Positions 1 through 64,000 of a stretch of DNA of 64,000 nucleotides are shown here, in pieces (the stretch's first letter is position 1; each line of letters begins with the position of its first letter). The position numbers and the translations under genes are program-made. The notes under the pieces are model-generated. The model was given only the letters and a program-made list of their open reading frames with translations, did not search any database and was not told the DNA's origin. Origin of the DNA: Conchocele bisecta (taxonomy: Eukaryota; Mollusca; Bivalvia; Lucinida; Thyasiridae); the NCBI GenBank assembly GCA_029237695.1, contig CM055275.1:90373484-90437483 (forward strand). The letters are read 5' to 3'.

Positions 1-600
1 TTACGGCTTATGAAAATTTTCATGCGAGAGGGAATATGACGGTTTATGAAAATCTTCATAGTGAGAGGGATAGTACTGCTTAAGAAAATTTTCATACTGA
101 GAGGGAATATTACGGCTTATGAAAATTTTCATAGTGAGAGGGAATATGACGGTCTATGAAAATTTTCATAGTGAGAGGGCATATTACTGTCCTTATGAAA
201 ATTTTCATAGTGAGAGGGAATATGACGGTTACGGTTTATGAAAATTTTCATAGTGAGAGGGAATATTACGGCTTATGAAAATTTTCATAGTGAGAGGGAA
301 TATGACGGTCTATGAACATTTTCATAGTGAGAGGGAATATTATGGTCTATGAAAATTTTCATAGTCAGAGGGAATATGACGGTTTATGAAAATGTTCATA
401 GTGAGATCGATTGTACGGCTTATGATAATTTTCATAGTGACAGTACGGTTTATGAAAATTTTCATAATGAATACTGTTTTTCTCAGAACAATGTTATGAA
501 AATTTTCATAGTGAGAGGAAATATGACGGTCTATGAAAATTTTCATAGTGACTTCAATATGTGAGTTGCACTGGTGATTGCTGAGTAATTTTCATAGTCA
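1..600. repeat. 36-bp palindromic satellite array
   Basis: About fifteen head-to-tail units of 36 bp. Each is built on the perfect 16-bp palindrome TATGAAAATTTTCATA followed by a spacer like GTGAGAGGGAATATGACGGT. Units between about 400 and 560 are shortened and diverged. The array runs off the left edge. Short ORFs on both strands are translations of the repeat and not genes. Confidence 0.95.
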
Positions 601-724
601 AGTGCAGTCTAAATTTTTCATAACCCTCCTTATGCATATGGGGTCGCTATTTTGAGCAACTGGATTTGCTCAAACAAAACTGGAGCCTAATTTACTGCAA
701 ATATTTAAAACCTTTTCAATAAAT

Positions 725-961
725 TTCTCAGTAATTTGACATTGGACATGAAGGCCGCATGGGTGTGGTATGGAATGAAAATATGGATGATGATCAGGAA
801 GTATTTGAAGTTTAAAGTCAATCCGACTTTCCGTATATAGAAAATGAGAATCCAACGTGGGACGGACGGACGGACGGACGGTCGGACGAACGGACTGAAG
901 GACGGACGGAATTACGAAAACTATATACCCCTCGACATACTTCGTTTGCCGGGGGTATAAA
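725..961. repeat. Dispersed repeat A, copy 1
   Basis: It shares the landmark GGACATGAAGGCCGCATG and the end GGAATTACGAAAACTATATA with 48785-49004. The two copies align over most of their length. The right part carries a GGAC-rich simple stretch at 868-910. No coding signal was seen. Confidence 0.8.
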
Positions 962-1654
962 TATGACATTTAGTTGTAGACATTCTATTTACTATTAGTA
1001 GTACATCATGAACGTTATATCCCACCCCGTTGTATTTCCGGCGGAGATCAGTCAAACCTAAGGGCACGGTTCGTCTGATGTAATATTCATTGCAAATCAA
1101 GTCAATGGCTTTTCGGTCTACTGATGGATTATACTTTCATCACTGTCCCTGTCCCACTGCTATGTGCTTTTCAGGTTTGATGAGCGACACATTTACTAAA
1201 TATTATTGCATGACTGCCGTTGTTCGACACAGCTCACAGCCGTGTTCAAACATACAGCGCGTGCTGTTTGACAATGGCTGTTGACAATGCTCATTCCGGG
1301 GCCAAGCCAACACCTACGTAATGCATGTGTCTCATGACGTTACCATAACGCGCCATTACGTCACCAGATTAGTTCACAAATGGTCGCACTGCATCACGCG
1401 ACATGTACTGAGGCCCCGGAATGTGTATATGCAAATCAGCTGTTTGAATGAAACGGGTTATCAAAGTAGCGAACATAACTGGTCAAATTACCGTTATTTC
1501 CGACGTAAATGTAACAATAACTGGATGTATGAAGAACGTCTAGCAATGACTATTACATCAGACAGCAACTTACCCGATAATTAGAATGCCAGGCTACAGA
1601 AGTATGAATAACGTCTATCAATGAATAACATCAGACGGCAACATACCTGATAAA
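962..1654. other. No gene recognised; short direct duplication
   Basis: No exon or family motif was found on either strand. A roughly 75-bp direct duplication (about 1531-1604 and 1605-1672) shares the words AGAATGCCAGGCTAC and ACATCAGAC. Confidence 0.5.
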
Positions 1655-1815
1655 TAGAATGCCAGGCTACTGTATTTGAGTTTATCAGGCTCGACTCGGA
1701 ACAACGTTTCCTAGCCTTGCCTGATAAACTTGATATCAAAAATACATTATCCTGTATTCTTCATATGTTATCAGTCAGTACGTATTCGGTCAATACAGGA
1801 CAACTTACCTGATAA
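1655..1815. repeat. Dispersed repeat B, copy next to transporter exon
   Basis: It contains CCTGATAAACTTGATATCAA and a terminal TTACCTGATAAAA. Related blocks occur at 50815-51185 and, more weakly, 32665-32800. It ends about 25 bp downstream (in transcript sense) of the donor of the 1841-1965 exon. The copy at 51185 abuts a donor of the receptor gene. Confidence 0.6.
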
Positions 1816-1840
1816 AAAATATATATGAGTCACGACTTAC

Positions 1841-1965
1841 CACAACAAACAGCGACTAGAAACCTCCCCGCAATGATCATTTCGTATGACCACGCAAGTC
1901 GGCTTGTGTACATCAACACGCATGCGCATACGCCGATTATGTTGTTTAATAACATGCCGTATTTC
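1841..1965 (-). CDS. GLUT exon: loop after TM2 and TM3
   Basis: 125 bp: one leading G completes the Arg codon, then 41 codons and one trailing G. The acceptor is TTTTCCAAATATTTCAG and the donor is TGTG/GTAAGT. The product KYGMLLNNIIGVCACVLMYT ... EMIIAGRFLVAVCCG is typical of GLUT TM2-TM3. Human GLUTs have the same GRF motif and the same exon end after CG. No stop lies in the exon. Confidence 0.9.
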
Positions 1966-3103
1966 CTGAAATATTTGGAAAAGGAGAAAATCACCATCTG
2001 AATCCCACCTAGTCCCTGGAACCTCTGTAGCCGATTTCATCAACATTTCTAGCAAAGTATACTTTAAGGAGTAATCTTTTATTTTCCCTAAAATGCATTA
2101 TTTCATATAGAACTAACCACTGCATATATTTGATGATTAAACGTATGCATAATTATTATAATGAATGTATTACATTATCACAGCCAAAATGGCTGTGATA
2201 ATGTAATAAATTACGTACAATAAAAAATAATAAATTTATCATTAAATTGAAAATTTCTTCCACAAAGTATACTTTGCTAGATAAGTATACTTTGCAATGT
2301 TGGTGAAGGCTACAGAACAACATGGTTCCGCAAGAATACGTTATTGCTCCGCAATCGATCGTTTAGATTTGTTCGAAATTAGCCAAAACCTCAGAATCTC
2401 GTGCTCAGACTATCGGACGGTGCCCACAAGGCGACCCTTTAAACAGCCCTGAGTGAATGTCGTAAAATACGGCATTATATATCAAATGCATGGTATTCAC
2501 CATTACAAACCAGATTAAAATGGTTTGTGGTGAGACATGATGTCAAACTATTTGTATGTACTCGGTAATACTCAATAGAGCAGGCTATACTGTTACAGGA
2601 CAGCCCGATACAAATGCAAACATAAATATGACCATATAGCAGGGAAAAGCATCGTAGTCACAATAGTTTGTTATCTTGTATTTAACCCTTTGAACCCGAA
2701 AGCCCGCTAAAACGGTTTATGCAAACGGTTCAGATCCAGATGAGCCGGCTCGTAGCGAGCCGTCTCATCATTATCTGCACTTTTTGCAAGTAATTTTCAT
2801 ATTTCTTAGAACAAAAACACCCCCTTTTCATCAATAGACTAATCTGAAAATCATTTTGTAACCATTGGCTTGGTCGGAAAATTAGCATATCACAGTCCAT
2901 TTCAGTTACTTAGGGGTGAAAGGGTTAAGGTGGGAATTGGTTCAAAGAACCTTCCATACCCTCATATTTCAGCTAAAAAACGTGTCAAGCCAATGCCCGT
3001 TGGCCCCATGGCCCGTTTGCTTTTCCGAATGTATTATTATTTAAATTAAGGAAGTTATGAGTTATAACCTAGCTAGTTCATTTTCATATCATAGTCACAA
3101 TCG

Positions 3104-3160
<57 letters not shown>

Positions 3161-3976
3161 TATGGAAAACAAAATCGTTCAACAGTGCTAATAAAAATGG
3201 AAAAAAATTAAATCCCAAGCGCTTTCGGCTGTTATGCCTTCATCAGGGGTGTATACATGCTGAATGAGAAGGGCATTGGATCCCGAAGGACATATAATAT
3301 TTTATACACTTTGCATCCTTCGGGATATATATATATAGGTCAACTCTAGGACCAGCGATGTAGGCTCCCCGAAGACAATACAAATCAGAATATATAGGCA
3401 GATAAAAATATATCACAACGAATACCACGTGGAACAAACGCCATCAAAGTCAGTAACAACTATGAGATGACAAAGGACTACATTATCAAGCGATACATGG
3501 TGAATAGGATACCGACTCCGAACGGTCAGTAAGACCTCGGGAGTGTTAAACTAAGCTAAAACACGCCTTCCATTACACTGACGAAAATGCGTGCACAAGC
3601 GGGCCGAAAAAAGTATGCAAGCGAGAGTACTTTGCCAACCATAGAATACCTTCCAAAGAAATCCGCCGACTGTTCGGCGGAAAACCCGCGCTCCATGCAG
3701 TACCTGCCAAAGATGTCCGAACACCAGCCCGCTGAAAGCCCGCCCAGTATAGTATACCTTCCAATGCAAGAAGTCCGCTCTCCACCCTGCTGAAACCCCA
3801 CCCACCATAGAATACCTTCCAAAGAAGTCCGCCAACCACCCGGCGGAAAGCCCACCCACCATCCCGCCAACTGCGAATATCGCCACGGTCACCTAGAAGA
3901 GTAACGTTATACGGTCATCGCTCGCCGACTCGCCCGTAAGGTCATAGTATGTCGTGTTGATGAATGACTCGATGTG
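1841..3976 (-). CDS. SLC2/GLUT-family sugar transporter, two internal exons
   Basis: This is a facilitative hexose transporter of the major facilitator superfamily, acting in the plasma membrane. The visible exons are 3816-3976 and 1841-1965. The first reads FINTTYYDLTGES, then the helix-2 signature VTVAIFAVGGMVGGLSAGWL and ADFFG. The split codon AG+G gives the Arg of the conserved FGR loop, and the second exon continues KYGMLLNNI to GRFLVAVCCG. Exon breaks after FGR and after the CG of the third helix match the vertebrate GLUT gene structure. An in-frame TAG at 3893-3895 replaces the residue before VTVAIF, so the copy may be a pseudogene, a null allele or an error. The TM1 exon was not found; exons after helix 3 lie left of the window. 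Confidence 0.88.
2026..2314. mobile_element. MITE family 1, copy 1
   Basis: The ends are inverted, TGTAGCCGATTTCA at the left and TGGTGAAGGCTACA at the right. The centre is a near-perfect palindrome built on CAGCCAAAATGGCTG (about 2168-2206). The AGTATACTTTG words near each end are also shared with the other copies. Confidence 0.85.
2688..2932. mobile_element. MITE family 2, copy 1
   Basis: It runs from AACCCTTTGAACCC to GGGGTGAAAGGGTTAA. Internally it carries GAGCCGGCTCGTAGCGAGCC and the word AACAAAAACACCCCCTT. Further full copies are at 58231-58478 (opposite orientation) and 60432-60698. Fragments of the GAGCCGGCTC core lie near 30870, 45520, 55535, 57670, 57795 and 59590. Confidence 0.8.
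2936..3085. repeat. Dispersed repeat C, copy 1
   Basis: It has GGGAATTGG, CCTTCCA and CAATG.CCGTTGGCCC, then TAGCTAGTTCATT. It is shared with 28973-29140 and partly with 43508-43580. Nothing coding was seen. Confidence 0.65.
3103..3158. repeat. (AT)n microsatellite
   Basis: More than twenty uninterrupted AT dinucleotides follow CACATATAT. The true length is likely uncertain in any assembly. Confidence 0.95.
3159..3559. other. Non-coding stretch with a hairpin
   Basis: No exon was recognised. An inverted repeat, ATCCCGAAGGA near 3279 against TCCTTCGGGAT near 3317, could form a hairpin. A small open frame on the minus strand is not supported. Confidence 0.5.
3560..3815 (-). repeat. Minisatellite derived from the GLUT exon end and its splice donor
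   Basis: The 3' end of the exon at 3816-3976 (GGGCTTTCCGCC ... GACTTCTTTGGAAG) and its donor GTATTC are repeated downstream. Units are about 53-58 bp, with donor-like sites at roughly 3646, 3700, 3753 and 3811. Units have diverged, but most keep the AAG/GTA or CAG/GTA junction. This explains the overlapping minus-strand ORFs here, which are not separate proteins. Confidence 0.85.
3816..3976 (-). CDS. GLUT exon: extracellular loop 1 and TM2, with in-frame TAG
   Basis: 161 bp, phase 0 at the start (CAC ATC GAG) and two bases (AG) at the end. The acceptor is TCTATATTTCCAG and the donor is AAG/GTATTC. Twenty-seven codons precede TAG at 3893-3895, and the frame then continues with VTVAIFAVGG. CTTCTAG just before GTG could act as a shorter acceptor that skips the stop. 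That would drop the 27 codons and is an alternative to pseudogenisation. Confidence 0.85.
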
Positions 3977-5170
3977 CTGGAAATATAGAGAAGCGCTGAT
4001 TGGTGAGCGATGCTTGAATGTCATATACATGTATATTAAACGAGTTTATTGATTTCATTAGAAACTTCGCTGTCTTGTTTGTAAATGATTTGATGCTGAA
4101 AATATATAGGATGTTACATGGATGATTAATGGAGGTGTTTATGACGAGTTTAACAAGTTCATTAGAAACGTTGCTATCCTGTTCATGAATGCTTTCAGGT
4201 GCTGGAAATATAGAGACTAGTAGGTTAGTGCCGTGAATGGGAAACAATATCTGGCAAGGCTTAGGAAATGGGATGTGCGAGGCTCTGCCGAGTACATAGA
4301 GAACAGTATGTTAGTGCCGTGAATGAGTAAAAATATATGGCAAGGCTTAGGAAACGGGATGTGCGAGGCTCTGCAGAGTACATAGAGAACGGTAGGTTAG
4401 TGCCGTGAATGGAAAAAATATCTGGCAAGGCTTAGGAAACGGGATGGGCGAGCGAGGCTCTGCCGAGTACATGGAGATCAGTAGGTTAGTGCCGTGAATG
4501 GGAAAAAATGTCTGCCAAGGCTTAGGAAACGGGATGGGCGAGGCTCTGGCGAGCATATCCCGTTTCCGTGCCGCGCCAGATATTATTCCCATTCACGGCA
4601 CTAACCTACTATTCCATTCATTCCGTCAACACATACACATAGCTTTAAAATGCAATAAAATAACCACGATCACCGCATATATTCATACACAGTGATTAGG
4701 TCGTATTTACAGGATATCAAAAGTGTTTCACGGCACCGTGTTTCACGGCACATACGCACTGTGTTTCACGGCACCGTGTTTCACGGCACATACACACTGT
4801 GTTGAAAGGATATCAACAATGTTTCACGGCACCGTGTTTCACGGCACATACGCACTGTGTTGACGGGATATCAACAATGTTTCACGGCACCGTGTTTCAC
4901 GGCACATACGCACTGTGTTGACGGGATAAATAGCCGATATTGGATGATGATTTACTAAATATCTTAAACTAGTTTAATGATTTCATAAGACAATCCACGG
5001 TGATACTGATGAATGGTTTCATGTGCTGAAAGTATAGACGAGTTTAACTGGGTTATTTCTATTAAACCAGTTTACTGATTCCATGAAAGAATCGACATAT
5101 ATGTAGGACACGGTGGTCATTGTGGGTCGGGTTCATGACTGATTGGATGTGCTGGAAACATAGAAATTCT
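3977..5170. repeat. Complex tandem region upstream of the GLUT exon
   Basis: Three repeat types are interleaved. Diverged copies of the exon acceptor edge (GTGCTGGAAATATAGAG beside a GAATGACTC-like word) lie near 4080, 4190, 5015 and 5140. Units of about 87 bp carrying GGCAAGGCTTAGGAAA fill 4240-4560, ending in an inverted piece (CCATTCACGGCACTAACCTA near 4590). A GTTTCACGGCACCGTG array fills 4715-4930. No additional transporter exon was found. Confidence 0.75.
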
Positions 5171-5229
5171 AGAAACTTTAAAAACGTGTTTACTGATTTC
5201 GTAAGAAACCATGGTCAAAATCAGTCATG

Positions 5230-5256
5230 TTAATAATAATAATAATAATAATAATT
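5230..5256. repeat. (AAT)n microsatellite
   Basis: A run of TAA/AAT triplets between two unrelated stretches. The surrounding sequence to 5418 holds no recognised gene. Confidence 0.9.
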
Positions 5257-5417
5257 AAAGTATTTGCAGATTTTTCATATCCTGTTATCTTCTGGAAAAT
5301 AAATAATTGGAAAATACACACTTGGGCCTGTTATCTATTTGAAAACAACAAACTAGTATAAACTAAGCAACCAGATACTAGTGCAGTGTCGGCTGACATA
5401 GGGTAAACCAGGATACT

Positions 5418-5656
5418 TGTAGCCTATTTCACCAACATTGCAAACTAAACTTATGATGCCAAAAACACTTTGAGGGAACAATTGTCGATAGCCACTTTGG
5501 CTGTGATAATGTAATACATTCAGTATAATAATTCTGTCTGCATACTTTTAATTATCAAATATATGCAGTCGTTCGTTCTATATGACATAATTCATTTCGG
5601 GAAAAATAAATGATTCCTCCCATAAATATACTTCGCAATTTTGATGAAATCGGCTA
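5418..5656. mobile_element. MITE family 1, copy 2 (eroded)
   Basis: The left end is TGTAGCCTATTTCACCAAC and the right end is TTGATGAAATCGGCTA. Only the right half of the central palindrome remains clear (GGCTGTGATAATGTAAT). Confidence 0.75.
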
Positions 5657-5988
5657 TCGGTGTATTTGCCATGGATAGTTTTGTCGACAATAATAAGTTG
5701 TCGCAGTTAATCCTATACAATTAAATACTAGAAACATGAAGATTCGTGCTTACAGTATCGGACTGCATACGGTTAACTACGACAGTTCAGTCTCCGTGAA
5801 TTAAATAGATTAACTCCCCTATGTTGCTCTCTCGTCATTTCGAAGATCTGCATATTGTATATTAATAGTTACCACTGTTCGGTCGCTATCTGTTGTGTTC
5901 GCGGACTCGTCATTATTATGACATCCAGCTACGTCATTCTCCGACTCTGTGTGGTTTTTAAGATCGGGCTTGAACGCTAAAATAATTT

Positions 5989-6287
5989 CCGATTTCATCA
6001 ACATTGCAAAGTATACTTTTCTAGAAAAGTATACTTTGAGGGAGAAATTTTCAATTTTAGGATAAATTTATTAATTTTTATTATACTGAATTTATTACAT
6101 TATCACAGCCATTTTGGCTGTGATAATGTAATAAATTCAGTATAATTCTGCATACTTGTAATCATCATATATATGCAGTAGTTAGTTCTATATGAAATAA
6201 TGCATTTCAGGAAAAATAAATGATTGCTCCATCAAAGTATTCTTTGCTAGAAAAGTATACTTTGCAATGTTGGTGAAATCGGCTACA
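5989..6287. mobile_element. MITE family 1, copy 3
   Basis: It has CCGATTTCATCAACATTGC at the left and GCAATGTTGGTGAAATCGGC at the right. The central palindrome around CAGCCATTTTGGCTG (about 6095-6133) is intact. Its left edge truncates a short open frame of no known family. Confidence 0.85.
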
Positions 6288-6630
6288 GAATGAGGGCTAA
6301 TCCCGAAACGTGACGTCAATCCCAGAACGGGGGCCAATCTCACAATGGCCGAAAAGGCAGGACAATTGTACACATTGGTATTTTGCAAGCTACGACAAGT
6401 AAGGCATACCTGTAATTAACTTCATTACTAAATACTTCACGGTCGGTAATGTATACGTTTCACCTCGATGACAAAAATGACGTCGTTTTTAACCTGGACG
6501 CATGCGGCCAGAGCATGACGTTACGTCACTAACTTTGACGTCATTCAAGCTTGAAATCAAAACCCAGAACGTGAATTGAATTGGCCCCCGTTCTTGGAGA
6601 AATTGACCCCCGTTCTGGGATAAGTGCTTA
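6288..6630. mobile_element. MITE with CCCAGAACGGGGG inverted ends
   Basis: The left end reads GGCTAATCCCGAAACGTGAC and CCCAGAACGGGGGCCAAT. The right end carries the complement, TTGGCCCCCGTTCTTGG and CCCGTTCTGGGAT. It was inserted directly against MITE family 1 copy 3. It contains CRE-like TGACGTCA words, probably incidental. Confidence 0.65.
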
Positions 6631-7365
6631 ATTTTGATATGATTCGTTTTCATTTACCTCCGAGGATAATGTATGTTCATGATCGCAAAGCACCCATGTG
6701 TGTCTTGAAGTAGCTATATGCAAGTTTCACAGTGGAACCTCCCTATACCGGATGTCCCCAGGGTGTCCGGCGGTGTAGAGAGGTGTGACTGTAGTTACAT
6801 TTACATTGTCGTGTATACATGTACCCGTCTACACCCACCCAACTTCTTAAGTTTGGCCATACTGTTAGGAAAAAAAACTGTGTATGCTATTTGACACTAT
6901 TTACCGGTGAAGTAATATGAAAATTGATCAGGGATATGTGCACGTTTTATATCCGTTCATGAATGTACACTTTATAACTTTAATTATAGTATGTTATTCT
7001 TATTTTTAGTTCGGTGGCGGAAATTTAAAGCTATGCTAAAAACTTCCTCAACCATTCGCAGACATAAATTTGCTTGTTTTACCGGATACGGAGGTACGTT
7101 TTTAGCCATCTGGGTGGACGCTTAACGCATAGCCTTACCTTGTAACCTATAATACATGTAAAATTAAATAAATAAATTTATTTCATGAATTTTTGTTTAA
7201 ACTTCATTTAGTTTACAACGATTACAAACAAGCGCGATAACACTTATGAAAATGTTTTCGTTGGCACAGATGGATGTGAGGGGCGGTCATTAATGTGGGA
7301 GGAAACCGGAGTATCACTAGTCCTATCCGGCGACCACCATACCATCTCACAAACTGCCCATGCCG
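6631..7365. other. No gene recognised; pogo-like terminal repeat at 6722-6784
   Basis: A block starting CAGTGGAACCTCC with CCCCAGGGTGTCCGGCG resembles the paired pogo/Tigger-type ends at 33831-33893 and 56304-56381. The remainder shows no exon. Confidence 0.5.
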
Positions 7366-7800
7366 AGAATCGAACCCGGGGTCGCATTGGTGAACAGTGG
7401 GGGAAAATCACTATACCCGGTGAACAGTGGGGGAAATATAAGTAGTATATGGGAGTCAAAAATGCGAATTGCAATTCCTGGAGCTCAGGATTGCAATTCG
7501 CGTTCCCATTAATTGCAATTGGACCGCAATCGGACTGCAATCATGTGACTGCGGTCCAAATAGTTGGTTGCGGAATTGTAATACTTATAGCGCAGTTAGC
7601 GCTGCGCTCCGCTTTTAATTGCAATTTACGCTCCTTTTTTTCTTTAAACTGCGAAAGAATGACCGCTTTACGCTGCGCTCTGCGGTCAAACCAGCCGACC
7701 GCTCTGCTTGACCAATGCGGCAATACAATCGAAATAGTTGATAAACGTATCCGTGTTCCAATCCAAAATTTTATCCCATCTATTTAATTCAAAGTGACTA
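7366..7800. repeat. TTGCAATT-rich word repeat with tRNA-like B box
   Basis: GAATCGAACCCGGGGTCGC (about 7370) is a reverse-strand B-box-like tRNA remnant. It is followed by GCGAATTGCAATTC, AATTGGACCGCAATCGGACT and related palindromic words. A matching block lies at 22290-22530 in opposite order. The open frames here come from repetitive words and are not accepted as genes. Confidence 0.6.
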
Positions 7801-8429
7801 GAAAGTCAGCGGTATTGGTGATCTGTTTTTTTGGTGCACAAATATAAATCGGCGGGTTATTGCGAACAAACAGTGAAACATTGACCTTGACAATTTCTTG
7901 GACACAAAAAAATGTCGTCACTTCCGTTCCGAATATCAAGAACAAATTAATAGACACCACCATGCTCACAATATATTTATTTTCATATAAAATTTAATTA
8001 TAATGTGTGGTCTACGGTATAATATGGCAAAACTAAGCATCAATTTTGCGCTTTGTTTCCGTTTTCGTCGGTATCAAATTAAGTTTTCCTATTCTTTTAA
8101 CATTATTTCGAACGATCCTATAGTCGACATGACAATTTCTGAGATCAACACAATTTTTCATAATGTCTTTCAATTTCAAGCTGCAAGGAGACTGTGAATT
8201 GCATATTAACCATAATAACATGGTGAACATATTGATAATAATTTTAAAAGAAAAGCATATTTTAATTTTCGAAACCTGATCATAAAAACAAAAATTATTT
8301 TGGAATTAGATTTCTATTACTGCAAACGTTCTGTCCTGGCTGTTGATTTGTATTGGCCCGAATCAAATTTTGTGAAGATAATATTTATTCCGGTGATAGC
8401 CATTTCTTTAAAATAAAACGGCTTACTTG
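7801..8429. other. No gene recognised
   Basis: AT-rich sequence. Overlapping short open frames on both strands lack family motifs, and no convincing splice-site pair was seen. Confidence 0.5.
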
Positions 8430-8545
8430 TGTCACAGAATGAGAAAGATAAATAACGGCCCGGAATCGAACCAGGGACCTCATGTTTACCGTACCATTCC
8501 CATGGCTCTACCGAGCAAGCTAACAAGGCACAGCTCATACACACT
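8430..8545 (-). mobile_element. tRNA-derived SINE, copy 1
   Basis: On the minus strand an A-box-like TTAGCTTGCTCGGTAGAGC and a B box GGTTCGATTCC stand in tRNA order, followed by TTTCTCATTCTGTGAC. The copy at 9118-9212 is in the same orientation with the same head and tail. The anticodon arm is degenerate, so this is not a functional tRNA. Confidence 0.8.
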
Positions 8546-8770
8546 TAATCCCCATAGTCAGTTGCGTACTTTGACATTCTTCTCCGCCAAATTGAAATTC
8601 GTCCTCGAATTCCATGTTTAATTTTTGTCTCCGAATTCCATATGTTTGGGTACAATTTTGGGATTATTTATCAGTCGCGGTCCTTCGTTGGGCAACAATT
8701 GTCACTGTGTAGAAATATGTCCACCCAGAATTCCATATTTGTGGAACATTTCTTAATCAGTCACGACTCC

Positions 8771-9108
8771 ACGTTGAGAGTAGTTGCGGCAAGTAACTGC
8801 ATAATTCTAAATTATCGTCCGTACCCTGAGTTACGGTGCTCCATAGGTTTTTACTGCAGAGTACCGAATCGGATCTCATTCGCGCTTGAGCTGTTAATTG
8901 TGACATATTTTTCTGTACTTATTACACAGAAATGAACAAGTATAATACTGACATACTGAAAAATACAGAAAATATGTCGCAATTAACAGTTGAAGTGCAA
9001 ATCAGATGTGATTTGGTACTTTGCAGGGGAAACCTACGGAGAGCACCATAACTCTCGGTACGGACGATGCGGGAGTATTCTGCAGAGTTACTTCCCGCAA
9101 CTACGTTG
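8771..9108. repeat. Large inverted repeat, arms about 150 bp
   Basis: The left arm (GAGAGTAGTTGCGGCAAGTA ... CTGTTAATTGTGACATATTT, to about 8925) is the reverse complement, with mismatches, of the right arm (AATATGTCGCAATTAACAG ... GAGTTACTTCCCGCAACTA). The spacer is about 30 bp. It is probably a palindromic MITE. Confidence 0.8.
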
Positions 9109-9117
9109 GACGCTAAA

Positions 9118-9212
9118 TGACACAGGGTGAGAAAGATGCGCACCAGCCCGGAATCGAACCGGGGATCTCTGGTTTACCACACCATCGCTCTACCTACTGA
9201 GCAAACCGGGCA
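9118..9212 (-). mobile_element. tRNA-derived SINE, copy 2
   Basis: On the minus strand: TTTGCTCAGTAGGTAGAGCG (A box), CCGGTTCGATTCCGGGC (B box and arm), tail TTTCTCACCCTGTGTCA. It matches the copy at 8430-8545 and lies just outside a large inverted repeat. Confidence 0.85.
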
Positions 9213-9269
9213 CAAATACACACTTATTCACAATAGTGATCACTTCATTCAACCGAAAATTCACAAGCT

Positions 9270-9852
9270 AGAAAGTTATGCGAAATTATTACAGCCAACG
9301 TCACAGATTATGCTCTTGGCGACATTAGCGGACACAAATGTGTCCATCAATTTGATCAAATAAACAACGGAATCTGACAGATAACACTACGACGGTGCAT
9401 GGAAACATCATTATTATGGTACTTGGAATCAAAATGGTGGATATTAAGATCAATATGTGAGGCGCTGACAGAACCTTTAACATTTGTTATCACGATAGCA
9501 GCTACAGGGATTGTTGGACGCATTTATTTAGAGAAACGAGAGATTACAACCCGCATTGGATAATATACAATGTGACATTTTGTTCTAACGTACACCAACA
9601 TAGAGGATTAAATTTGCGACAATGTTGGATTGTGGATTTTGTGGACAGGTGACAGATATCGGAGCTGAATAAGAACCGACAGACGTGATTCTGAATATGC
9701 GTGCTTGGTCTGTGGTTATTCTTCCAGATCATGATATGCATGTTTTAATTTCATGTCATGTCAAAGCAGCACTATTGAACATAATGAATAACTTTAATAT
9801 TCTAAATAGAATTAAAGTTCATTCATCGTCTGATGTGTAACTGATGAATTAA
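9270..9852. repeat. Dispersed repeat D, copy 1
   Basis: It aligns with 43950-44637. Shared landmarks are CTGACAGATAACACT, AAGAACCGACAGAC, TTTCATGTCATGTCAAAGCA-like text and the end GGTAAGTTAC. The two copies differ by substitutions and small indels. The family could be a non-autonomous transposon; no coding potential was seen. Confidence 0.8.
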
Positions 9853-9894
9853 GGTAAGTTACTTGTATATGACAACTTTTGCCTCACTAGTGTG

Positions 9895-10460
9895 TATGCC
9901 CCACCACGATAGTGGAGGGGGCATTTAGTGTTACCCTTGTCCGTTCTTCCGTCCGTCACCAACCTAGTAGCTCGTAAAACTTTTAAACCGTAATAGCTAC
10001 AGACCTGAAACATAGTACATGTATGTTTGATTCGACCCCATGGTCATGGATTATCTCCCACTTTTCAAGTTAGAATTTTCCAATGTTGGCTTTTAGCTCG
10101 TAAAACTGTTAAACCCTAATAGCTACACACCTGAAACTTGGTATGTAGCTTCCTTATGATGAGTAGATTTGCAAAGTTTATTTTTATTCGACCCCTGAGT
10201 CATGGATTATCTCCCCATTTTTTTATAAGAATTTGAAAATTTTGCCTTGCATCTCGTAAAACTTTTGTAATAGCTACAGCACTGAAATTTGATATGTAGC
10301 TTCCTTATGATGAGTAGATGCGGAAAGTTTATTTCGATTTTTGTTTCGAACCCCGTGTCATGGATTATCTCTCCCTTTTGGACACTGGAATTTTGCCTTG
10401 TTTACTATCAAAGCGATATGTGGGGTATCCGTGTTCTATGAACACATTTTCTAGCTTAGT
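9895..10460. repeat. Tandem block with AGCTCGTAAAAC units
   Basis: Three diverged units carry CTCGTAAAACTTTTAAACC, TAATAGCTACA, CCTGAAA and CATGGATTATCTCCC, at about 9968, 10094 and 10252. The preceding CCACCACGATAGTGGAGGGG is a small palindrome. Confidence 0.75.
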
Positions 10461-10584
10461 TATCTCCCTTTGTTTTTTCGCGCACTGATTTGTCCGGAGC
10501 ATAACGCGAACACCCTTTGCAATATTTTTTATAAAACTTAACACATGCATAGGTCTCACGGGACAGTGCGGTGCTAGCGTTAAA

Positions 10585-11078
10585 GTCCATGCCCACTCAG
10601 TAGGCACAAAATGTTCTTTATGTCATAGACATCATCGGAGACATTTTCTGGCCAGATAAACAATCATTTACCATTACCCACGTATTGTTTGGCATTATTA
10701 TACATTTTATATCAGAAGAAAATTTCCACATTGATATCAGGGACGATAACCGTGTTTCCTTAAAATGTTAACGGACATTACTATTTATTCTCTGTATTTA
10801 TTTTTTGATGTGCAATGATCATACATAATAATATGTCAATATTTTTTTCAGTTGATGCATTTAATTAGTATAAATAATTATAAAATATCATGCCCCATTT
10901 GCACATGAAAGTACAGATACCACCGCGCGTCACTATCAGTAAAATAAATATTACCAAATGATTATATCTGTATAGCGGGCACTCGTAATGTTTATAACTA
11001 GTGGAATAGTGACAATTATACACTTATTTAATTCCCATAAAGAGAATTGTTAGCCTACTGAGTGGGCATTCACCTTTA
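10585..11078. mobile_element. MITE family 3, copy 1
   Basis: The ends are inverted, ATGCCCACTCAGTAGGCACA at the left and CCTACTGAGTGGGCAT at the right. Internal words shared by all copies include ACTATTCCACCAG-type text, GTGCCCGCTATA and GATAACCGTGTTTCCTTAA. Other copies are at 12640-13272, 27211-27738 and 34059-34497. Confidence 0.9.
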
Positions 11079-12639
11079 AAAAGGGGTTGGACAATTTTTG
11101 TCGCGACCGCCTGCGGACAGTGCGATATAGTCTGCTCATTGACGTGCATCCGTAGTTTTTATGCCGAGCCTGCTTGCGGAAAGCGAGACTTAGTGATCAC
11201 AATGAAGTCCGTGCGTCTGTCCGTGCGTCAGTCCGTCCGAAATCGGTGTATGTTTTAAATACCATATCCTAAGTCGCATTGACTTGAAACATCAAATGCT
11301 TATTAGTCATCGTCCATATATTTATTCTGTGTCTCATTCATGCGGCCCCTGTGCCCCAAGGTCAAGGTCAAATGACTTTGAAGTTTGTGTTAAAGTTTTT
11401 GCATACCTTATATCTCCACAACACTTACTCAGATTTGCTTCAAACCTCAGATATTTCTATATTATCATCCATATTTTTATATTATAGCCCACGCATGCGA
11501 CCCACATGCCCAAGATCAAGGTCAAATGACTTTCAAATTTGCGTTAAAGCTTTCACATACCTTAATTCAAACTTCAAATAAATATACGCCGAGACCATCA
11601 AATGCCTCGGTGGGCTCGACATGCGGGCCATGGCCATCTGGTTTTTAGCTCGACCATTCGAAGAATAGTTAGAGCTTATGTTGTCACCCCGGCGTCGGCG
11701 TTGGCGTCACCGTCACGCCTTGGTTAAGGTGTTTAGTCAAACTTGTATATGCAATACTACTGGTCCTACACCCACCATACTTGGACAACTTCATCTCCTA
11801 GTAATGTACATCAATAACCCCTGATCAATATTTGACCTATACCTACATTTATTCTTGAATTACTTAGTTAATTCCCCTTGGTTAAGGTTTTTAATCAACC
11901 TTGGTTAAGGTTTTTAGTCAAGCTTGTACATGGAATACTATTGTGCATACATACACCATACCTGGACAACCTTTTCTCATAGGGATGTACATCAATAACC
12001 CCTGATCTATATTTGACCTTGACCTACATTTCCTCTTGAATTACTTAGTTAATTCCCCTTGGTTAAAGTTTTTAGTCAAGGTTGTAGATGGAATACTCCT
12101 AGCCCTACACCAACCATACTTGTAAAACTTCATCTCCTAGTGATGTACATCAATAACCCCTGACCTATATCTGACATTGACCTACATTTAACCTTGAATT
12201 ACTTACTTAATTTCCCTTGGTTAATATTTTCGTCAACCTTGGTTAAGGTTTTTATGCAGGCCGCGGCCACCTTGTGTGTCAAACTATGTGTACATCGACA
12301 ACCCTCGTAGTCGAGCTATGCTGTTCTCCTACAGCTCTTGTTATTTACCGTAGGTTAAAGTTTTTAGGAACACTATATTTCAGAAACAGCTTCGCCAATT
12401 CACTCGAAGCTTCACATGTGTGTTTATCATCATCCATATTGTCATTCTATGCTCAAACCCTGCAACCCCTGCGCCCAATATCAAGGTCAAATTACTTTGA
12501 AATTTACCTCAAAGTTTTTGACATGCCTGCATGTGGACAGTGCGATATAGTTGTCAGATTGGCCTACATACGTACGTACATCCATATGTACGTCACTTCG
12601 TGCGTCCGGTTAAAGTTTTTTTGATTGAAGGTTAAAGTT
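11079..12639. repeat. Tandem and dispersed repeat block
   Basis: Blocks with GGTCAAATGACTTTGAA, TTAAAGTTTTTGCATACC and GACAGTGCGATATAGT recur at about 11110-11570, 12340-12560 and 13270-13480. Between them, about 11700-12255 holds three units of roughly 160-172 bp carrying CCTTGGTTAAGG and ATGTACATCAATAACCCCTG. No gene was found; short plus-strand frames are repeat translations. Confidence 0.75.
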
Positions 12640-13272
12640 TTTAAAGGTACATGCCCACTCAGTAGGCACAAACTGTTATTTATAACAATTAAATAAGTGT
12701 ATAATTGTGTCACTATTCCACCAGTTCTAATTTTTTAATTATTTATGCTAATTAAAGGTACATACCCACTCAGTAGGCACAACAATTAAAGTTATGTGTA
12801 TTCTCAGTTATTTGTAGGAATTAAATAAGTGTATAATTTTGTCACTATTCCACCAGTTCTAAACATTACGAGTGCCCGCTATATGGATGTAATCATTTAG
12901 TAATGTTTATTTCATTGATAGTGACACGCGGTGATATCAGGCTATTTTCATAGGCAAATGGGCATGATATTTTTTAATTACTTATACTTATTAAATGTGA
13001 TCCCCTGAAAAAATAATGTTTTCGACAGATTATAAAGTATGATCATTGCACATCAAAAAATAAATAGTAATGTATTGGTAACATTTTAAGGAAACACGGT
13101 TATCGCCCCTGATAGCAGTGCGGAAATTTACGTCTGATAGAAAATGTATAATAATGCCAATAAATATGTGTATTAATGGTGAATTAATGTTTATTTTGCC
13201 CGAAAATGTCTCAGATGATGTCTCTGATATAAAGAACATGTTGTGCCTACTGATTGGGCATGTACCTTTAAG
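12640..13272. mobile_element. MITE family 3, copy 2 with a duplicated left end
   Basis: The left end occurs twice, at 12645 (CATGCCCACTCAGTAGGCAC) and 12759 (CATACCCACTCAGTAGGCAC). The right end is GTGCCTACTGATTGGGCATG. This suggests nested insertion or slippage at the left terminus. Confidence 0.85.
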
Positions 13273-13639
13273 AACACTATATCTCTGAAACCGTTTCACC
13301 AATTCACTCGAAATTTCACATACTGTGTATTTGTCACCCACATTTTCATTATTATTTATATGTGCCCAATGTCACGGTCAAATTACTTTGAAATTTCCCT
13401 TAAAGTTTTTGTTGGGCCCGCTTGCAGACAGTGCGATATAGTCGGCACATTGGTGTGCATTCAGGATAAAGTTTTTTATTAAAGTTTTTTTAGTTAAATT
13501 TTGTGGGTATACTATCAAAGCCTCGGCGGGTGCGGCATGTTTTTAAGTCAACGGGATAAAGCTTTGTTGCAATAAAAAAAATGTTTGTACTATCAAATGC
13601 CTCGGCGGGCACGACATGCAGGCCATGGCCATCTAGTTA

Positions 13640-13652
13640 TTTTTATTATAGT
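13640..13652. repeat. LINE target-site duplication, 3' side
   Basis: TTTTTATTATAGT, identical to 17737-17749. It lies directly beside the A-rich tail of the element. AT richness makes a chance match possible. Confidence 0.6.
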
Positions 13653-16600
13653 TTTTTTTTATTTTCTCACACAAACATGTACAAACAAGACATATTACTA
13701 GTAACATGCATGTGCATAATTACATTCCATTACATATTTCTACATTACTAAGTACATTGTAAATATATCTTACACATGTTATTACCTGTTTGTATATGTA
13801 TATGTTTGAAAAACATTTATGAAGAAGAAGCAAACAAAATATAGTTATCAATTAAAAATAGAGAGAAAAAACGAAAATTAAAAAAAATAAACCCATAAAA
13901 AAAAAGAAGATTTTAATTATATAAGTACGATAAGTATGAGCAGCAAGATCATGTGTTCACAATATTTTTGTAAATAGTCTAAGGGAAAGAATGCTAGAAG
14001 AAAAAAGGTTAGTCTAGCGGTAAGCCGTTCCATTTTCTATTGTGTATTTCAGCTTTGTTTCTATTTACTGCTATTTGATGCTCAAGCTCTTTAGTTTGTT
14101 TTAAATATTTCTTAAAGGCTGGGAAAGTCGGTTCAGTATTTCTTAACTTACATCCATAAATAAAGTACTTTCCTTGTATAATACACAAGTTCAAGAATAT
14201 ATTGTCTGTTTCATACTGCCCTAAACTTATTGATTGCCAATCCAATGTAAAATTTATACCGTTATCATGTAAAAACGTGCTTAGCAGAGACCAAAATTGA
14301 TGACTATTTTGGCATTCCCAAAATAAGTGCTTGTTTGTTTCTGGTGCCATACTGCATAAATCGCATAAATTAGAATTTACAATTCTGCATTTATATAAAT
14401 AATCCTTCGTGGCAATAATTTTCATCAAGCATTTGTACTGGAAATTCCTAAGTTTTGAACATATAGTGCTTCTAAAATACTGTGAATTTACAATTTTCCA
14501 ATTAATAGTTGTTTCTGAAAACTCTGCATTCCATTTAGTTTGAGCTCTGAAAACAACACTATTAATTTTACTAAGGAAAATTGTATATAACATTTTATTA
14601 CATTGTTTGGAAGATTGCACTTTTCTTAAAAGGGGTGACTTAATATTTTGGATGTTTATTGTCTCATTCCTTAGTCGTGCACGCCAAGCTTGTGGTATAC
14701 TGGATATAAGTTTAAAATAGTTTAGGTAATCATTATTACTAACATTATATAATTGTTTTATATTTGTAAAGTCATAAAAGGTTTCAGTTCGATAATCGTA
14801 TATATGTTCTATATATTGTATTCCCCGTTCATTCCAATCTTTGTAATAAAAAGTATTGACATTACTTTTTAATTTAGAATTGTTCCACATGATTTGCTTC
14901 GAAATGTTCTCTGGATTTTCAGAATAATTAAGTTGGCACATGCTTCAAGTATATTTGATAAAAAAACATTTTTTATTAATATTTTTGCATCGAATTCGTG
15001 GAAGTTTCCTTCAAATATATTTGTACCACCAAATGTATGTAAATAATTAGTATACACTATTTTCTATTGCCCATCGTTTGTATCATTTGTAAGACGTTTA
15101 ACCCAACTTGCTTTGAAAGAATTTATGAAACATACTAGATCGATCATTTTCAGCCAGCCATTTTCATAATTTTGCACAATGACTTTTCTGCTGATTTTAT
15201 CTGGTTTGGAATCCCATAGAAAGTCAAACATCATGTGTGTAATTTGTTTTATAACATCCTCTCCAGGAGTATCTAAAACCGTCAATGGAAATATTAGTTT
15301 TGGAAATGCGAAGCTTTTGAGAACAGTTATTTTACCCATAGTTGTCAGTTTTCTACGTTTCCATCTGTCTAAACATTGTTTCAATTCATTTACTTTTGGT
15401 AGTAAGTTTATATTATGTATTCTATTTTTTTCATTACAAAAGTTTATACCTAGTGTTTTTGCTACGTCGGCAGTCCATAAAAAATGTTTGTCTTCACAGA
15501 AAGAGAGTGTAGTGTTTTTTAAAGAACCTGTCTTAAAAAGTATCGATTTTGAATAGTTTAATCGCAAGCCTGAAATATGTCCACAATTATCAATGGTAGA
15601 AATTAGGGTTTCTAACGATTCTTTTGACCCATCTAAGCAAAAAGTGGCATCGTCTGCGAACATTGTGTTTTTTATTTCTTCTTGATTTATTATTATTCCT
15701 TTTATCATGCTATTATTTCGGACACTATGTGATAGTATTTCTATTGCTATAATAAACCAAAATGGTGACAAAGGACAGCCCTGTCTTACGCCCCTACCTA
15801 AGCCGAAAAAATCTGTAAGATAGCCGTTGTTTGTTACACAACTAGATATGTTATGATAAAATACTTCAACCCATTTTATTAGACTGGGACCAAAATTTAA
15901 GAATCTTAAAACTTTCATAATATATTCATGACTAACACTATCAAAGGCTTTTTCAAAATCAGCAAAACATAACAACCCTGGAATTTCTTTTTCATTAACA
16001 TGGTCAATAGCTTCAAATAATAATCTTATGTTTTCTCCAATATATCTGCCTTTAATAAAGCCCGTTTGAGAGGAATCTATCAACTTGTTTAATACATCCT
16101 TTATTCGATTAGCAATAGCCTTTGTAGCAATTTTATAATCAATGTTCAGTAAACTTATTGGCCTCCAATTTGCGAGATTGGTACTGTCTTTACCTTTTTT
16201 GGGAATTAAATTTATTATGCTTTGTTTTTGTAGGGTTGTTAATTCACCAATTTCGAGTGAATCATTTAGAGACTTAACAAGGTATGTTTTGATGTCGTTC
16301 CAAAACAATTTGTAGAATTCAGTAGTTATTCCATCTGAACCAGGACTTTTATTATTATTCATCTCCTTTAATGCATTAAAGCATTCACATTCAGATAACA
16401 CTCCTTCACATTTTATTTTTTCTTCTTCATTCAATTTAGTGTTATATTCATCTGGAAAGAAATTTATGTCTGATTCAATACATTCTCTTTTCTTATAAAG
16501 ATTTTGATAAAAGCGTTTCGGTTCTTGTAAAATGTGCTGTTGATCAGTTATCTTTTGTCCATTTACAGTTAATTCTGATATAATTTTTCTATCGAATTTT

Positions 16601-17736
16601 CGTTTTTCCAGATCTGCAAAGAATTTTGTATTTTTTCCCCCTCCTTCCACCCAATTTACTTTTGATCGAAAAATAAAACCCTCTGCCCGTTTTTTATAAA
16701 TGTCTTCTAATCGTGTTTTATGGTTATTTATTTCATCTATTGCTTCTGGAGTATGTACATTTGCTTTAACCATTTCATCGATTTTTTCTTGTAACTTAAC
16801 CTCTTCTAATTTAATTTTTCTGTTTCGCCTGGCACAATATTTTATTAACTCGTTTCTTCTTGTTCCTTTAATTAATTCCCATAAAATATTAGAATTAGCC
16901 TCTTTATTGACTTCTGCAATTTCGGAAATGCTGTTCTTTATATTAATTTTGTATTCGTTGTCCAAAAGTACAGAATTGTTGAGTTTAAAGTATCCCGGTC
17001 CTCTTGGTTGGTTATTAATATTTATATCCAGTTTTACAAGTGCATGGTCTGTCTTGATGCTGCTTTTTATCTCACATGACTTAATTGTATTAACAATATT
17101 ATCTGAAACTAAAAAATAAAAATAGTCTAATCTGCATAGAACACGTGGTGTATAATTTGAATGCCATGTAAATCGCTGTTGGTTTCTGTGTTTAATTCTC
17201 CATATGTCAGACAAATCATATTTTTCTATAATATTATTGATTGTTTCCCGATTAACTTTGTTTGTTGTAATTAAACCTCCCTTTTTATCCAATTCGTAGT
17301 TTAAAGTGACATTAAAATCACCACCAATAACCATTCTTGCGTTTTCATGTTTGGATATAAAGTCGTCTAGTTGTTTAAAAAAAGTGTTTCCTTCTGAGTT
17401 TGGCCCACATATATTTAACAGGAGTATGTCTTTACTGTTTATTTCTACGTTTATTGCTTGGATTCTACCAGGGATAACGTCTATAATATCATGTATGGTA
17501 TATGCCTGTTTTGAATTAAAAAGTATTCCTACCCCTTCACTATTACTACTGTTACCACTAAATATTGCATCTGATCCCCATTCCGTTTCCCATTCCTTTG
17601 CGGTATTATATGTTGTATGAGTTTCTTGTAAAAAAAAATGTCATATTCATTATCCTTAAGCCATTGAAACATTTGTGTCCTTTTTACTTTTGCTCCTAGC
17701 CCTCTAACATTTAAAGTACATATGCTAAGATCCATT
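13653..17736 (-). mobile_element. LINE retrotransposon, non-functional copy
   Basis: An endonuclease and reverse transcriptase frame is followed by about 350 bp of 3' UTR ending in an A-rich tail (AATAAAAAAAAAC, minus strand). A 13-bp match TTTTTATTATAGT lies at both flanks (13640-13652 and 17737-17749) and is the probable target-site duplication. The 5' edge falls at the presumed ATG of the second frame, so any first frame and 5' UTR are missing. It inserted beside a repeat with GGCCATGGCCATCTAG, also seen at 11625. Confidence 0.85.
14009..17735 (-). pseudogene. LINE ORF2: endonuclease and reverse transcriptase, three lesions
   Basis: The intact protein would nick DNA and copy the element's RNA by target-primed reverse transcription. 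In order, the frame shows an endonuclease start (ICTLNVRGLGAKVKRTQMF), GGDFNVTLN and CRLDYF; RT motifs LIPKKGKDS, NWRPISLLN, GFIKGRYIGENIR, FADFEKAFDSVSHEY, GVRQGCPLSP and MFADDATF; and a C-terminal CDLC ... HLFWEC cysteine-histidine motif. The lesions are a one-base loss in a T run (nine T) near 17630, a TAG at 15064-15066, and a one-base shift near 14940. Otherwise the frame is open for long stretches, so the copy is fairly young. It looks L1/Tx1-like; the clade is not assigned. Confidence 0.92.
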
Positions 17737-17749
17737 TTTTTATTATAGT
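17737..17749. repeat. LINE target-site duplication, 5' side
   Basis: TTTTTATTATAGT, identical to 13640-13652, directly upstream of the element's ATG in the sense of the minus strand. Confidence 0.6.
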
Positions 17750-20025
17750 ATGATGCCTAACAATGCATTTTATTCTAGTAAACTTAAGTGTTGTATTGCT
17801 GCTCGGATGTTTAGTATAAACGAAGAAATAGATATGTAAGCAAAAGCGAGAAATAAGGAGAAAAACATAAACATGCATTACATGAAGTAAATGAAAATTC
17901 TCATTCAAAAAAACCTCCATTGCATAAGACGATCTTTCAATTTTACATATGCTAAGATGTGTGAAGTGAAAGGTTACACCACAAAATACATATATTTCCA
18001 TAGTATATACAAAAACTATTATGTGTTGCATGTATGCATCAACAACCGACACTGACCCGGCCATTAATTGCCACCTGTCAACTCTTATCATATTATACAT
18101 TTCCTTCTCTATAAATAATAAATAGTTAGTTTACACACACACACATATATATATGGTTGTTCAACAATTTACAAATGTAATGCCCATGACCGCAATGGTG
18201 ATTATAATTATATTGTCATTCGTAAATGCTATGTAAATATACAATGTGCGAGCAGTAGATATGAGCTGTGATAAAAACGGTTGAGATAAATAGCTTCCAG
18301 TGAGCATAGGAAATAACGATATAAATGGAATCCCGTCTGTGAAAAAGGACCATACGACACAAACAACGGACATAGACCCAGATCAGCCTGCGCATCCGCA
18401 CAGTCTGATCAGTGTCTACGCCATTGATAATTCGGTCACTAAAGTATTATTGAGGACGCCAGGAAATCAATTGAATTGCGTGTATATACAGATATATGTT
18501 ACAAATGCCGTAAGGTCCACTCTCCCCACCGGTTTCCTAAATAACACATGTGTAATAAATGTAGGATAAAAACTACCCATATCTCCACTTGACTGCTAGT
18601 GCATTTCTAACCCAGCTTGTCGTCCCCTGCAATCATGGATTGTAGGAGGAGACCTAGGTAGACATACGAGTCTGTATCGCTTTGATACACACAATGGTCC
18701 TCTCTCCGTGTTACGAATGCGAAAGTTCGAGAGAACCATAACAATTGTGTTCACGTATGTGCCTTGCATTGAGAAAAAACACCTCTTCAATAACGGACTG
18801 TGTGTTGTGGCTAGCATGATCTTAAATATTGAGTCATGTTCGTTAATATAAAGAAAATATTTATCTATATGTAGATATAAATAGTTTATACCCCGATCGG
18901 ACCGCATGTATTTACTGCCAGATCAGAGTCGACGCTAGGATTAGGTAATTTCCTCATCACGAATCACATACGTGCTAAGTAAAAACTTATAGTGCTTTAT
19001 TAGTATCAAGCTCCTACTTACATACATGTACTTTGAATGATCCATTAACTACAATGAATGCACAGTTGTGTACACAGCCACTGAATGTGGACCCGAGTTA
19101 AGGACTATGGTACTCTGTACTCTATACCATTAGGTATAGGTAGAAACAGACATATTCTGCAAATATCACATACATGCATGCAACGATATGCAATAAAGTG
19201 CGATATGCGGAACAGCCACCAGCCACCAGCCTAGCACTCGATGAGACTGCGCTGCTGCGCCGGCTAATCCGGTGCTATGCTGGCTGAGACTGGTTGTGAC
19301 TGGCTGCTCATACGTAGTGCATTTGTTGCTATTTTACTCACATGTATATTCGTGATATACCCAAGTGAATGGCTGAATGTGGCATGAAGACACAAAATAT
19401 CATAGTTTGTCATGCCTTAGAATAGTAGTGTGCAATTGCGCTAACCAGTCAATATACATGAGCCCGATTAAACGAAAATCGAGATTTACCTTTTAACATT
19501 ATCATTTCAATACCATTTATTTTGAAGCCTTTTACCTTTTATGAAAAGAGACAAACTAGGTACCAGTATATGCTATATATACTTGGTTCTTGTAGGCTGT
19601 AAACTGAAAGTATCAATTTAATTTAAATTAGTTATAATTGTCTACATTAGAACAATACTAATGTATTGGTACACAAGTGATATGGACAACATATTTGAAC
19701 TTACCGATAAAACATACTGCTTCCCCAATATTTCACCATGGTAACATACCTGTGTCTAGGCTATCATATATTATCAAATCGTTTAGTGGCGAGTATATAC
19801 ATGCACTACGATGTCTGTAAAGGATGCGGTCACTGTACACAATTGTTGATGCATACATACTTGTAATGAGTAAGTGAAAACAAGCACATACATATACATT
19901 ACTGTTCCTACATACACAAGCAAATCCACATGTCGCATAGCTGGCGGTGCCAATGTTTATTATATTAATCTATATTTATTATATTAATCTAGCCATCTAG
20001 TTATTATGGCATGCGATTTGATCAC
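17750..20025. other. No gene recognised
   Basis: AT-rich sequence with a short AC/AT microsatellite near 18130. A GC-richer patch at 19210-19310 is made of GCTGGCTGAGACTGG-like words and carries AGCACTCGATGAG, similar to the minisatellite unit starting at 20026. Minus-strand frames at 17711-18100 and 18596-18907 have no family motif. Confidence 0.5.
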
Positions 20026-21668
20026 TCGGCCATCGCACCATGACTAGCTTAGCACATGATCAGTCGGCCATCGCACCAGGACTAGTTTAGCACTTGATCA
20101 GTAAGCCATCGCACCAGGACTAGTTTAAAACTTGATCAGTCGGCCATCGCACCAGGACTAGTTTAGAACTTGATCGGTCGGCCATCGCACCAGGACTAGT
20201 ATAGCACTTGATCAGTCGGCCATCGCACCAGGACTAGCTTAGAACTTGATTAGTCGGCCACTGCTCCAGGACTAGTTTACAACTTGATCAGTCGACCATC
20301 GCACCAGGAATAGCTTAGCCCTTGATGAGTCGGCCATCGCACCGGGATTAGTTTAGCCCTAGATCAGTCGGCCATCGCACCAGGACTAGTTTAGAACTTG
20401 ATCTGTCGGCCATCGCACCAAGACTAGTATAGCACTTGATCAGTCGGCCATCGCATCAGGACTAGTTTAGAACTCGATCAGTCGGCCATCACTTCAGGAC
20501 TAGCTTAGAACTTGATTAGTCGGCCACTGCTCCAGGACTAGTTTACAACTTGATCAGTCGACCATCGCACCTGGAATAGCTTAGCCCTTGATGAGTCGGC
20601 CATCGCACCGGGATTAGTTTAGCCCTAGATCAGTCGGCCATCGCACCAGGACTAGTTTAGAACTTGATCTGTCGGCCATCGCACAAAGACTAGTATAGCC
20701 CTTGATCAGTCGGCCATCGCATCAGGACTAGTTTAGAACTCGATCAGTCGGCCATCACTTCAGGACTAGCTTAGAACTTGATTAGTCGGCCACTGCTCCA
20801 GGACTAGTTTACAACTTGATCAGTCGACCATCGCACCAGGAATAGCTTAGCCCTTGATCAGTCGGCCATCGCACCGGGACTAGTTTAGCCCTTGATGAGT
20901 CGGCCATCGCACCAGGATTAGTATAGCACTCGATCTGTCGGCCATCGCACCAAGACTAGTTTAGAACTTGATCAGTCGGCCATCGCACCAGGACTAGTTC
21001 AGAACTTGATCAGTCGACCATCGCACCAGGAATAGTTTAGCCCTTGATTAGTCGGCCATCGCACTGAGACTAGTTTAGCCCTTGATCAGTCGGCCATCGC
21101 ACCAGGACTAGAATAGCAATCGATCAGTCGGCCATCGCACCAGGACTAGTTTAGAACTTGATCAGTCGGCCATCGCACCAGGACTAGTTTAGAACTTGAT
21201 CAGTCGACCATCGCACCAGGAATAGTTTAGCCCTTGATCAGTCGGCCATCGCACCGAGAATAGTTTAGCCCTTGATTAGTCGGCCATCGCACCAGTACTA
21301 GTATAGCACTCGATCAGTCGGCCATCGCACCAGGACTAGTTTAGAGCTTGATCAGTCGGCCATCGCAACACGACTAGTTTAGAACTTGATCAGTCGGCCA
21401 TCGCACCAAGACTAGTATAGCACTTGATCAATCGGCCATCGCATCAGGACTAGTTTAGCACTTGATCAGTCGGCCGTCGCACCTGGACTGGTATAGCACT
21501 CGATCAGTCGGCCATCGCACCATGACTAGTTTAGAACTTGATCAGTCGGCCATCGCACCACGACTAGTTTATAACTTGATCAGTCGGCCATCGCACTAAG
21601 ACTAGTATAGCACTTGATCAGTCGGCCATCGCACCAGGACTAGTTTAGCACTTGATCAGTCGGCCACG
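20026..21668. repeat. 38-bp minisatellite with 266-bp higher-order period
   Basis: About 43 units of 38 bp, consensus near CGGCCATCGCACCAGGACTA plus GTTTAGCACTTGATCAGT. Variant units (CACTGCTCCAGG; GACCATCGCACC; CCCTAGATCAG) recur in order at 20261, 20527 and 20793, exactly 266 bp apart (seven units). So the left part evolved by multi-unit duplication. TGATCA palindromes recur in nearly every unit. Confidence 0.95.
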
Positions 21669-23600
21669 TCATCCTGCGTTACAGACAGAAGTGGCGGTCG
21701 GGGGTGGGGGGTGTAGTGTATATACAAAAACTGGTGGTGGTGGTGATACACATTGTTCCCACTGTGGGATATAGACCGGAACTTTTAGGACGCCAAATGT
21801 AGATGGCTGGTATGTGTGGGGGATCATTGTTTTGTGTCCCCGGCGGTGGTGTGGAGTACAATGATGAATTACTGATGAATTACTGTATTGAAGACACATG
21901 TATATGCACTGTGATACCGTACTTCACAATCCTCAGCTTAAATTGTTTCTGTATCGTAAAACTGAACATTTATTCATTTTGAAAAACTTAAAATTGTGGC
22001 AGATGATCGAAATGAAAACCGGATGTTTACATGCGAAATGAACCGGTGCATCGGTATATTTTAACCGCACGATGACCCTACTGTATATACATACCATATC
22101 CGTATGGATATATCGTACATACGGACGGATATCGTATGTTTGTATAATATTCGTATAGTACATTTGTATAATGTAAACAAACTGTACTATACGATGATAC
22201 GGTACAAAAATACCAATATCATATGATCATACGATATGCTCATTAAATATACCAATACTATACGATTACGATATGTATACGATATTCACAAACTGGACCG
22301 CAAAAGAATGACCGCACAAACGGTATCGCGAAGGAATGGCCGCAAAAACGGGACCGCGATTGGACCGCAATTAGATTGCAATTTCAGAGGGTACGAATTG
22401 CAATTCAGGGACCGCTGGATTGCAATTCTTGGTAAGAGAATCGCAGGCGGGAGTGTACCACCTCCTGATGGAAGCCACCGCGGGGTCGCATTGGTGAGAA
22501 GCTCGCTCGTTACCGATTGTGCTAACCGGATAACCTAACATGATTTCTTTGGGTATTACAGTTCAAAGATGTAAGCAATGTTTATTTGCATTGAAATTAA
22601 AATGTTGTTATTGCAACGTTTATAATTGGATTGTGAAAAAATGCAATACTTTTGCATAAAATTGCTTAAAATGGACAGAAATTAAATTTTGCATAACGTT
22701 TGATGGGGCTATACCTTGTGATGTACAGTGATCAGGTTTAGAGAGGTCCCACTGTAAGACAGACAAATTACTACATCAAGGCTAGCATGGGTGTTTTGCT
22801 ATCATGAACATACATTATCATCGGAGATAAATGACAATGAAACGTATCCAAATTAAACAGCACTAACTGTTATTTGTGTCCGGTTTATAGAGGTTCCACT
22901 GTAGACAATCTGTATCACTTTACGAAATATATGTTAATTGTTATGTTTTATTTCTTTGCCCTTCACTGCTACCTGTAGCAATAGAACTACATGCCGATAA
23001 AACAAATGTGAACTTAATGTATCATGTGACCTAGTTGTCCGCTCACAACTGAATTGGTCAGTGGAAGAAGGGGCTAAGTATGTATTCCACTGACCAATTC
23101 CATTGTGGCCCAGTAAAACAAAATGTCACGACGAAATCGTAAAACTCACAATAATTCGTTTGATATCTTATTCCGTCTATTTCAAGAAAATATATCAATT
23201 TGTATCAACCCCGTGTTGATGTTTTCTTTTAATAATCCATAAATCCTGCAGAAATATAACTCACATGTAGTTTCAATATCCGACAGAGCCAAAATAAAAT
23301 AAATCCGTTATCAACAAACCCATATAACCCGGTATTGACGGTTCCGTGTAAAAATAGATAAATCCCGAAAAAAATAAGCCCACATATAGTTCCAATATCC
23401 GACCGGGATAAGCTAGGTCACAAAATACCATCAACTTATTTCTGAGATGTTTCGTCCATACTCATCATAATTAGTGTCACTATGTGTATCATGTCTGGGT
23501 TTTATATATGGTGGGCAAACACCGTGAAACGCCAGCACATTTTGTTCAGGCCCGTTACAGCTTGTATTGCCTTAAATATCTCGGGAACTTCTCTTCTGGG
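21669..23600. other. Non-coding stretch with hairpins and pogo-like ends
   Basis: No gene was seen. 22080-22290 is dense in TATACG/CGTATA words with a hairpin (GTATAGTACA against TGTACTATAC, about 22153-22193). 22290-22530 is the TTGCAATT/GACCGC block related to 7366-7800. 22735-22905 holds two pogo-like end words (GAGAGGTCCCACTGTA; TAGAGGTTCCACTGTAG). 23052-23098 is a hairpin (GAATTGGTCAGTGGAA against TTCCACTGACCAATTC). Confidence 0.6.
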
Positions 23601-23604
23601 GAAC

Positions 23605-23813
23605 TTTTCACTAAACTTCGTACGACTAAAATGTTCGTAGGTGCAGAATTATGATAGTCTGTAAATTTCACATTAACAATGTTTTCTTGTAAACAATTAT
23701 TGGATTTACATTTATTGAGCACAGGCTGTAAATCCATCTATTGAAATTTCCAGACGATTCTAAATTTGCGCTTACGAACATTTGAGTGGTACGAAGTTTA
23801 GTGACACGGGCCC
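23605..23813. mobile_element. MITE family 4, copy 1
   Basis: It runs from TTTCACTAAACTTCGTACGA to ACGAAGTTTAGTGACACGGG (inverted ends), with internal GGATTTACATTTATTGAGCA-type text. Other copies are at 29708, 33568, 57928, 62058 and 62868. Confidence 0.9.
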
Positions 23814-23872
23814 CTGTTGTTCAGGCTAGTTACAACTTGTATTGCCCTGAATATCTCGGGAACTTCTGTTCT

Positions 23873-24172
23873 GTAGCAGATTTCACCAACATCGCTAAGT
23901 ATATTTTTTTAGCAAAGTGTACTTTGAGGGAGTAATCATTCATTTTTCCCGAAATGGATCATTTCATATAGAACTAACAACTGCATATATTTGATGATTA
24001 AAAGTATGCATAATTATTATACTGAATTTATTACATTATCACAGCCAAAATGGCTATGCTAATGTAATGCATTCAGTATAATAAAAAGTAACAAATTTAT
24101 CCATAAATTGAAAATTTCTCCCTCAAAGTGTACTTAGCAAGATACTTTGCAATGTTGGTGAAATCTGCTACA
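23873..24172. mobile_element. MITE family 1, copy 4
   Basis: The ends TGTAGCAGATTTCACCAAC and TTGGTGAAATCTGCTACA are inverted. The central palindrome CAGCCAAAATGGCT carries a few mismatches. It sits directly beside a family-7 MITE. Confidence 0.85.
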
Positions 24173-24207
24173 GATACTGCAGTAAAGCGGGGATTATCAT
24201 ACAATTT

Positions 24208-24402
24208 ATATATGAGAGACGCCATGTGACTTTGTATAGGCCGTCGGACATCTGTGTGATTTCATTAAATACAAAATTTACAATTATATCCCGCATGTAC
24301 TCTGAACATGTTGTCAACTTTTGACGCCATTTACGGGAAATATTGACGTATTTCATTAAATTACGCAGATGTCCAAAGGTACAAAATCACATGGTCTGTC
24401 GC
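24208..24402. mobile_element. MITE family 7 reference copy
   Basis: The inverted ends are about 60 bp: TATGAGAGACGCCATGTGAC at the left and AATCACATGGTCTGTCGCAT at the right, with CGGACATCTGTGTGATTTCA and ATTACGCAGATGTCC inside them. Related ends recur near 46960-47640, 53740-53776 and 55967-56030, several of them beside exons. Confidence 0.75.
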
Positions 24403-24470
24403 ATATTGGTATATGCCGATGATGCCGCCCTCATAACAGCCGTTTCGGACTTATTTCAAGAAATACTTAC

Positions 24471-24551
24471 ATGAAATGCCTTCTTAGTATTTCCACCCCA
24501 TTCGTCTGTCGTATGAAGCAACGAGGACCCGTCTCTGTGCCTTAGATGCTG
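24471..24551 (-). CDS. Candidate small coding exon, phase 0-0
   Basis: Minus strand: an AG at TAACGTCCCAG, then 27 codons reading QHLRHRDGSSLLHTTDEWGG and NTKKAFH, then a strong donor CAT/GTAAGT. The frame stays open further upstream, so the 5' edge is uncertain. The phase fits after the exon at 28467-28493, and both could form the cytosolic N-terminus of the GLUT gene downstream. That link is inference; no TM1 exon was found between them. Confidence 0.45.
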
Positions 24552-25788
24552 CTGGGACGTTACACCCTTATACATGTTTTTAGCTGCGCGCCTCTCGCAG
24601 CTTATGTAAGCGGTTCTCAAAATACAGTCAGATATCACGGCGCTATATTTTTTTGTCGCGCGTATGTATACATCTTATATCTAGGTCATTGTTAACGACT
24701 TGTTTTATGCTATTTTACATTTCACATTTATTAGAATGTATATCTTTGGTATATAATTAATTGAAGAAAAACCAATGGAACCTCAGATTTAGAAGTTCAT
24801 TTCCACAAATAAAACGGTCTATATTGGTCGCGCATTAATGGTGTGTAAACCCGAATCACACCTGTCTGGATTTTTTCATTCACAACTACGGCGTGTACAA
24901 TTTTGCATAAAACAAAAACTATAACCACAGGTGTTTGAAGAGTGAATCCGGATATGGAATTACCACCCTTATCGCATCTCCGTATTTCGCCGGTATTGAT
25001 TTCGAAAATCAGTCATATTTTCCTTAAATGATGTCGAAAATTTATAAAAATATACTTTTACCATTCATTTGAACCGTGTCGTCCAGATGGTTCACTCATT
25101 TGAATCTTCGCGTCGGCATGTGTCGAATGAGTGGTACTAGCGTACACTTTCACTTACAGTAATTGATCCCGGATATCGAATTACCACCCTTATCGCATCG
25201 CCGTATTTCGCCGATATTGATTTGAAAATCAGTCATGTTTTCCTTAAATGATGTCGAAAATTGATAACTATTTCAGAGCTCATGCTGGATTATTCGTGTT
25301 TCTATACAGCTCCTTCCCCTCTCCACATACAAAATATGTCGAGTGTTGTACAGTTTCACATAACACCATTTACTACAATTACTCTATTTGAAATATTTAA
25401 AGGAGAATATACTAAAACACTGTTTGCCACCCATTTCAGTTTGGCTCGCAGCTCAGTACGTTCAGTACTTTGATTTTTACCAGTAGTTGCTGGGATATGT
25501 CGTAAAAATGCTGGTCGTCACGGGCTAAATTAGAATGTGCACGTGACATCCATTACACTCCGTAGTGTATGTTCTGTTATTACTTATTACATGTACTGTG
25601 TTGTGTACAATATGGCCATCGCTGGAGAAAAGGGACCTCATAGTATTTGTGAGAAAATAGTTCTGGTCACTATACACAGTAGCCTATCAAGCGTGTAGCA
25701 TGATCTAATTCATGTAATATTGCTCATACATTGTCATATACTTACGTTTTATTATTTACTTAACCCGTATACCGCTACACACAACAAT
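24552..25788. other. No gene recognised; roughly 105-bp direct repeat
   Basis: The sequences 24944-25048 and 25165-25268 are near-identical direct repeats, offset about 221 bp. They share GAATTACCACCCTTATCGCA and TTCCTTAAATGATGTCGAAA. The plus-strand frame at 25261-25473 has no family motif. Confidence 0.5.
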
Positions 25789-25975
25789 AGTCGTCTGCTG
25801 TTGCTTTTATATTTTGCCTTATTTCTCAATAAAAACATGGTTTGACAGCACTTCAGAAATGGAAATGATTCTGAAGTACTGTCAAACCATGTTGTAAATT
25901 ATTCTAAAGTGCTGTCAAAGCATGTTTGTGATGATAAAAAAAGAAAACAGAAAATAAACAGCAGACGACAAATAA
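25789..25975. mobile_element. MITE family 5, copy 1
   Basis: The ends are AGTCGTCTGCTGTTGC and AACAGCAGACGACA, inverted. Inside is AAACATGGTTTGACAGCACT with its inverted counterpart AGTACTGTCAAACCATG. Relatives are at 49780-49932 and 51495-51640. Confidence 0.8.
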
Positions 25976-27210
25976 TTAAGATAGCGGGGTAAGGGTCAAC
26001 TATTATTATTATTATAATAATATTATTAGTAGTAGTAGTATTATTAATAAGTGAATGGCTCACACAGTATAGACAATGTTTAGACTGCAGATGCGCAGTC
26101 TGATATGGGGTTGTGCTGGACTCGAACTTGGTAAGATCACTTTTTTTGAGTCGGCAGCCAACATGATTATGTAAGATGAGAAAGTCAGTTTTACATGATT
26201 ATGTAAGATGAGAAAGTCAGTTGTACCGAATCTCAGATGATGCGGAAAATAACACAAAAAGGTTAAGGAAATATTACTGAAATATTACTGAAATATTACT
26301 GAAATCCGTCGGGGTTTTCCCCTTTTGTTCTTGTCTTCGTTAACGATAAATTTCAAAATCAATCACGCAAAATAACACAACATGGTTAAGGTCTATAATG
26401 TACGACGCATGCATGTCGCTGTGATGTTTTCACTGGTGCTGTACTCCGCACCAGCGTGAAATCAAGGTGGGGATTACGTGGTTTCGGAACGGCTTGTTTT
26501 TTATATGTGTTTACAGTTAATTTCCTTTAATATCTTGCTAATGGAATGACATATTTTTATGAAATATACCGCAGCAAATGCGGTACACGTTGCCCATCAT
26601 TGTATAGGCGGCTTTAAACTCATAATTATGTCGTTTTGACGAAGAATCGGTTACCGTAAATGTAAATACAAACTAGAGCACGTAAATGTAAGAAATAAAT
26701 GGTACTAGATTCTTTGTGAAATTTATAAGTTATTGTAAAGAACTTTCAGAGCACCCATAAAACACATATGCCATCGTAGTTGGTGCGCTACATATCATCA
26801 AAATCCGTCCGTTTGTTAGGAAGATTTTAATGAAAATCTACTGTAAAAAAGACGCCACAGATTACGTCACGTCGGAAAATCGGGTTAGGAAACCACGTGA
26901 TCATACACCTTGAAAATGTTACCCGTCGAAATATTCGCCGGATTCCTGACGAATGCCCATCCAGCTGCATGCAAAATATACATGTACTGCATAACACATT
27001 TTCGTCTAGTAACCGGCGCAATAATTTGCGCCGGTTGCTAGACGGAAAATGCGTTTATGCGATAGCTAAAAGTAGAGCCGAATGGCATCTCGTCCGGAAA
27101 CCGGCGCATTTTGGACGTGAAACATTTTACGCCGGTGCGAAGTGGAGAACATGTGGTTTTCGTTAACAGAGCTTTTTTTATTGTGATCTGGGCAATATGT
27201 ATTAACACTT
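25976..27210. other. No gene; direct duplication and palindromic element
   Basis: A 32-bp duplication at 26161-26222 repeats ATGATTATGTAAGATGAGAA. AAATATTACTG occurs four times at 26263-26306. A strong palindrome at about 26996-27051 (CATTTTCGTCTAGTAACCGG against CCGGTTGCTAGACGGAAAATG, shown here as word and partner) sits in a wider imperfect inverted repeat (about 26905-27145), probably a MITE. Confidence 0.55.
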
Positions 27211-27738
27211 TAAAGGTACATGCCCACTCAGTAGGCACAAACTGTTCTTTATAGGAATTTAATAAGTGTATAATGGTGTCACTATTCCACCAGTCTAAAC
27301 ATTACGAATACCCGCTATACACCATTACCACGTGTATTGATTGGCATCATTATACATTTTATAACCGACGTAAATTTCCACACTGATATCAGGGGCGATA
27401 ACCGGGTTTCCTTAACATTTTAGCGGACATTTCTATTTATTCTCTATATTTATTTTTTGATGTGCAATGAGCATACTTTATAAACTGTCGAACATATTAT
27501 TTTTTCATGTGACGCATTTACTTATAAATAATTAAAAAAATAGCATGCCTGATTTACATATGAAAATAGCCTGATACCACAGCGAGTCACTATCAGTAAA
27601 ATAAGTATTACTAAATTATTATATCTGTATAGCGGGCAATCGTAATTGTTAGAACTGATGGAATAGTGACACAAGTATACACTTATTTAATTCCTATAAA
27701 GGACACGTTGTGCCTACTGAGTGGGCATGCACCTTTAA
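27211..27738. mobile_element. MITE family 3, copy 3
   Basis: Inverted ends: AAAGGTACATGCCCACTCAG at the left and CTGAGTGGGCATGCACCTTT at the right. It is about 528 bp. Internal words match the copies at 10585, 12640 and 34059. Confidence 0.92.
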
Positions 27739-28466
27739 ACTATGCTTGTTTGACTAGATAGGCGCATGCGCAGAAAGTCATGAAACTTGAGCGCAAATGT
27801 ATTTCGCATGAGGTCTCAATTTTGCGTTAACTTTCGACGTCATTTACGGAACATATTAATATTTATTTCTAAATCAGCTAAAAGTAACTACATCGATAAT
27901 ACAAGGGAGATAATCTCAGAATGTATATATTAATACTCAATAAGTCCCGTGTTGTAATGACACATCACGGTTATTATCTACCAGGTTAGTGGTATACAGT
28001 CCGTGTTTGTGGCTCCTAGCAACAACAACAGACGGTGGAATGGCGACACTTGTCTTTCTTCCTTAGGCACCCATCCACGGAACTATTTGGATATGCGTTG
28101 CATGTCAAACGGCATTGCCCATCGTTGCAGTACAAAGATGTCAATATTCTGCATGCAATGTGTTGTTGTGTCGGCAGCTGTCTCAAATTTATTTCTCTAC
28201 ATGTATTCAATGATTTACAATGCCGGGGGTCACATATGTGTACGATAAATGTACGATACAGGGCCATTTTATGCTACTTTGAAAAAAAAGTCCACGTTTT
28301 GTTGTTGACAACCCAAACTTTGTTTTGCATTGCTCCATCAATTCCACTTACACAGCTTCAAAAGCAGTATTTGCAGACGGCGGATACTTGGGGGCAATCC
28401 GTAAGACCAATCATGAGGCTGAATTCGTTTATATGTCATAAATATAAATATAAATACAACGCTTAC
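27739..28466. other. No gene assigned
   Basis: A 155-codon plus-strand frame (28035-28502) and shorter frames occupy this stretch. None shows a recognisable domain. A plausible acceptor TTTCTTCCTTAG at 28054-28065 precedes a cysteine-rich frame, but no supporting donor was found. Confidence 0.4.
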
Positions 28467-28493
28467 CTCAACAACTGCTTCCTTTTCGGCCAT
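28467..28493 (-). CDS. Candidate first coding exon (MAEKEAVVE)
   Basis: Nine codons from ATG in a good animal context (CTAAAATGG) to a strong donor GAG/GTAAGC, ending in phase 0. The product MAEKEAVVE is a plausible cytosolic N-terminus. The next in-phase candidate exon downstream is 24471-24551. It could belong to the GLUT gene at 3976-1841; with only nine codons, identity is not provable from sequence. Confidence 0.45.
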
Positions 28494-28638
28494 TTTAGCT
28501 GACTACCGCGCTTTCCAAAACGTACGGATATTCGTTGCATCTGTCGACCAAGCATTCGGCCTAACCAGTGTTTGGGTGTTAATGGTGAAATGGGGCGTAT
28601 GGCTTTAGTGGCCAGCTAGACCCTGATAGGTGATTGTG

Positions 28639-28690
28639 CAATACCACGTGACTGTGCAATACCACGTGACTGGGCAATACCACGTAGACC
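28639..28690. repeat. Three 17-18 bp units with CACGTG E-boxes
   Basis: GCAATACCACGTGACTG occurs twice, then GCAATACCACGTAGACC. It lies about 150 bp upstream, in minus-strand sense, of the candidate first coding exon at 28467-28493. A regulatory role is speculation. Confidence 0.6.
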
Positions 28691-28972
28691 TTATATGTGG
28701 ATGTGATAGAAGAAAGAGCTTATGGGATTTGTGAACAGTGTAGCTACTGATTTTAATAACACACTCGTGTAGCATGACAAAACGATCTATATTTCATGGT
28801 AAAACCATGTCGGATGTTTCATTGCTGGAATGGCGAACAGTGTTGATGCATATTCCGACCTGGATCTGCACTGGTCGCACAACCCATATGCCCCATTTCA
28901 TGAATGACAGTCATATACCACGTGGCCTGTCTAGTTCCTGGTCTGTTGATGTGGCCGGATCATTTAGTTAGC
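28691..28972. other. No gene recognised
   Basis: A 65-codon plus-strand frame has no family motif. The local AAATGGGGCGTATG word recurs near 28590 and 29500, so the stretch belongs to the same repeat-rich neighbourhood. Confidence 0.4.
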
Positions 28973-29140
28973 TTATATTTAAGGGTAGGAATTGGCTCGA
29001 GGACCTTCCAAACCCGGGCAGGCCAATGACCGTTGGCCCGTTTGCTTCCGAATTGACTAATATCTTCGATACAGTCGAACTGTGTGCATTAAATGAAGGA
29101 GGCATGCGTCGGTTAATTTAACATAGCTAGTTCATTCTCC
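28973..29140. repeat. Dispersed repeat C, copy 2
   Basis: It shares TTAAGGGTAGGAATTGGCTC, the CCTTCCA word, CAATGACCGTTGGCCCGTTT and the TAGCTAGTTCATT end with 2936-3085. Confidence 0.65.
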
Positions 29141-29214
29141 TATCGGATCTATGACGTTTATGGTTTTTGTGGTCAGTCTAGCTGCTGATCTGTGACTGGG
29201 GAAACTGGACTTAA

Positions 29215-29510
29215 GACACGTGTGACCACTCTACCTCCCAATGTGTGACTGCGACAGGTGAAATGGGGTTTATGACACGTGTGACCACTCTACCTCCCGA
29301 TGTGTGACTGCGACAGGTGAACTGGGGTTTATGACACGTGTGACCACTCTACCTCCCAATGTGTGACTGCGACAGGTGAAATGGGGTTTATGACACGTGT
29401 GACCACTCTACCTCACAGTGTGTGACTGCGACAGGTGAAATGGGGTTTATGACACGTGTGACCACTCTACCTCCCAATGTGTGACTGCGACAGGTGAAAT
29501 GGGGCGTATG
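29215..29510. repeat. 59-bp tandem repeat, five units
   Basis: Units begin GACACGTGTGACCACTCTAC at 29215, 29274, 29333, 29392 and 29451. Each carries the palindrome ACACGTGT. Divergence is low, so the array is young. Confidence 0.95.
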
Positions 29511-29585
29511 ATGTTTCTGGCCAATCTAGCTCTTGACATATGACTGCATTAGTGGGATTCTTGCAGATCTAGCTGCTGGCCTGTG

Positions 29586-29656
29586 ACTAGTTGCGAACGG
29601 TAACTCTCGCAATCTACTACGGGAGTAGGTTGCATGAGTTATCGTTCACAACTAGC
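29586..29656. repeat. Imperfect hairpin
   Basis: CTAGTTGCGAACGGTAACTC pairs with GAGTTATCGTTCACAACTAG across a short loop that itself has paired words (CTACT/AGTAG). Confidence 0.75.
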
Positions 29657-29707
29657 CTGTGTCTGGGGAAATGCGGCGTATGACATTTCTGAGTAGTCTA
29701 GATCCTG

Positions 29708-29892
29708 CGGCCCGTTTCAATAAACTTCGTTTGATACAAATATCCGTACGAAAATTTATATGAATGTGCTTCTCGTATTATCACATTCACGAAATATTAA
29801 ATAAAAACGGCTGTCTGAACAAGTGTTATTGTGGGTTACAATTTTGCACTTACGAACTTCTTAGTCGTACGAAGTTTAGTGAAACGGCCCCC
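29708..29892. mobile_element. MITE family 4, copy 2
   Basis: The ends are GGCCCGTTTCAATAAACTTC and GAAGTTTAGTGAAACGGCCC. It is slightly shortened internally. Confidence 0.9.
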
Positions 29893-30309
29893 AGAGCTTT
29901 GACATTTAAATAGGACATGTTGGGAAACGTAAAAGATTCCACAGGAAAGACTAAGTAACGATTGTATATATGTGCGTATAAGCATTTAATTCAGCCTGTT
30001 TGATATTACAGAAATATACAAAACACCAGAAACAAATCAGTATGCTAATTGAAGGGTTCAATGGAAGAAGGGGCCTACATAGGTGACGTAGTTTCCTTAT
30101 TCAACTTGCCCATGTCAGCAGAAGGGCTCTAAGTATAAGGAACCTTTAGCCCCCTTCTTCCATGGACACCTTAAATTCACGTGCATGGACAGCATAGAGA
30201 CTATTTACTACTGGCTGTTTCACGATACCTGCCCAAATTTTACGGTCATATAAACAATGCAAAAACATTTACGAAAAATTGATTAAAATCAGAACGGAAT
30301 ATTTACATC
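29893..30309. other. No gene; long-spaced inverted repeat
   Basis: ATGGAAGAAGGGG near 30060 pairs with CCCCCTTCTTCCATGG near 30150. The same GGAAGAAGGGG word occurs in the hairpin at 23060. Possibly a non-autonomous element. Confidence 0.45.
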
Positions 30310-30600
30310 GAGATAAAATATATTCAGCCCTGAAATTAAAATAACCTGACCTGGTGCCAGGTCCATGCCACACCAAAGTCACTGGGCCCCCTTCCCCTAA
30401 AATAGGATTACGAATAATCGTAATACTCACATAAGGGGTATAACCAGATTCAACTGTCACATACAAAATTCCAAAGACGTATGTGAGGGCTAAACCAGGT
30501 CTCCAGTAGGAATTCCGGTAAGGATGAACCTCGATCGTTAAATTACCGATCGCATACTCCCACCTGCCACCCACCACATTTAATCTGAGAAAATAACACG
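30310..30600. repeat. Dispersed repeat G, copy 1
   Basis: It shares GTAATACTCACATAAGGGGT, ATAACCAGATTCAA and CACCTGCCACCCAC with 63590-63805, and partly with 61960-62035. The minus-strand frame covering it is a repeat translation. Confidence 0.8.
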
Positions 30601-30723
30601 CAATGGAACAAGCAACACACATACAACATGAAACAAGCATAAGCTTTGCAAACGTAGGCTATATATGCCATCTCGGAATGTAAGTACACACATGCAGTTA
30701 TCACCATTTCAACTAGTTTCAGC

Positions 30724-30810
30724 CTGCAACTCTGTGACCCTCCCGTACCGTAAGTACCAGATGGTACGTACGGTACGGGAGGGTCACAGAGTTACAAGCT
30801 GCAACTACAT
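30724..30810. repeat. Strong hairpin
   Basis: CTGTGACCCTCCCGTACCGT and ACGGTACGGGAGGGTCACAG are perfect complements around a 15-20 bp loop. Flanking GCCTGCAACT and AGTTACAAGCTGC extend the pairing imperfectly. Confidence 0.9.
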
Positions 30811-31689
30811 TTCAACACCACGACCACAATACAAGCATTGGCAGTTGCAAACAGTGTATATCCTGATGAACCGTCTCATAGCGAGCCGTCTCATTGGCAT
30901 ATACACCGCTTGTTATTATTTTCTTATTTTTATAAAAAAAACAAATGTAAAAATGTTCTTTCTCATGAATTAGAAAATTAACATTGAAGTTCAGTTAATC
31001 AGCGATGTAATGGTTAACTAGTTAACCCATGTGTTAGTATCAACATATTGAACATAAATATATATATTGCAGAAAATGAGAATTTGTGCACGTTTGTTTG
31101 CAAACAACGAAAACTCATGCAGTCGAACATCGGTATGTCGATATTAAATCGGCGTCTAACTTGACTTAACCAATTTACACTTCGCATAACCCAATGCGTT
31201 TATTTTCTGAACATTGAGTTTTTTTGTTGTTTGTATAGCTTATATTTAAGGAAGGAAGGAGACATTGCGTTATACCCGAATTCCTATATCACACGTGTTG
31301 CAAATCGCGATAACGGTTGCAATGGTAGCAATTCTGTCATATCCATAATCAAGGTGTATGATCACGTGATTACAACAACAATTACTGAAACTTCCAGAAG
31401 CCCTCCAATTCAAAGTACGTATTCTTTTATAATTATTTTATTATGTAACGGATGTTGATGAAATATGGCGCATCAAACGCGCATCAAACTTTGGCCCAAA
31501 CTTCTGTCGTTTTTGTCTACTGACACGGAAATCGATTCATCGCAAAAACGACATACGTATGTGCCGGACTGCCGGGACCACCAAATGCAGCTCATGAAGC
31601 CGCGTTCACTGCGCCATATATCATCAAAATTCATGGCCTCTTAAGACAAGAATTCCGCCACGGAAGCGGTAACGCCTGCTGAGGCATTT
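30811..31689. other. Mostly unassigned; one weak candidate exon
   Basis: 30862-30910 is a MITE family 2 core fragment. On the plus strand, 31232-31415 is preceded by a polypyrimidine acceptor (TTTTTTTGTTGTTTGTATAG) and followed by an A/GTACGT donor-like site. It is open in the frame reading RKEGDIALYPNSYITRVANR. The start overlaps a word also found in repeat C, so coding status is doubtful. Confidence 0.35.
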
Positions 31690-32400
31690 CACCATGAACA
31701 TAATTACAAGTAAATAAATGACATAGATTTTGAGAATTTGGATGTAGGGGTGTGCGTAATGAAGCATCATCCCTACACAAACATTGATGTGAAATATTAT
31801 CAAAGTCTGGCAAGGGGTTAAATAGATATTGTAACAAAACAATAACTTTAACGCATTTCTGTTACAAAATCGGTGAAAATTACAAGTAAATAAATGACCT
31901 TGACCTTGAAAATTTGGATGTGGGGGTGTGCGTTATGAAGCATCATCCCTAGACAAAGGTTGATGTGAAATATTATCAAAGTATGGCAAGGGGTTAAATA
32001 TATATTGTGAAAAAACAATAACTTTAACGCATTTCTGTTACAAAACCCGTGAACATTAAAAGTAAATAAATGACCTTGACCTTGAGAATTTGGATGTGCG
32101 GGTGTGCGTAGTGAAGCATCATCCCTAGACAAACATTGAGGTGAAATATTATCTAAGTCTGGCAAGGGGTTAAAGAGATATTGTGAAAAAACAATAACTT
32201 TAACGCATTTCTGTTACAAAACCGGTGAACATTAAAAATAAATAAATGACCTTGACCTTGAACATTTGGATGTGGGGGTGTGCGTAGTGAAGCATCATCC
32301 CTAGAAAAACATTGATGTGAAATATTATGAAATTCTGGCAAGGGGTTCAAGAGATATTGTGAAAAAACAATAACTTTAACGCATGTGCCTTACTTACAAA
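31690..32400. repeat. 176-bp tandem repeat, four units
   Basis: Units carry GAATTTGGATGTGGGGGTGT, AAGCATCATCCCTAGACAAA and TGGCAAGGGGTTAAA, with anchor positions at about 31735, 31911, 32087 and 32263. Minus-strand frames with NPLPDFDNISHQCLSRDD are translations of it. Confidence 0.92.
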
Positions 32401-32403
32401 AAA

Positions 32404-32453
32404 CCGGACGACGCGGACGACGACGACGACGACGACGACGCGGACGACGACGA
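32404..32453. repeat. (GAC)n microsatellite
   Basis: GAC/CGA triplets with two GCGGAC interruptions directly follow the 176-bp array. Confidence 0.9.
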
Positions 32454-32474
32454 TAAAAGCGCCGTCTATAGTCG

Positions 32475-32575
32475 CGCTTCTGCTAAAATGGATGCCACTT
32501 AGCGTTTAGTAGAAACTATATATTTCCTTGAGAAAGGCCTTGGGAAACGACGGAAAAGTGGGTTCCTGGTGTTGT
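32475..32575. repeat. Repeat shared in inverse orientation with 61165-61260
   Basis: GGATGCCACTTAGCGT and GAGAAAGGCCTTG here correspond to the reverse complement of the text around ACGCTAAGTGGCATCC and AAGGCCTTTATCAAGG at 61185-61235. Confidence 0.6.
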
Positions 32576-32800
32576 AGAATTGTTTAACATAAGTATTGTA
32601 TTATTGCCGAAAGATTACAATCCTGAATAGAAAACTACTTTCACTGATATAACGTTGGTGATGTGACGTTACCTGATAAATATAATACAATGCTAGTGTA
32701 TTTTAAAGTGACGTTTATGACGCTGGGCTGGAAAACGGTAGGAATTCGTATACGTAGCTAACCTCACCTATAATAAGCTTGATATAAAACAACACTAGCC

Positions 32801-33065
32801 TGTAGAAATTGCAAAGTATACCTATGTAGCAAAGGACACTTTGAGGGAGTAATCATTTATTTTTTCCCGAAATGCATTATTTGATAATTAAAAGTATGCA
32901 TAATTATTTAGTGAATGTATTACATTATAACAGCCAAAATGGCTGTGATAATGTAATCAATTCAGTATAATAACAATTTATAAATTTATCCTCAATTGAA
33001 AATTTCTCCCTAAAAGTAGACTTCGCTAGAAAAGTATACTTTGCCATGTTGGTGAAATCGGCTAC
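32801..33065. mobile_element. MITE family 1, copy 5
   Basis: The right end ATGTTGGTGAAATCGGCTAC is intact; the left end is shortened to TGTAGAAATTGC. The central palindrome CAGCCAAAATGGCTG is present near 32940. Confidence 0.8.
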
Positions 33066-33138
33066 TGGTGTAGTCCACTTTTATGAATAGTTTAACATGC
33101 TTGATAAATCACGGGTATATTAACTTACAACTACTTAC

Positions 33139-33192
33139 ATGGACATCGTCGTCATCAGACTTGGCTGAGTGTGACGGTGTGACGTCACGTTG
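33139..33192 (-). CDS. Possible small exon, or a promoter with CRE sites
   Basis: Minus strand: acceptor-like TAGTTAAATTCAG, 18 open codons (QRDVTPSHSAKSDDDDVH), then a strong donor CAT/GTAAGT; phase 0 at both ends. The acidic, Ser-rich peptide would suit a receptor tail after 47720-47818 (also phase 0). Against this, the segment contains the perfect CRE palindrome GTGACGTCAC and lies downstream of the stop-bearing exon at 33388-33505. Confidence 0.3.
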
Positions 33193-33387
33193 CTGAATTT
33201 AACTAACTTAGCAACGTAACGTCAAACTGATAATTCCCGCCAATTCTCACATCAAAGATGCCCCGCCAGTTGCATAAATGAAGCTACTCGAGAGTTTCCA
33301 AGTTTGGTAACCTGTTGATAACTCTGGTATATTCTCTATATAACTGATCAGGATATAAACTGGTTAAAACACGAAATAAGCGTTATT
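33193..33387. other. Short unassigned stretch
   Basis: No repeat copy or exon was recognised between the two candidate exons. Second CRE-like text (AACGTCAA in plus-strand form) lies near 33220. Confidence 0.4.
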
Positions 33388-33505
33388 TTATCCTGGTCCG
33401 TTTTGTAGTCGATATAAATGTGTATAAGTCCGTTGAGCATCGGCTTGCTTTCTATAGTTCCAGTACAGCTTCATGAAATTTTCCTTGGACATGTCGTTAG
33501 GATTT
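33388..33505 (-). CDS. Candidate terminal coding exon
   Basis: Minus strand: acceptor ATTTTGTTTTTCAG, one base A completing a codon, then NPNDMSKENFMKLYWNYRKQ and ADAQRTYTHLYRLQNGPG, then TAA at 33388-33390. The charged peptide looks protein-like, and the acceptor tract is good. I do not recognise the family. It could end the adhesion receptor (the exon at 47720 ends in phase 0, so an intermediate exon would be needed) or another gene. Confidence 0.5.
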
Positions 33506-33567
33506 CTGAAAAACAAAATAATATATTTATTTAGATCATATGCACAGTGGAACCTCTATAAACTGTG

Positions 33568-33777
33568 GTCCGTTTCACTAAAATATTCGTAAGTGCAACA
33601 TTAACATAGTCTAGGTGTGTAAATTTCACATTAGCAATGTTTTCTTGTAAACACTTATTGGATTTACATTTTTGAGCATAGGCAGTATATAATATAAATT
33701 CATCAATTGAAATTTCCAGACGATCATAAATTTGCACTTACGAACATCTTAGTCGTACGAAGTTTAGTGATAGTGTC
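33568..33777. mobile_element. MITE family 4, copy 3
   Basis: It starts CCGTTTCACTAAAATATTCG and ends TCGTACGAAGTTTAGTGA. It interrupts a pogo-like end (CAGTGGAACCTCTATAAACT at 33545), implying nested insertion. Confidence 0.85.
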
Positions 33778-33830
33778 TGTTCATGATCGTATAGCACACT
33801 AAATGATCAAATGCCTGATTTACAGTGAAA

Positions 33831-33893
33831 AATCTCTAAACCGGACACCCTGGGGACCTCACAGGTTGTCCGGTTTGGAGAGGTTTCACTGTA
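33831..33893. mobile_element. Palindromic pogo/Tigger-type miniature element
   Basis: ACAGTGAAAAATCTCTAAAC then CGGACACC, mirrored by GGTTGTCCGGTTTGGAGAGG then TTTCACTGTA. TA dinucleotides flank the ends, as expected for pogo/Tigger insertion. A sister copy is at 56304-56381. Confidence 0.75.
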
Positions 33894-34058
33894 ATATATT
33901 TCGTTAGTATAATTATATCATGTGTATATGCAAGTAATCCGGTGGGTGTCAGCAATGTTTTCCCATAGAGATGACACTATGCCTGTGTTTTGTTTCAACA
34001 CGCATGTACGCTATTTGTTATTGGCTCTGTCTAATTCATATTGTGTATTTTATGTTTA

Positions 34059-34497
34059 AAGGTATATGCTCAGTATGCACAAACTGTTCTTTACAGATTT
34101 AATCATTTAGTAATAATTATTTTACTGATAGTGACTCGCGGTGGTATCAGGCTATTTTCATATGCAAATGAGGCATGATGTTTTTTAATTATTGATACTA
34201 ATGAAGTTCGTCACCTGAAACAATAATATTGTTGACAGATTATAAAGTATGATTATTGCACATAAACAAATAAATACAGAGAATAAATAGTAATGACCGT
34301 TAACATTTTAAGGAAACACGGTTATCGCCCCCTGATATCAGTGTGGAAATGTGCGTCTAATATAAAATGTATAATAATGTCAATCAATACGTGGGGTAAT
34401 AGTGAATGAATGTTTATTTTACAAGAACATGTCTCCGATGATGTCTCTGATAAAAATACCATTTTGTGTCTACTGAGTGGGCGTGTACCTTTAAAGA
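34059..34497. mobile_element. MITE family 3, copy 4
   Basis: The left end is eroded (TTTAAAGGTATATGCTCAGT) and the right end is CTACTGAGTGGGCGTGTACC. The internal GATAACCGTGTTTCC-type word appears in reverse. Confidence 0.85.
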
Positions 34498-36499
34498 CGA
34501 GACTTACACCTCCATCTATGCCAGTTAATGTATTTCTATAAGTGTTCTTTCATGCTTGTTTGCTGCAAAGTAATTTTACCATCTGCTGAGGTATCTTACA
34601 CTGTTCGCGACCAGTGTAGCCTCAGATGAGCATGTGCATCAGCACAGTCTGATCAGGAACTACACGGTTCGCCATTTACCACCGAAGTAATAAAATCGAT
34701 GATATTTTACATTGTTTCTTATACACAAGAGGGCCATTGTGGCCCTATATCGCCCACCTGGTTATTATATATGTTCAAGTAAATCTAGGAGAACTTTATA
34801 TACTCATTTATTATTTCTACACAGTTTTGTTGAAACCAGTCTGGTGATTATAATGGAAGACAGTGTTTAAAGATTTTGTCAGACTTTATACGGCGACCAT
34901 CTTGGATTATGTGACAATCTTCAATTTGAAAAAATCTGTAAATGTTTCACCGAAAGACAATAACTATGCAGCTGGGGTGATCCTGGGGTGATGACTTTAA
35001 TGAATCTGAAAGAGCATTAACTATCGATTATTCCTGTCTAGTTTTGTTTAATTTATTTGGCAGTGTGTGATTTTTTAAGAATGTGACATACTTTTCTACG
35101 GCGGCAATCTTAGATAGGGAGATGACTTCCATTTAAACCAATATGAAAATGCTTCACCAACAGATGATAACTATGAAGTTTGGCCAGTGTCGATCGAGTT
35201 TCATTCAAATCTGTCTGGCTGTTTGTGAGAAGAAAATATTTTAAGAAATTGACCTACATTTCCATGGCAGCCATCTTTGATTAAGCGAAAACCGCCAAAT
35301 TTACAAATCTGACATGCCCCCACCCATAGATCATGCCTGTGAAGTTGAACCAACATTTGCCAATCAGTTCACCAGAAGATGACGTTTGAACTCACTAATT
35401 AAAGGATGAGCTTTTGACCTTTCAGCTGACATCCTGGATTACCTAATCATCCGATTTCTACAAACAATGTTCCAGAATGATTGTCTCCACAATACCTTCG
35501 ATATTGGATATATGACAATCATATTCGGTCAAATGTGAAGTTTGACCCCTGGTTGACCCCCGGGCCCTGTCCATTTTTGACACCTTGGTCACCATTTTGA
35601 CCAGCATTGACTGTCGATCATGTATGTCAAGTTGCGTTGAAATCTGTCGGGCGGTTCGTAAGAAGAAGATTTTTTCAGAATTTGACCTATTTTTCCACGG
35701 CAGCTACATGTATGTTGCATTTGGCGACGACCTCCAAATGTACACATCTGACATGCCCCCACCCATCGATCACCTCTGTAAAGTTTGACCAACATTGGTC
35801 AGACGGTTCACGAGGAAGAAGACTTTTGAACTATAATTTAAGGATAACCTTTTGACATTTCGGCAGCCATCTTGGATGACATAATCACCCAATGTCGACA
35901 AAAATGATCCAGAGTAATCATATCCTCGATACTTACGATTTGAACAATGACATGACCATATTCGGTCAATGTAAATTTGACCCCTAGATGACAACCTGTG
36001 CCACGCCCATTTTTGACACGTGACACGAATAATATGACCTACTTTTCCACGGCGGGCATCTTTGATTAGGCGAAGACCTCCAAATTTACGAATCTGACAT
36101 TCCCCCACCCATATATCATCCCTGTGAATTTTGGCCAACATTGGGCCGGCGGATCACGAGAAGAAGATGATAGAAATATCAAATAAACGGATGACCTTTT
36201 TACATCCATGGTGGAATGGGGCCACCATTGTTACAAATCTGAGACAGCATTGATCATCATCATTCCTGCCAAATGTCATTGAAACTGGCACAGCGGTTCA
36301 AGAGGAGAAAATTTCTAAGAATCTTGGATTACGCGACGACCTCCAATTTTACAAATCTGACGTTCCCCCAATCATAGATCATCATGTGAAGTTTGACCAA
36401 CATTGGCTCAAAGGTTCGGGAGAAAAATACGTTTTGAATTGTGGACGGACTGACGGACGGACGGATGAAAACGGACGAAAACTGGTAACAATAGCTCAG
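34498..36499. repeat. Degenerate long tandem repeat block
   Basis: From about 34740, units of roughly 300-350 bp repeat the phrases CCAAATTTACAAATCTGACA, GCCCCCACCCATAGATCAT, GAAGTTTGACCAACATTGG and GGTTCACGAGAAGAAGA. It ends near 36480 in GGACGGACGG words followed by ACAATAGCTCA. 34498-34740 holds nothing recognised. Open frames here are repeat translations. Confidence 0.75.
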
Positions 36500-36844
36500 T
36501 TGAGTATTTGGCTTAGGTAATCTTAAAAGTGTTACAGAAAACGCTAGCTTGTGGGCCACCAGTCTGCTTGTCATGCACCGCGATGCCACCGCGATCGGCG
36601 AGGCAACAACTGTTGACAATAAAGACACACTCCCCATCCCGCTCCCAACGGAAGCTGGGGCTAGTGTGGTGTTCACCCCCTCGACGACTTTGACTTCGAG
36701 CGTATATTTTTTTGCATGACCTGTCCGTGTCTCTCCCTCATGCTGGAGAATCTGTTGTATCGCGACAATCCTGGTCGTCCTAAGAGATGCCGGGTCAGCC
36801 GCCCCGGACGGCAGCTCAGGATATAGTTTTTCGGCATTCATCAT
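36500..36844 (-). pseudogene. Element ORF with hydrophobic segment, truncated
   Basis: ATG at 36844 overlaps the TGA of the upstream gene (ATGA). The product begins MMNAEKLYPELPSG, has TRIVAIQQILQHEGETRTGH and KKYTLEVKVVEGVN, then a hydrophobic Gly/Ala/Ser-rich segment. Near 36500 the frame runs into host repeat sequence, so the C-terminus is lost. Confidence 0.6.
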
Positions 36845-37974
36845 AAATGTAGCTCGATTAACAGTGTAACCACAGTGGAGGAGCTCGATTGGTCTGCGAC
36901 TTTTGTAACAAAGTTAATAATACTCCCTGCTGTAACTTTAATTGGTGTGTCATCGAATATCGTAACCCCTGACCTCTGCCAACTCCCGGACGCTGTCATG
37001 GTGTATCCTGTATATGTGTTGTTCGCGTTGGTGCCAAATGAACATTCGTGGTCCCACGCGCGCAGTGCACCCCGCTCCTCGGCCCAAAATGTTATGACGG
37101 GCTTTAATCGCTGCATGTGTGCAGCGACGTAGCCGCCTCTATGCGACCCTGCGCTACGCTCTTCTCTATCATTCTCATTGCCGCCACATCATTGCTGCTG
37201 TCTGTGTCCGCGCCCTGTTCTGCGCTTGCGCTGGAATTGACTGGCCCGTATATGCTCATGATGATAATCCTTATCGGTGAATCTTTATCGGTTATTTCGA
37301 GAACGGTCGAAATCGGGTAATCGTTCTTTAACTCTTGCGCTTTATCATCGAGAATGGAAATTCAATTCGTGGATGTGGCCCGAATACAAACGTTTCATCT
37401 CGGGGGGTTGGGAAGTCAAAGGTCATGGTCTCGCCGTAGAAACGATCGCTGGCCTGCGCAACCTTAAGGAAAGTGCTGGGAGCTTCGTATTACGTGTTGT
37501 ACGATGCGTTCAGCTGATCCAGGTGCACCCTAAGCGTTTTCTTGAATGCCTAGCCTACCGACACGTAGCCGACGTGCTCGCCCGCCTCAAACCATCCGTT
37601 GTTGTCGGAGTATGTTGCTGTAAAAAAAACCAAGCCACAAGGCCAACGCCGGGGTCATTCTTACCCGGTTGGCGGGTTCGATGGTGAAGGTCGCAAGTCC
37701 GATGGCTTTCGGGATTGCGAGTCTGGCTCGGCCAGCAAGTTCCGACGCGACAACAGCTTGGAGGGCTCCCGAACTCGTAAGACCGGGCGTCAGCTTTACG
37801 CCTACTGGGGTGGGGCGTTCTCCGTGTAGCCGAACTCTTCGTTCTCCCCACGTTTAGCCAGCCGACCGTGAAGGTGATTGATCTGAGGCCGACGCGGCGC
37901 TCCCCGCAAGAGTTATCGATCGGCTTCTGAAGCCTGCAATCCCCGTTTTGAACATTCGTAAGCGTAGCAAACAT
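36841..37974 (-). pseudogene. Element ORF, possible structural protein, frame-broken
   Basis: Starts MFATLTNVQNGDC ... GLRSITFTVGWLN and changes frame near 37840. It continues as GVKLTPGLTSSGALQAVVAS, LAIPKAIGLATFTIEPANRV and MTPALAWWFFYSN, has further breaks between about 37550 and 37120, and ends ITFWAEERGALRAWDHECSF ... TLLIELHL with TGA at 36841-36843. The piece order and single C-terminus suggest one gene of about 370 codons. A beta-rich virion-like protein is possible but not shown. The stop overlaps the next ATG. Confidence 0.6.
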
Positions 37975-37995
37975 GATAATATATTTTTGATATCC
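37975..37995. promoter_or_regulatory. Putative bidirectional promoter of the Polinton-like element
   Basis: Only 21 AT-rich bases (GATAATATATTTTTGATATC C) separate the divergent start codons at 37974 (minus) and 37996 (plus). Promoter function is inferred from position alone; regulatory sequence would have to overlap coding sequence. Confidence 0.3.
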
Positions 37996-38577
37996 ATGTA
38001 TACTAAGGCGTTTGGCTTTAATTCTGATGAGAAATAACGATCCGGCGGGGTCTACACTGCTAAAGCGGGCGCTTCCCAGCTGCTGCACCCCACTATCCAA
38101 GTTAGTAGCTACACAGCTGGAACAGCTGAAACAGGCTTTCAAACCAACTTCCCCAACCTCTTTGAAAAATATAGGCTGCCCAAGATGCAGACTAACGATA
38201 CCGTGAACGGGTGGAAAACGTCGCCAATACAGTTTTGGCAAAATATGTTGAACTTCGCCGTGTGGTGCGCCACGGGTGGGTGTGTGATTGCTCCGGAGGA
38301 CCATCTGGCCGCGTAGGATCCCTTCTTGAGGGCTGTTCACAGCTTTCACGTGTACTACATTATTTGGCGGATTCTCAAAGAACAGAAAATGATACTACGA
38401 GAGGGCCAGGTTGACGATTTCATAAAACCACAAGCACCGCAAAGTGCTACAGCGCAAAGTACCCCAGCGAAAAATACCCTAGCACTAACTGCAACCGCAC
38501 TTGATGACCACGAGGGTGAAATATTAGGGCTCGTCGTCGCCCACGTGGCGATCGGGCTATTCACGCTTTTGGTTTAG
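37996..38577 (+). pseudogene. Element ORF on the plus strand, unknown function, two nonsense codons
   Basis: From ATG at 37996 one frame runs to TAG at 38575. It is interrupted by TAA near 38035 and TAG at 38314. It includes SYTAGTAETGFQTNFPNLFE, WQNMLNFAVWCATGGCVI, HSFHVYYIIWRILKEQ and a C-terminal hydrophobic end (LGLVVAHVAIGLFTLLV). With about 194 codons and an aromatic-rich core it may be a structural protein; that is inference. It is divergent from the minus-strand gene starting at 37974. Confidence 0.65.
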
Positions 38578-38662
38578 CCACTCTCGGGCGGCGAATAGCA
38601 GGAGACCAGCGACCGAGACGATCATAGCCTATGCATTCTCGGCAAGCCATCCAGCCGTTTTT

Positions 38663-39190
38663 TTACAAGCTGGATAGCAAGAAGGAGACGAACCCGCCTA
38701 TCAGCCCAGGCAGTGCGGCAGCCGCTCTTCCAGCTAATTTAGCCAGGAGACTGGCGAGGAATTTTAGCTGCTTTTGTACTCACTCCTTGGCTGCACCGGC
38801 TGACTTGAGTGCTGGCGCGGGCGCGGTCGCCGCACCGCCGCACCGCCGCACCGCCGCACCGCCGCACCGCCGCACCGCCGCACCGCCGCACCGCCGCACC
38901 GCCGCACCGCCGCACCGCCGCACCGCCGCACCGCCGCACCGCCGCACCGCCGCACCGCCGCACCGCCGCACCGCCGCACCGCCGCACCGCCGCACCGCCG
39001 CACCGCCGCACCGCCGCACCGCCACGCCGCACCGCCGCACCGCCGCACCGCCGCACCGCCGCACCGCCGCACCGCCGCACCGCCGCACCGCCGCACATAC
39101 CTAGGGTCGATATTGTCATGCCGAGCGCTGTGAGGATGCTTACTATTGTGACGCCCTGCTCTATGAACAGCGTGCGAAGACGCTTCCTAG
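38663..39190 (-). pseudogene. Hydrophobic element protein interrupted by an 8-bp repeat array
   Basis: The upstream part reads LFIEQGVTIVSILTALGM, a likely membrane segment. After the (CACCGCCG)n array the frame gives APALKSAGAAKE, a TGA, then QLKFLASLLAKLAGRAAAAL and GLIGGFVSFLLSSL before TAA at 38663. The array appears to have expanded within a Gly/Ala/Pro-type linker between two hydrophobic regions. Continuity of frame through the array is not certain because unit loss near 39021 shifts it. Function unknown. Confidence 0.55.
38828..39096. repeat. (CACCGCCG)n array, about 33 units
   Basis: Almost perfect 8-bp repeat, interrupted once near 39021 where CACCGCCACGCCG replaces two units (three bases lost). 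The minus strand is G-rich (CGGCGGTG)n. Because 8 is not a multiple of 3, all three frames stay open on each strand, which generates the overlapping ORFs. Confidence 0.97.
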
Positions 39191-39200
39191 TGTCGTGTCC

Positions 39201-41762
39201 TCATGCAGGACCCAGCTTTTCAACCACTGTCGGCGCCATCCCAATACCTAGAAGGTTGCTTTGATATTCAGACATCCACTCTTCTTGGACAAACATGCGC
39301 TCCGGCGCCAGTGGGTAGGCATTGGGCGCTCCGTGCAGCTCCAGGGGTAGGGGTACTCCAGATCCACCTCGATGATATAGCCATCTGGGCTGTCTGCCTG
39401 ATGGGCCGCTATTACTTATGTGAGCCCATCGAGAACATGTTCTTCTTATACCCTCTTGAAGCCGCCCGTAGGTAAGGACTGACTCATTGCCCACCCGTAG
39501 AGGTTGTTGGCGTCTAGGTAGAGGATGTGGCTATTGGGCTTGGAAGGGTCGTACCCACTTCCTTCGGAAACGACGCTTGGGTTATTGGCTTTACAATATC
39601 GCTTCGAGACCATCGACCCGCCACCCTGTATTCCTTTCTCGATGAACAGGTGCTGATCGTAGTCCGTGAGCAGTTCGAGTTCAACCCCCGTTTTCTTGAG
39701 CGACGCGCCCCAAGAGAGGCCAGGGCTGGTGTAGTAGTGTGCAAGGTCCAGTCCGTACTGTCGCATGCAGGTATTCCTAAGGGTCTCGAATATGTCCACC
39801 AGGAGGAGTACGTCGCTATGATTGTAGAGGTCGTGGTAGTCCCCAATTGTACGGCATTAAAAGGTTTGGAAGACCGTTTGTGCGTGAGCGTAGTCTTCTT
39901 CCGATACGTGCTCGTCGGACAGCTTACTGTAAAACATTTCCTTAGGCCGGAGCTTGGGTTCAGCGAACCGCTCCCAAGAGTCCATGTACGCATACGGGTA
40001 GACGCCCTTGCGCAGTAGGAGATCACGCGTTTTTCGGTTTGGTTCGAACTTGGTAGTTATTTGAAAGGCCTCTGATGAGTTAGTTTCGACAAGCTTGCTC
40101 AAGGACGTCGGTAGAAACTGAGCCTTGTCTATGAATCAGAGACGTCCCAGCCAGCGAGACATTTCCGTTCTGTTGGGGATGCATGTCACCCTACCCTCCA
40201 CCTAGGAGATGGCTTGCATCAGGAGGTGGGAGTCATAGCCCCTCAGGTTGTGGAAGACCACCGGTATGGACGTTGTCTTGGGACTCAGCCACAGCTTTAG
40301 ATTGCAGGCGTTGTGGGCGGCGCTTCGGTATTTCCCGGTTATATGTCAGTGGTCGCGGACGGAGTCGTAATCTCGGATTCTGCCTCCAGGGGCAATCAAT
40401 GGCTTGCTGCAAACATGGCATGTAGTAGCTGTGTTATAGGCTTGCCGATCCTCCCTGGTCATCCGCATGGGTGTGGGCTTGGCCAACACACCCTTGATCC
40501 TGCGCTCCTCTTGCTGGATTGCTCTGATGAAGAGCTCCGCCGCGTTTAGTCCTCGATATTCCACCGGGGGCTCTTACCGGCCATCACAGAAGATGAGCAC
40601 GTAGCAGTAGCTGCACGTCTCGTGTTGCTGCGGTTTCTGGGTGTTGCTCTTCGTGGGGTCGAGCTCGGGCCCCTCGACCTTGGTGGTGACGGTTGAGGTC
40701 TTTGATCCACGTGTAGTGCAATTTGCCGGCTTTCTTAGTCAGCAGTAGGTTGATTCTAAGCATGTCATATGGTTGCTTGCTGAGGCTGTGAACGATAACA
40801 CCCGTTTCCCAGCCGAAGACATTGATGGCCAGGTTGTTCTGTTTTTCGACCTTCTGGATCTGTGAGATGGGTGTGGGGGCGCCGATCCCTGTGAAGTCCA
40901 TGCCATCCATTGTGGGATACTGTTTGGGACTATAGGCGTGGTTTGCATGACCAACTGAAAACATAGCCCATCTGAGACAGTGGTCGTCTTTGTTTTCGAC
41001 ATTAATTACGGCCTTCTTGAGTCTCATTGCCGCTGGTAGTGGGATGTAGGAAACCCCTCTCAGTGGCTGATACCAAGCTTCGATATCCAGCTATAAAGTG
41101 GGGACTCTATACACAACCCATACTGAGCCTCTCTGTGTCCATTTTTCGAGCAGCTCCAGGATTCGGGGGGGGGAAGGTCTTGTCTAGCTGCTCGTTGATC
41201 TAACCAACCTGTAGGAGAGCCTCCTGTGTTTGTACTCCTCATTACCATCTGACTTGTCTTTTCGAAGCTGCAGCTTTAAGAAAAGCTGAAACATGACTCC
41301 GCTGAGAGCCTGGATCTCTTCGACGAGTTTCTGATGAATCTGGGGGCGCACTCCATCCAGGAAAGCTCTTGAGTCTGCGGCAAGGGGGTGCTCCTGTGGG
41401 ATGTCCATCTCATCCGTCTTGTTGTTGCTCTGCGGCTCGAAAAGCTGAATGATCTCCTTCTGGTAGTCTTGCGTCGTTGTTCGGATTGATTTATGAGGGG
41501 GGAAGGGGTAAAACTCCTTCTGAATAGCCTTCCGTATTTTCAAAGGTTTCGGGGGAGGCCGGTTACTGTTTGGAAGCAGGGGCTTCAGTAGACGCCTCTT
41601 CACCTCTTCCGGAATGGGCTCATCCATGATATTCGTGACAACGTCATGGAGGGGCTCGGATGCATGCATTTCTTCAATCAGCTGCTCGATGAATTCATCC
41701 ATGGAAACTGAATGGGTATGCCCAGTAGTAAAGGTATCTCTAATAGGAAATTCAGAAGGCAT
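39201..41762 (-). pseudogene. Protein-primed-type DNA polymerase B, truncated and frame-broken
   Basis: In the intact family this enzyme replicates the element. Pieces in minus-strand order: an N-terminal region from ATG at 41762 (MPSEFPIRDT ... DEFIEQLIEEMHA) to about 41184; 41027-40584 (KDDHCLRWAMF, EKQNNLAINVFGWE); 40564-40346 with CHVCSKPL; a HITGKYRSAAHNACN zinc/HNH-like segment; exonuclease-like FHNLRGYDSHL near 40240; RKGVYPYAYMDSWERF (40102-39857); and the palm motif A region YLDANNLYGWAM (39799-39446). Breaks include TGA within the zinc segment, TAG after the exonuclease motif, and several frame changes. Motifs B and C (the second catalytic Asp pair) are absent, so it is inactive. 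Confidence 0.85.
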
Positions 41763-41960
41763 CTATCGCAGCCAGACGTCGAAACAACTTCTCGAGGACC
41801 CGTTGTTTTCGCTGCCAGCCCTTCGCCTTCTCATTCTCATATCCACAACCTGGGCACACATTGTAGTGACCTTTCCGAAGTCGGGCAAGGTGAACTTTAC
41901 AATGGTCCCAAAGACAGCTACGACCACAGCTCCGTGTAGCTTAGAACCTGCCACTGGCAA
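41763..41960 (-). CDS. Small ORF abutting the polymerase start, uncertain
   Basis: 65 codons, MPVAGSKLHGAVVVAVFGTI ..., ending TAG immediately before the polymerase ATG. It has a hydrophobic stretch near the N-terminus and an Arg-rich middle. The plus strand is also open here, so the coding strand is uncertain. No family was recognised. Confidence 0.35.
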   Translation of the reverse strand: MPVAGSKLHGAVVVAVFGTIVKFTLPDFGKVTTMCAQVVDMRMRRRRAGSENNGSSRSCFDVWLR

Positions 41961-43507
41961 TGATTTTTACCTTTCATTGTCTTCATGTATACCTACTAGT
42001 ATGGATATGTCTAAAAAGAGGGCCTTCCCCCTTATGGTGATTATCGCCCGCAATAATTATCGCTTGTGTGCTCGTATAAAACGTCCTGGTACAAACAAAT
42101 TAGCACCTGAAATTTCTAACGATACTGAATGGGACATGCCTTTAAAGGGGGACATTCGCAGATACTCGAAAAAAGAAATCATCATCAGAAAATTTATACA
42201 CCACCGTAACGACATTCTGTTGATTTCTGTCGCAGTTAAACGTTGTCACCACACCACCGCTTTTTATATCGACATTCGGCTGATTTCTGGCACAGTTAAA
42301 CGGCGGTCGGATAGGAAAGCCGTTGTCATGCTGTTGTATACCTTAGCAACCGGTCGGCCATCTTGTTTTTGTATATATACGTCAGAACCTTATAAATCCA
42401 TCAATACACGCAAGAAATATCTACATACGTAATTAATTTGTAAAAAATATTTATAATAAATCCACCATATTCACGTTTACTATGATAATTGGTATTTTGT
42501 ATGTGGTATTTTCGTATATAAATATCCATAGAAAACTGGGAATATTTGGCCGACAAATATAATATATGTGTCTTTTTTGTTTTCAGAATAAATTGTATAT
42601 GATAGTTACGGGAAGGCTACCCGTGATTCAAACTACATGACTGATATCTTTGGATTGTTTCCCTTTAATCGTGAAACGCAACTAATATCGGTACTTGTTC
42701 GCTATTGGACTAGTGTCTATATTTAGCCTTATATGAAGTTTACCACCTATAATTATTATGTAGATAACGAAAATCTCACTGTAGATATATATACTACATG
42801 TCACGTGTTTTGAATAATACTCCAGTATTGCACAGCTATAGTTTAAACTTCATGCAGTCACGTTTTGCTAGGTAATATTGTTACGCGCCGGTAGTGGTGC
42901 GTACATATGACCCCGCATATGACCCTGTCTATGCTACGTGTGTGCTGCAAGCTCCTGCACGCTGTTCCAAACCCTTGCTGTGCGTATACTACCCAGTATC
43001 CTCTAACACGCGTTGCGGGCTATAGATGACTGATTGACCGGCAAATGTGGTAGCGTCTGCCTATAGTTGATCTGGACTAGACGCTGCACGTCTGTATGTA
43101 CGGGAACACGGGTGTAGCTACTGGTCTGCCAGTCCAGGGAACAGATAATAGACTAGATAAATTCAATTATTTATTAATTTTAGTTAGCACAAGAGATATC
43201 CGAGAGATGGTTCAAATGAACGGTAAATTCGACCGTACTACAATAAGTAAACTATCGTGTGGATAGACTAAACTGTTTATAATAATTATGCAGTAAAAAC
43301 CGCAACGATCAATACTAACGAAAAGGCAGCGTAAACACCGGCAAACACGGTGGTTCTAGAGGTAGAATTTGCTATCCACCAGATTTCGTTCGCGTACAGG
43401 CAAATATGCATGCATACTTTAGTAGTTATGACTAATGGGGTCTATGTCGTGAAAAATGTCCTATGTTGCTGATAAGACCCTCTCAATGGTTAAATAATGT
43501 TTCATTC
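41961..43507. other. No gene recognised; 60-bp direct repeat
   Basis: GATTTCTG.C.CAGTTAAACG occurs at about 42217-42243 and 42277-42303, 60 bp apart. TATATATACGTCAGAACCTT then TATAAATCC at 42372-42400 is TATA-like. The plus-strand frame ending at 42432 is the shadow of the polymerase N-terminus. 42440-43507 shows no exon. Confidence 0.45.
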
Positions 43508-43580
43508 ATTCATTCGGCTCATATTTAAGGGTGGGAATTGGCTCGAACACCTTCCATACCCGGTTAAATAATGTCCAAAT
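43508..43580. repeat. Dispersed repeat C, partial copy 3
   Basis: CATATTTAAGGGTGGGAATT then GGCTCG and CCTTCCATACCCGG, as at 28973 and 2936. Confidence 0.55.
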
Positions 43581-43772
43581 GACTCTGACAAGATCAATTT
43601 ATACTAAAATAATTAATTGTTCTTGCTATGAGAACTGTACAATGCTTATTATTAGCTTACATTTAATTCTAAAGAGTTCATTTTCGAACGAGTTTTAACG
43701 TGGAGGTGTTATCTGTAAGATCTATTGTGCCAGAGTGCCGAATGGCAGATTTCGCTCGCCTTATATACCCAT

Positions 43773-43932
43773 GCATGGCCACAGTGGCCAAAAATTGGTC
43801 GCTTGGCCAAATATTGGCCATTCTGGCCCAAAATTGGCCATTTGGCCAAAAACGGGTCACTGGCCAGGAATTGGCCACTTGGCTAAATATTGGCCATTTG
43901 GCCAAAAATGGGCCTAATGGCCAAAAATGCAC
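43773..43932. repeat. TTGGCCA word array
   Basis: About a dozen TTGGCCA or close variants are spaced roughly 13-17 bp apart, with AAAA/AAAT spacers (e.g. AAATATTGGCCATTTGGCCA). TTGGC is half of an NF1/CTF-type site; an array of such half-sites is notable but function is unproven. Confidence 0.85.
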
Positions 43933-43949
43933 GAGCCGGAAATGACATC

Positions 43950-44637
43950 AAATTATGTAAATGACATCACAGATTATGTTCTTAGTGACGTCAGCAGATA
44001 CGAATTTGTCATTCAATTTTATAAAATAAACATCGGAAACTGACAGATAACACTTCAACGGGGAATGTAAAACACAATTAATACATAATATATAAGATAT
44101 GTACTAGAACAATGTTATCGTGTGTACGCTTAATCTTTAGCGGCATGATAAACTCCTTTACGCAAATTTACAAAGACAAACAATCCCACAATTCAGGAAT
44201 AAAAATGGCGGACAGTAAGATCAAAATGTTAGGCACTGACAGAAAAGTTACATTTTCGACCACAATAGCGGCTACAGGAATTGTTGGATAAAGTTATTTA
44301 GCGAAACGAGAGCTCAAAACCTACGTCAGATTATAGTCTTAGTGACATTGTGTACACACGTTAACATAGCGAGTAAACTTGCGACCATGTTGGATTCTGG
44401 ATTGACAGACAGGTGCGTGAATTGAAGACAACACGCGGAGCTGGATAAGAACCGACAGACATGATTCTTAACATGCGTGCATGGTCTGTGGGTACAATTC
44501 CAGATCATATCACGTATGTTTTCATTTCACGTCTTGTCAAAGCAGCACAAATAAATAACATTGATATTCTACAAGCTGTGTGGTGAAAATGAAAGTTCAT
44601 TCAGCATGGTTTGTAAATAAATAATCCAGGTAAGTTA
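43950..44637. repeat. Dispersed repeat D, copy 2
   Basis: It aligns with 9270-9852, including CTGACAGATAACACTTCAAC, AAGAACCGACAGACATGATT and the end CAGGTAAGTTACC. Confidence 0.8.
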
Positions 44638-45128
44638 CCTAAATATGCCGGAGCATATCAATATATATGTACATACATATCAGTTTGCGCACAGTGTGCA
44701 TACACGCTGGTGTCGAATGGCAGGGGCGAATCCAGAATTTCAGCACCACTTGTACATCGTCCGACTTGCACTCGGGGCGAGCCCTTTGGTCGGCCAGGGT
44801 TGTGGGCCGTCCCATGGGATCGCCTTACCGATGGCACTCCATTGTAATGCTATAATTAGCAAGCGGTATGGGTGCTGGTGGGGTGGGGTGGGGCGGGCTC
44901 CAGGGGGTGAAGTTGTCCAGATGTTTATCATGGATGGTCCAGGCCCCCGAACAATGCAGTAGACCACTAGTAGTATAGACAAGGTTGAGTCTGGTGTATT
45001 GCGTGGGGTGTAGCCCGCCCCGTGGGGGTAGGGGCAGGCTCCAGGAGGTTAAGTGGTCCAGTCCAGGAGGTGAAGTGGCCCAGGCCAGGTGGTGAAGTGG
45101 CCCAGTCCCAGCCTTTTATTTACTACTA
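44638..45128. other. No gene; short tandem block at 45035-45110
   Basis: GTCCAGGAGGTGAAGTGGCC recurs with variation three to four times (also GCTCCAGGGGGTGAAGTTG at 44889). Open frames on both strands have no family match. Confidence 0.5.
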
Positions 45129-45590
45129 CACATATCCGGGGCATATCCTTGTTCAAACAATGTCGGATAATAAATCGTTGTGTTCAGTAGCATTTCAACA
45201 CATTTTTCCCAGTATCGATTTGTTATAACACGCCCGTGGTAATTGCGACAGGTGTAAATAGACTGGCTTTAGCATAAAGATACACTGGACATTTCTGAGG
45301 ATTTTAAAACTAAATAAAGAAACCATGCACTGTGGTTATCCGTGTTTTAATATTTATATTACACCTTTCATCCCAAAGTAACGGACACCGACTATTCCAT
45401 ATTAAGTTTGGAACTGTTACATTACGCTGTATTAGGGGGTTATTTGTGGTATAAATAAAGTAGGCCTACGTACGAATGGCATATACCCTAATGAGACTCA
45501 GAAGGCGAATAGCCGGCTCATCAGGATCTACAGTTTGCGCAAACATTTTGATAAAGGACAGAGGTACGTCTGCCATGTTAAAATCGTTTA
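45129..45590. repeat. Dispersed repeat I, copy 1
   Basis: It aligns with 59217-59665: AATAAAGAAACCATGCACTG, ACTGTTACATTACGCTGTAT and TAGACTGGCTT.AGC.TAAAG are shared. The right end carries a MITE family 2 core (GCCGGCTCATCAGGATCTAC). Confidence 0.8.
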
Positions 45591-46004
45591 TCTGCAATCC
45601 AAAATAATACATTCGGCATTATGATTCGTCTAGAGCTGTCGTTTCGCAATGTTTCCGTCTTGTGAAAACACGCGAATCGTCTCATAAAGATATGAGAATC
45701 GTACATGGACTAACGCTATATCACCTCTTGCCTAGCGGCGAGGGGATAACACAATTTGTTACATATGACAAATGACGTATATGCATAGCGTTTAGAAAAT
45801 ATATTTAATAAATCAGCATAATATATACTTGCATAAAATTGGTTTTCACAGTGCAATAACATGGTGTATCATAATAAACCATAACATCATAATACACCAG
45901 TGCAATAAATATGCAAACTAGAGCTATCACTGGAGTTTTCAAAATACCCACACAAACATCGCATTGATCCATGAACGGATTTAATATCAGAAAAAGTTTC
46001 ATAG
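45591..46004. other. No gene recognised
   Basis: AT-rich. TGGTGTATCATAATA and CATAATACACCAGTG near 45870-45900 are an inverted pair. No exon signal with a family match. Confidence 0.45.
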
Positions 46005-46915
46005 GTCGGAATCAATATTTCATTCCCTGTTTTTAACTTTGACCTCTAAGTATGACCTTGACCTTGGAGGTAGGCACGTAGGTATTGAACGCGACACATC
46101 GTCTCATCATGGTGAATAGTTGTGGCACATCACTTGAACATCTATTTATCGGTTTAGAAGATACAGAACGGAAACAAAAGTTGACCTTTAAATGTGACCG
46201 TGACCTTGGATGCAGACATATATGTATTTAACATGACACGTCTCATCATGGCAAACATTTGTGACACTCCATCAAACAGATTGAATATAAGAAGAGTTTC
46301 ATAGGTCGGAATCAAAATTTCATTGTGTGACGTTGACTTTGGACGTAGGCATGTGGGTATTGAATGCAACACATCGTCTCATAATAGCGACTAATTGTGG
46401 CGAATCATTTGAAAATGAATGTATCTGTTTAGAAAATGTTGACCGGAAATTAAATATCATGGACATAGTTTTGACTTTGACCGCTAAGTGTGATATTGAC
46501 CTTGGACGAAGACACATCAGTATTGAACACAACACATCGTCTCATTATGGCAAACATTTGTGGCAAATAATTTGAAACTCCATTTGAAACTCCAGTTACG
46601 GCGGAAACTAAATATCATGCACATTTTTACCTTTGACCTCTACGTGTGACTTGACCTTTGACATGTTGGTTTTGAATGTGACACATTGCCTCATCATGAA
46701 AAACATTTATGGCAATTTATTTGAAAATCCATTAACAGGTTTAGAAGATATAGAGCGGAAACAAAATGTGACCTTTGATCTCTAAGTGTGACATTGACCC
46801 TGGATGCAGACACATGGACATTGAATGTAACACGTCTCATCATGGCAAACAGTTGTGGCAAATTGACCAAATTGTGTCAAAGACATAGAACAGAAACAAA
46901 ATTTCCAACAGACCG
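46005..46915. repeat. Tandem block J, first cluster
   Basis: About five units of roughly 170 bp contain TTTGACCTCTAAGTGTGACC, TTGACCTTGGA, CATCGTCTCATCATGG, CAAACATTTGTGGCAAAT and AGATATAGAGCGGAAAC. The end is marked by ACCGACCGAC. A second cluster of the same family is at 54400-55085 in the receptor intron. Confidence 0.85.
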
Positions 46916-46949
46916 ACCGACAAGCTGAATCATATATTAGCCCATTTGA

Positions 46950-47645
46950 GATTTTATACATTCGGACATCTGCATGGTTTCATGAAATATGTTTACAAAA
47001 TGTACAATATTTTCCGTAAATAGCATCAAAATTTGATCAACTTTTGTCAACTTTTAACTTTATTTATGAAAAATAGTGCACATTTTGTAAACGTATTTAA
47101 TGAAATTACACAGATGTCCGAAGGTAGAAAATCACATGGCGTGTCTCATATGACGTTACTATTTGTATTGCTGATTGATCAGGAGCGACAGATGGAACTT
47201 GTGCCTCTCTTCGCTTACAAGTTCAGTACCGTATTTCCATCTCTCCCATGGGATATTCTCCGTCACGGACTTCAGAAGTTGACACAAATTTCAGAGTACA
47301 TGCGGGATATAATTCTGCATGTACTGAGCATTTATTTGTCAACTTTTAACCTCATTTATGGACAAAATGTCAAATTTTGTATGTATTTTCATGAAATAAC
47401 GCAGTTGTCAGAAGGTACACAACCGCTATCGAAACTGACATGCGATCAGTACAGATTCAATATATGATGCTGTGCTTATACTATAAATATAATCTAACAT
47501 TTATGTCAATTTAATGACATTTATTAAACTCGTTGACCGATTACAAAATTTACAATATTTTCCGTAAATAGCGTCATATTCCGCATGAAATTACGCAGAT
47601 ATCTATCTGAAGGTACACAATCGCATGGCATGTCTCATATATAAT
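46950..47645. repeat. Cluster of MITE family 7 ends
   Basis: The phrase GAAATTACACAGATGTCCGA then AGGTAGAAAATCACATGGCG occurs around 47100. Variants lie near 46965 (inverse), 47395 and 47590. The last ends 75 bp from the donor of the receptor exon at 47720. Confidence 0.65.
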
Positions 47646-47719
47646 TATGAAGTTTTAAAGAACAGATATAAGAATAGGGAAAATTCAACAAGAGAATTCA
47701 GCATTACTGTTATATTTAC

Positions 47720-47818
47720 CGTAGATGTTGTAACTGCAGATCTCCGTTGCTGGTAAATGTATTCAAACGATGCCAGACTCTTCTTCCTTATACGCGTCTG
47801 CTTCCAAGCAACTTTCAA
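47720..47818 (-). CDS. aGPCR exon: proximal cytoplasmic tail
   Basis: 99 bp, phase 0 both ends. Reads [20 protein letters not shown] then [13 protein letters not shown], a basic juxtamembrane tail. Acceptor GAATCCATTTCAG; donor ACG/GTAAAT, weaker than the others. If the donor is not used, the frame runs 23 further codons to a stop at 47645. Confidence 0.85.
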
Positions 47819-50800
47819 CTGAAATGGATTCGACTGAGTGTGCAATTCGTCTGAGTGTAATCACTTTCAATATTGTTTATAAAAATAACACCGATTTATC
47901 CTTGGGTTGTATCAAGTGTGTGTTTCGACCTCACTGTATCAAAATAAGAGCATCAAGAAAATACTTAAGCCCCATTATTTCCAGTTACAGACCGGGAGCT
48001 AGACTGGCCACGAATTACATAAGATCCATTTGTATCCAATCACGGCCACTGATCAGGAGCTAGGCCAGCCACAAATGCCATTAATTTGCCCTCTTTGTTT
48101 TGTCACAAAAACAGTTATCTTGAGATACTTATGTTCACTGTTCTATAAGAAGGTGCTACAAAATTACTTACCTGTCTATTTAACAGACAATGTAACAGGA
48201 AAATGAAGAACCCCTGAAACATAAACATTTGATATATTATACCGTATTTATTGTAATAAACACCCCGGGGCTATGCAATTTGTGTGGATCAAAACGTGGA
48301 AAATAGGATAAAAATATGTAATTTTCACATACAAAGCCATTTAAAACAAAGTTTTAAATGGCTTTTGTAGGTGAAAATAACTTGTTTAGAATGAAAACAT
48401 GGCAGGGGGCTACTATTAGAGAATGGGGTTACTATTAGAATAAATACGGTATTGTATGTACAATTTGCAATAACACTGTCAATTATCTAGAATATGAAAT
48501 TGATAGCGGGCAACATGATTTAACAACCGGTATAATTACCTGGAAGAAACAGCTTCAAACTTTTCAACCCTAAATAACTGGAATAGACTGTGATATGTTA
48601 ATTTCACCCTTTCGCCCTTAAGTAACTGGAATGGTTTTGATATGTTTATTGTGCAAACGTTGAGCATTGAAATTATAACAAGAGAAAGTGAGCAGACGCT
48701 CACGTATGCCCCCGGCCGCCGCCTGGACCGACAAATAAAAACTTTAACGCAATATTTAAAAAAAAAATTAACGCATATTTCTAAGTAATTTGACCTTAAC
48801 CTTGGACATGAAGGCCGCATGAGTATGGTATGGAATGAACATATGGATGGTAATAAGGAAGTATATGAAGTTTGAAGTCAATCTGACATACCGTTACATA
48901 TATAAAGGGTTTCCAAAAGCATTAACAGACAAACGGACAGAAGGATGGACGGAATTACGAAAACTATATACCCTTTGAAATACTTCGTATGCCGGGGGGT
49001 ATAATAAAAACTTCCGGAGCATGTTCTCCAAGTTTGTTCTCGAAATCGGCAGTTTGATTTGCTGAGACTGAGAACAACTCAGCATCGACCAATCAAGCTT
49101 CCTGTTTAGTTTAGTTTAAACATAGCTTATTGCTCTAAATTTACAATGTAACTTTACAGTTAATAAATACAGGTTAATTTAGAAGAGCAAACGGGTTGGG
49201 CTACACGTTTTAGCAACATTGGTTACAGCCCGTCCCAATTGCTTATTGCATATATATATAAAGTGGTATAAAAGTGGTAGGTAAATAATTTTGATGTTTT
49301 ACATATTCTGTAGAGTAAGTATATATACAAACATATATATACACATATATACACACATATATATACATATATATATACACACAAATATATCGATGTGCAC
49401 ATGAGCATATCGGTTTAGGTGTTGAAACAATATGTTTTCATAAACAGTCATATTAATGTGCTCATGATAAATCGAAAGTATGAGAATGGAATAAATACTC
49501 AGAAATACTTTACGGACAGGCCCTAAATGTGCTGAGACATTAATATGCATACAATTTGCATATCAGATGAAAACGAGGTTCATCCACACCAGTCAATTCC
49601 CCTTTTGCGATGCATATGCACATACCTGGGGAAAGTTGAAAGTGTCTAGCATCCAAGTGATAGTTCACCATAACAATGCTGACTTAAATTTCATTTTGAT
49701 GAAGAAAATAAAGCCACATTATTATAAACCCAAACACTTATTTCACATTATTTCAAGCTCACCTGGTTAAATACATGTTATCGTCTGCTGTTTATTTTTT
49801 AACTTTCATATTTATCAACAAGCATATTGTTTGGCAACACTGTAGAATAATTTCCAATGGAAATGATTATAAAGTGCTGCCAAACCATGTTTTCATTGAT
49901 AAAAATGCAAAGTATGAAGCAAAAGCAGACGACAATTTTAAGTTACTGAATGATTACTATCAAAATATATGTTAATGCCTATAGCGGGGATTGAACCCAC
50001 GCCCTCCGGTATTGAAGTCCAATGCTCTACCACTAGATTATGGACCCATCCCTACATACCTGGAGAGCATTGCAGATTGCAAATATGTACTGGAAGGCGA
50101 CTAAGTCTTCATTAACGGAGAAGATTCCAAACACCCAGGATAGCCCCAGTACAGGCAATAGGACGCATAGACCGCGAACACCCGTCCTGAAATGGTAAAT
50201 ATGTCGCCGGTGGGACATTGCGACGTTTGTGACCATTTATTGACTGCGGTTTATATTCATTCAACAGTAAGATAGTCCCAGTACAGGCAATATGACACAT
50301 AAACTGCGAACACCCGTCCTGAAATGGTAAATATGTCGCTGGTGTGACATTGCGACATTTGTGACATATACAGACATGCCCATCGCGATCAGCGTAGCTC
50401 CAGATTAGACTGAGCATATGCAGTCATGCACGAACAGCATGTGCATTATGTGCTCTTTGTACATTGATTTTAAAATGTCACACAAATCAGTTCATAGTTA
50501 GAGTTGTAACTGTGTTTACTGCATACAATGCCCGTATGCAGTGTATTAATACTGTGTATTGACACTCATAATACACTAGTGTAATAAATGAGATGGCTAC
50601 AGAAACATGCGGAGTGATCAGAAACGCTTAAATTTATGCTTCTTTACTTATGCAAAATAATACAATCTAGCATTCAATGTTGTTTCTTATGGAATCAATA
50701 CATTATGTTAATATCATACTAAATCATCACTCATGTACGATTCTCTATTTAGTTCTATGAACAATAGTTGGGTAAATCCTACCTTCAGATACATATTACA

Positions 50801-53800
50801 TAATACCAGGCTAGTTCTTTTTAATACAACGTTTTCTAGGCAAGGCTAGACAACAAATAGGAATTCAATTCAATTCCTACCGTTACTGCGCCTAGCCTGA
50901 TAAACTTGATATCAAAAGTCAATAGCATGGTAGTTCTACTGTTTCATGCTACAGAATAAGTAAATTTGATGTGCTTTTTATAAAAAAAAGACTTGTTTAC
51001 ATGTACGTTGCATCATTACACTGAATACATTTGGTAACGTCATGTGACTTTGTTCGAACAATGAAATGCCAGTTTTAAATTTGTTGTTACCCGGATAAGT
51101 GTATCTAGTCAAGGCGGGGTACAGTAGCCTATCAGTCAGCACGTATCGGGCCAATGCACAGTTTGTTACCTGATAAAACCTGATAACTTACTTGGCCTTT
51201 TCCTTGTCTCTCTTATTCAACATCGCCGTTGTTTTGAACATCTTCCTGAACACTGCCAAGATTATGATGAAGTTTACCTGCAACAAAAAAAACCTAATAG
51301 CCTTAGCGTCCCAGCACCAGCAAAAGTCATAGAGAGATGGGACCAAAGTTTAAAGTGACATCCAACAGACCAGTGGGATGGAAATACTATGAAAGTATTT
51401 TTCATGCCTAGAATGAGGATTTAACTTACAACCTCGGGTATTGAAGTTGTCCATAGCCACTAGACCACAACCCATCCCTATCCCGAGAAATTAATATATG
51501 GTACACCTTTGACTTTTTTCAACACATTTTTATATATCTTTGTTATTTCCATGGAAATGATTTTAAAGTGTTGCCAAACTATGTTTTTATTTAAAAACAA
51601 AAGACAAACATAAACAACAGCAGAATGCCTGATGACAATTGACACGTCCCACATTTGAACAGTTATAATTTCAATCACTGAGTCCAAGGCCACCATGTTG
51701 TATGGATGTTCCTACCAGAATAACCAAAGCAGCAGGCCCGACAAATGCCCACAACAGACCATCTTCTGTGGATAGCCAGCAACTGGAATGGAATGGGGAA
51801 TTAAACAGCAACAAATGCCTCAGTGATAGGAATTAGACATACCAGTATGGTGTTTAATTTCTTACAAAATATGACTTTATTTAGGTATGAAACTGCGCAT
51901 GACGTTCACCAATTTATCATCTCCCACACTCGTTTACTGTAATACACGTAACAGGTAATCAGATATGTGCATAAATTAGCAAAACAATTGTATCAACATT
52001 TCTGATTTATTTGTAACAAGGGTGCCGAAGGTCACAATATACGCCCGTCGAGGCAAGGCCAGTTAACAAGGGGAGATAACTCACTGACAATTAATAGGGT
52101 TATTGCCGTAATAAACATGTATATTGAATTTGGTCACGATCTGTCAAAATAAATACGCTTCTTCGTCTTGCCGTAATAAATATGTATACCGAATTTGTTT
52201 ACGATCGGTGAAGTAGAACTTGAGCTATTGCGTGGACAAGGATACAGAGTGCGAACAATAAAAATGGCCGCCAAGGGGAGATAAGTAATTGGAAAGTTTT
52301 GAAAATAAATAGGCTTCTTCATCGTGCCGTGATAAACATGTACAGTCTACAATCGTTTACTCAAAGTCGTTTAAGTCGAATTCCCTTGTTACGTCGAATT
52401 CGTGTCCAAGTCCCGTTTCAGATCATATTATTTTCAATGTAACTGGCTATGGTTACGTCGAATTTCGTTACCTCGAATTTTCGCAAATTCGAACTAATTG
52501 TTAGGTCCCGAACACAGAAATGTGTGGTATTTCACTCTCGTTAAGTTGAAGTGTGAGTTTGCGCTTGCAGTGCGAATTCGCGGTGCCAATTTACCGGAAC
52601 AAAGACTGGACTTGTTTACCTGTGTAAACCTGTGTAAGCAAACTTTGAATACGTGTTAAAGGTGATTTCGTCGACACCAATTAAACTTAGCTCATCTGAT
52701 TTAGTCACCAGTGATCTACTCCGGTCATTTATGTAGACACAGGACAACTCCGACGAAGTGCTGCCGGCCATGGCATTATTCGATCGTTTTGTGAGCAAAG
52801 TCCATCTTTCTCGAATTCACAACAAACAATCGAACATTTCTGACTTTTTTCGTAAGGCGGATATTACCGAGTTTGCAAACTGTGACCAACGTGGGCCATT
52901 TCGAACTGGGGCCGAATTGGACTAGGGCCGTTTGATCACCCTCCAATTGCTAAATGCTGTGTGTATATATAATCAAGACCGGTATGCACAACAATTTGTT
53001 AATTTCCGGTTTACATGCTTTATTTATTAAACATAATAAAATGTTACTTTACCGCTTTGTTTTGTCTTTTCTTGTTCCTCCCTGATACCACAGATGTGTA
53101 TGCTTAGTTTGACCACACACATGCGTGTATAGACAAACGCAAGTAAACACATTAAAGTTGCAAAAGTGTAACTCCGTGTGTCATAGGTCGTATGAGAGTG
53201 TCGTCCCGTAACGTGTATGGCAATACTCCTGTTCAGATTTCGTTACGTCGAACTTCGGTTTACTCGAAGTATGTATCACAGTCCGACGGACTTCGTGTAA
53301 ATGAGCGTAGGCTGTATACCTAATTTTGTTACGAGCTGTGAAGTAGAACTTGAGTTATTGCGTGGATAAGGATACAGAGTGCGAACAATAAAAATGGGCG
53401 CCAAGAGGAGATAAGTCATCGGAATTTTTTCAACATCAATAGGCTTCTTCATCTTGCCGTGATAAACGTGCATACCGAATATGGTTAAAATATTTCAAGC
53501 AGACCTCTAGTTATTGCGTGGACAAGCTGTGCCTGCCCGCCAGCCCGCCCGCCCGCCGCCCACCCGCAGCCCGCCCACCCGTACAAGATGATTACATAAT
53601 ACGTCCCGTTTTTTTCAAACGGACGTATAAAAATGAGTACCCTGGAAATCCGCATTTTGCTATGAATATTTTGTCAACATTCGACATCATTTATAATATC
53701 ACAGTTTCTGTAAAATAAATTCATGTAAAATCGCACATCATCTTAGGTAGAGAATCACACGACTTGTCTCACTTATACTTACAATGTATCGGTGCCGTAA

Positions 53801-56800
53801 CCTTCAACACGGGACACACCCAATGAAATACCAACAATAATGGCAGGCACACCTACAATGAATAGCAGTCGAATCAATGGATAACGGTCTAATCAATGCA
53901 TAACAGTTTCACAAATGAATTGGCAGTTCACCAATGAATAACAGTTTCACCAATGAATAGCAATGTAATCAAAGGATAACGGTCTAATCAATGAATAACA
54001 GTTGTACCAATGAATTAGCAGTTGCACCAATGAATAACAGTTTCATCAATGAATAACAGTTTCACCAATGAATAACAGTTTCACCAATGAATGACAATTT
54101 CACCAATTAATAACAGTCAAATCAATGAATAACAGTCAAATCAATGAATAACAGTTTCACCAATGAATTAACAGTTTCACCAATGAATTAACAGTTTCAC
54201 CAATGAATTAGCAGTTGCAATAATGAATAACAGTTTCACCAATGAATAACATTTTCACCAATGAATAACAGTTTCACCAATGAATAGCAGTTTCATCAAT
54301 GAATAACAGTCAAATCATCAATAAAGCAATTCGCCTGGTAAGAGAACCGCAGGCCACTCTGTAACATCGCCTTGACGCATGAACAGGCTTAACATCAGAG
54401 TTTCATAGGTCGGAATCGAAATTTCATGCCCATCTTTTACCTTTCACCTCTAAGTGTGAACTTGGCCTCGGATGTAGGCAAGCAGGTGTCTCACCATGGC
54501 AAACATTTGTGGCAAACAATTTGAATATCCTATCACCTGTTAAGAAGATATAGAGCAGAAACAAAAGTTCATGTGCATTTCTTACCTTTGACCTATATGT
54601 GTGACCTTAACATTGGACGTATATTGAACGCGACACATCATCTCAACATGGCAAACATTTGAGGAAATAATTTGAAAATCCATTCATCGGTTTAGAAGAT
54701 ATATTAATTAATTCGGAAACAAAATCTCATACACATATTTTACCTTTGACCTCTAAGTGTGACCTTGACCTTGGAGGTAGACACATGGGTATTAAACGCG
54801 GCACCTCGTCTCATCATGGCAAACATTTGTGGAAAATAATTTGAATATCCATTCATCGATTAAGAAGATATAGAGCGGAAATGAAATATAATGCACATTG
54901 TTTTACCTTTGACCTCTATGTGTGACCTTGATCTTGGACATTAGACACGTGGCTATTGAGCGTGACACATCGTCTCATCATGGCAAACATTTGTGGCAAA
55001 TGATTTGAAAATCCATTTATAGGTTTAGACGATATGGAGCGGAAACAAAATGTTCAACTCGACCAGACCGGACCGACCGACCGGTAGGCCAAACCAGAGA
55101 CATTGGAATTCCGTTAATGATGAAACTCATTGTTCAATTTCCCATACTGGGCAAATGTGACAGAGAATCTTACTACAATTATTGTAAATGGCGTATTGCC
55201 CTTTTGTTTTCACATGATTATCGCCTTATCCCATCCCAGCAGGATGAGCCAACTCACACATCACTTGTTATCATGGTTGCGACACATAATATTATCATCT
55301 TACACCATGCGAGCGGAACGAGCCATTTCACCCGTGACTTGGTGACGAATACATAGATGACAGAAACGGCAATCTCGATTCCCTCTGCCAACATCAGGAA
55401 AAATACGACGAGCCATAAATAATGAAGCAGGGCTGCGATGGCTGTACACACATCCTGATGGAACAGAAAACAAGAAAGCATTCTGGAAATTGTAATACTT
55501 AACCTGTTGTTTGCCAACAGAGTAGATTCAGATGAGCCGGCTCGTATCGAATCGGCTCATCTGAATATGCACTGTTTGTTGATAGTTTGTGAATTCTCAC
55601 AAAATTGCCGTCATTCTGATAAATGGACAAGTCACAAAATTAGCATCTGCACAGCCTGATCAGGATCTGCACTGCCATTCAATCAGTGAAAAACCTGTCA
55701 TGCTGTTCACATAATCCCCGTTTCTCCAGTTAAAGCCACATGAATTGTCGCAAATCCAGTAAAATAAATTTGATCAGAATCTAAACTTAAGTCCAACAAT
55801 ATTTTTTCATCCAGCAGCCCAAGTGTAAGCAATGATATAACTGGTACCTTGTTTTCGGCACGATTGATCCCAGCCAAGAAGACAATGTACGCCAATATCA
55901 AAGAAACGCACAGGTGCATCAGCAGCGTCGCTCTGGCACTCTTCACCAACCTGAATGAAAACCACATTTGAGACACGTCATGTGGTGTGGCACCTTCGGA
56001 CATCTGTGTAATTTCAACAAACTTATATTGTTATTTTGCGAATACTAAACCCTAAGTGGTGGGAAATTCTTTGTTTTGGGAAATCACATACCGGTATTGT
56101 ACATGTATTTATATAGGATTCCGAGACTATTTATGGCTATCACGGTATATACATTTGAATATATGTATAGACGGTTAAAGTGGAGCTAAGTATTTCAATA
56201 TAAAACTTATGTAAATAGAAATATTATTTTATTTTTATCACTCCAAGAACACCAGTCTTGATTGCAAGGAACAAACCCATATCTCGGAGTGTTCACAAGC
56301 CTGAGATACAGTGAAACCACTCTAAACCGGACACACTGGGGACATCCCAGGGTGTCCGGTTTAGTGAAGTTCCACTGTATTTGACTGATAATAAAAATGT
56401 CCCTCCACAAACTGAAACGGGACCACCCTGCCTAGAGGTTTATACTAAAGACAACATACCTCCACACCCTGAGATGGGCACCGACCGTCAATACAAGACA
56501 GAACAACGATATTCCACACCCAATGGCTGATATTATACTTAGTGCCAGAAGATCAGAGCCCGGCTAAAATAAACAATAATACAGTAAATCTTTGCACAAA
56601 AAGGGCACATAACTGGGTGAAAACACAGTGCAACATACGCTTGACCCGCATTTTCTGATGATAAAGCAATAAATGGCTATTAAAGTTGAAACGGCGGTAT
56701 TTTTGTAAAATTATATGTTTTCATAAAGAAAAGACCATGGTGCACATGTCCAATATGTGTAGAAGACATGAATAACGTTTCAGATCGATTGACACAAAGT

Positions 56801-59800
56801 TGTCAGAGGAATTTGATTACGCAAACTCGGCACCCTATACAAATTTGTATGCAAAAGTGTAGAAATAATGGCTAAGTTGAATAGGCCGAATTATTGTGAA
56901 CTATATGTGTCATAAAAGCACTATGGTGCACATTTTCAATAAGTGTGTAAAGTTTCAGATCCATTGACAGTAAGTTGTTGTAGGAGATGGTTATACAATA
57001 TGCAGTACAATGTGAAATTTTGTTCAATCTATTTTAGCACACGTGACCTTGAACTTGGGCTGAAAAAAACCTACATTGAACAGGTGTGTTCACACAATTG
57101 ATATCATCAACACACCTGTGAAGTATCAAGTGAAGATATTTCAAATGATAGATGACGTATGCTCCAAACAATGATTTTCTGACCGAAACCCGCAGCCCAG
57201 TAAAACATAATGTGTCTCATGGCGTATACAAACTGTGATATTTTAATGATTTATTAATGACGTCAAACGTAGACATGTTCATAGCAAATGAGGAATTCTG
57301 TTCCGCAATTGCTCTAAACATTTGGACAATTTTCAAAAGATTTACTGAAAATATCTTAAGTTTTGTCAATATATCACTCATCTTCTTAGGTAGAAAATCC
57401 TCCTGGGTCCGTTATAAAGCGACATACCGTTTTTCCAGGACTCATGAGCACTGCGAAGTTGGTGAAGTGATTACAGGAACAGACTGTGTGTGTGTCACTC
57501 GTGGAGACCATTACACACCCGTCGGACGACCAGATGCTATTATAGAATACAAATTCATCCACTCAACCCTATGCAACTAGAATTGACTCATCTAAGTTAA
57601 TTATCAGACTATTCCATCAACCATTAAGTCATTTTTGAACAAAATTATAAAAATAACACAAGCAGTGCGGATCCTGATGTGCGAGCTCATCGGGATATAC
57701 ACTGTTTGCAAACATTAGAATGTAAATGAAAGTTAATTTTCAGGCTATTCCATAGACGTCATTATGTACAAATTCAAAAACAGTGTAGATCCTGATGAGC
57801 CGGCTCATGACCTGCAAACATGGAGGTCTTTAGTGTTGAAATTGTTCACCATTTTGCCATTCAACTGGCATTAACCAGTCTTTTTTTAACAAGATCAAAA
57901 GATATCACGAGCAGTTCAGATCCAGAGGGCCGTTTCACTAAACTTTGTACGACTAAAATGTTCGTAAGTGCAACATTATGGCAGTCTGAAATTTTACATT
58001 AACACTATTTTCTTGTAACATAAGTAAATTGTATTGGATTTATTGAGCATAAACGTAAATCCATCAGTTGAAATTTACATACGATCCTAAATTTGCACTT
58101 ACGATCATTTTATTCGTACGAAGTTTAGTGAAACGGCCCCCTGATGAGATGGCACATTATGAGCTGGTCATCTAGATCTACACTTTAAACATTTGGGATG
58201 GAGGTATGAAGTGTTGAAATGTTTAACCCTTTCACCCCTAAGTAACTGGAATGGACTGTGATATGTTAACTTTTCGACCAAAAAAATCATCAGAAAATGA
58301 TTTTCAGACTAGTCCATTTATAAAAAGGGGGTGTTTTGTTTTCAAAAAATTATGAAAATTAGTTGCAAAAAATGCAGATCCTAATGAGACGGCTCGTCAC
58401 GAGCCGGCTCATCTGGATCTACACTTGTTGCCAATACCATTATACAGGCCTGTGGTGTTGAATGGGTTAACTCGTTAAGTGACAAATAGGCAATACAGTC
58501 GTTTCTGTCAAAATGTTCCGTGTTTATACGTGTACAAAGTGTTGTGCGTTGCGTATCCGTGGATTTTCCGTTAGTTGCGTTTCAAACCGTGTGTCGTCTA
58601 CGTGTAATACGTTTTCGGCCATGCGTTGCGTTTCCCCACTCTTGCGCATGCGCGAAAGTGGAACAAACCGTGTTCAACGCATTGAGTTTCAAAAGCGTGT
58701 AATCCGTGTACAACGGTTGTAAACGTATACAACGGTTGTAAACAACGCATTGAGTTTCAAAAGCGTGTAATCCGTGTACAGCGGTTGTAAACGTTACAAC
58801 GGTTGTAAACGTATACAACGCTAAGGTAAACTGTTTAAACGATTTAACGCTTTCTTTGACGAACGGTTACACGCTTCTACATGTGCATGTACACAGCACC
58901 GTACAGATGAAACCGTGTTATACGTATAACACGTGTCCACGGGTTTTAACGCATTACACGTTTTGGTATGCCAACCGTGTATCGCGTAGAATGCGCATGC
59001 TCAGATCGTTCTTCGTGTGTGTATATATACTTCTAGACTCACTGCAGGGCTTTTAAAATTTTAAATTTTCCGGTTCTGGACCGATTTTTGAACTCTCAGA
59101 CCGATTGAGATTTGAAAACTAGTCTTAAAAATCGGTCCGAGAAAAATTGCCAGTCGGCTGCTATTTCGCTATAAACCTTGTAAATTTACCGGTTTTGACC
59201 ACCAAGTAATTTATGACACATATCCGCGGGCCATATCCGTGTTAAACCAGTGTGCAGCTCGCTGTGTATTCAGTTTCTCCAAATATCGACTTTTCTTAGC
59301 ACACGCGTGGGACAGGTGTATAGCGGATTAGTGACTTAAATAGACTGGCTTCAGCGTAAAGATACGAGAGTTCCTAGACTCGCCATTTCTGATGATGTTA
59401 AACTAAAATAAAGAAACCATGCACTGTGTTTATCTGTGTTCGTAATATTTAACCCCAAGTAACTGACACGGACTATCGGCCCGGGCTATTCGATATTAAG
59501 TTATGAACTGTTACATTACGCTGTATTATGGGTCATTTTTGTGTATATAAAATGTACATGTACGTAGGAATGCCGCAGATCCTGATGAGCCGGCTCACGT
59601 GATCTACAATTCGCAAACATTTTGATAAACGACAAGGTACATCTATCGTGTTAAAAGCGTGACTCATTAGGCATCAGGGATTAGGGATCAATTGAAGTGC
59701 TAAATCACACCGCCGATGTACTTTGAACTCGATCTGAGGGTATGTATTCGCGATATTTTAAAAGGGACGAAACAAGGACGCCTCGAAGCGATCGGGGCCG

Positions 59801-62800
59801 AACAGGTATTTGTGTTAAAACGTGTAACCGTTGTACACGTTTCAACGCTTTCATATAGCTAAACGCTTCCAGGTAAAGCCTTGTACACGTTTCAACTCTT
59901 TCACCTCGCTATATATGTATACGCCAAAGCGTGTTATACGCCTTGAAGCTAAACGTATTACACGCTTTAAAACTAAACGGTTTGACAATGTGTATTACAC
60001 GTGTACGAACCGTATTATACGTTTAAACAACGTATACAACGCTTTTAAACAAAACGGTTTGACAACGTGCATTACACGTGTACGAACCGTATTATACGTT
60101 GAAATAACGTATACAACGCTACAACAAACCGTTGCGTTCGCGTTCGCGTTCGCGTTGCGTTCGCGTTGCGTTCGCGTTGCGTTCGCGTTGCGTTCGCGTT
60201 GCGTTCGCGTTCAGTTTGCAAGTGTTGTCTACGGTGGAACAAAAACGGAGACTGCACTGTATATGGTCGGAATGTTAGTTTTCAGACTATTTCATTCACA
60301 GGAAGTCATTGTTGTACACAATCAGACAATATCCACAAGCAATGCAGATCCTGATGAGCAGTATATAACCGAGCCTGATCATCTTGATCTACACTGTTTT
60401 CAAACGCTTTGATGGAGGTCTGTAATGTGAAAGATTAACCCTTTCACCTTTAACCGTTTCAGCACCACAGGCCTGTATAGTGGTATTGGCAAAAAGTGTA
60501 GATTCAGATGAGCCGGCTCGTGACGAGCCGTCTAATCAGGATCTACATTTTTTTCAAGTAATTTTCATATTTTTGAGAACAAAAACACCCCCTTATATCA
60601 TAAATTGACAATTTTGAAAATTATTTTATGATAATTGGATTGGTCAGAAAATTAACATATCAAAATCCATTCCAGTTACTTAAGGGTGAGTGGGCAAATT
60701 ATCTGACAATTGACTTGTCAAAAACGAATTTCTCGACTACTCAGCAGAGAAAGGACATTTCTTTTGAACACAAAATCGGAATTTTGCGATCAAGTTTGCG
60801 GCATTTAGTTTGCATTGTCATTTACAATTTGCTTAATAAAATATATGTTCTTGCTACGTATCCTTTATATATTAATACACAATTATGATCATGACAACTT
60901 ACGTTTCCCCGAAGTCCCAGAAAACGCATATGGGTCTTGAAAAGTTGGGCTGTGAAAACATGAATACAATTTCAATTATTTATAAATAGCAAGCAATCCG
61001 CATTAATAAGATTATGTTGAACAATACTTCTGTAACTAAGAACCCACTCTTCCAACGTTTCGGCCAAAAAGTTGGAAGAGTGGGTTCTGTGTTACTAAGG
61101 TATTGTTCAACATATCAAATTAATCCTGAAAGCTTGTTTTAATTAAGGACAGTACTTCCGTAACCAAGAACCCACTCTTCCAACGTTTCAGCACAAGGCC
61201 TTTATCAAGGAATTCATGTCCACTATACGCTAAGTGGCATCCATTTGACAGTGGGTTTTTGGTTACTGAAGTATTGTTAAACATATTCACAACTAGTTAC
61301 GACTGATGGGCTGTTTGGTGGTCAATTTATTAATTGATTGATTGATTGAACAAATGTTGATTCATTTATTTATTGATTGACAGATTGAATAGCTGACTGT
61401 CTGATTGAAACAACCACCAATAGACTGACAATCGAGTATCCAGATCAATGATATCACTTAGTAGCCTACTACCACGTAAACTTATGTTATGGTGGTCGCC
61501 AGATCGGTCAAGTGAGTTTGCTCTGAGTACTCTAGTTTCCTCCCGCAATAAAAGCACCACTGTTACACCTCCATCCGTGCCTACAAAAGCAGGTATGTGA
61601 TAGAAACAAAAGTGTTATCTCGCTGTGTTACTCTCCTAGTGCAACTATTGTAGCTAGTATGTAAGTGCTCTGACGTTTGTTTGTAATCATTGTAAAATAA
61701 AAGTTTAAATTAATATTAAGTTGTTAGTTAATTTATTGCAGATGTAACATGTAAAAAGCAAAATATTTCTCCCAGCCTATTTATTTGATTTAATGGTGTT
61801 TAACGGCCTTTCAACAGCTAACGTAATTTTATGCCGGATTAATGGGGTCGAATCCCATATGTTACCCTGTTGAGATGGGGGAGGGGGTTATTACTTTCAT
61901 AATGGGCATAACAGAATTCAACACTCACGTTCCAGAAAACCAAAAAATGTACCCGAGGGTCAAACTAGAGATATCAGGATTCCGTTAAGGATGAATCACA
62001 TCGTTAAATTTACACTTCAGATACTCCCACCTGCCGCCCTTCCCAGCCTATTGAACTGGGGGCCGTTTCACTAAACTTCGTACGACTAAAATGTTCGTAG
62101 GTGCAAAATTACGATACTCTGTAAATTTAATGTTTGTGTTCTTGTAAACAATTATTGGATTTACATTTATTGAGCATAGGCTGCATATGCAGCAGATGCT
62201 CAATAAATGTAAATCCATCAATTGGAATTTCCAGACGATCCTGAATGTGCACTTTAATCGTACAAAGTTTAGTGAAACGGGCCCATGGCACTTACACTGG
62301 AATGTTGGAATGTGATGCGAGCCGGAGGGTCAAAGTTAGCCACTGGTTGTTGAGACTGGAATGCGATCGTTACATCCGTGTTGATGTCCATGGAACTGTC
62401 CTCAACTTGACTGCAACATAAAGTGGCAAAATGAAAGTGAAAATGCAACAGTTAAGATCATAATTATAGAGACGGGACCTCATTCTAAGTCTCATCCGAC
62501 AGACAAGTTGGATGGAAATACTATGAAAGTATTTTTGATTCCTAAGGCGAGGTTCGAAGCCACAACCTCCAGATTAGAAGTCAAGTGTTATAACCCCTAT
62601 CCCACAACCTATGCCCAATGGCCCAATGTAGGGGTCAGTGGAATAAGGGGGCTAACTCCTTATTCCTCTGACATATCAATTGTTTACAATTGCAGGCCTG
62701 TTTGGACATCACACTGCTGACATTCTCAGTGTGGATTTCGCTGTAAACATAAGCAAGATGGTGTCAAAATTAAACAAAATACGAAAGCTAACGTCGAAGA

Positions 62801-63190
62801 TGCTTGAAAGTTATTCTAAGAGAAGTTACTCATGGTTTGTCATGTTTGATAACCTAATTATATAAATGGGGGCCATTTCACTAAACTTAGTACGACTAAC
62901 ATGTTCGCAAGTGCAACATTATGATAGTCTTTACATTTCACATTAACAATTGTTTTTTTTTGTAAACAATTGTCAGATTTACATTTATTGGGCATATGCA
63001 CAATAAATGTAAATCCATCAATTGACATTTCCGGACAATCCTAAATTTGCACGTACGAACATTTTAGTATTTACGAAGTTTAGTGAAACGGCCTCCAGGT
63101 CTATAACATACCCATTTATCTTCAATTTATTTGCAACTATGTCTGGTAAATTTCGGAAAACCTGACTGGAGTATTCTTTCGAGGGCATTC
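47720..63190 (-). CDS. Adhesion G-protein-coupled receptor (class B2), GAIN to TM7 and tail
   Basis: A plasma-membrane receptor whose extracellular GAIN domain self-cleaves at the GPS, exposing a tethered agonist for the 7TM bundle. Thirteen exons (63112-63190, 62296-62410, 60903-60949, 57428-57536, 56460-56563, 55848-55950, 55304-55454, 53783-53852, 51716-51782, 51192-51277, 50060-50186, 48172-48213, 47720-47818) join in one frame of about 399 residues, with all splice phases compatible and no stop. [11 protein letters not shown] ... GC ... [13 protein letters not shown], with the H-F-T cleavage triad. TM3 Cys ([12 protein letters not shown]) and loop-2 CWLS form the usual disulfide. Ligand-binding N-terminal exons are right of the window; the C-terminal end is unresolved. 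Confidence 0.95.
47819..48171. other. Receptor intron, no repeat recognised
   Basis: Intron between the tail exon and the TM7 micro-exon. CAGTTACAGACCGGGAGCTA and ATCACGGCCACTGATCAGGA-type words resemble the GGCCAGCTAGACCCTGATAGG text near 28610, so a decayed repeat is possible. Confidence 0.45.
48172..48213 (-). CDS. aGPCR exon: end of TM7
   Basis: 42 bp micro-exon, phase 0 both ends, reading [14 protein letters not shown], the class B signature that closes TM7. Acceptor TATGTTTCAG; donor CAG/GTAAGT. Confidence 0.94.
48785..49004. repeat. Dispersed repeat A, copy 2
   Basis: Aligns with 725-961 through GGACATGAAGGCCGCATGAG and GGAATTACGAAAACTATATA; it has fewer GGAC units. Confidence 0.8.
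49780..49932. mobile_element. MITE family 5, copy 2
   Basis: ATCGTCTGCTGTTTATTTTT at the left, AAGCAAAAGCAGACGAC at the right; inner GTGCTGCCAAACCATGTTTT as in copy 1. Confidence 0.8.
49975..50050 (-). mobile_element. tRNA-like SINE head
   Basis: On the minus strand TAATCTAGTGGTAGAGCATT (A-box region) and GTGGGTTCAATCCCCGC (B box) stand at tRNA spacing. It ends 10 bp from the donor of the TM6 exon. A functional tRNA is unlikely: the acceptor ends do not pair. Confidence 0.65.
50060..50186 (-). CDS. aGPCR exon: TM6 and most of TM7
   Basis: 127 bp, leading G, 42 codons. Reads [20 protein letters not shown], then [20 protein letters not shown] and LQ. Acceptor TTTACCATTTCAG; donor CAG/GTATGT. 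A diverged partial copy of the acceptor and first 48 bases sits at 50271-50367. Confidence 0.95.
50187..51191. other. Receptor intron: partial exon duplication and repeat B
   Basis: 50271-50367 duplicates 50139-50235 (offset 132 bp), including the acceptor and the first 48 bases of the TM6 exon. Repeat B occupies about 50815-51185 and ends at the donor of the next exon. The middle is AT-rich with an imperfect palindrome (AATACTGTGTATTGACACTC/CATAATACACTAG) near 50545-50580. Confidence 0.75.
51192..51277 (-). CDS. aGPCR exon: TM5 end and intracellular loop 3
   Basis: 86 bp, phase 0 start, trailing AA. Reads [20 protein letters not shown] then NKRDKEKA. Donor AA/GTAAGT. The donor side touches dispersed repeat B (TTACCTGATAAAA). 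Confidence 0.93.
51278..51715. other. Receptor intron: SINE 2 and MITE 5
   Basis: 51333-51483 aligns with 62470-62622 (GATGGAAATACTATGAAAGT then ATTTTT) and contains a degraded tRNA-like B-box region. 51495-51640 is a third MITE family 5 copy (AGTGTTGCCAAACTATG; AACAGCAGAATGCCTGATG). Confidence 0.65.
51716..51782 (-). CDS. aGPCR exon: loop 2 Cys-Trp and TM5 start
   Basis: 67 bp, leading T, 22 codons. Reads [20 protein letters not shown] then IL. The leading T joins TT of the previous exon (Phe). Acceptor CCATTCCATTCCAG; donor CTG/GTAGGA. Confidence 0.93.
52338..53285. mobile_element. Tigger/pogo-type DNA transposon remnant
   Basis: It begins TA/CAGTCTACAATCGTTTAC with repeated TTACGTCGAA words, as in Tigger-like ends, and contains the C-terminal transposase fragment at 52770-52925. 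A matching inverted right end was not clear: TTTACTCGAAG at 53261 is in direct orientation. Confidence 0.55.
52770..52925 (+). pseudogene. C-terminal fragment of a pogo/Tigger transposase
   Basis: Reads [20 protein letters not shown] then [15 protein letters not shown] before TAG at 52923. QSNISDFF matches the PCNA-interacting box Q-x-x-I-x-x-F-F, which is known near the C-terminus of pogo-family transposases. The DNA-binding and DDE regions are absent, so this is a remnant. Confidence 0.55.
53783..53852 (-). CDS. aGPCR exon: TM4 and loop 2
   Basis: 70 bp, two leading and two trailing bases. Reads [22 protein letters not shown] (split here only for length). Acceptor CTATTCATTGTAG; donor ATT/GTAAGT. 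A 20-bp tandem array starts just upstream of the acceptor. Confidence 0.9.
53860..54330. repeat. 19-20 bp tandem repeat
   Basis: About 23 units near CAATGAATAACAGTTTCAC, with variants (AATTAGCAGTTGCAC; AACAGTCAAATCAATG). It lies in the intron immediately upstream of the TM4 exon acceptor. Confidence 0.95.
54400..55085. repeat. Tandem block J, second cluster
   Basis: About four units with TTTGACCTCTAAGTGTGACC, CGTCTCATCATGGCAAACAT and AAGATATAGAGCGGAAA, ending in GACCGACCGACCGG. Same family as 46005-46915. Confidence 0.85.
55304..55454 (-). CDS. aGPCR exon: TM3 to start of TM4
   Basis: 151 bp, phase 0 start, one trailing base. Reads [40 protein letters not shown] and [10 protein letters not shown]. 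Of two overlapping GT sites, only GTAAGA (T/GTAAGA) gives the phase needed by the next exon; it makes the usual WG.P motif WCVP here. Confidence 0.92.
55455..55847. other. Receptor intron with MITE family 2 core
   Basis: 55520-55572 carries CAGATGAGCCGGCTCG and CGGCTCATCTG as a palindrome. Nothing else was recognised. Confidence 0.6.
55848..55950 (-). CDS. aGPCR exon: TM2
   Basis: 103 bp, leading G completes Arg, 34 codons. Reads [20 protein letters not shown] then [14 protein letters not shown]. Acceptor TTTTCATTCAG; donor AAG/GTACCA. A family-7 MITE end lies 16 bp before the acceptor. Confidence 0.93.
55951..56459. other. Receptor intron with MITE 7 end and pogo-like element
   Basis: 55967-56030 is a family-7 MITE end (TGAGACACGTCATGTGG ... 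CGGACATCTGTGTAATTTCA). 56304-56381 is a palindromic pogo-type element (ACAGTGAAACCACTCTAAAC then CGGACAC, mirrored by GTGTCCGGTTTAGTGAAGTT then CCACTGTA). Confidence 0.7.
56460..56563 (-). CDS. aGPCR exon: TM1
   Basis: 104 bp, phase 0 start, trailing AG. Acceptor TTGTTTATTTTAG; donor GAG/GTATGT. Reads [20 protein letters not shown] then [14 protein letters not shown]. Confidence 0.93.
56564..57427. other. Receptor intron, one hairpin
   Basis: 57081-57119 forms a stem (CAGGTGTGTT against AACACACCTG). GATCCATTGACA.TAAGTTGT-type text repeats at 56785 and 56960 (roughly 175 bp apart). A weak family-7-like text (CATCTTCTTAGGTAGAAAATC, in two halves) sits 25-50 bp from the donor at 57427. Confidence 0.5.
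57428..57536 (-). CDS. aGPCR exon: second half of the GPS and tethered agonist
   Basis: 109 bp, one leading base, 36 codons. Reads [20 protein letters not shown] then [16 protein letters not shown]. Autoproteolysis would occur between Phe and Thr of HFT, leaving TNFAVLM as the tethered agonist. Acceptor GTATTCTATAATAG; donor ACG/GTATGT. Confidence 0.95.
57928..58140. mobile_element. MITE family 4, copy 4
   Basis: GGGCCGTTTCACTAAACTTT at the left, GTACGAAGTTTAGTGAAACG then GCCCC at the right. Confidence 0.92.
58231..58478. mobile_element. MITE family 2, copy 2 (inverted)
   Basis: AACCCTTTCACCCCTAAGTA at the left; core GACGGCTCGTCACGAGCCGG; right end TGTTGAATGGGTT. Reverse orientation relative to 2688-2932. 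Confidence 0.85.
58500..59030. repeat. CpG-rich word block 1
   Basis: Dense in CGTGTA, ACGGTTGTAAACG and TACACG words. A 60-70 bp direct duplication (GCATTGAGTTTCAAAAGCGT then GTAATCCGTGTAC) starts near 58678 and 58745. CpG density is far above the surrounding intron. Confidence 0.75.
59217..59665. repeat. Dispersed repeat I, copy 2
   Basis: Aligns with 45129-45590 (AATAAAGAAACCATGCACTG; GAACTGTTACATTACGCTGT). It is flanked on both sides by the CpG-rich word blocks. Confidence 0.8.
59815..60215. repeat. CpG-rich word block 2 with GCGTTCGCGTT array
   Basis: Begins with TACACGTTTCAACGCTTTC-like words repeated with variation. A direct duplication (GTGTACGAACCGTATTATAC) lies at about 60000 and 60077. 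It ends at 60130-60210 in an array of GCGTTCGC and GCGTTG units. The 193-codon plus frame and its shadow come from these words. Confidence 0.85.
60432..60698. mobile_element. MITE family 2, copy 3
   Basis: Contains GATGAGCCGGCTCGTGACGA, AACAAAAACACCCCCTTA and the end CAGTTACTTAAGGGTGAG. Confidence 0.85.
60903..60949 (-). CDS. aGPCR exon: first half of the GPS
   Basis: 47 bp, phase 0 start, two trailing bases (AC). Acceptor GTTTTCACAG; donor AAC/GTAAGT. Reads [15 protein letters not shown], containing the first conserved GPS Cys and Trp. Confidence 0.93.
60950..62295. other. Receptor intron with hairpin, repeats G and MITE 4
   Basis: 61016-61111 is a strong inverted repeat (AACCCACTCTTCCAAC against GTTGGAAGAGTGGGTT, arms about 40 bp), with a related single arm at 61150-61270. 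61786-62035 is repeat G (GTGTTTAACGGCC ... ACTCCCACCTGCCGCCC). 62058-62284 is MITE 4. No exon. Confidence 0.7.
62058..62284. mobile_element. MITE family 4, copy 5
   Basis: GGGGCCGTTTCACTAAACTT at the left, AAGTTTAGTGAAACGGGCCC at the right; a central palindrome TTGAGCATAGGCTGCATATG with GATGCTCAATAAATG. It ends five bases from the donor hexamer of the exon at 62296. Confidence 0.92.
62296..62410 (-). CDS. aGPCR exon: GAIN domain part 2
   Basis: 115 bp, one leading base then 38 codons. Reads [20 protein letters not shown] and [18 protein letters not shown], typical of GAIN subdomain B strands before the GPS. Donor AGT/GTAAGT. A family-4 MITE begins five bases beyond the donor hexamer. Confidence 0.92.
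62411..63111. other. Receptor intron with SINE 2 and MITE 4
   Basis: 62470-62622 is the second copy of the SINE seen at 51333-51483, with a tRNA-like GGTTCGAAGCC B-box region. 62868-63094 is MITE 4. The plus-strand frames at 62508 and 62680 are not supported. Confidence 0.65.
62868..63094. mobile_element. MITE family 4, copy 6
   Basis: GGGGGCCATTTCACTAAACT at the left, GAAGTTTAGTGAAACGGCC at the right. It ends 11 bases from the donor hexamer of the exon at 63112. Confidence 0.92.
63112..63190 (-). CDS. aGPCR exon: GAIN domain part 1
   Basis: 79 bp, two leading bases, 25 codons, two trailing bases. Acceptor TGTTTCCAATTTTCAG; donor TGG/GTATGT. Reads [20 protein letters not shown] and KLKIN; the trailing GG joins T of the next exon to give Gly. 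The upstream sequence is also open by chance, which makes a misleading 141-codon frame. Confidence 0.85.
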
Positions 63191-63486
63191 CTGAAAATTG
63201 GAAACATTTTTCGACATGTACAAAATGAAAGTGAATGGGTTTAACGTCAAATAGGGACTCTATCTGTACAAGTATGTCCACTTCAAGAACGACATAAATG
63301 GGTCTACTGGCAAATACATTACACAAGGCCAAAATTAAAGGAGCTAAAGTTTGCACAACCCGACCCTTCTTTACAAACATGGCTAGGTAGGTATGTATGT
63401 ATAAACAAATTCTTTTTTTTTCTTGGAAAAAACAAAAATCCATTCTCTTTAGTGTTTATTAATCTCTGGTAAAACAAATAAAAACT
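63191..63486. other. Upstream intron, no exon recognised
   Basis: The minus strand is open to about 63443 in the frame of the GAIN exon, but a strong acceptor at 63191-63206 argues the upstream part is intron. If read through it would give VVLEVDILVQIESLFDVKPI-like text with no family match. Confidence 0.5.
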
Positions 63487-63805
63487 AGATCGATTGATTG
63501 ATTGGTGTTTAACGGCCTATCAACAGCTACGGTCATTTAACGCCTGCTGTATTGGGGGGGGGGATCCCAAAACCAGAATGGCATATTTACTCAGCCCTCC
63601 AATTATAATAACCTGGCCAGGTGCCCGGTCCATACCAAATTGCCCCTGACAGTAATATGATTGGTAATAATCGTAATACTCACATAAGGGGTATAACCAG
63701 ATTCAAGACGTACGTGAAGGCCAAACTAGATCTCCGGTCGGGATTCCGGTAATGATGAACCCCGATCGTTAAATTAGCCATCGCATGTGCCGACCTGCCA
63801 CCCAC
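63487..63805. repeat. Dispersed repeat G, copy 3
   Basis: ATTGATTGATTGGTGTTTAA then CGGCCTATCAACAGCTA, later GTAATACTCACATAAGGGGT and CGACCTGCCACCCAC, as at 30310-30600 and 61786-62035. The last 195 bases of the window hold nothing recognised. Confidence 0.8.
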
Positions 63806-64000
63806 TAAAAATAGAAAATGTGGTCTGTCGACGCACTTAGGGCCCCTATAGTTGATTTGAGAAACTGTAACAAAATGTTAAAAAAAACACCAGACACACA
63901 GATAGATTGACATATGGTAATGGAGAAGGATAGTTGTATTAATGTGGAATGATGTATCATCACTACGTAATACATGTGTGCAATATGAAGCTATTAGCTG

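Follow-up and report, generated by a model that had tools for sequence, protein, structure and literature searches.

Tandem copies of an exon edge and its splice donor beside a GLUT exon in the bivalve Conchocele bisecta

Two related GLUT loci on one contig

The window analyzed here is a stretch of 64,000 nucleotides (C11:90373484-90437483) from the 1.89-Gb genome assembly of the bivalve Conchocele bisecta, which has 17 large contigs (C1 measures 225.6 Mb and C17 64.7 Mb; C18 measures 65 kb). Close to its start, the minus strand of the window carries parts of a GLUT gene, as follows.

3816 to 3976, minus strand: GLUT exon 3, 161 nt, ending GGAAG with the donor GT directly behind it
1841 to 1965, minus strand: GLUT exon 4 of the window copy, itself open; tttcag precedes its start GAAATACGGC, and gtaagt follows its end TTGTTGTG
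5281 to 5291, minus strand: remnant of exon 2, AAGATAACAGG; the rest and the donor are deleted (about 86 bp compared with the sister gene)
1072 to 1082, minus strand: exon 5 gap, where about 660 bp containing the exon 5 of the sister gene are missing

A sister locus was found 2.43 Mb away at C11:92804826-92805361, in the opposite orientation and with 90% identity over 541 query bases. The surroundings of the two loci align in long blocks of 89-93% identity, some of them at 82-88%. Within exon 3, 7 of the 161 bases differ (2 of these differences are silent), and an in-frame TAG at 3893-3895 of the window, ahead of the array described below, is TCG in the sister. A search with human GLUT1 of the entire window, extended by 18.5 kb on the side of its start, recovered exons 3 and 4 only, and a Pfam scan of the three minus-strand frames of window positions 8-9999, with stops read through, returned no match. 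Retaining only these two exons plus the exon 2 remnant, the window copy is a decayed partial duplicate, and this copy of the gene is dead.

The sister gene contains nine GLUT segments in order, covering GLUT1 residues 6-482 in stop-free matched stretches, and this exon-ordered homology to class I GLUT over the entire protein makes it a member of the SLC2A/GLUT family. Longer protein matches at this gene contain stops at four places, which we took to lie outside exons because these matches run past the stop-free segments in the same frame. Exon 3 encodes the TM1-TM2 segment of GLUT proteins, and its product in the sister gene matches GLUT5, 1, 9 and 3 chains in the PDB (best E value, 9.8e-7), which confirms the GLUT identity assigned to the exon in an earlier note on this DNA. 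The best named protein matches of the sister GLUT are from bivalves (Mercenaria, 64%; Potamilus, 63%; Mactra, 62%; Mya, 65%; Ruditapes, 60%).

Several further features were observed on C11 and elsewhere. Scattered additional copies of the last GLUT exons lie at C11:92690634, 93165278, 93168329 and 94115699. On the minus strand of the window, positions 14009-17640 hold open frames of 311 and 858 amino acids which, by eye, read like the endonuclease and reverse transcriptase of a non-LTR retrotransposon. A 38-bp tandem array of 43 copies occupies window positions 20018-21666, and an array of CGCCGCAC in 34 copies occupies positions 38828-39096. Contig C895, with a length of at least 1.9 Mb, contains several long uninterrupted translation-factor-like frames and is possibly a bacterial symbiont or a contaminant in the assembly.

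Copies of both edges of exon 3

The 3' edge of exon 3 is repeated in tandem, together with its splice donor, in the intron downstream of it.

3758 to 3815, minus strand: array unit 1, 58 nt; intron start gtattct, ATGG and a copy of the exon 3' edge, with TTGGAAG before donor 2
3704 to 3757, minus strand: array unit 2, 54 nt, with TTGGCAG before donor 3
3650 to 3703, minus strand: array unit 3, 54 nt, with TTGGAAG before donor 4
3639 to 3649, minus strand: end of the array, gtattctATGG followed by intron; ATGGT, common to this end and the exon seed, is the likely join

With the exon edge counted in, TRF reported a tandem repeat of period 54 in 4.1 copies at 3638-3862. Every unit spans the exon-intron boundary, with about 47 nt of exon edge and about 7 nt of intron start (ATGG being counted as exon), and carries splice signals, the GT being preceded by AAG or CAG at all four donors in the window and the sister alike. 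In a comparison of the exon edge with 416 nt of the intron, the best local score was 62, whereas none of 500 dinucleotide shuffles exceeded 29. The claim of the earlier note that the exon edge and its donor recur downstream, in units with donor-like sites, is thus borne out by TRF, by the shuffle test and by the same array in the sister. Its details need correction, however: the ladder does consist of four donors, but these include the authentic one, so that there are three extra copies rather than about four. Of the donor positions it gave on the minus strand (3815, 3753, 3700 and 3646), the first is correct, whereas the other GTs begin at 3757, 3703 and 3649, at a spacing of 58, 54 and 54 nt, unit 1 being 4 nt longer than the others.

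Donors at offsets of 0, 58, 112 and 166 nt are present in the window and the sister alike, and each window unit is 90-95% identical to the unit of the same rank in the sister. Since the same array is found in a paralogue 2.4 Mb away (C11:92.80 Mb) with the same offsets, it must be older than the duplication and is no assembly accident of a single place. Unit number (4 versus 4 donors) and unit order have been kept since then.

Within each C11 copy, the exon edge proved to be the nearest relative of every unit. In the window, identities were 81, 71 and 81% between the exon and the units but 69, 69 and 61% among the units; the corresponding values in the sister were 81, 76 and 81% versus 74, 68 and 60%. 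These identities form a star centered on the exon, with a narrow margin for unit 2 (71 versus 69% in the window and 76 versus 74% in the sister). We therefore conclude that the copies came from the exon. The alignment is the opposite of one in which the units resemble each other but not the exon, and it favors the direction from exon to satellite that had been proposed. Where the array ends, the intron sequence is gtattctATGGTTGG, and that of the exon seed is GGGATGGTGGG; ATGGT occurs in both, suggesting slippage or template switching that involved short direct repeats.

Could the units instead represent a satellite or mobile repeat that existed beforehand and was inserted beside the exon or captured by it? 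The intron is indeed full of tandem and interspersed repeats, and a segment just upstream of the exon (window positions ∼4011-4065) is dispersed in the genome, drawing 40 of the 46 genome matches, on other contigs. Beyond base 166, however, the query, which there comprises most of the exon and the donor array, matched only the window and the sister. Moreover, the exon part, which encodes a conserved portion of GLUT, resembles every unit more closely than any two units resemble one another, and the unit of a comparable array on contig C15 (see below) was found only at two C15 genes (46 of 46 matches in a genome search that scored the best candidates only). We consider such an insertion or capture extremely improbable.

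The 5' edge of exon 3, with its acceptor, has also been copied upstream, which the earlier note had missed, so that both edges of this one exon are duplicated.

3935 to 3993, minus strand: authentic acceptor edge of exon 3, tctctatatttccag followed by the exon start CACATC...
4071 to 4109, minus strand: degenerate acceptor-edge copy, 32/41 matching
4177 to 4216, minus strand: acceptor-edge copy, 34/40 matching
5007 to 5038, minus strand: acceptor-edge copy, 27/32 matching
5115 to 5164, minus strand: acceptor-edge copy, 42/50 matching

The copies in the window scored 44-68, compared to a maximum of 32 in 10 mononucleotide shuffles, and the exon part of the acceptor edge alone scored 42, compared to a maximum of 33 in 300 dinucleotide shuffles. 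Besides the authentic edge, the window has four copies and the sister eight. Four of these eight follow one another every 106 nt, apart from a single gap of 1675 nt, and are 92-97% identical over a 60-nt edge. The other four match those of the window in order and sequence, and the 106-nt copies therefore either arose after the duplication or were lost from the window. By our own reading, CG is all that the join of the C11 acceptor array has in common with the exon, no more than expected by chance. Window positions 4011-4065, among the acceptor-edge copies, are taken up by a short repeat that is dispersed in the genome. Positions 4210-4614 hold an 86-bp tandem repeat containing TTCACGGCACTAACCTACT, present also in inverted form at 4570-4614, which occurs several times around the sister gene and looks like a mobile element with internal repeats.

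Reading frame and donor choice

The downstream donors shift the junction by 58, 112 and 166 nt, each of which leaves a remainder of 1 on division by 3. Upon conceptual splicing of the sister gene, the first donor joins exon 3 to exons 4 and 5 as continuous GLUT sequence, whereas donors 2 to 4 put exons 4 and 5 out of frame. Use of a downstream donor would thus not insert repeat-encoded residues after TM2, as had been supposed, because all three shifts change the frame; in the window copy, moreover, the TAG precedes the array. Among 40 aligned relatives (the 40 best of 120), none has an insert at the joint of exons 3 and 4. All four C11 donors score alike and low (0.6-1.0 bits with a rough human matrix), and since they are equally poor, nothing in the donor itself explains a preference for the first. 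As the other donors of the array break the frame, we infer from the frame and from the annotated proteins of relatives that splicing of the sister gene stays with the exon-proximal donor.

It might nevertheless be argued that the array works as a module of alternative donors by which residues are added after TM2, given its four donor-like sites and a frame which stays open from the end of exon 3 through the entire array in both C11 copies. In the C15 genes, too, splicing from 2 of 23 and 2 of 18 downstream donors would keep exon 4 in frame and leave the product open. Yet with the remaining 21 of 23 and 16 of 18, a stop is encountered or exon 4 is thrown out of frame. On C11, the frameshift of exons 4 and 5 by all three downstream donors and the lack of an insert in the aligned relatives argue against such a function, and the window copy has its stop before the array and retains little of exon 2 and nothing of exon 5. 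A working module therefore appears highly unlikely.

Exon-edge copies elsewhere in the genome and in other animals

Searching the genome with exon 3 gave six matches: the two on C11, another two on C15 with identities of 49 and 45%, and two partial ones that fall in an array downstream of one C15 exon. The C15 genes (C15a and C15b, located at C15:22.47/22.58 Mb) form a near-identical inverted pair ∼109 kb apart, with flanks 95.8 and 96.8% identical; their lineage and that of C11 are 43% identical over 148 residues. At the donor edge of their exon 3, a pattern count yielded 24 and 19 donors, respectively, with the authentic one included. The units of these arrays measure 71 and 83 nt, the latter, by our own reading, comprising 71 nt of exon and 12 nt of intron and the former being 12 nt shorter, and units of regular length are on average 95.1 and 93.7% alike. 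At the acceptor edge of exon 8, the pair has 36 versus 6 copies, the authentic one counted, and the extra copies are 99.2 and 98.3% alike; exon 8 and an intronic 20-mer of these genes share ACCAGTCCAT. Copy-number instability is suggested for the C15 arrays only (36 versus 6 and 24 versus 19), the window array being 4 versus 4.

To define edge copies at other exons, exon matches plus 40 nt were compared with up to 5 kb on either side (shorter flanks for a third GLUT lineage and for elongation-factor-like genes). The E value threshold was 0.001 for C11, C15 and the elongation-factor-like genes and 0.01 for the edge copies of the sister and for the third lineage. The test covers exons found by protein match, in a small sample chosen around GLUT, and protein matches inside the arrays (starting at GLUT1 residues 64-70) were dropped before counting on C11 and C15. 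Edge copies were detected at 2 of 9 exons of the C11 sister, 2 of 7 of C15a, 2 of 6 of C15b and 1 of 14 in three elongation-factor-like genes (pieces of 5-7.5 kb). In the third GLUT lineage, none was detected at four exons within 8 kb at an E value of ≤0.01. With C15b left out, 5 of the 34 exons, belonging to 3 of the 6 genes, are affected.

In the C11 sister, the second affected exon (GLUT1 residues 290-357) has two partial copies upstream, one spanning the acceptor and the other starting within the exon; its 3' edge recurs once ∼0.85 kb downstream. The nearer upstream copy is also present in two further C11 duplicates, which belong to the scattered copies of the last GLUT exons. On C4 (67671094-67671354), one exon of an elongation-factor-like gene has an acceptor-edge copy ∼0.4 kb and a shorter exon-derived copy ∼0.8 kb upstream. 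Three kinds of match were set aside: one near exon 5 of both C15a and C15b (query positions 262-299 of 299), where the protein match had run past the exon end, a 20-nt match in the third lineage (E value, 0.005) and a 27-nt match near sister exon 2 (E value, 0.004). In the edge search at an E value of 0.01, the ends of sister exon 5 and C15 exon 4 were a few bases off.

Since edge copies occur at other exons as well, the conserved exon 3 boundary is not unique, and the special status given to it in the earlier note does not hold; the third lineage even lacks copies at its exon 3. The intron after FGR lies at the same codon in the C11, C15 and third lineages (in the last as judged by its gtgagt donor), and because this lineage has no array, the intron must be older than the arrays. 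No new intron position is seen.

That the donor edge of the homologous exon is affected in two lineages might point to a sequence-driven hot spot, in which the G-rich sequence coding for GGMxGG would have caused independent hits. Independence is supported by breakpoints and unit lengths that differ at homologous positions (54-58 versus 71/83 nt) between such diverged genes. G4Hunter scores over the first 6 kb of the window peak inside the array, and those at both C15 loci peak in or at the end of their arrays, but at the sister locus the peak is a poly-G run elsewhere. Furthermore, exon 3 of the third lineage is free of copies, and edges that are not obviously G-rich, such as the acceptor of C15 exon 8, have been amplified even more. 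As 3' edges are copied at 2 of 9 exons on C11 (and at 1 of 7 on C15), the chance of a positional coincidence is near 2 in 9, and the shared position is compatible with coincidence. A hot spot is therefore unlikely, if less so than the capture of a repeat or a working module, and a G-quadruplex driver is unproven.

We thus favor, with a probability of about 85% for the explanation as a whole, the reading that the array is a "mirage," a minisatellite-like tandem duplication across an exon-intron boundary. Short direct repeats in exon and intron would have allowed the slip or template switch that produced the first duplication, and further duplications would have led to four donors. The copies would then have drifted as intron while the exon stayed under selection, leaving an array that is probably functionless, with the exon-proximal donor presumably kept in the sister gene. 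The same process has, in this reading, acted at several exon edges of the genome, both long ago and recently, and we read these cases as tandem duplications based on short homology that have recurred at exon edges of a bivalve genome. Such duplications would be tolerated because splicing from the first donor apparently persists.

Structures of this kind are already known, contrary to the earlier note, which knew of no common case and which was right about the direction of copying but wrong about the coding consequence. Tandem duplications of exon-intron boundaries have been described under the name of mirages in lancelets, in Adh3 and the globins BflGb6 and BflGb9 (PMC3087553), with troponin C and PGBD5 added in a further paper (PMC3902484). 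According to the relevant passages of both papers, lancelet mirages lie at 5' or 3' edges, have units of 10-160 bp, many with splice signals, and are unstable in length, and RT-PCR suggested that regular splicing of the globins continues despite them. Mirages have also been proposed as a route to new introns; the cases named in these passages are all from lancelets (PMC3087553, PMC3902484). The array described here shares with them the minisatellite-like tandem units across an exon-intron boundary and the splice signals. It differs in that it is found in a bivalve, that one exon has both edges duplicated, that the instance in the window is fossil, lying in a gene copy that has decayed, and that regular splicing, suggested by RT-PCR for lancelet globins, is here only inferred.

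Going by the title of a 1995 article by Turri et al., the human IFI6/G1P3 (6-16) gene reportedly carries a minisatellite with multiple splice donor sites. There, as here, the transcript would offer several donors, but the downstream donors on C11 are predicted to break the frame. In human segmental duplications, the passages available from PMC2812944 report 27 intron modifications from tandem repeats at exon-intron boundaries, likewise in recently duplicated genes, but no novel intron is seen in our case. Intron gain by tandem genomic duplication (the Rogers model as cited in PMC3087553; see also the corresponding part of PMC4974935) similarly involves tandem duplication carrying splice signals, whereas here an existing boundary has been copied into an existing intron without a new position. 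Intronic minisatellites are reported for earthworm metallothionein and abalone TSSK1, in passages that do not describe exon-edge copies. In the parts of the open-licence full-text literature that were consulted, no mollusc mirage was recognized.

More tentatively, and at somewhat less than even odds, the cases assembled here may reflect a continuing genome-wide process that turns splice-site-bearing exon edges into minisatellites of all ages, from units 60-80% alike in the window to ∼35 units 99% alike, and that has hit one GLUT boundary independently in two lineages. Such a process, acting outside lancelets, would continually provide competing splice sites and additional intron length. The value of the present case lies in its occurrence outside lancelets, its two-sidedness at one exon and the age series within one genome: old and young examples in near-identical gene pairs would allow the process to be dated and the joins to be compared. 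The C15 exon 3 array, with 24 similar donors in a row, only the first and two others of which keep exon 4 in frame without a stop, is a natural test of splice-site choice.
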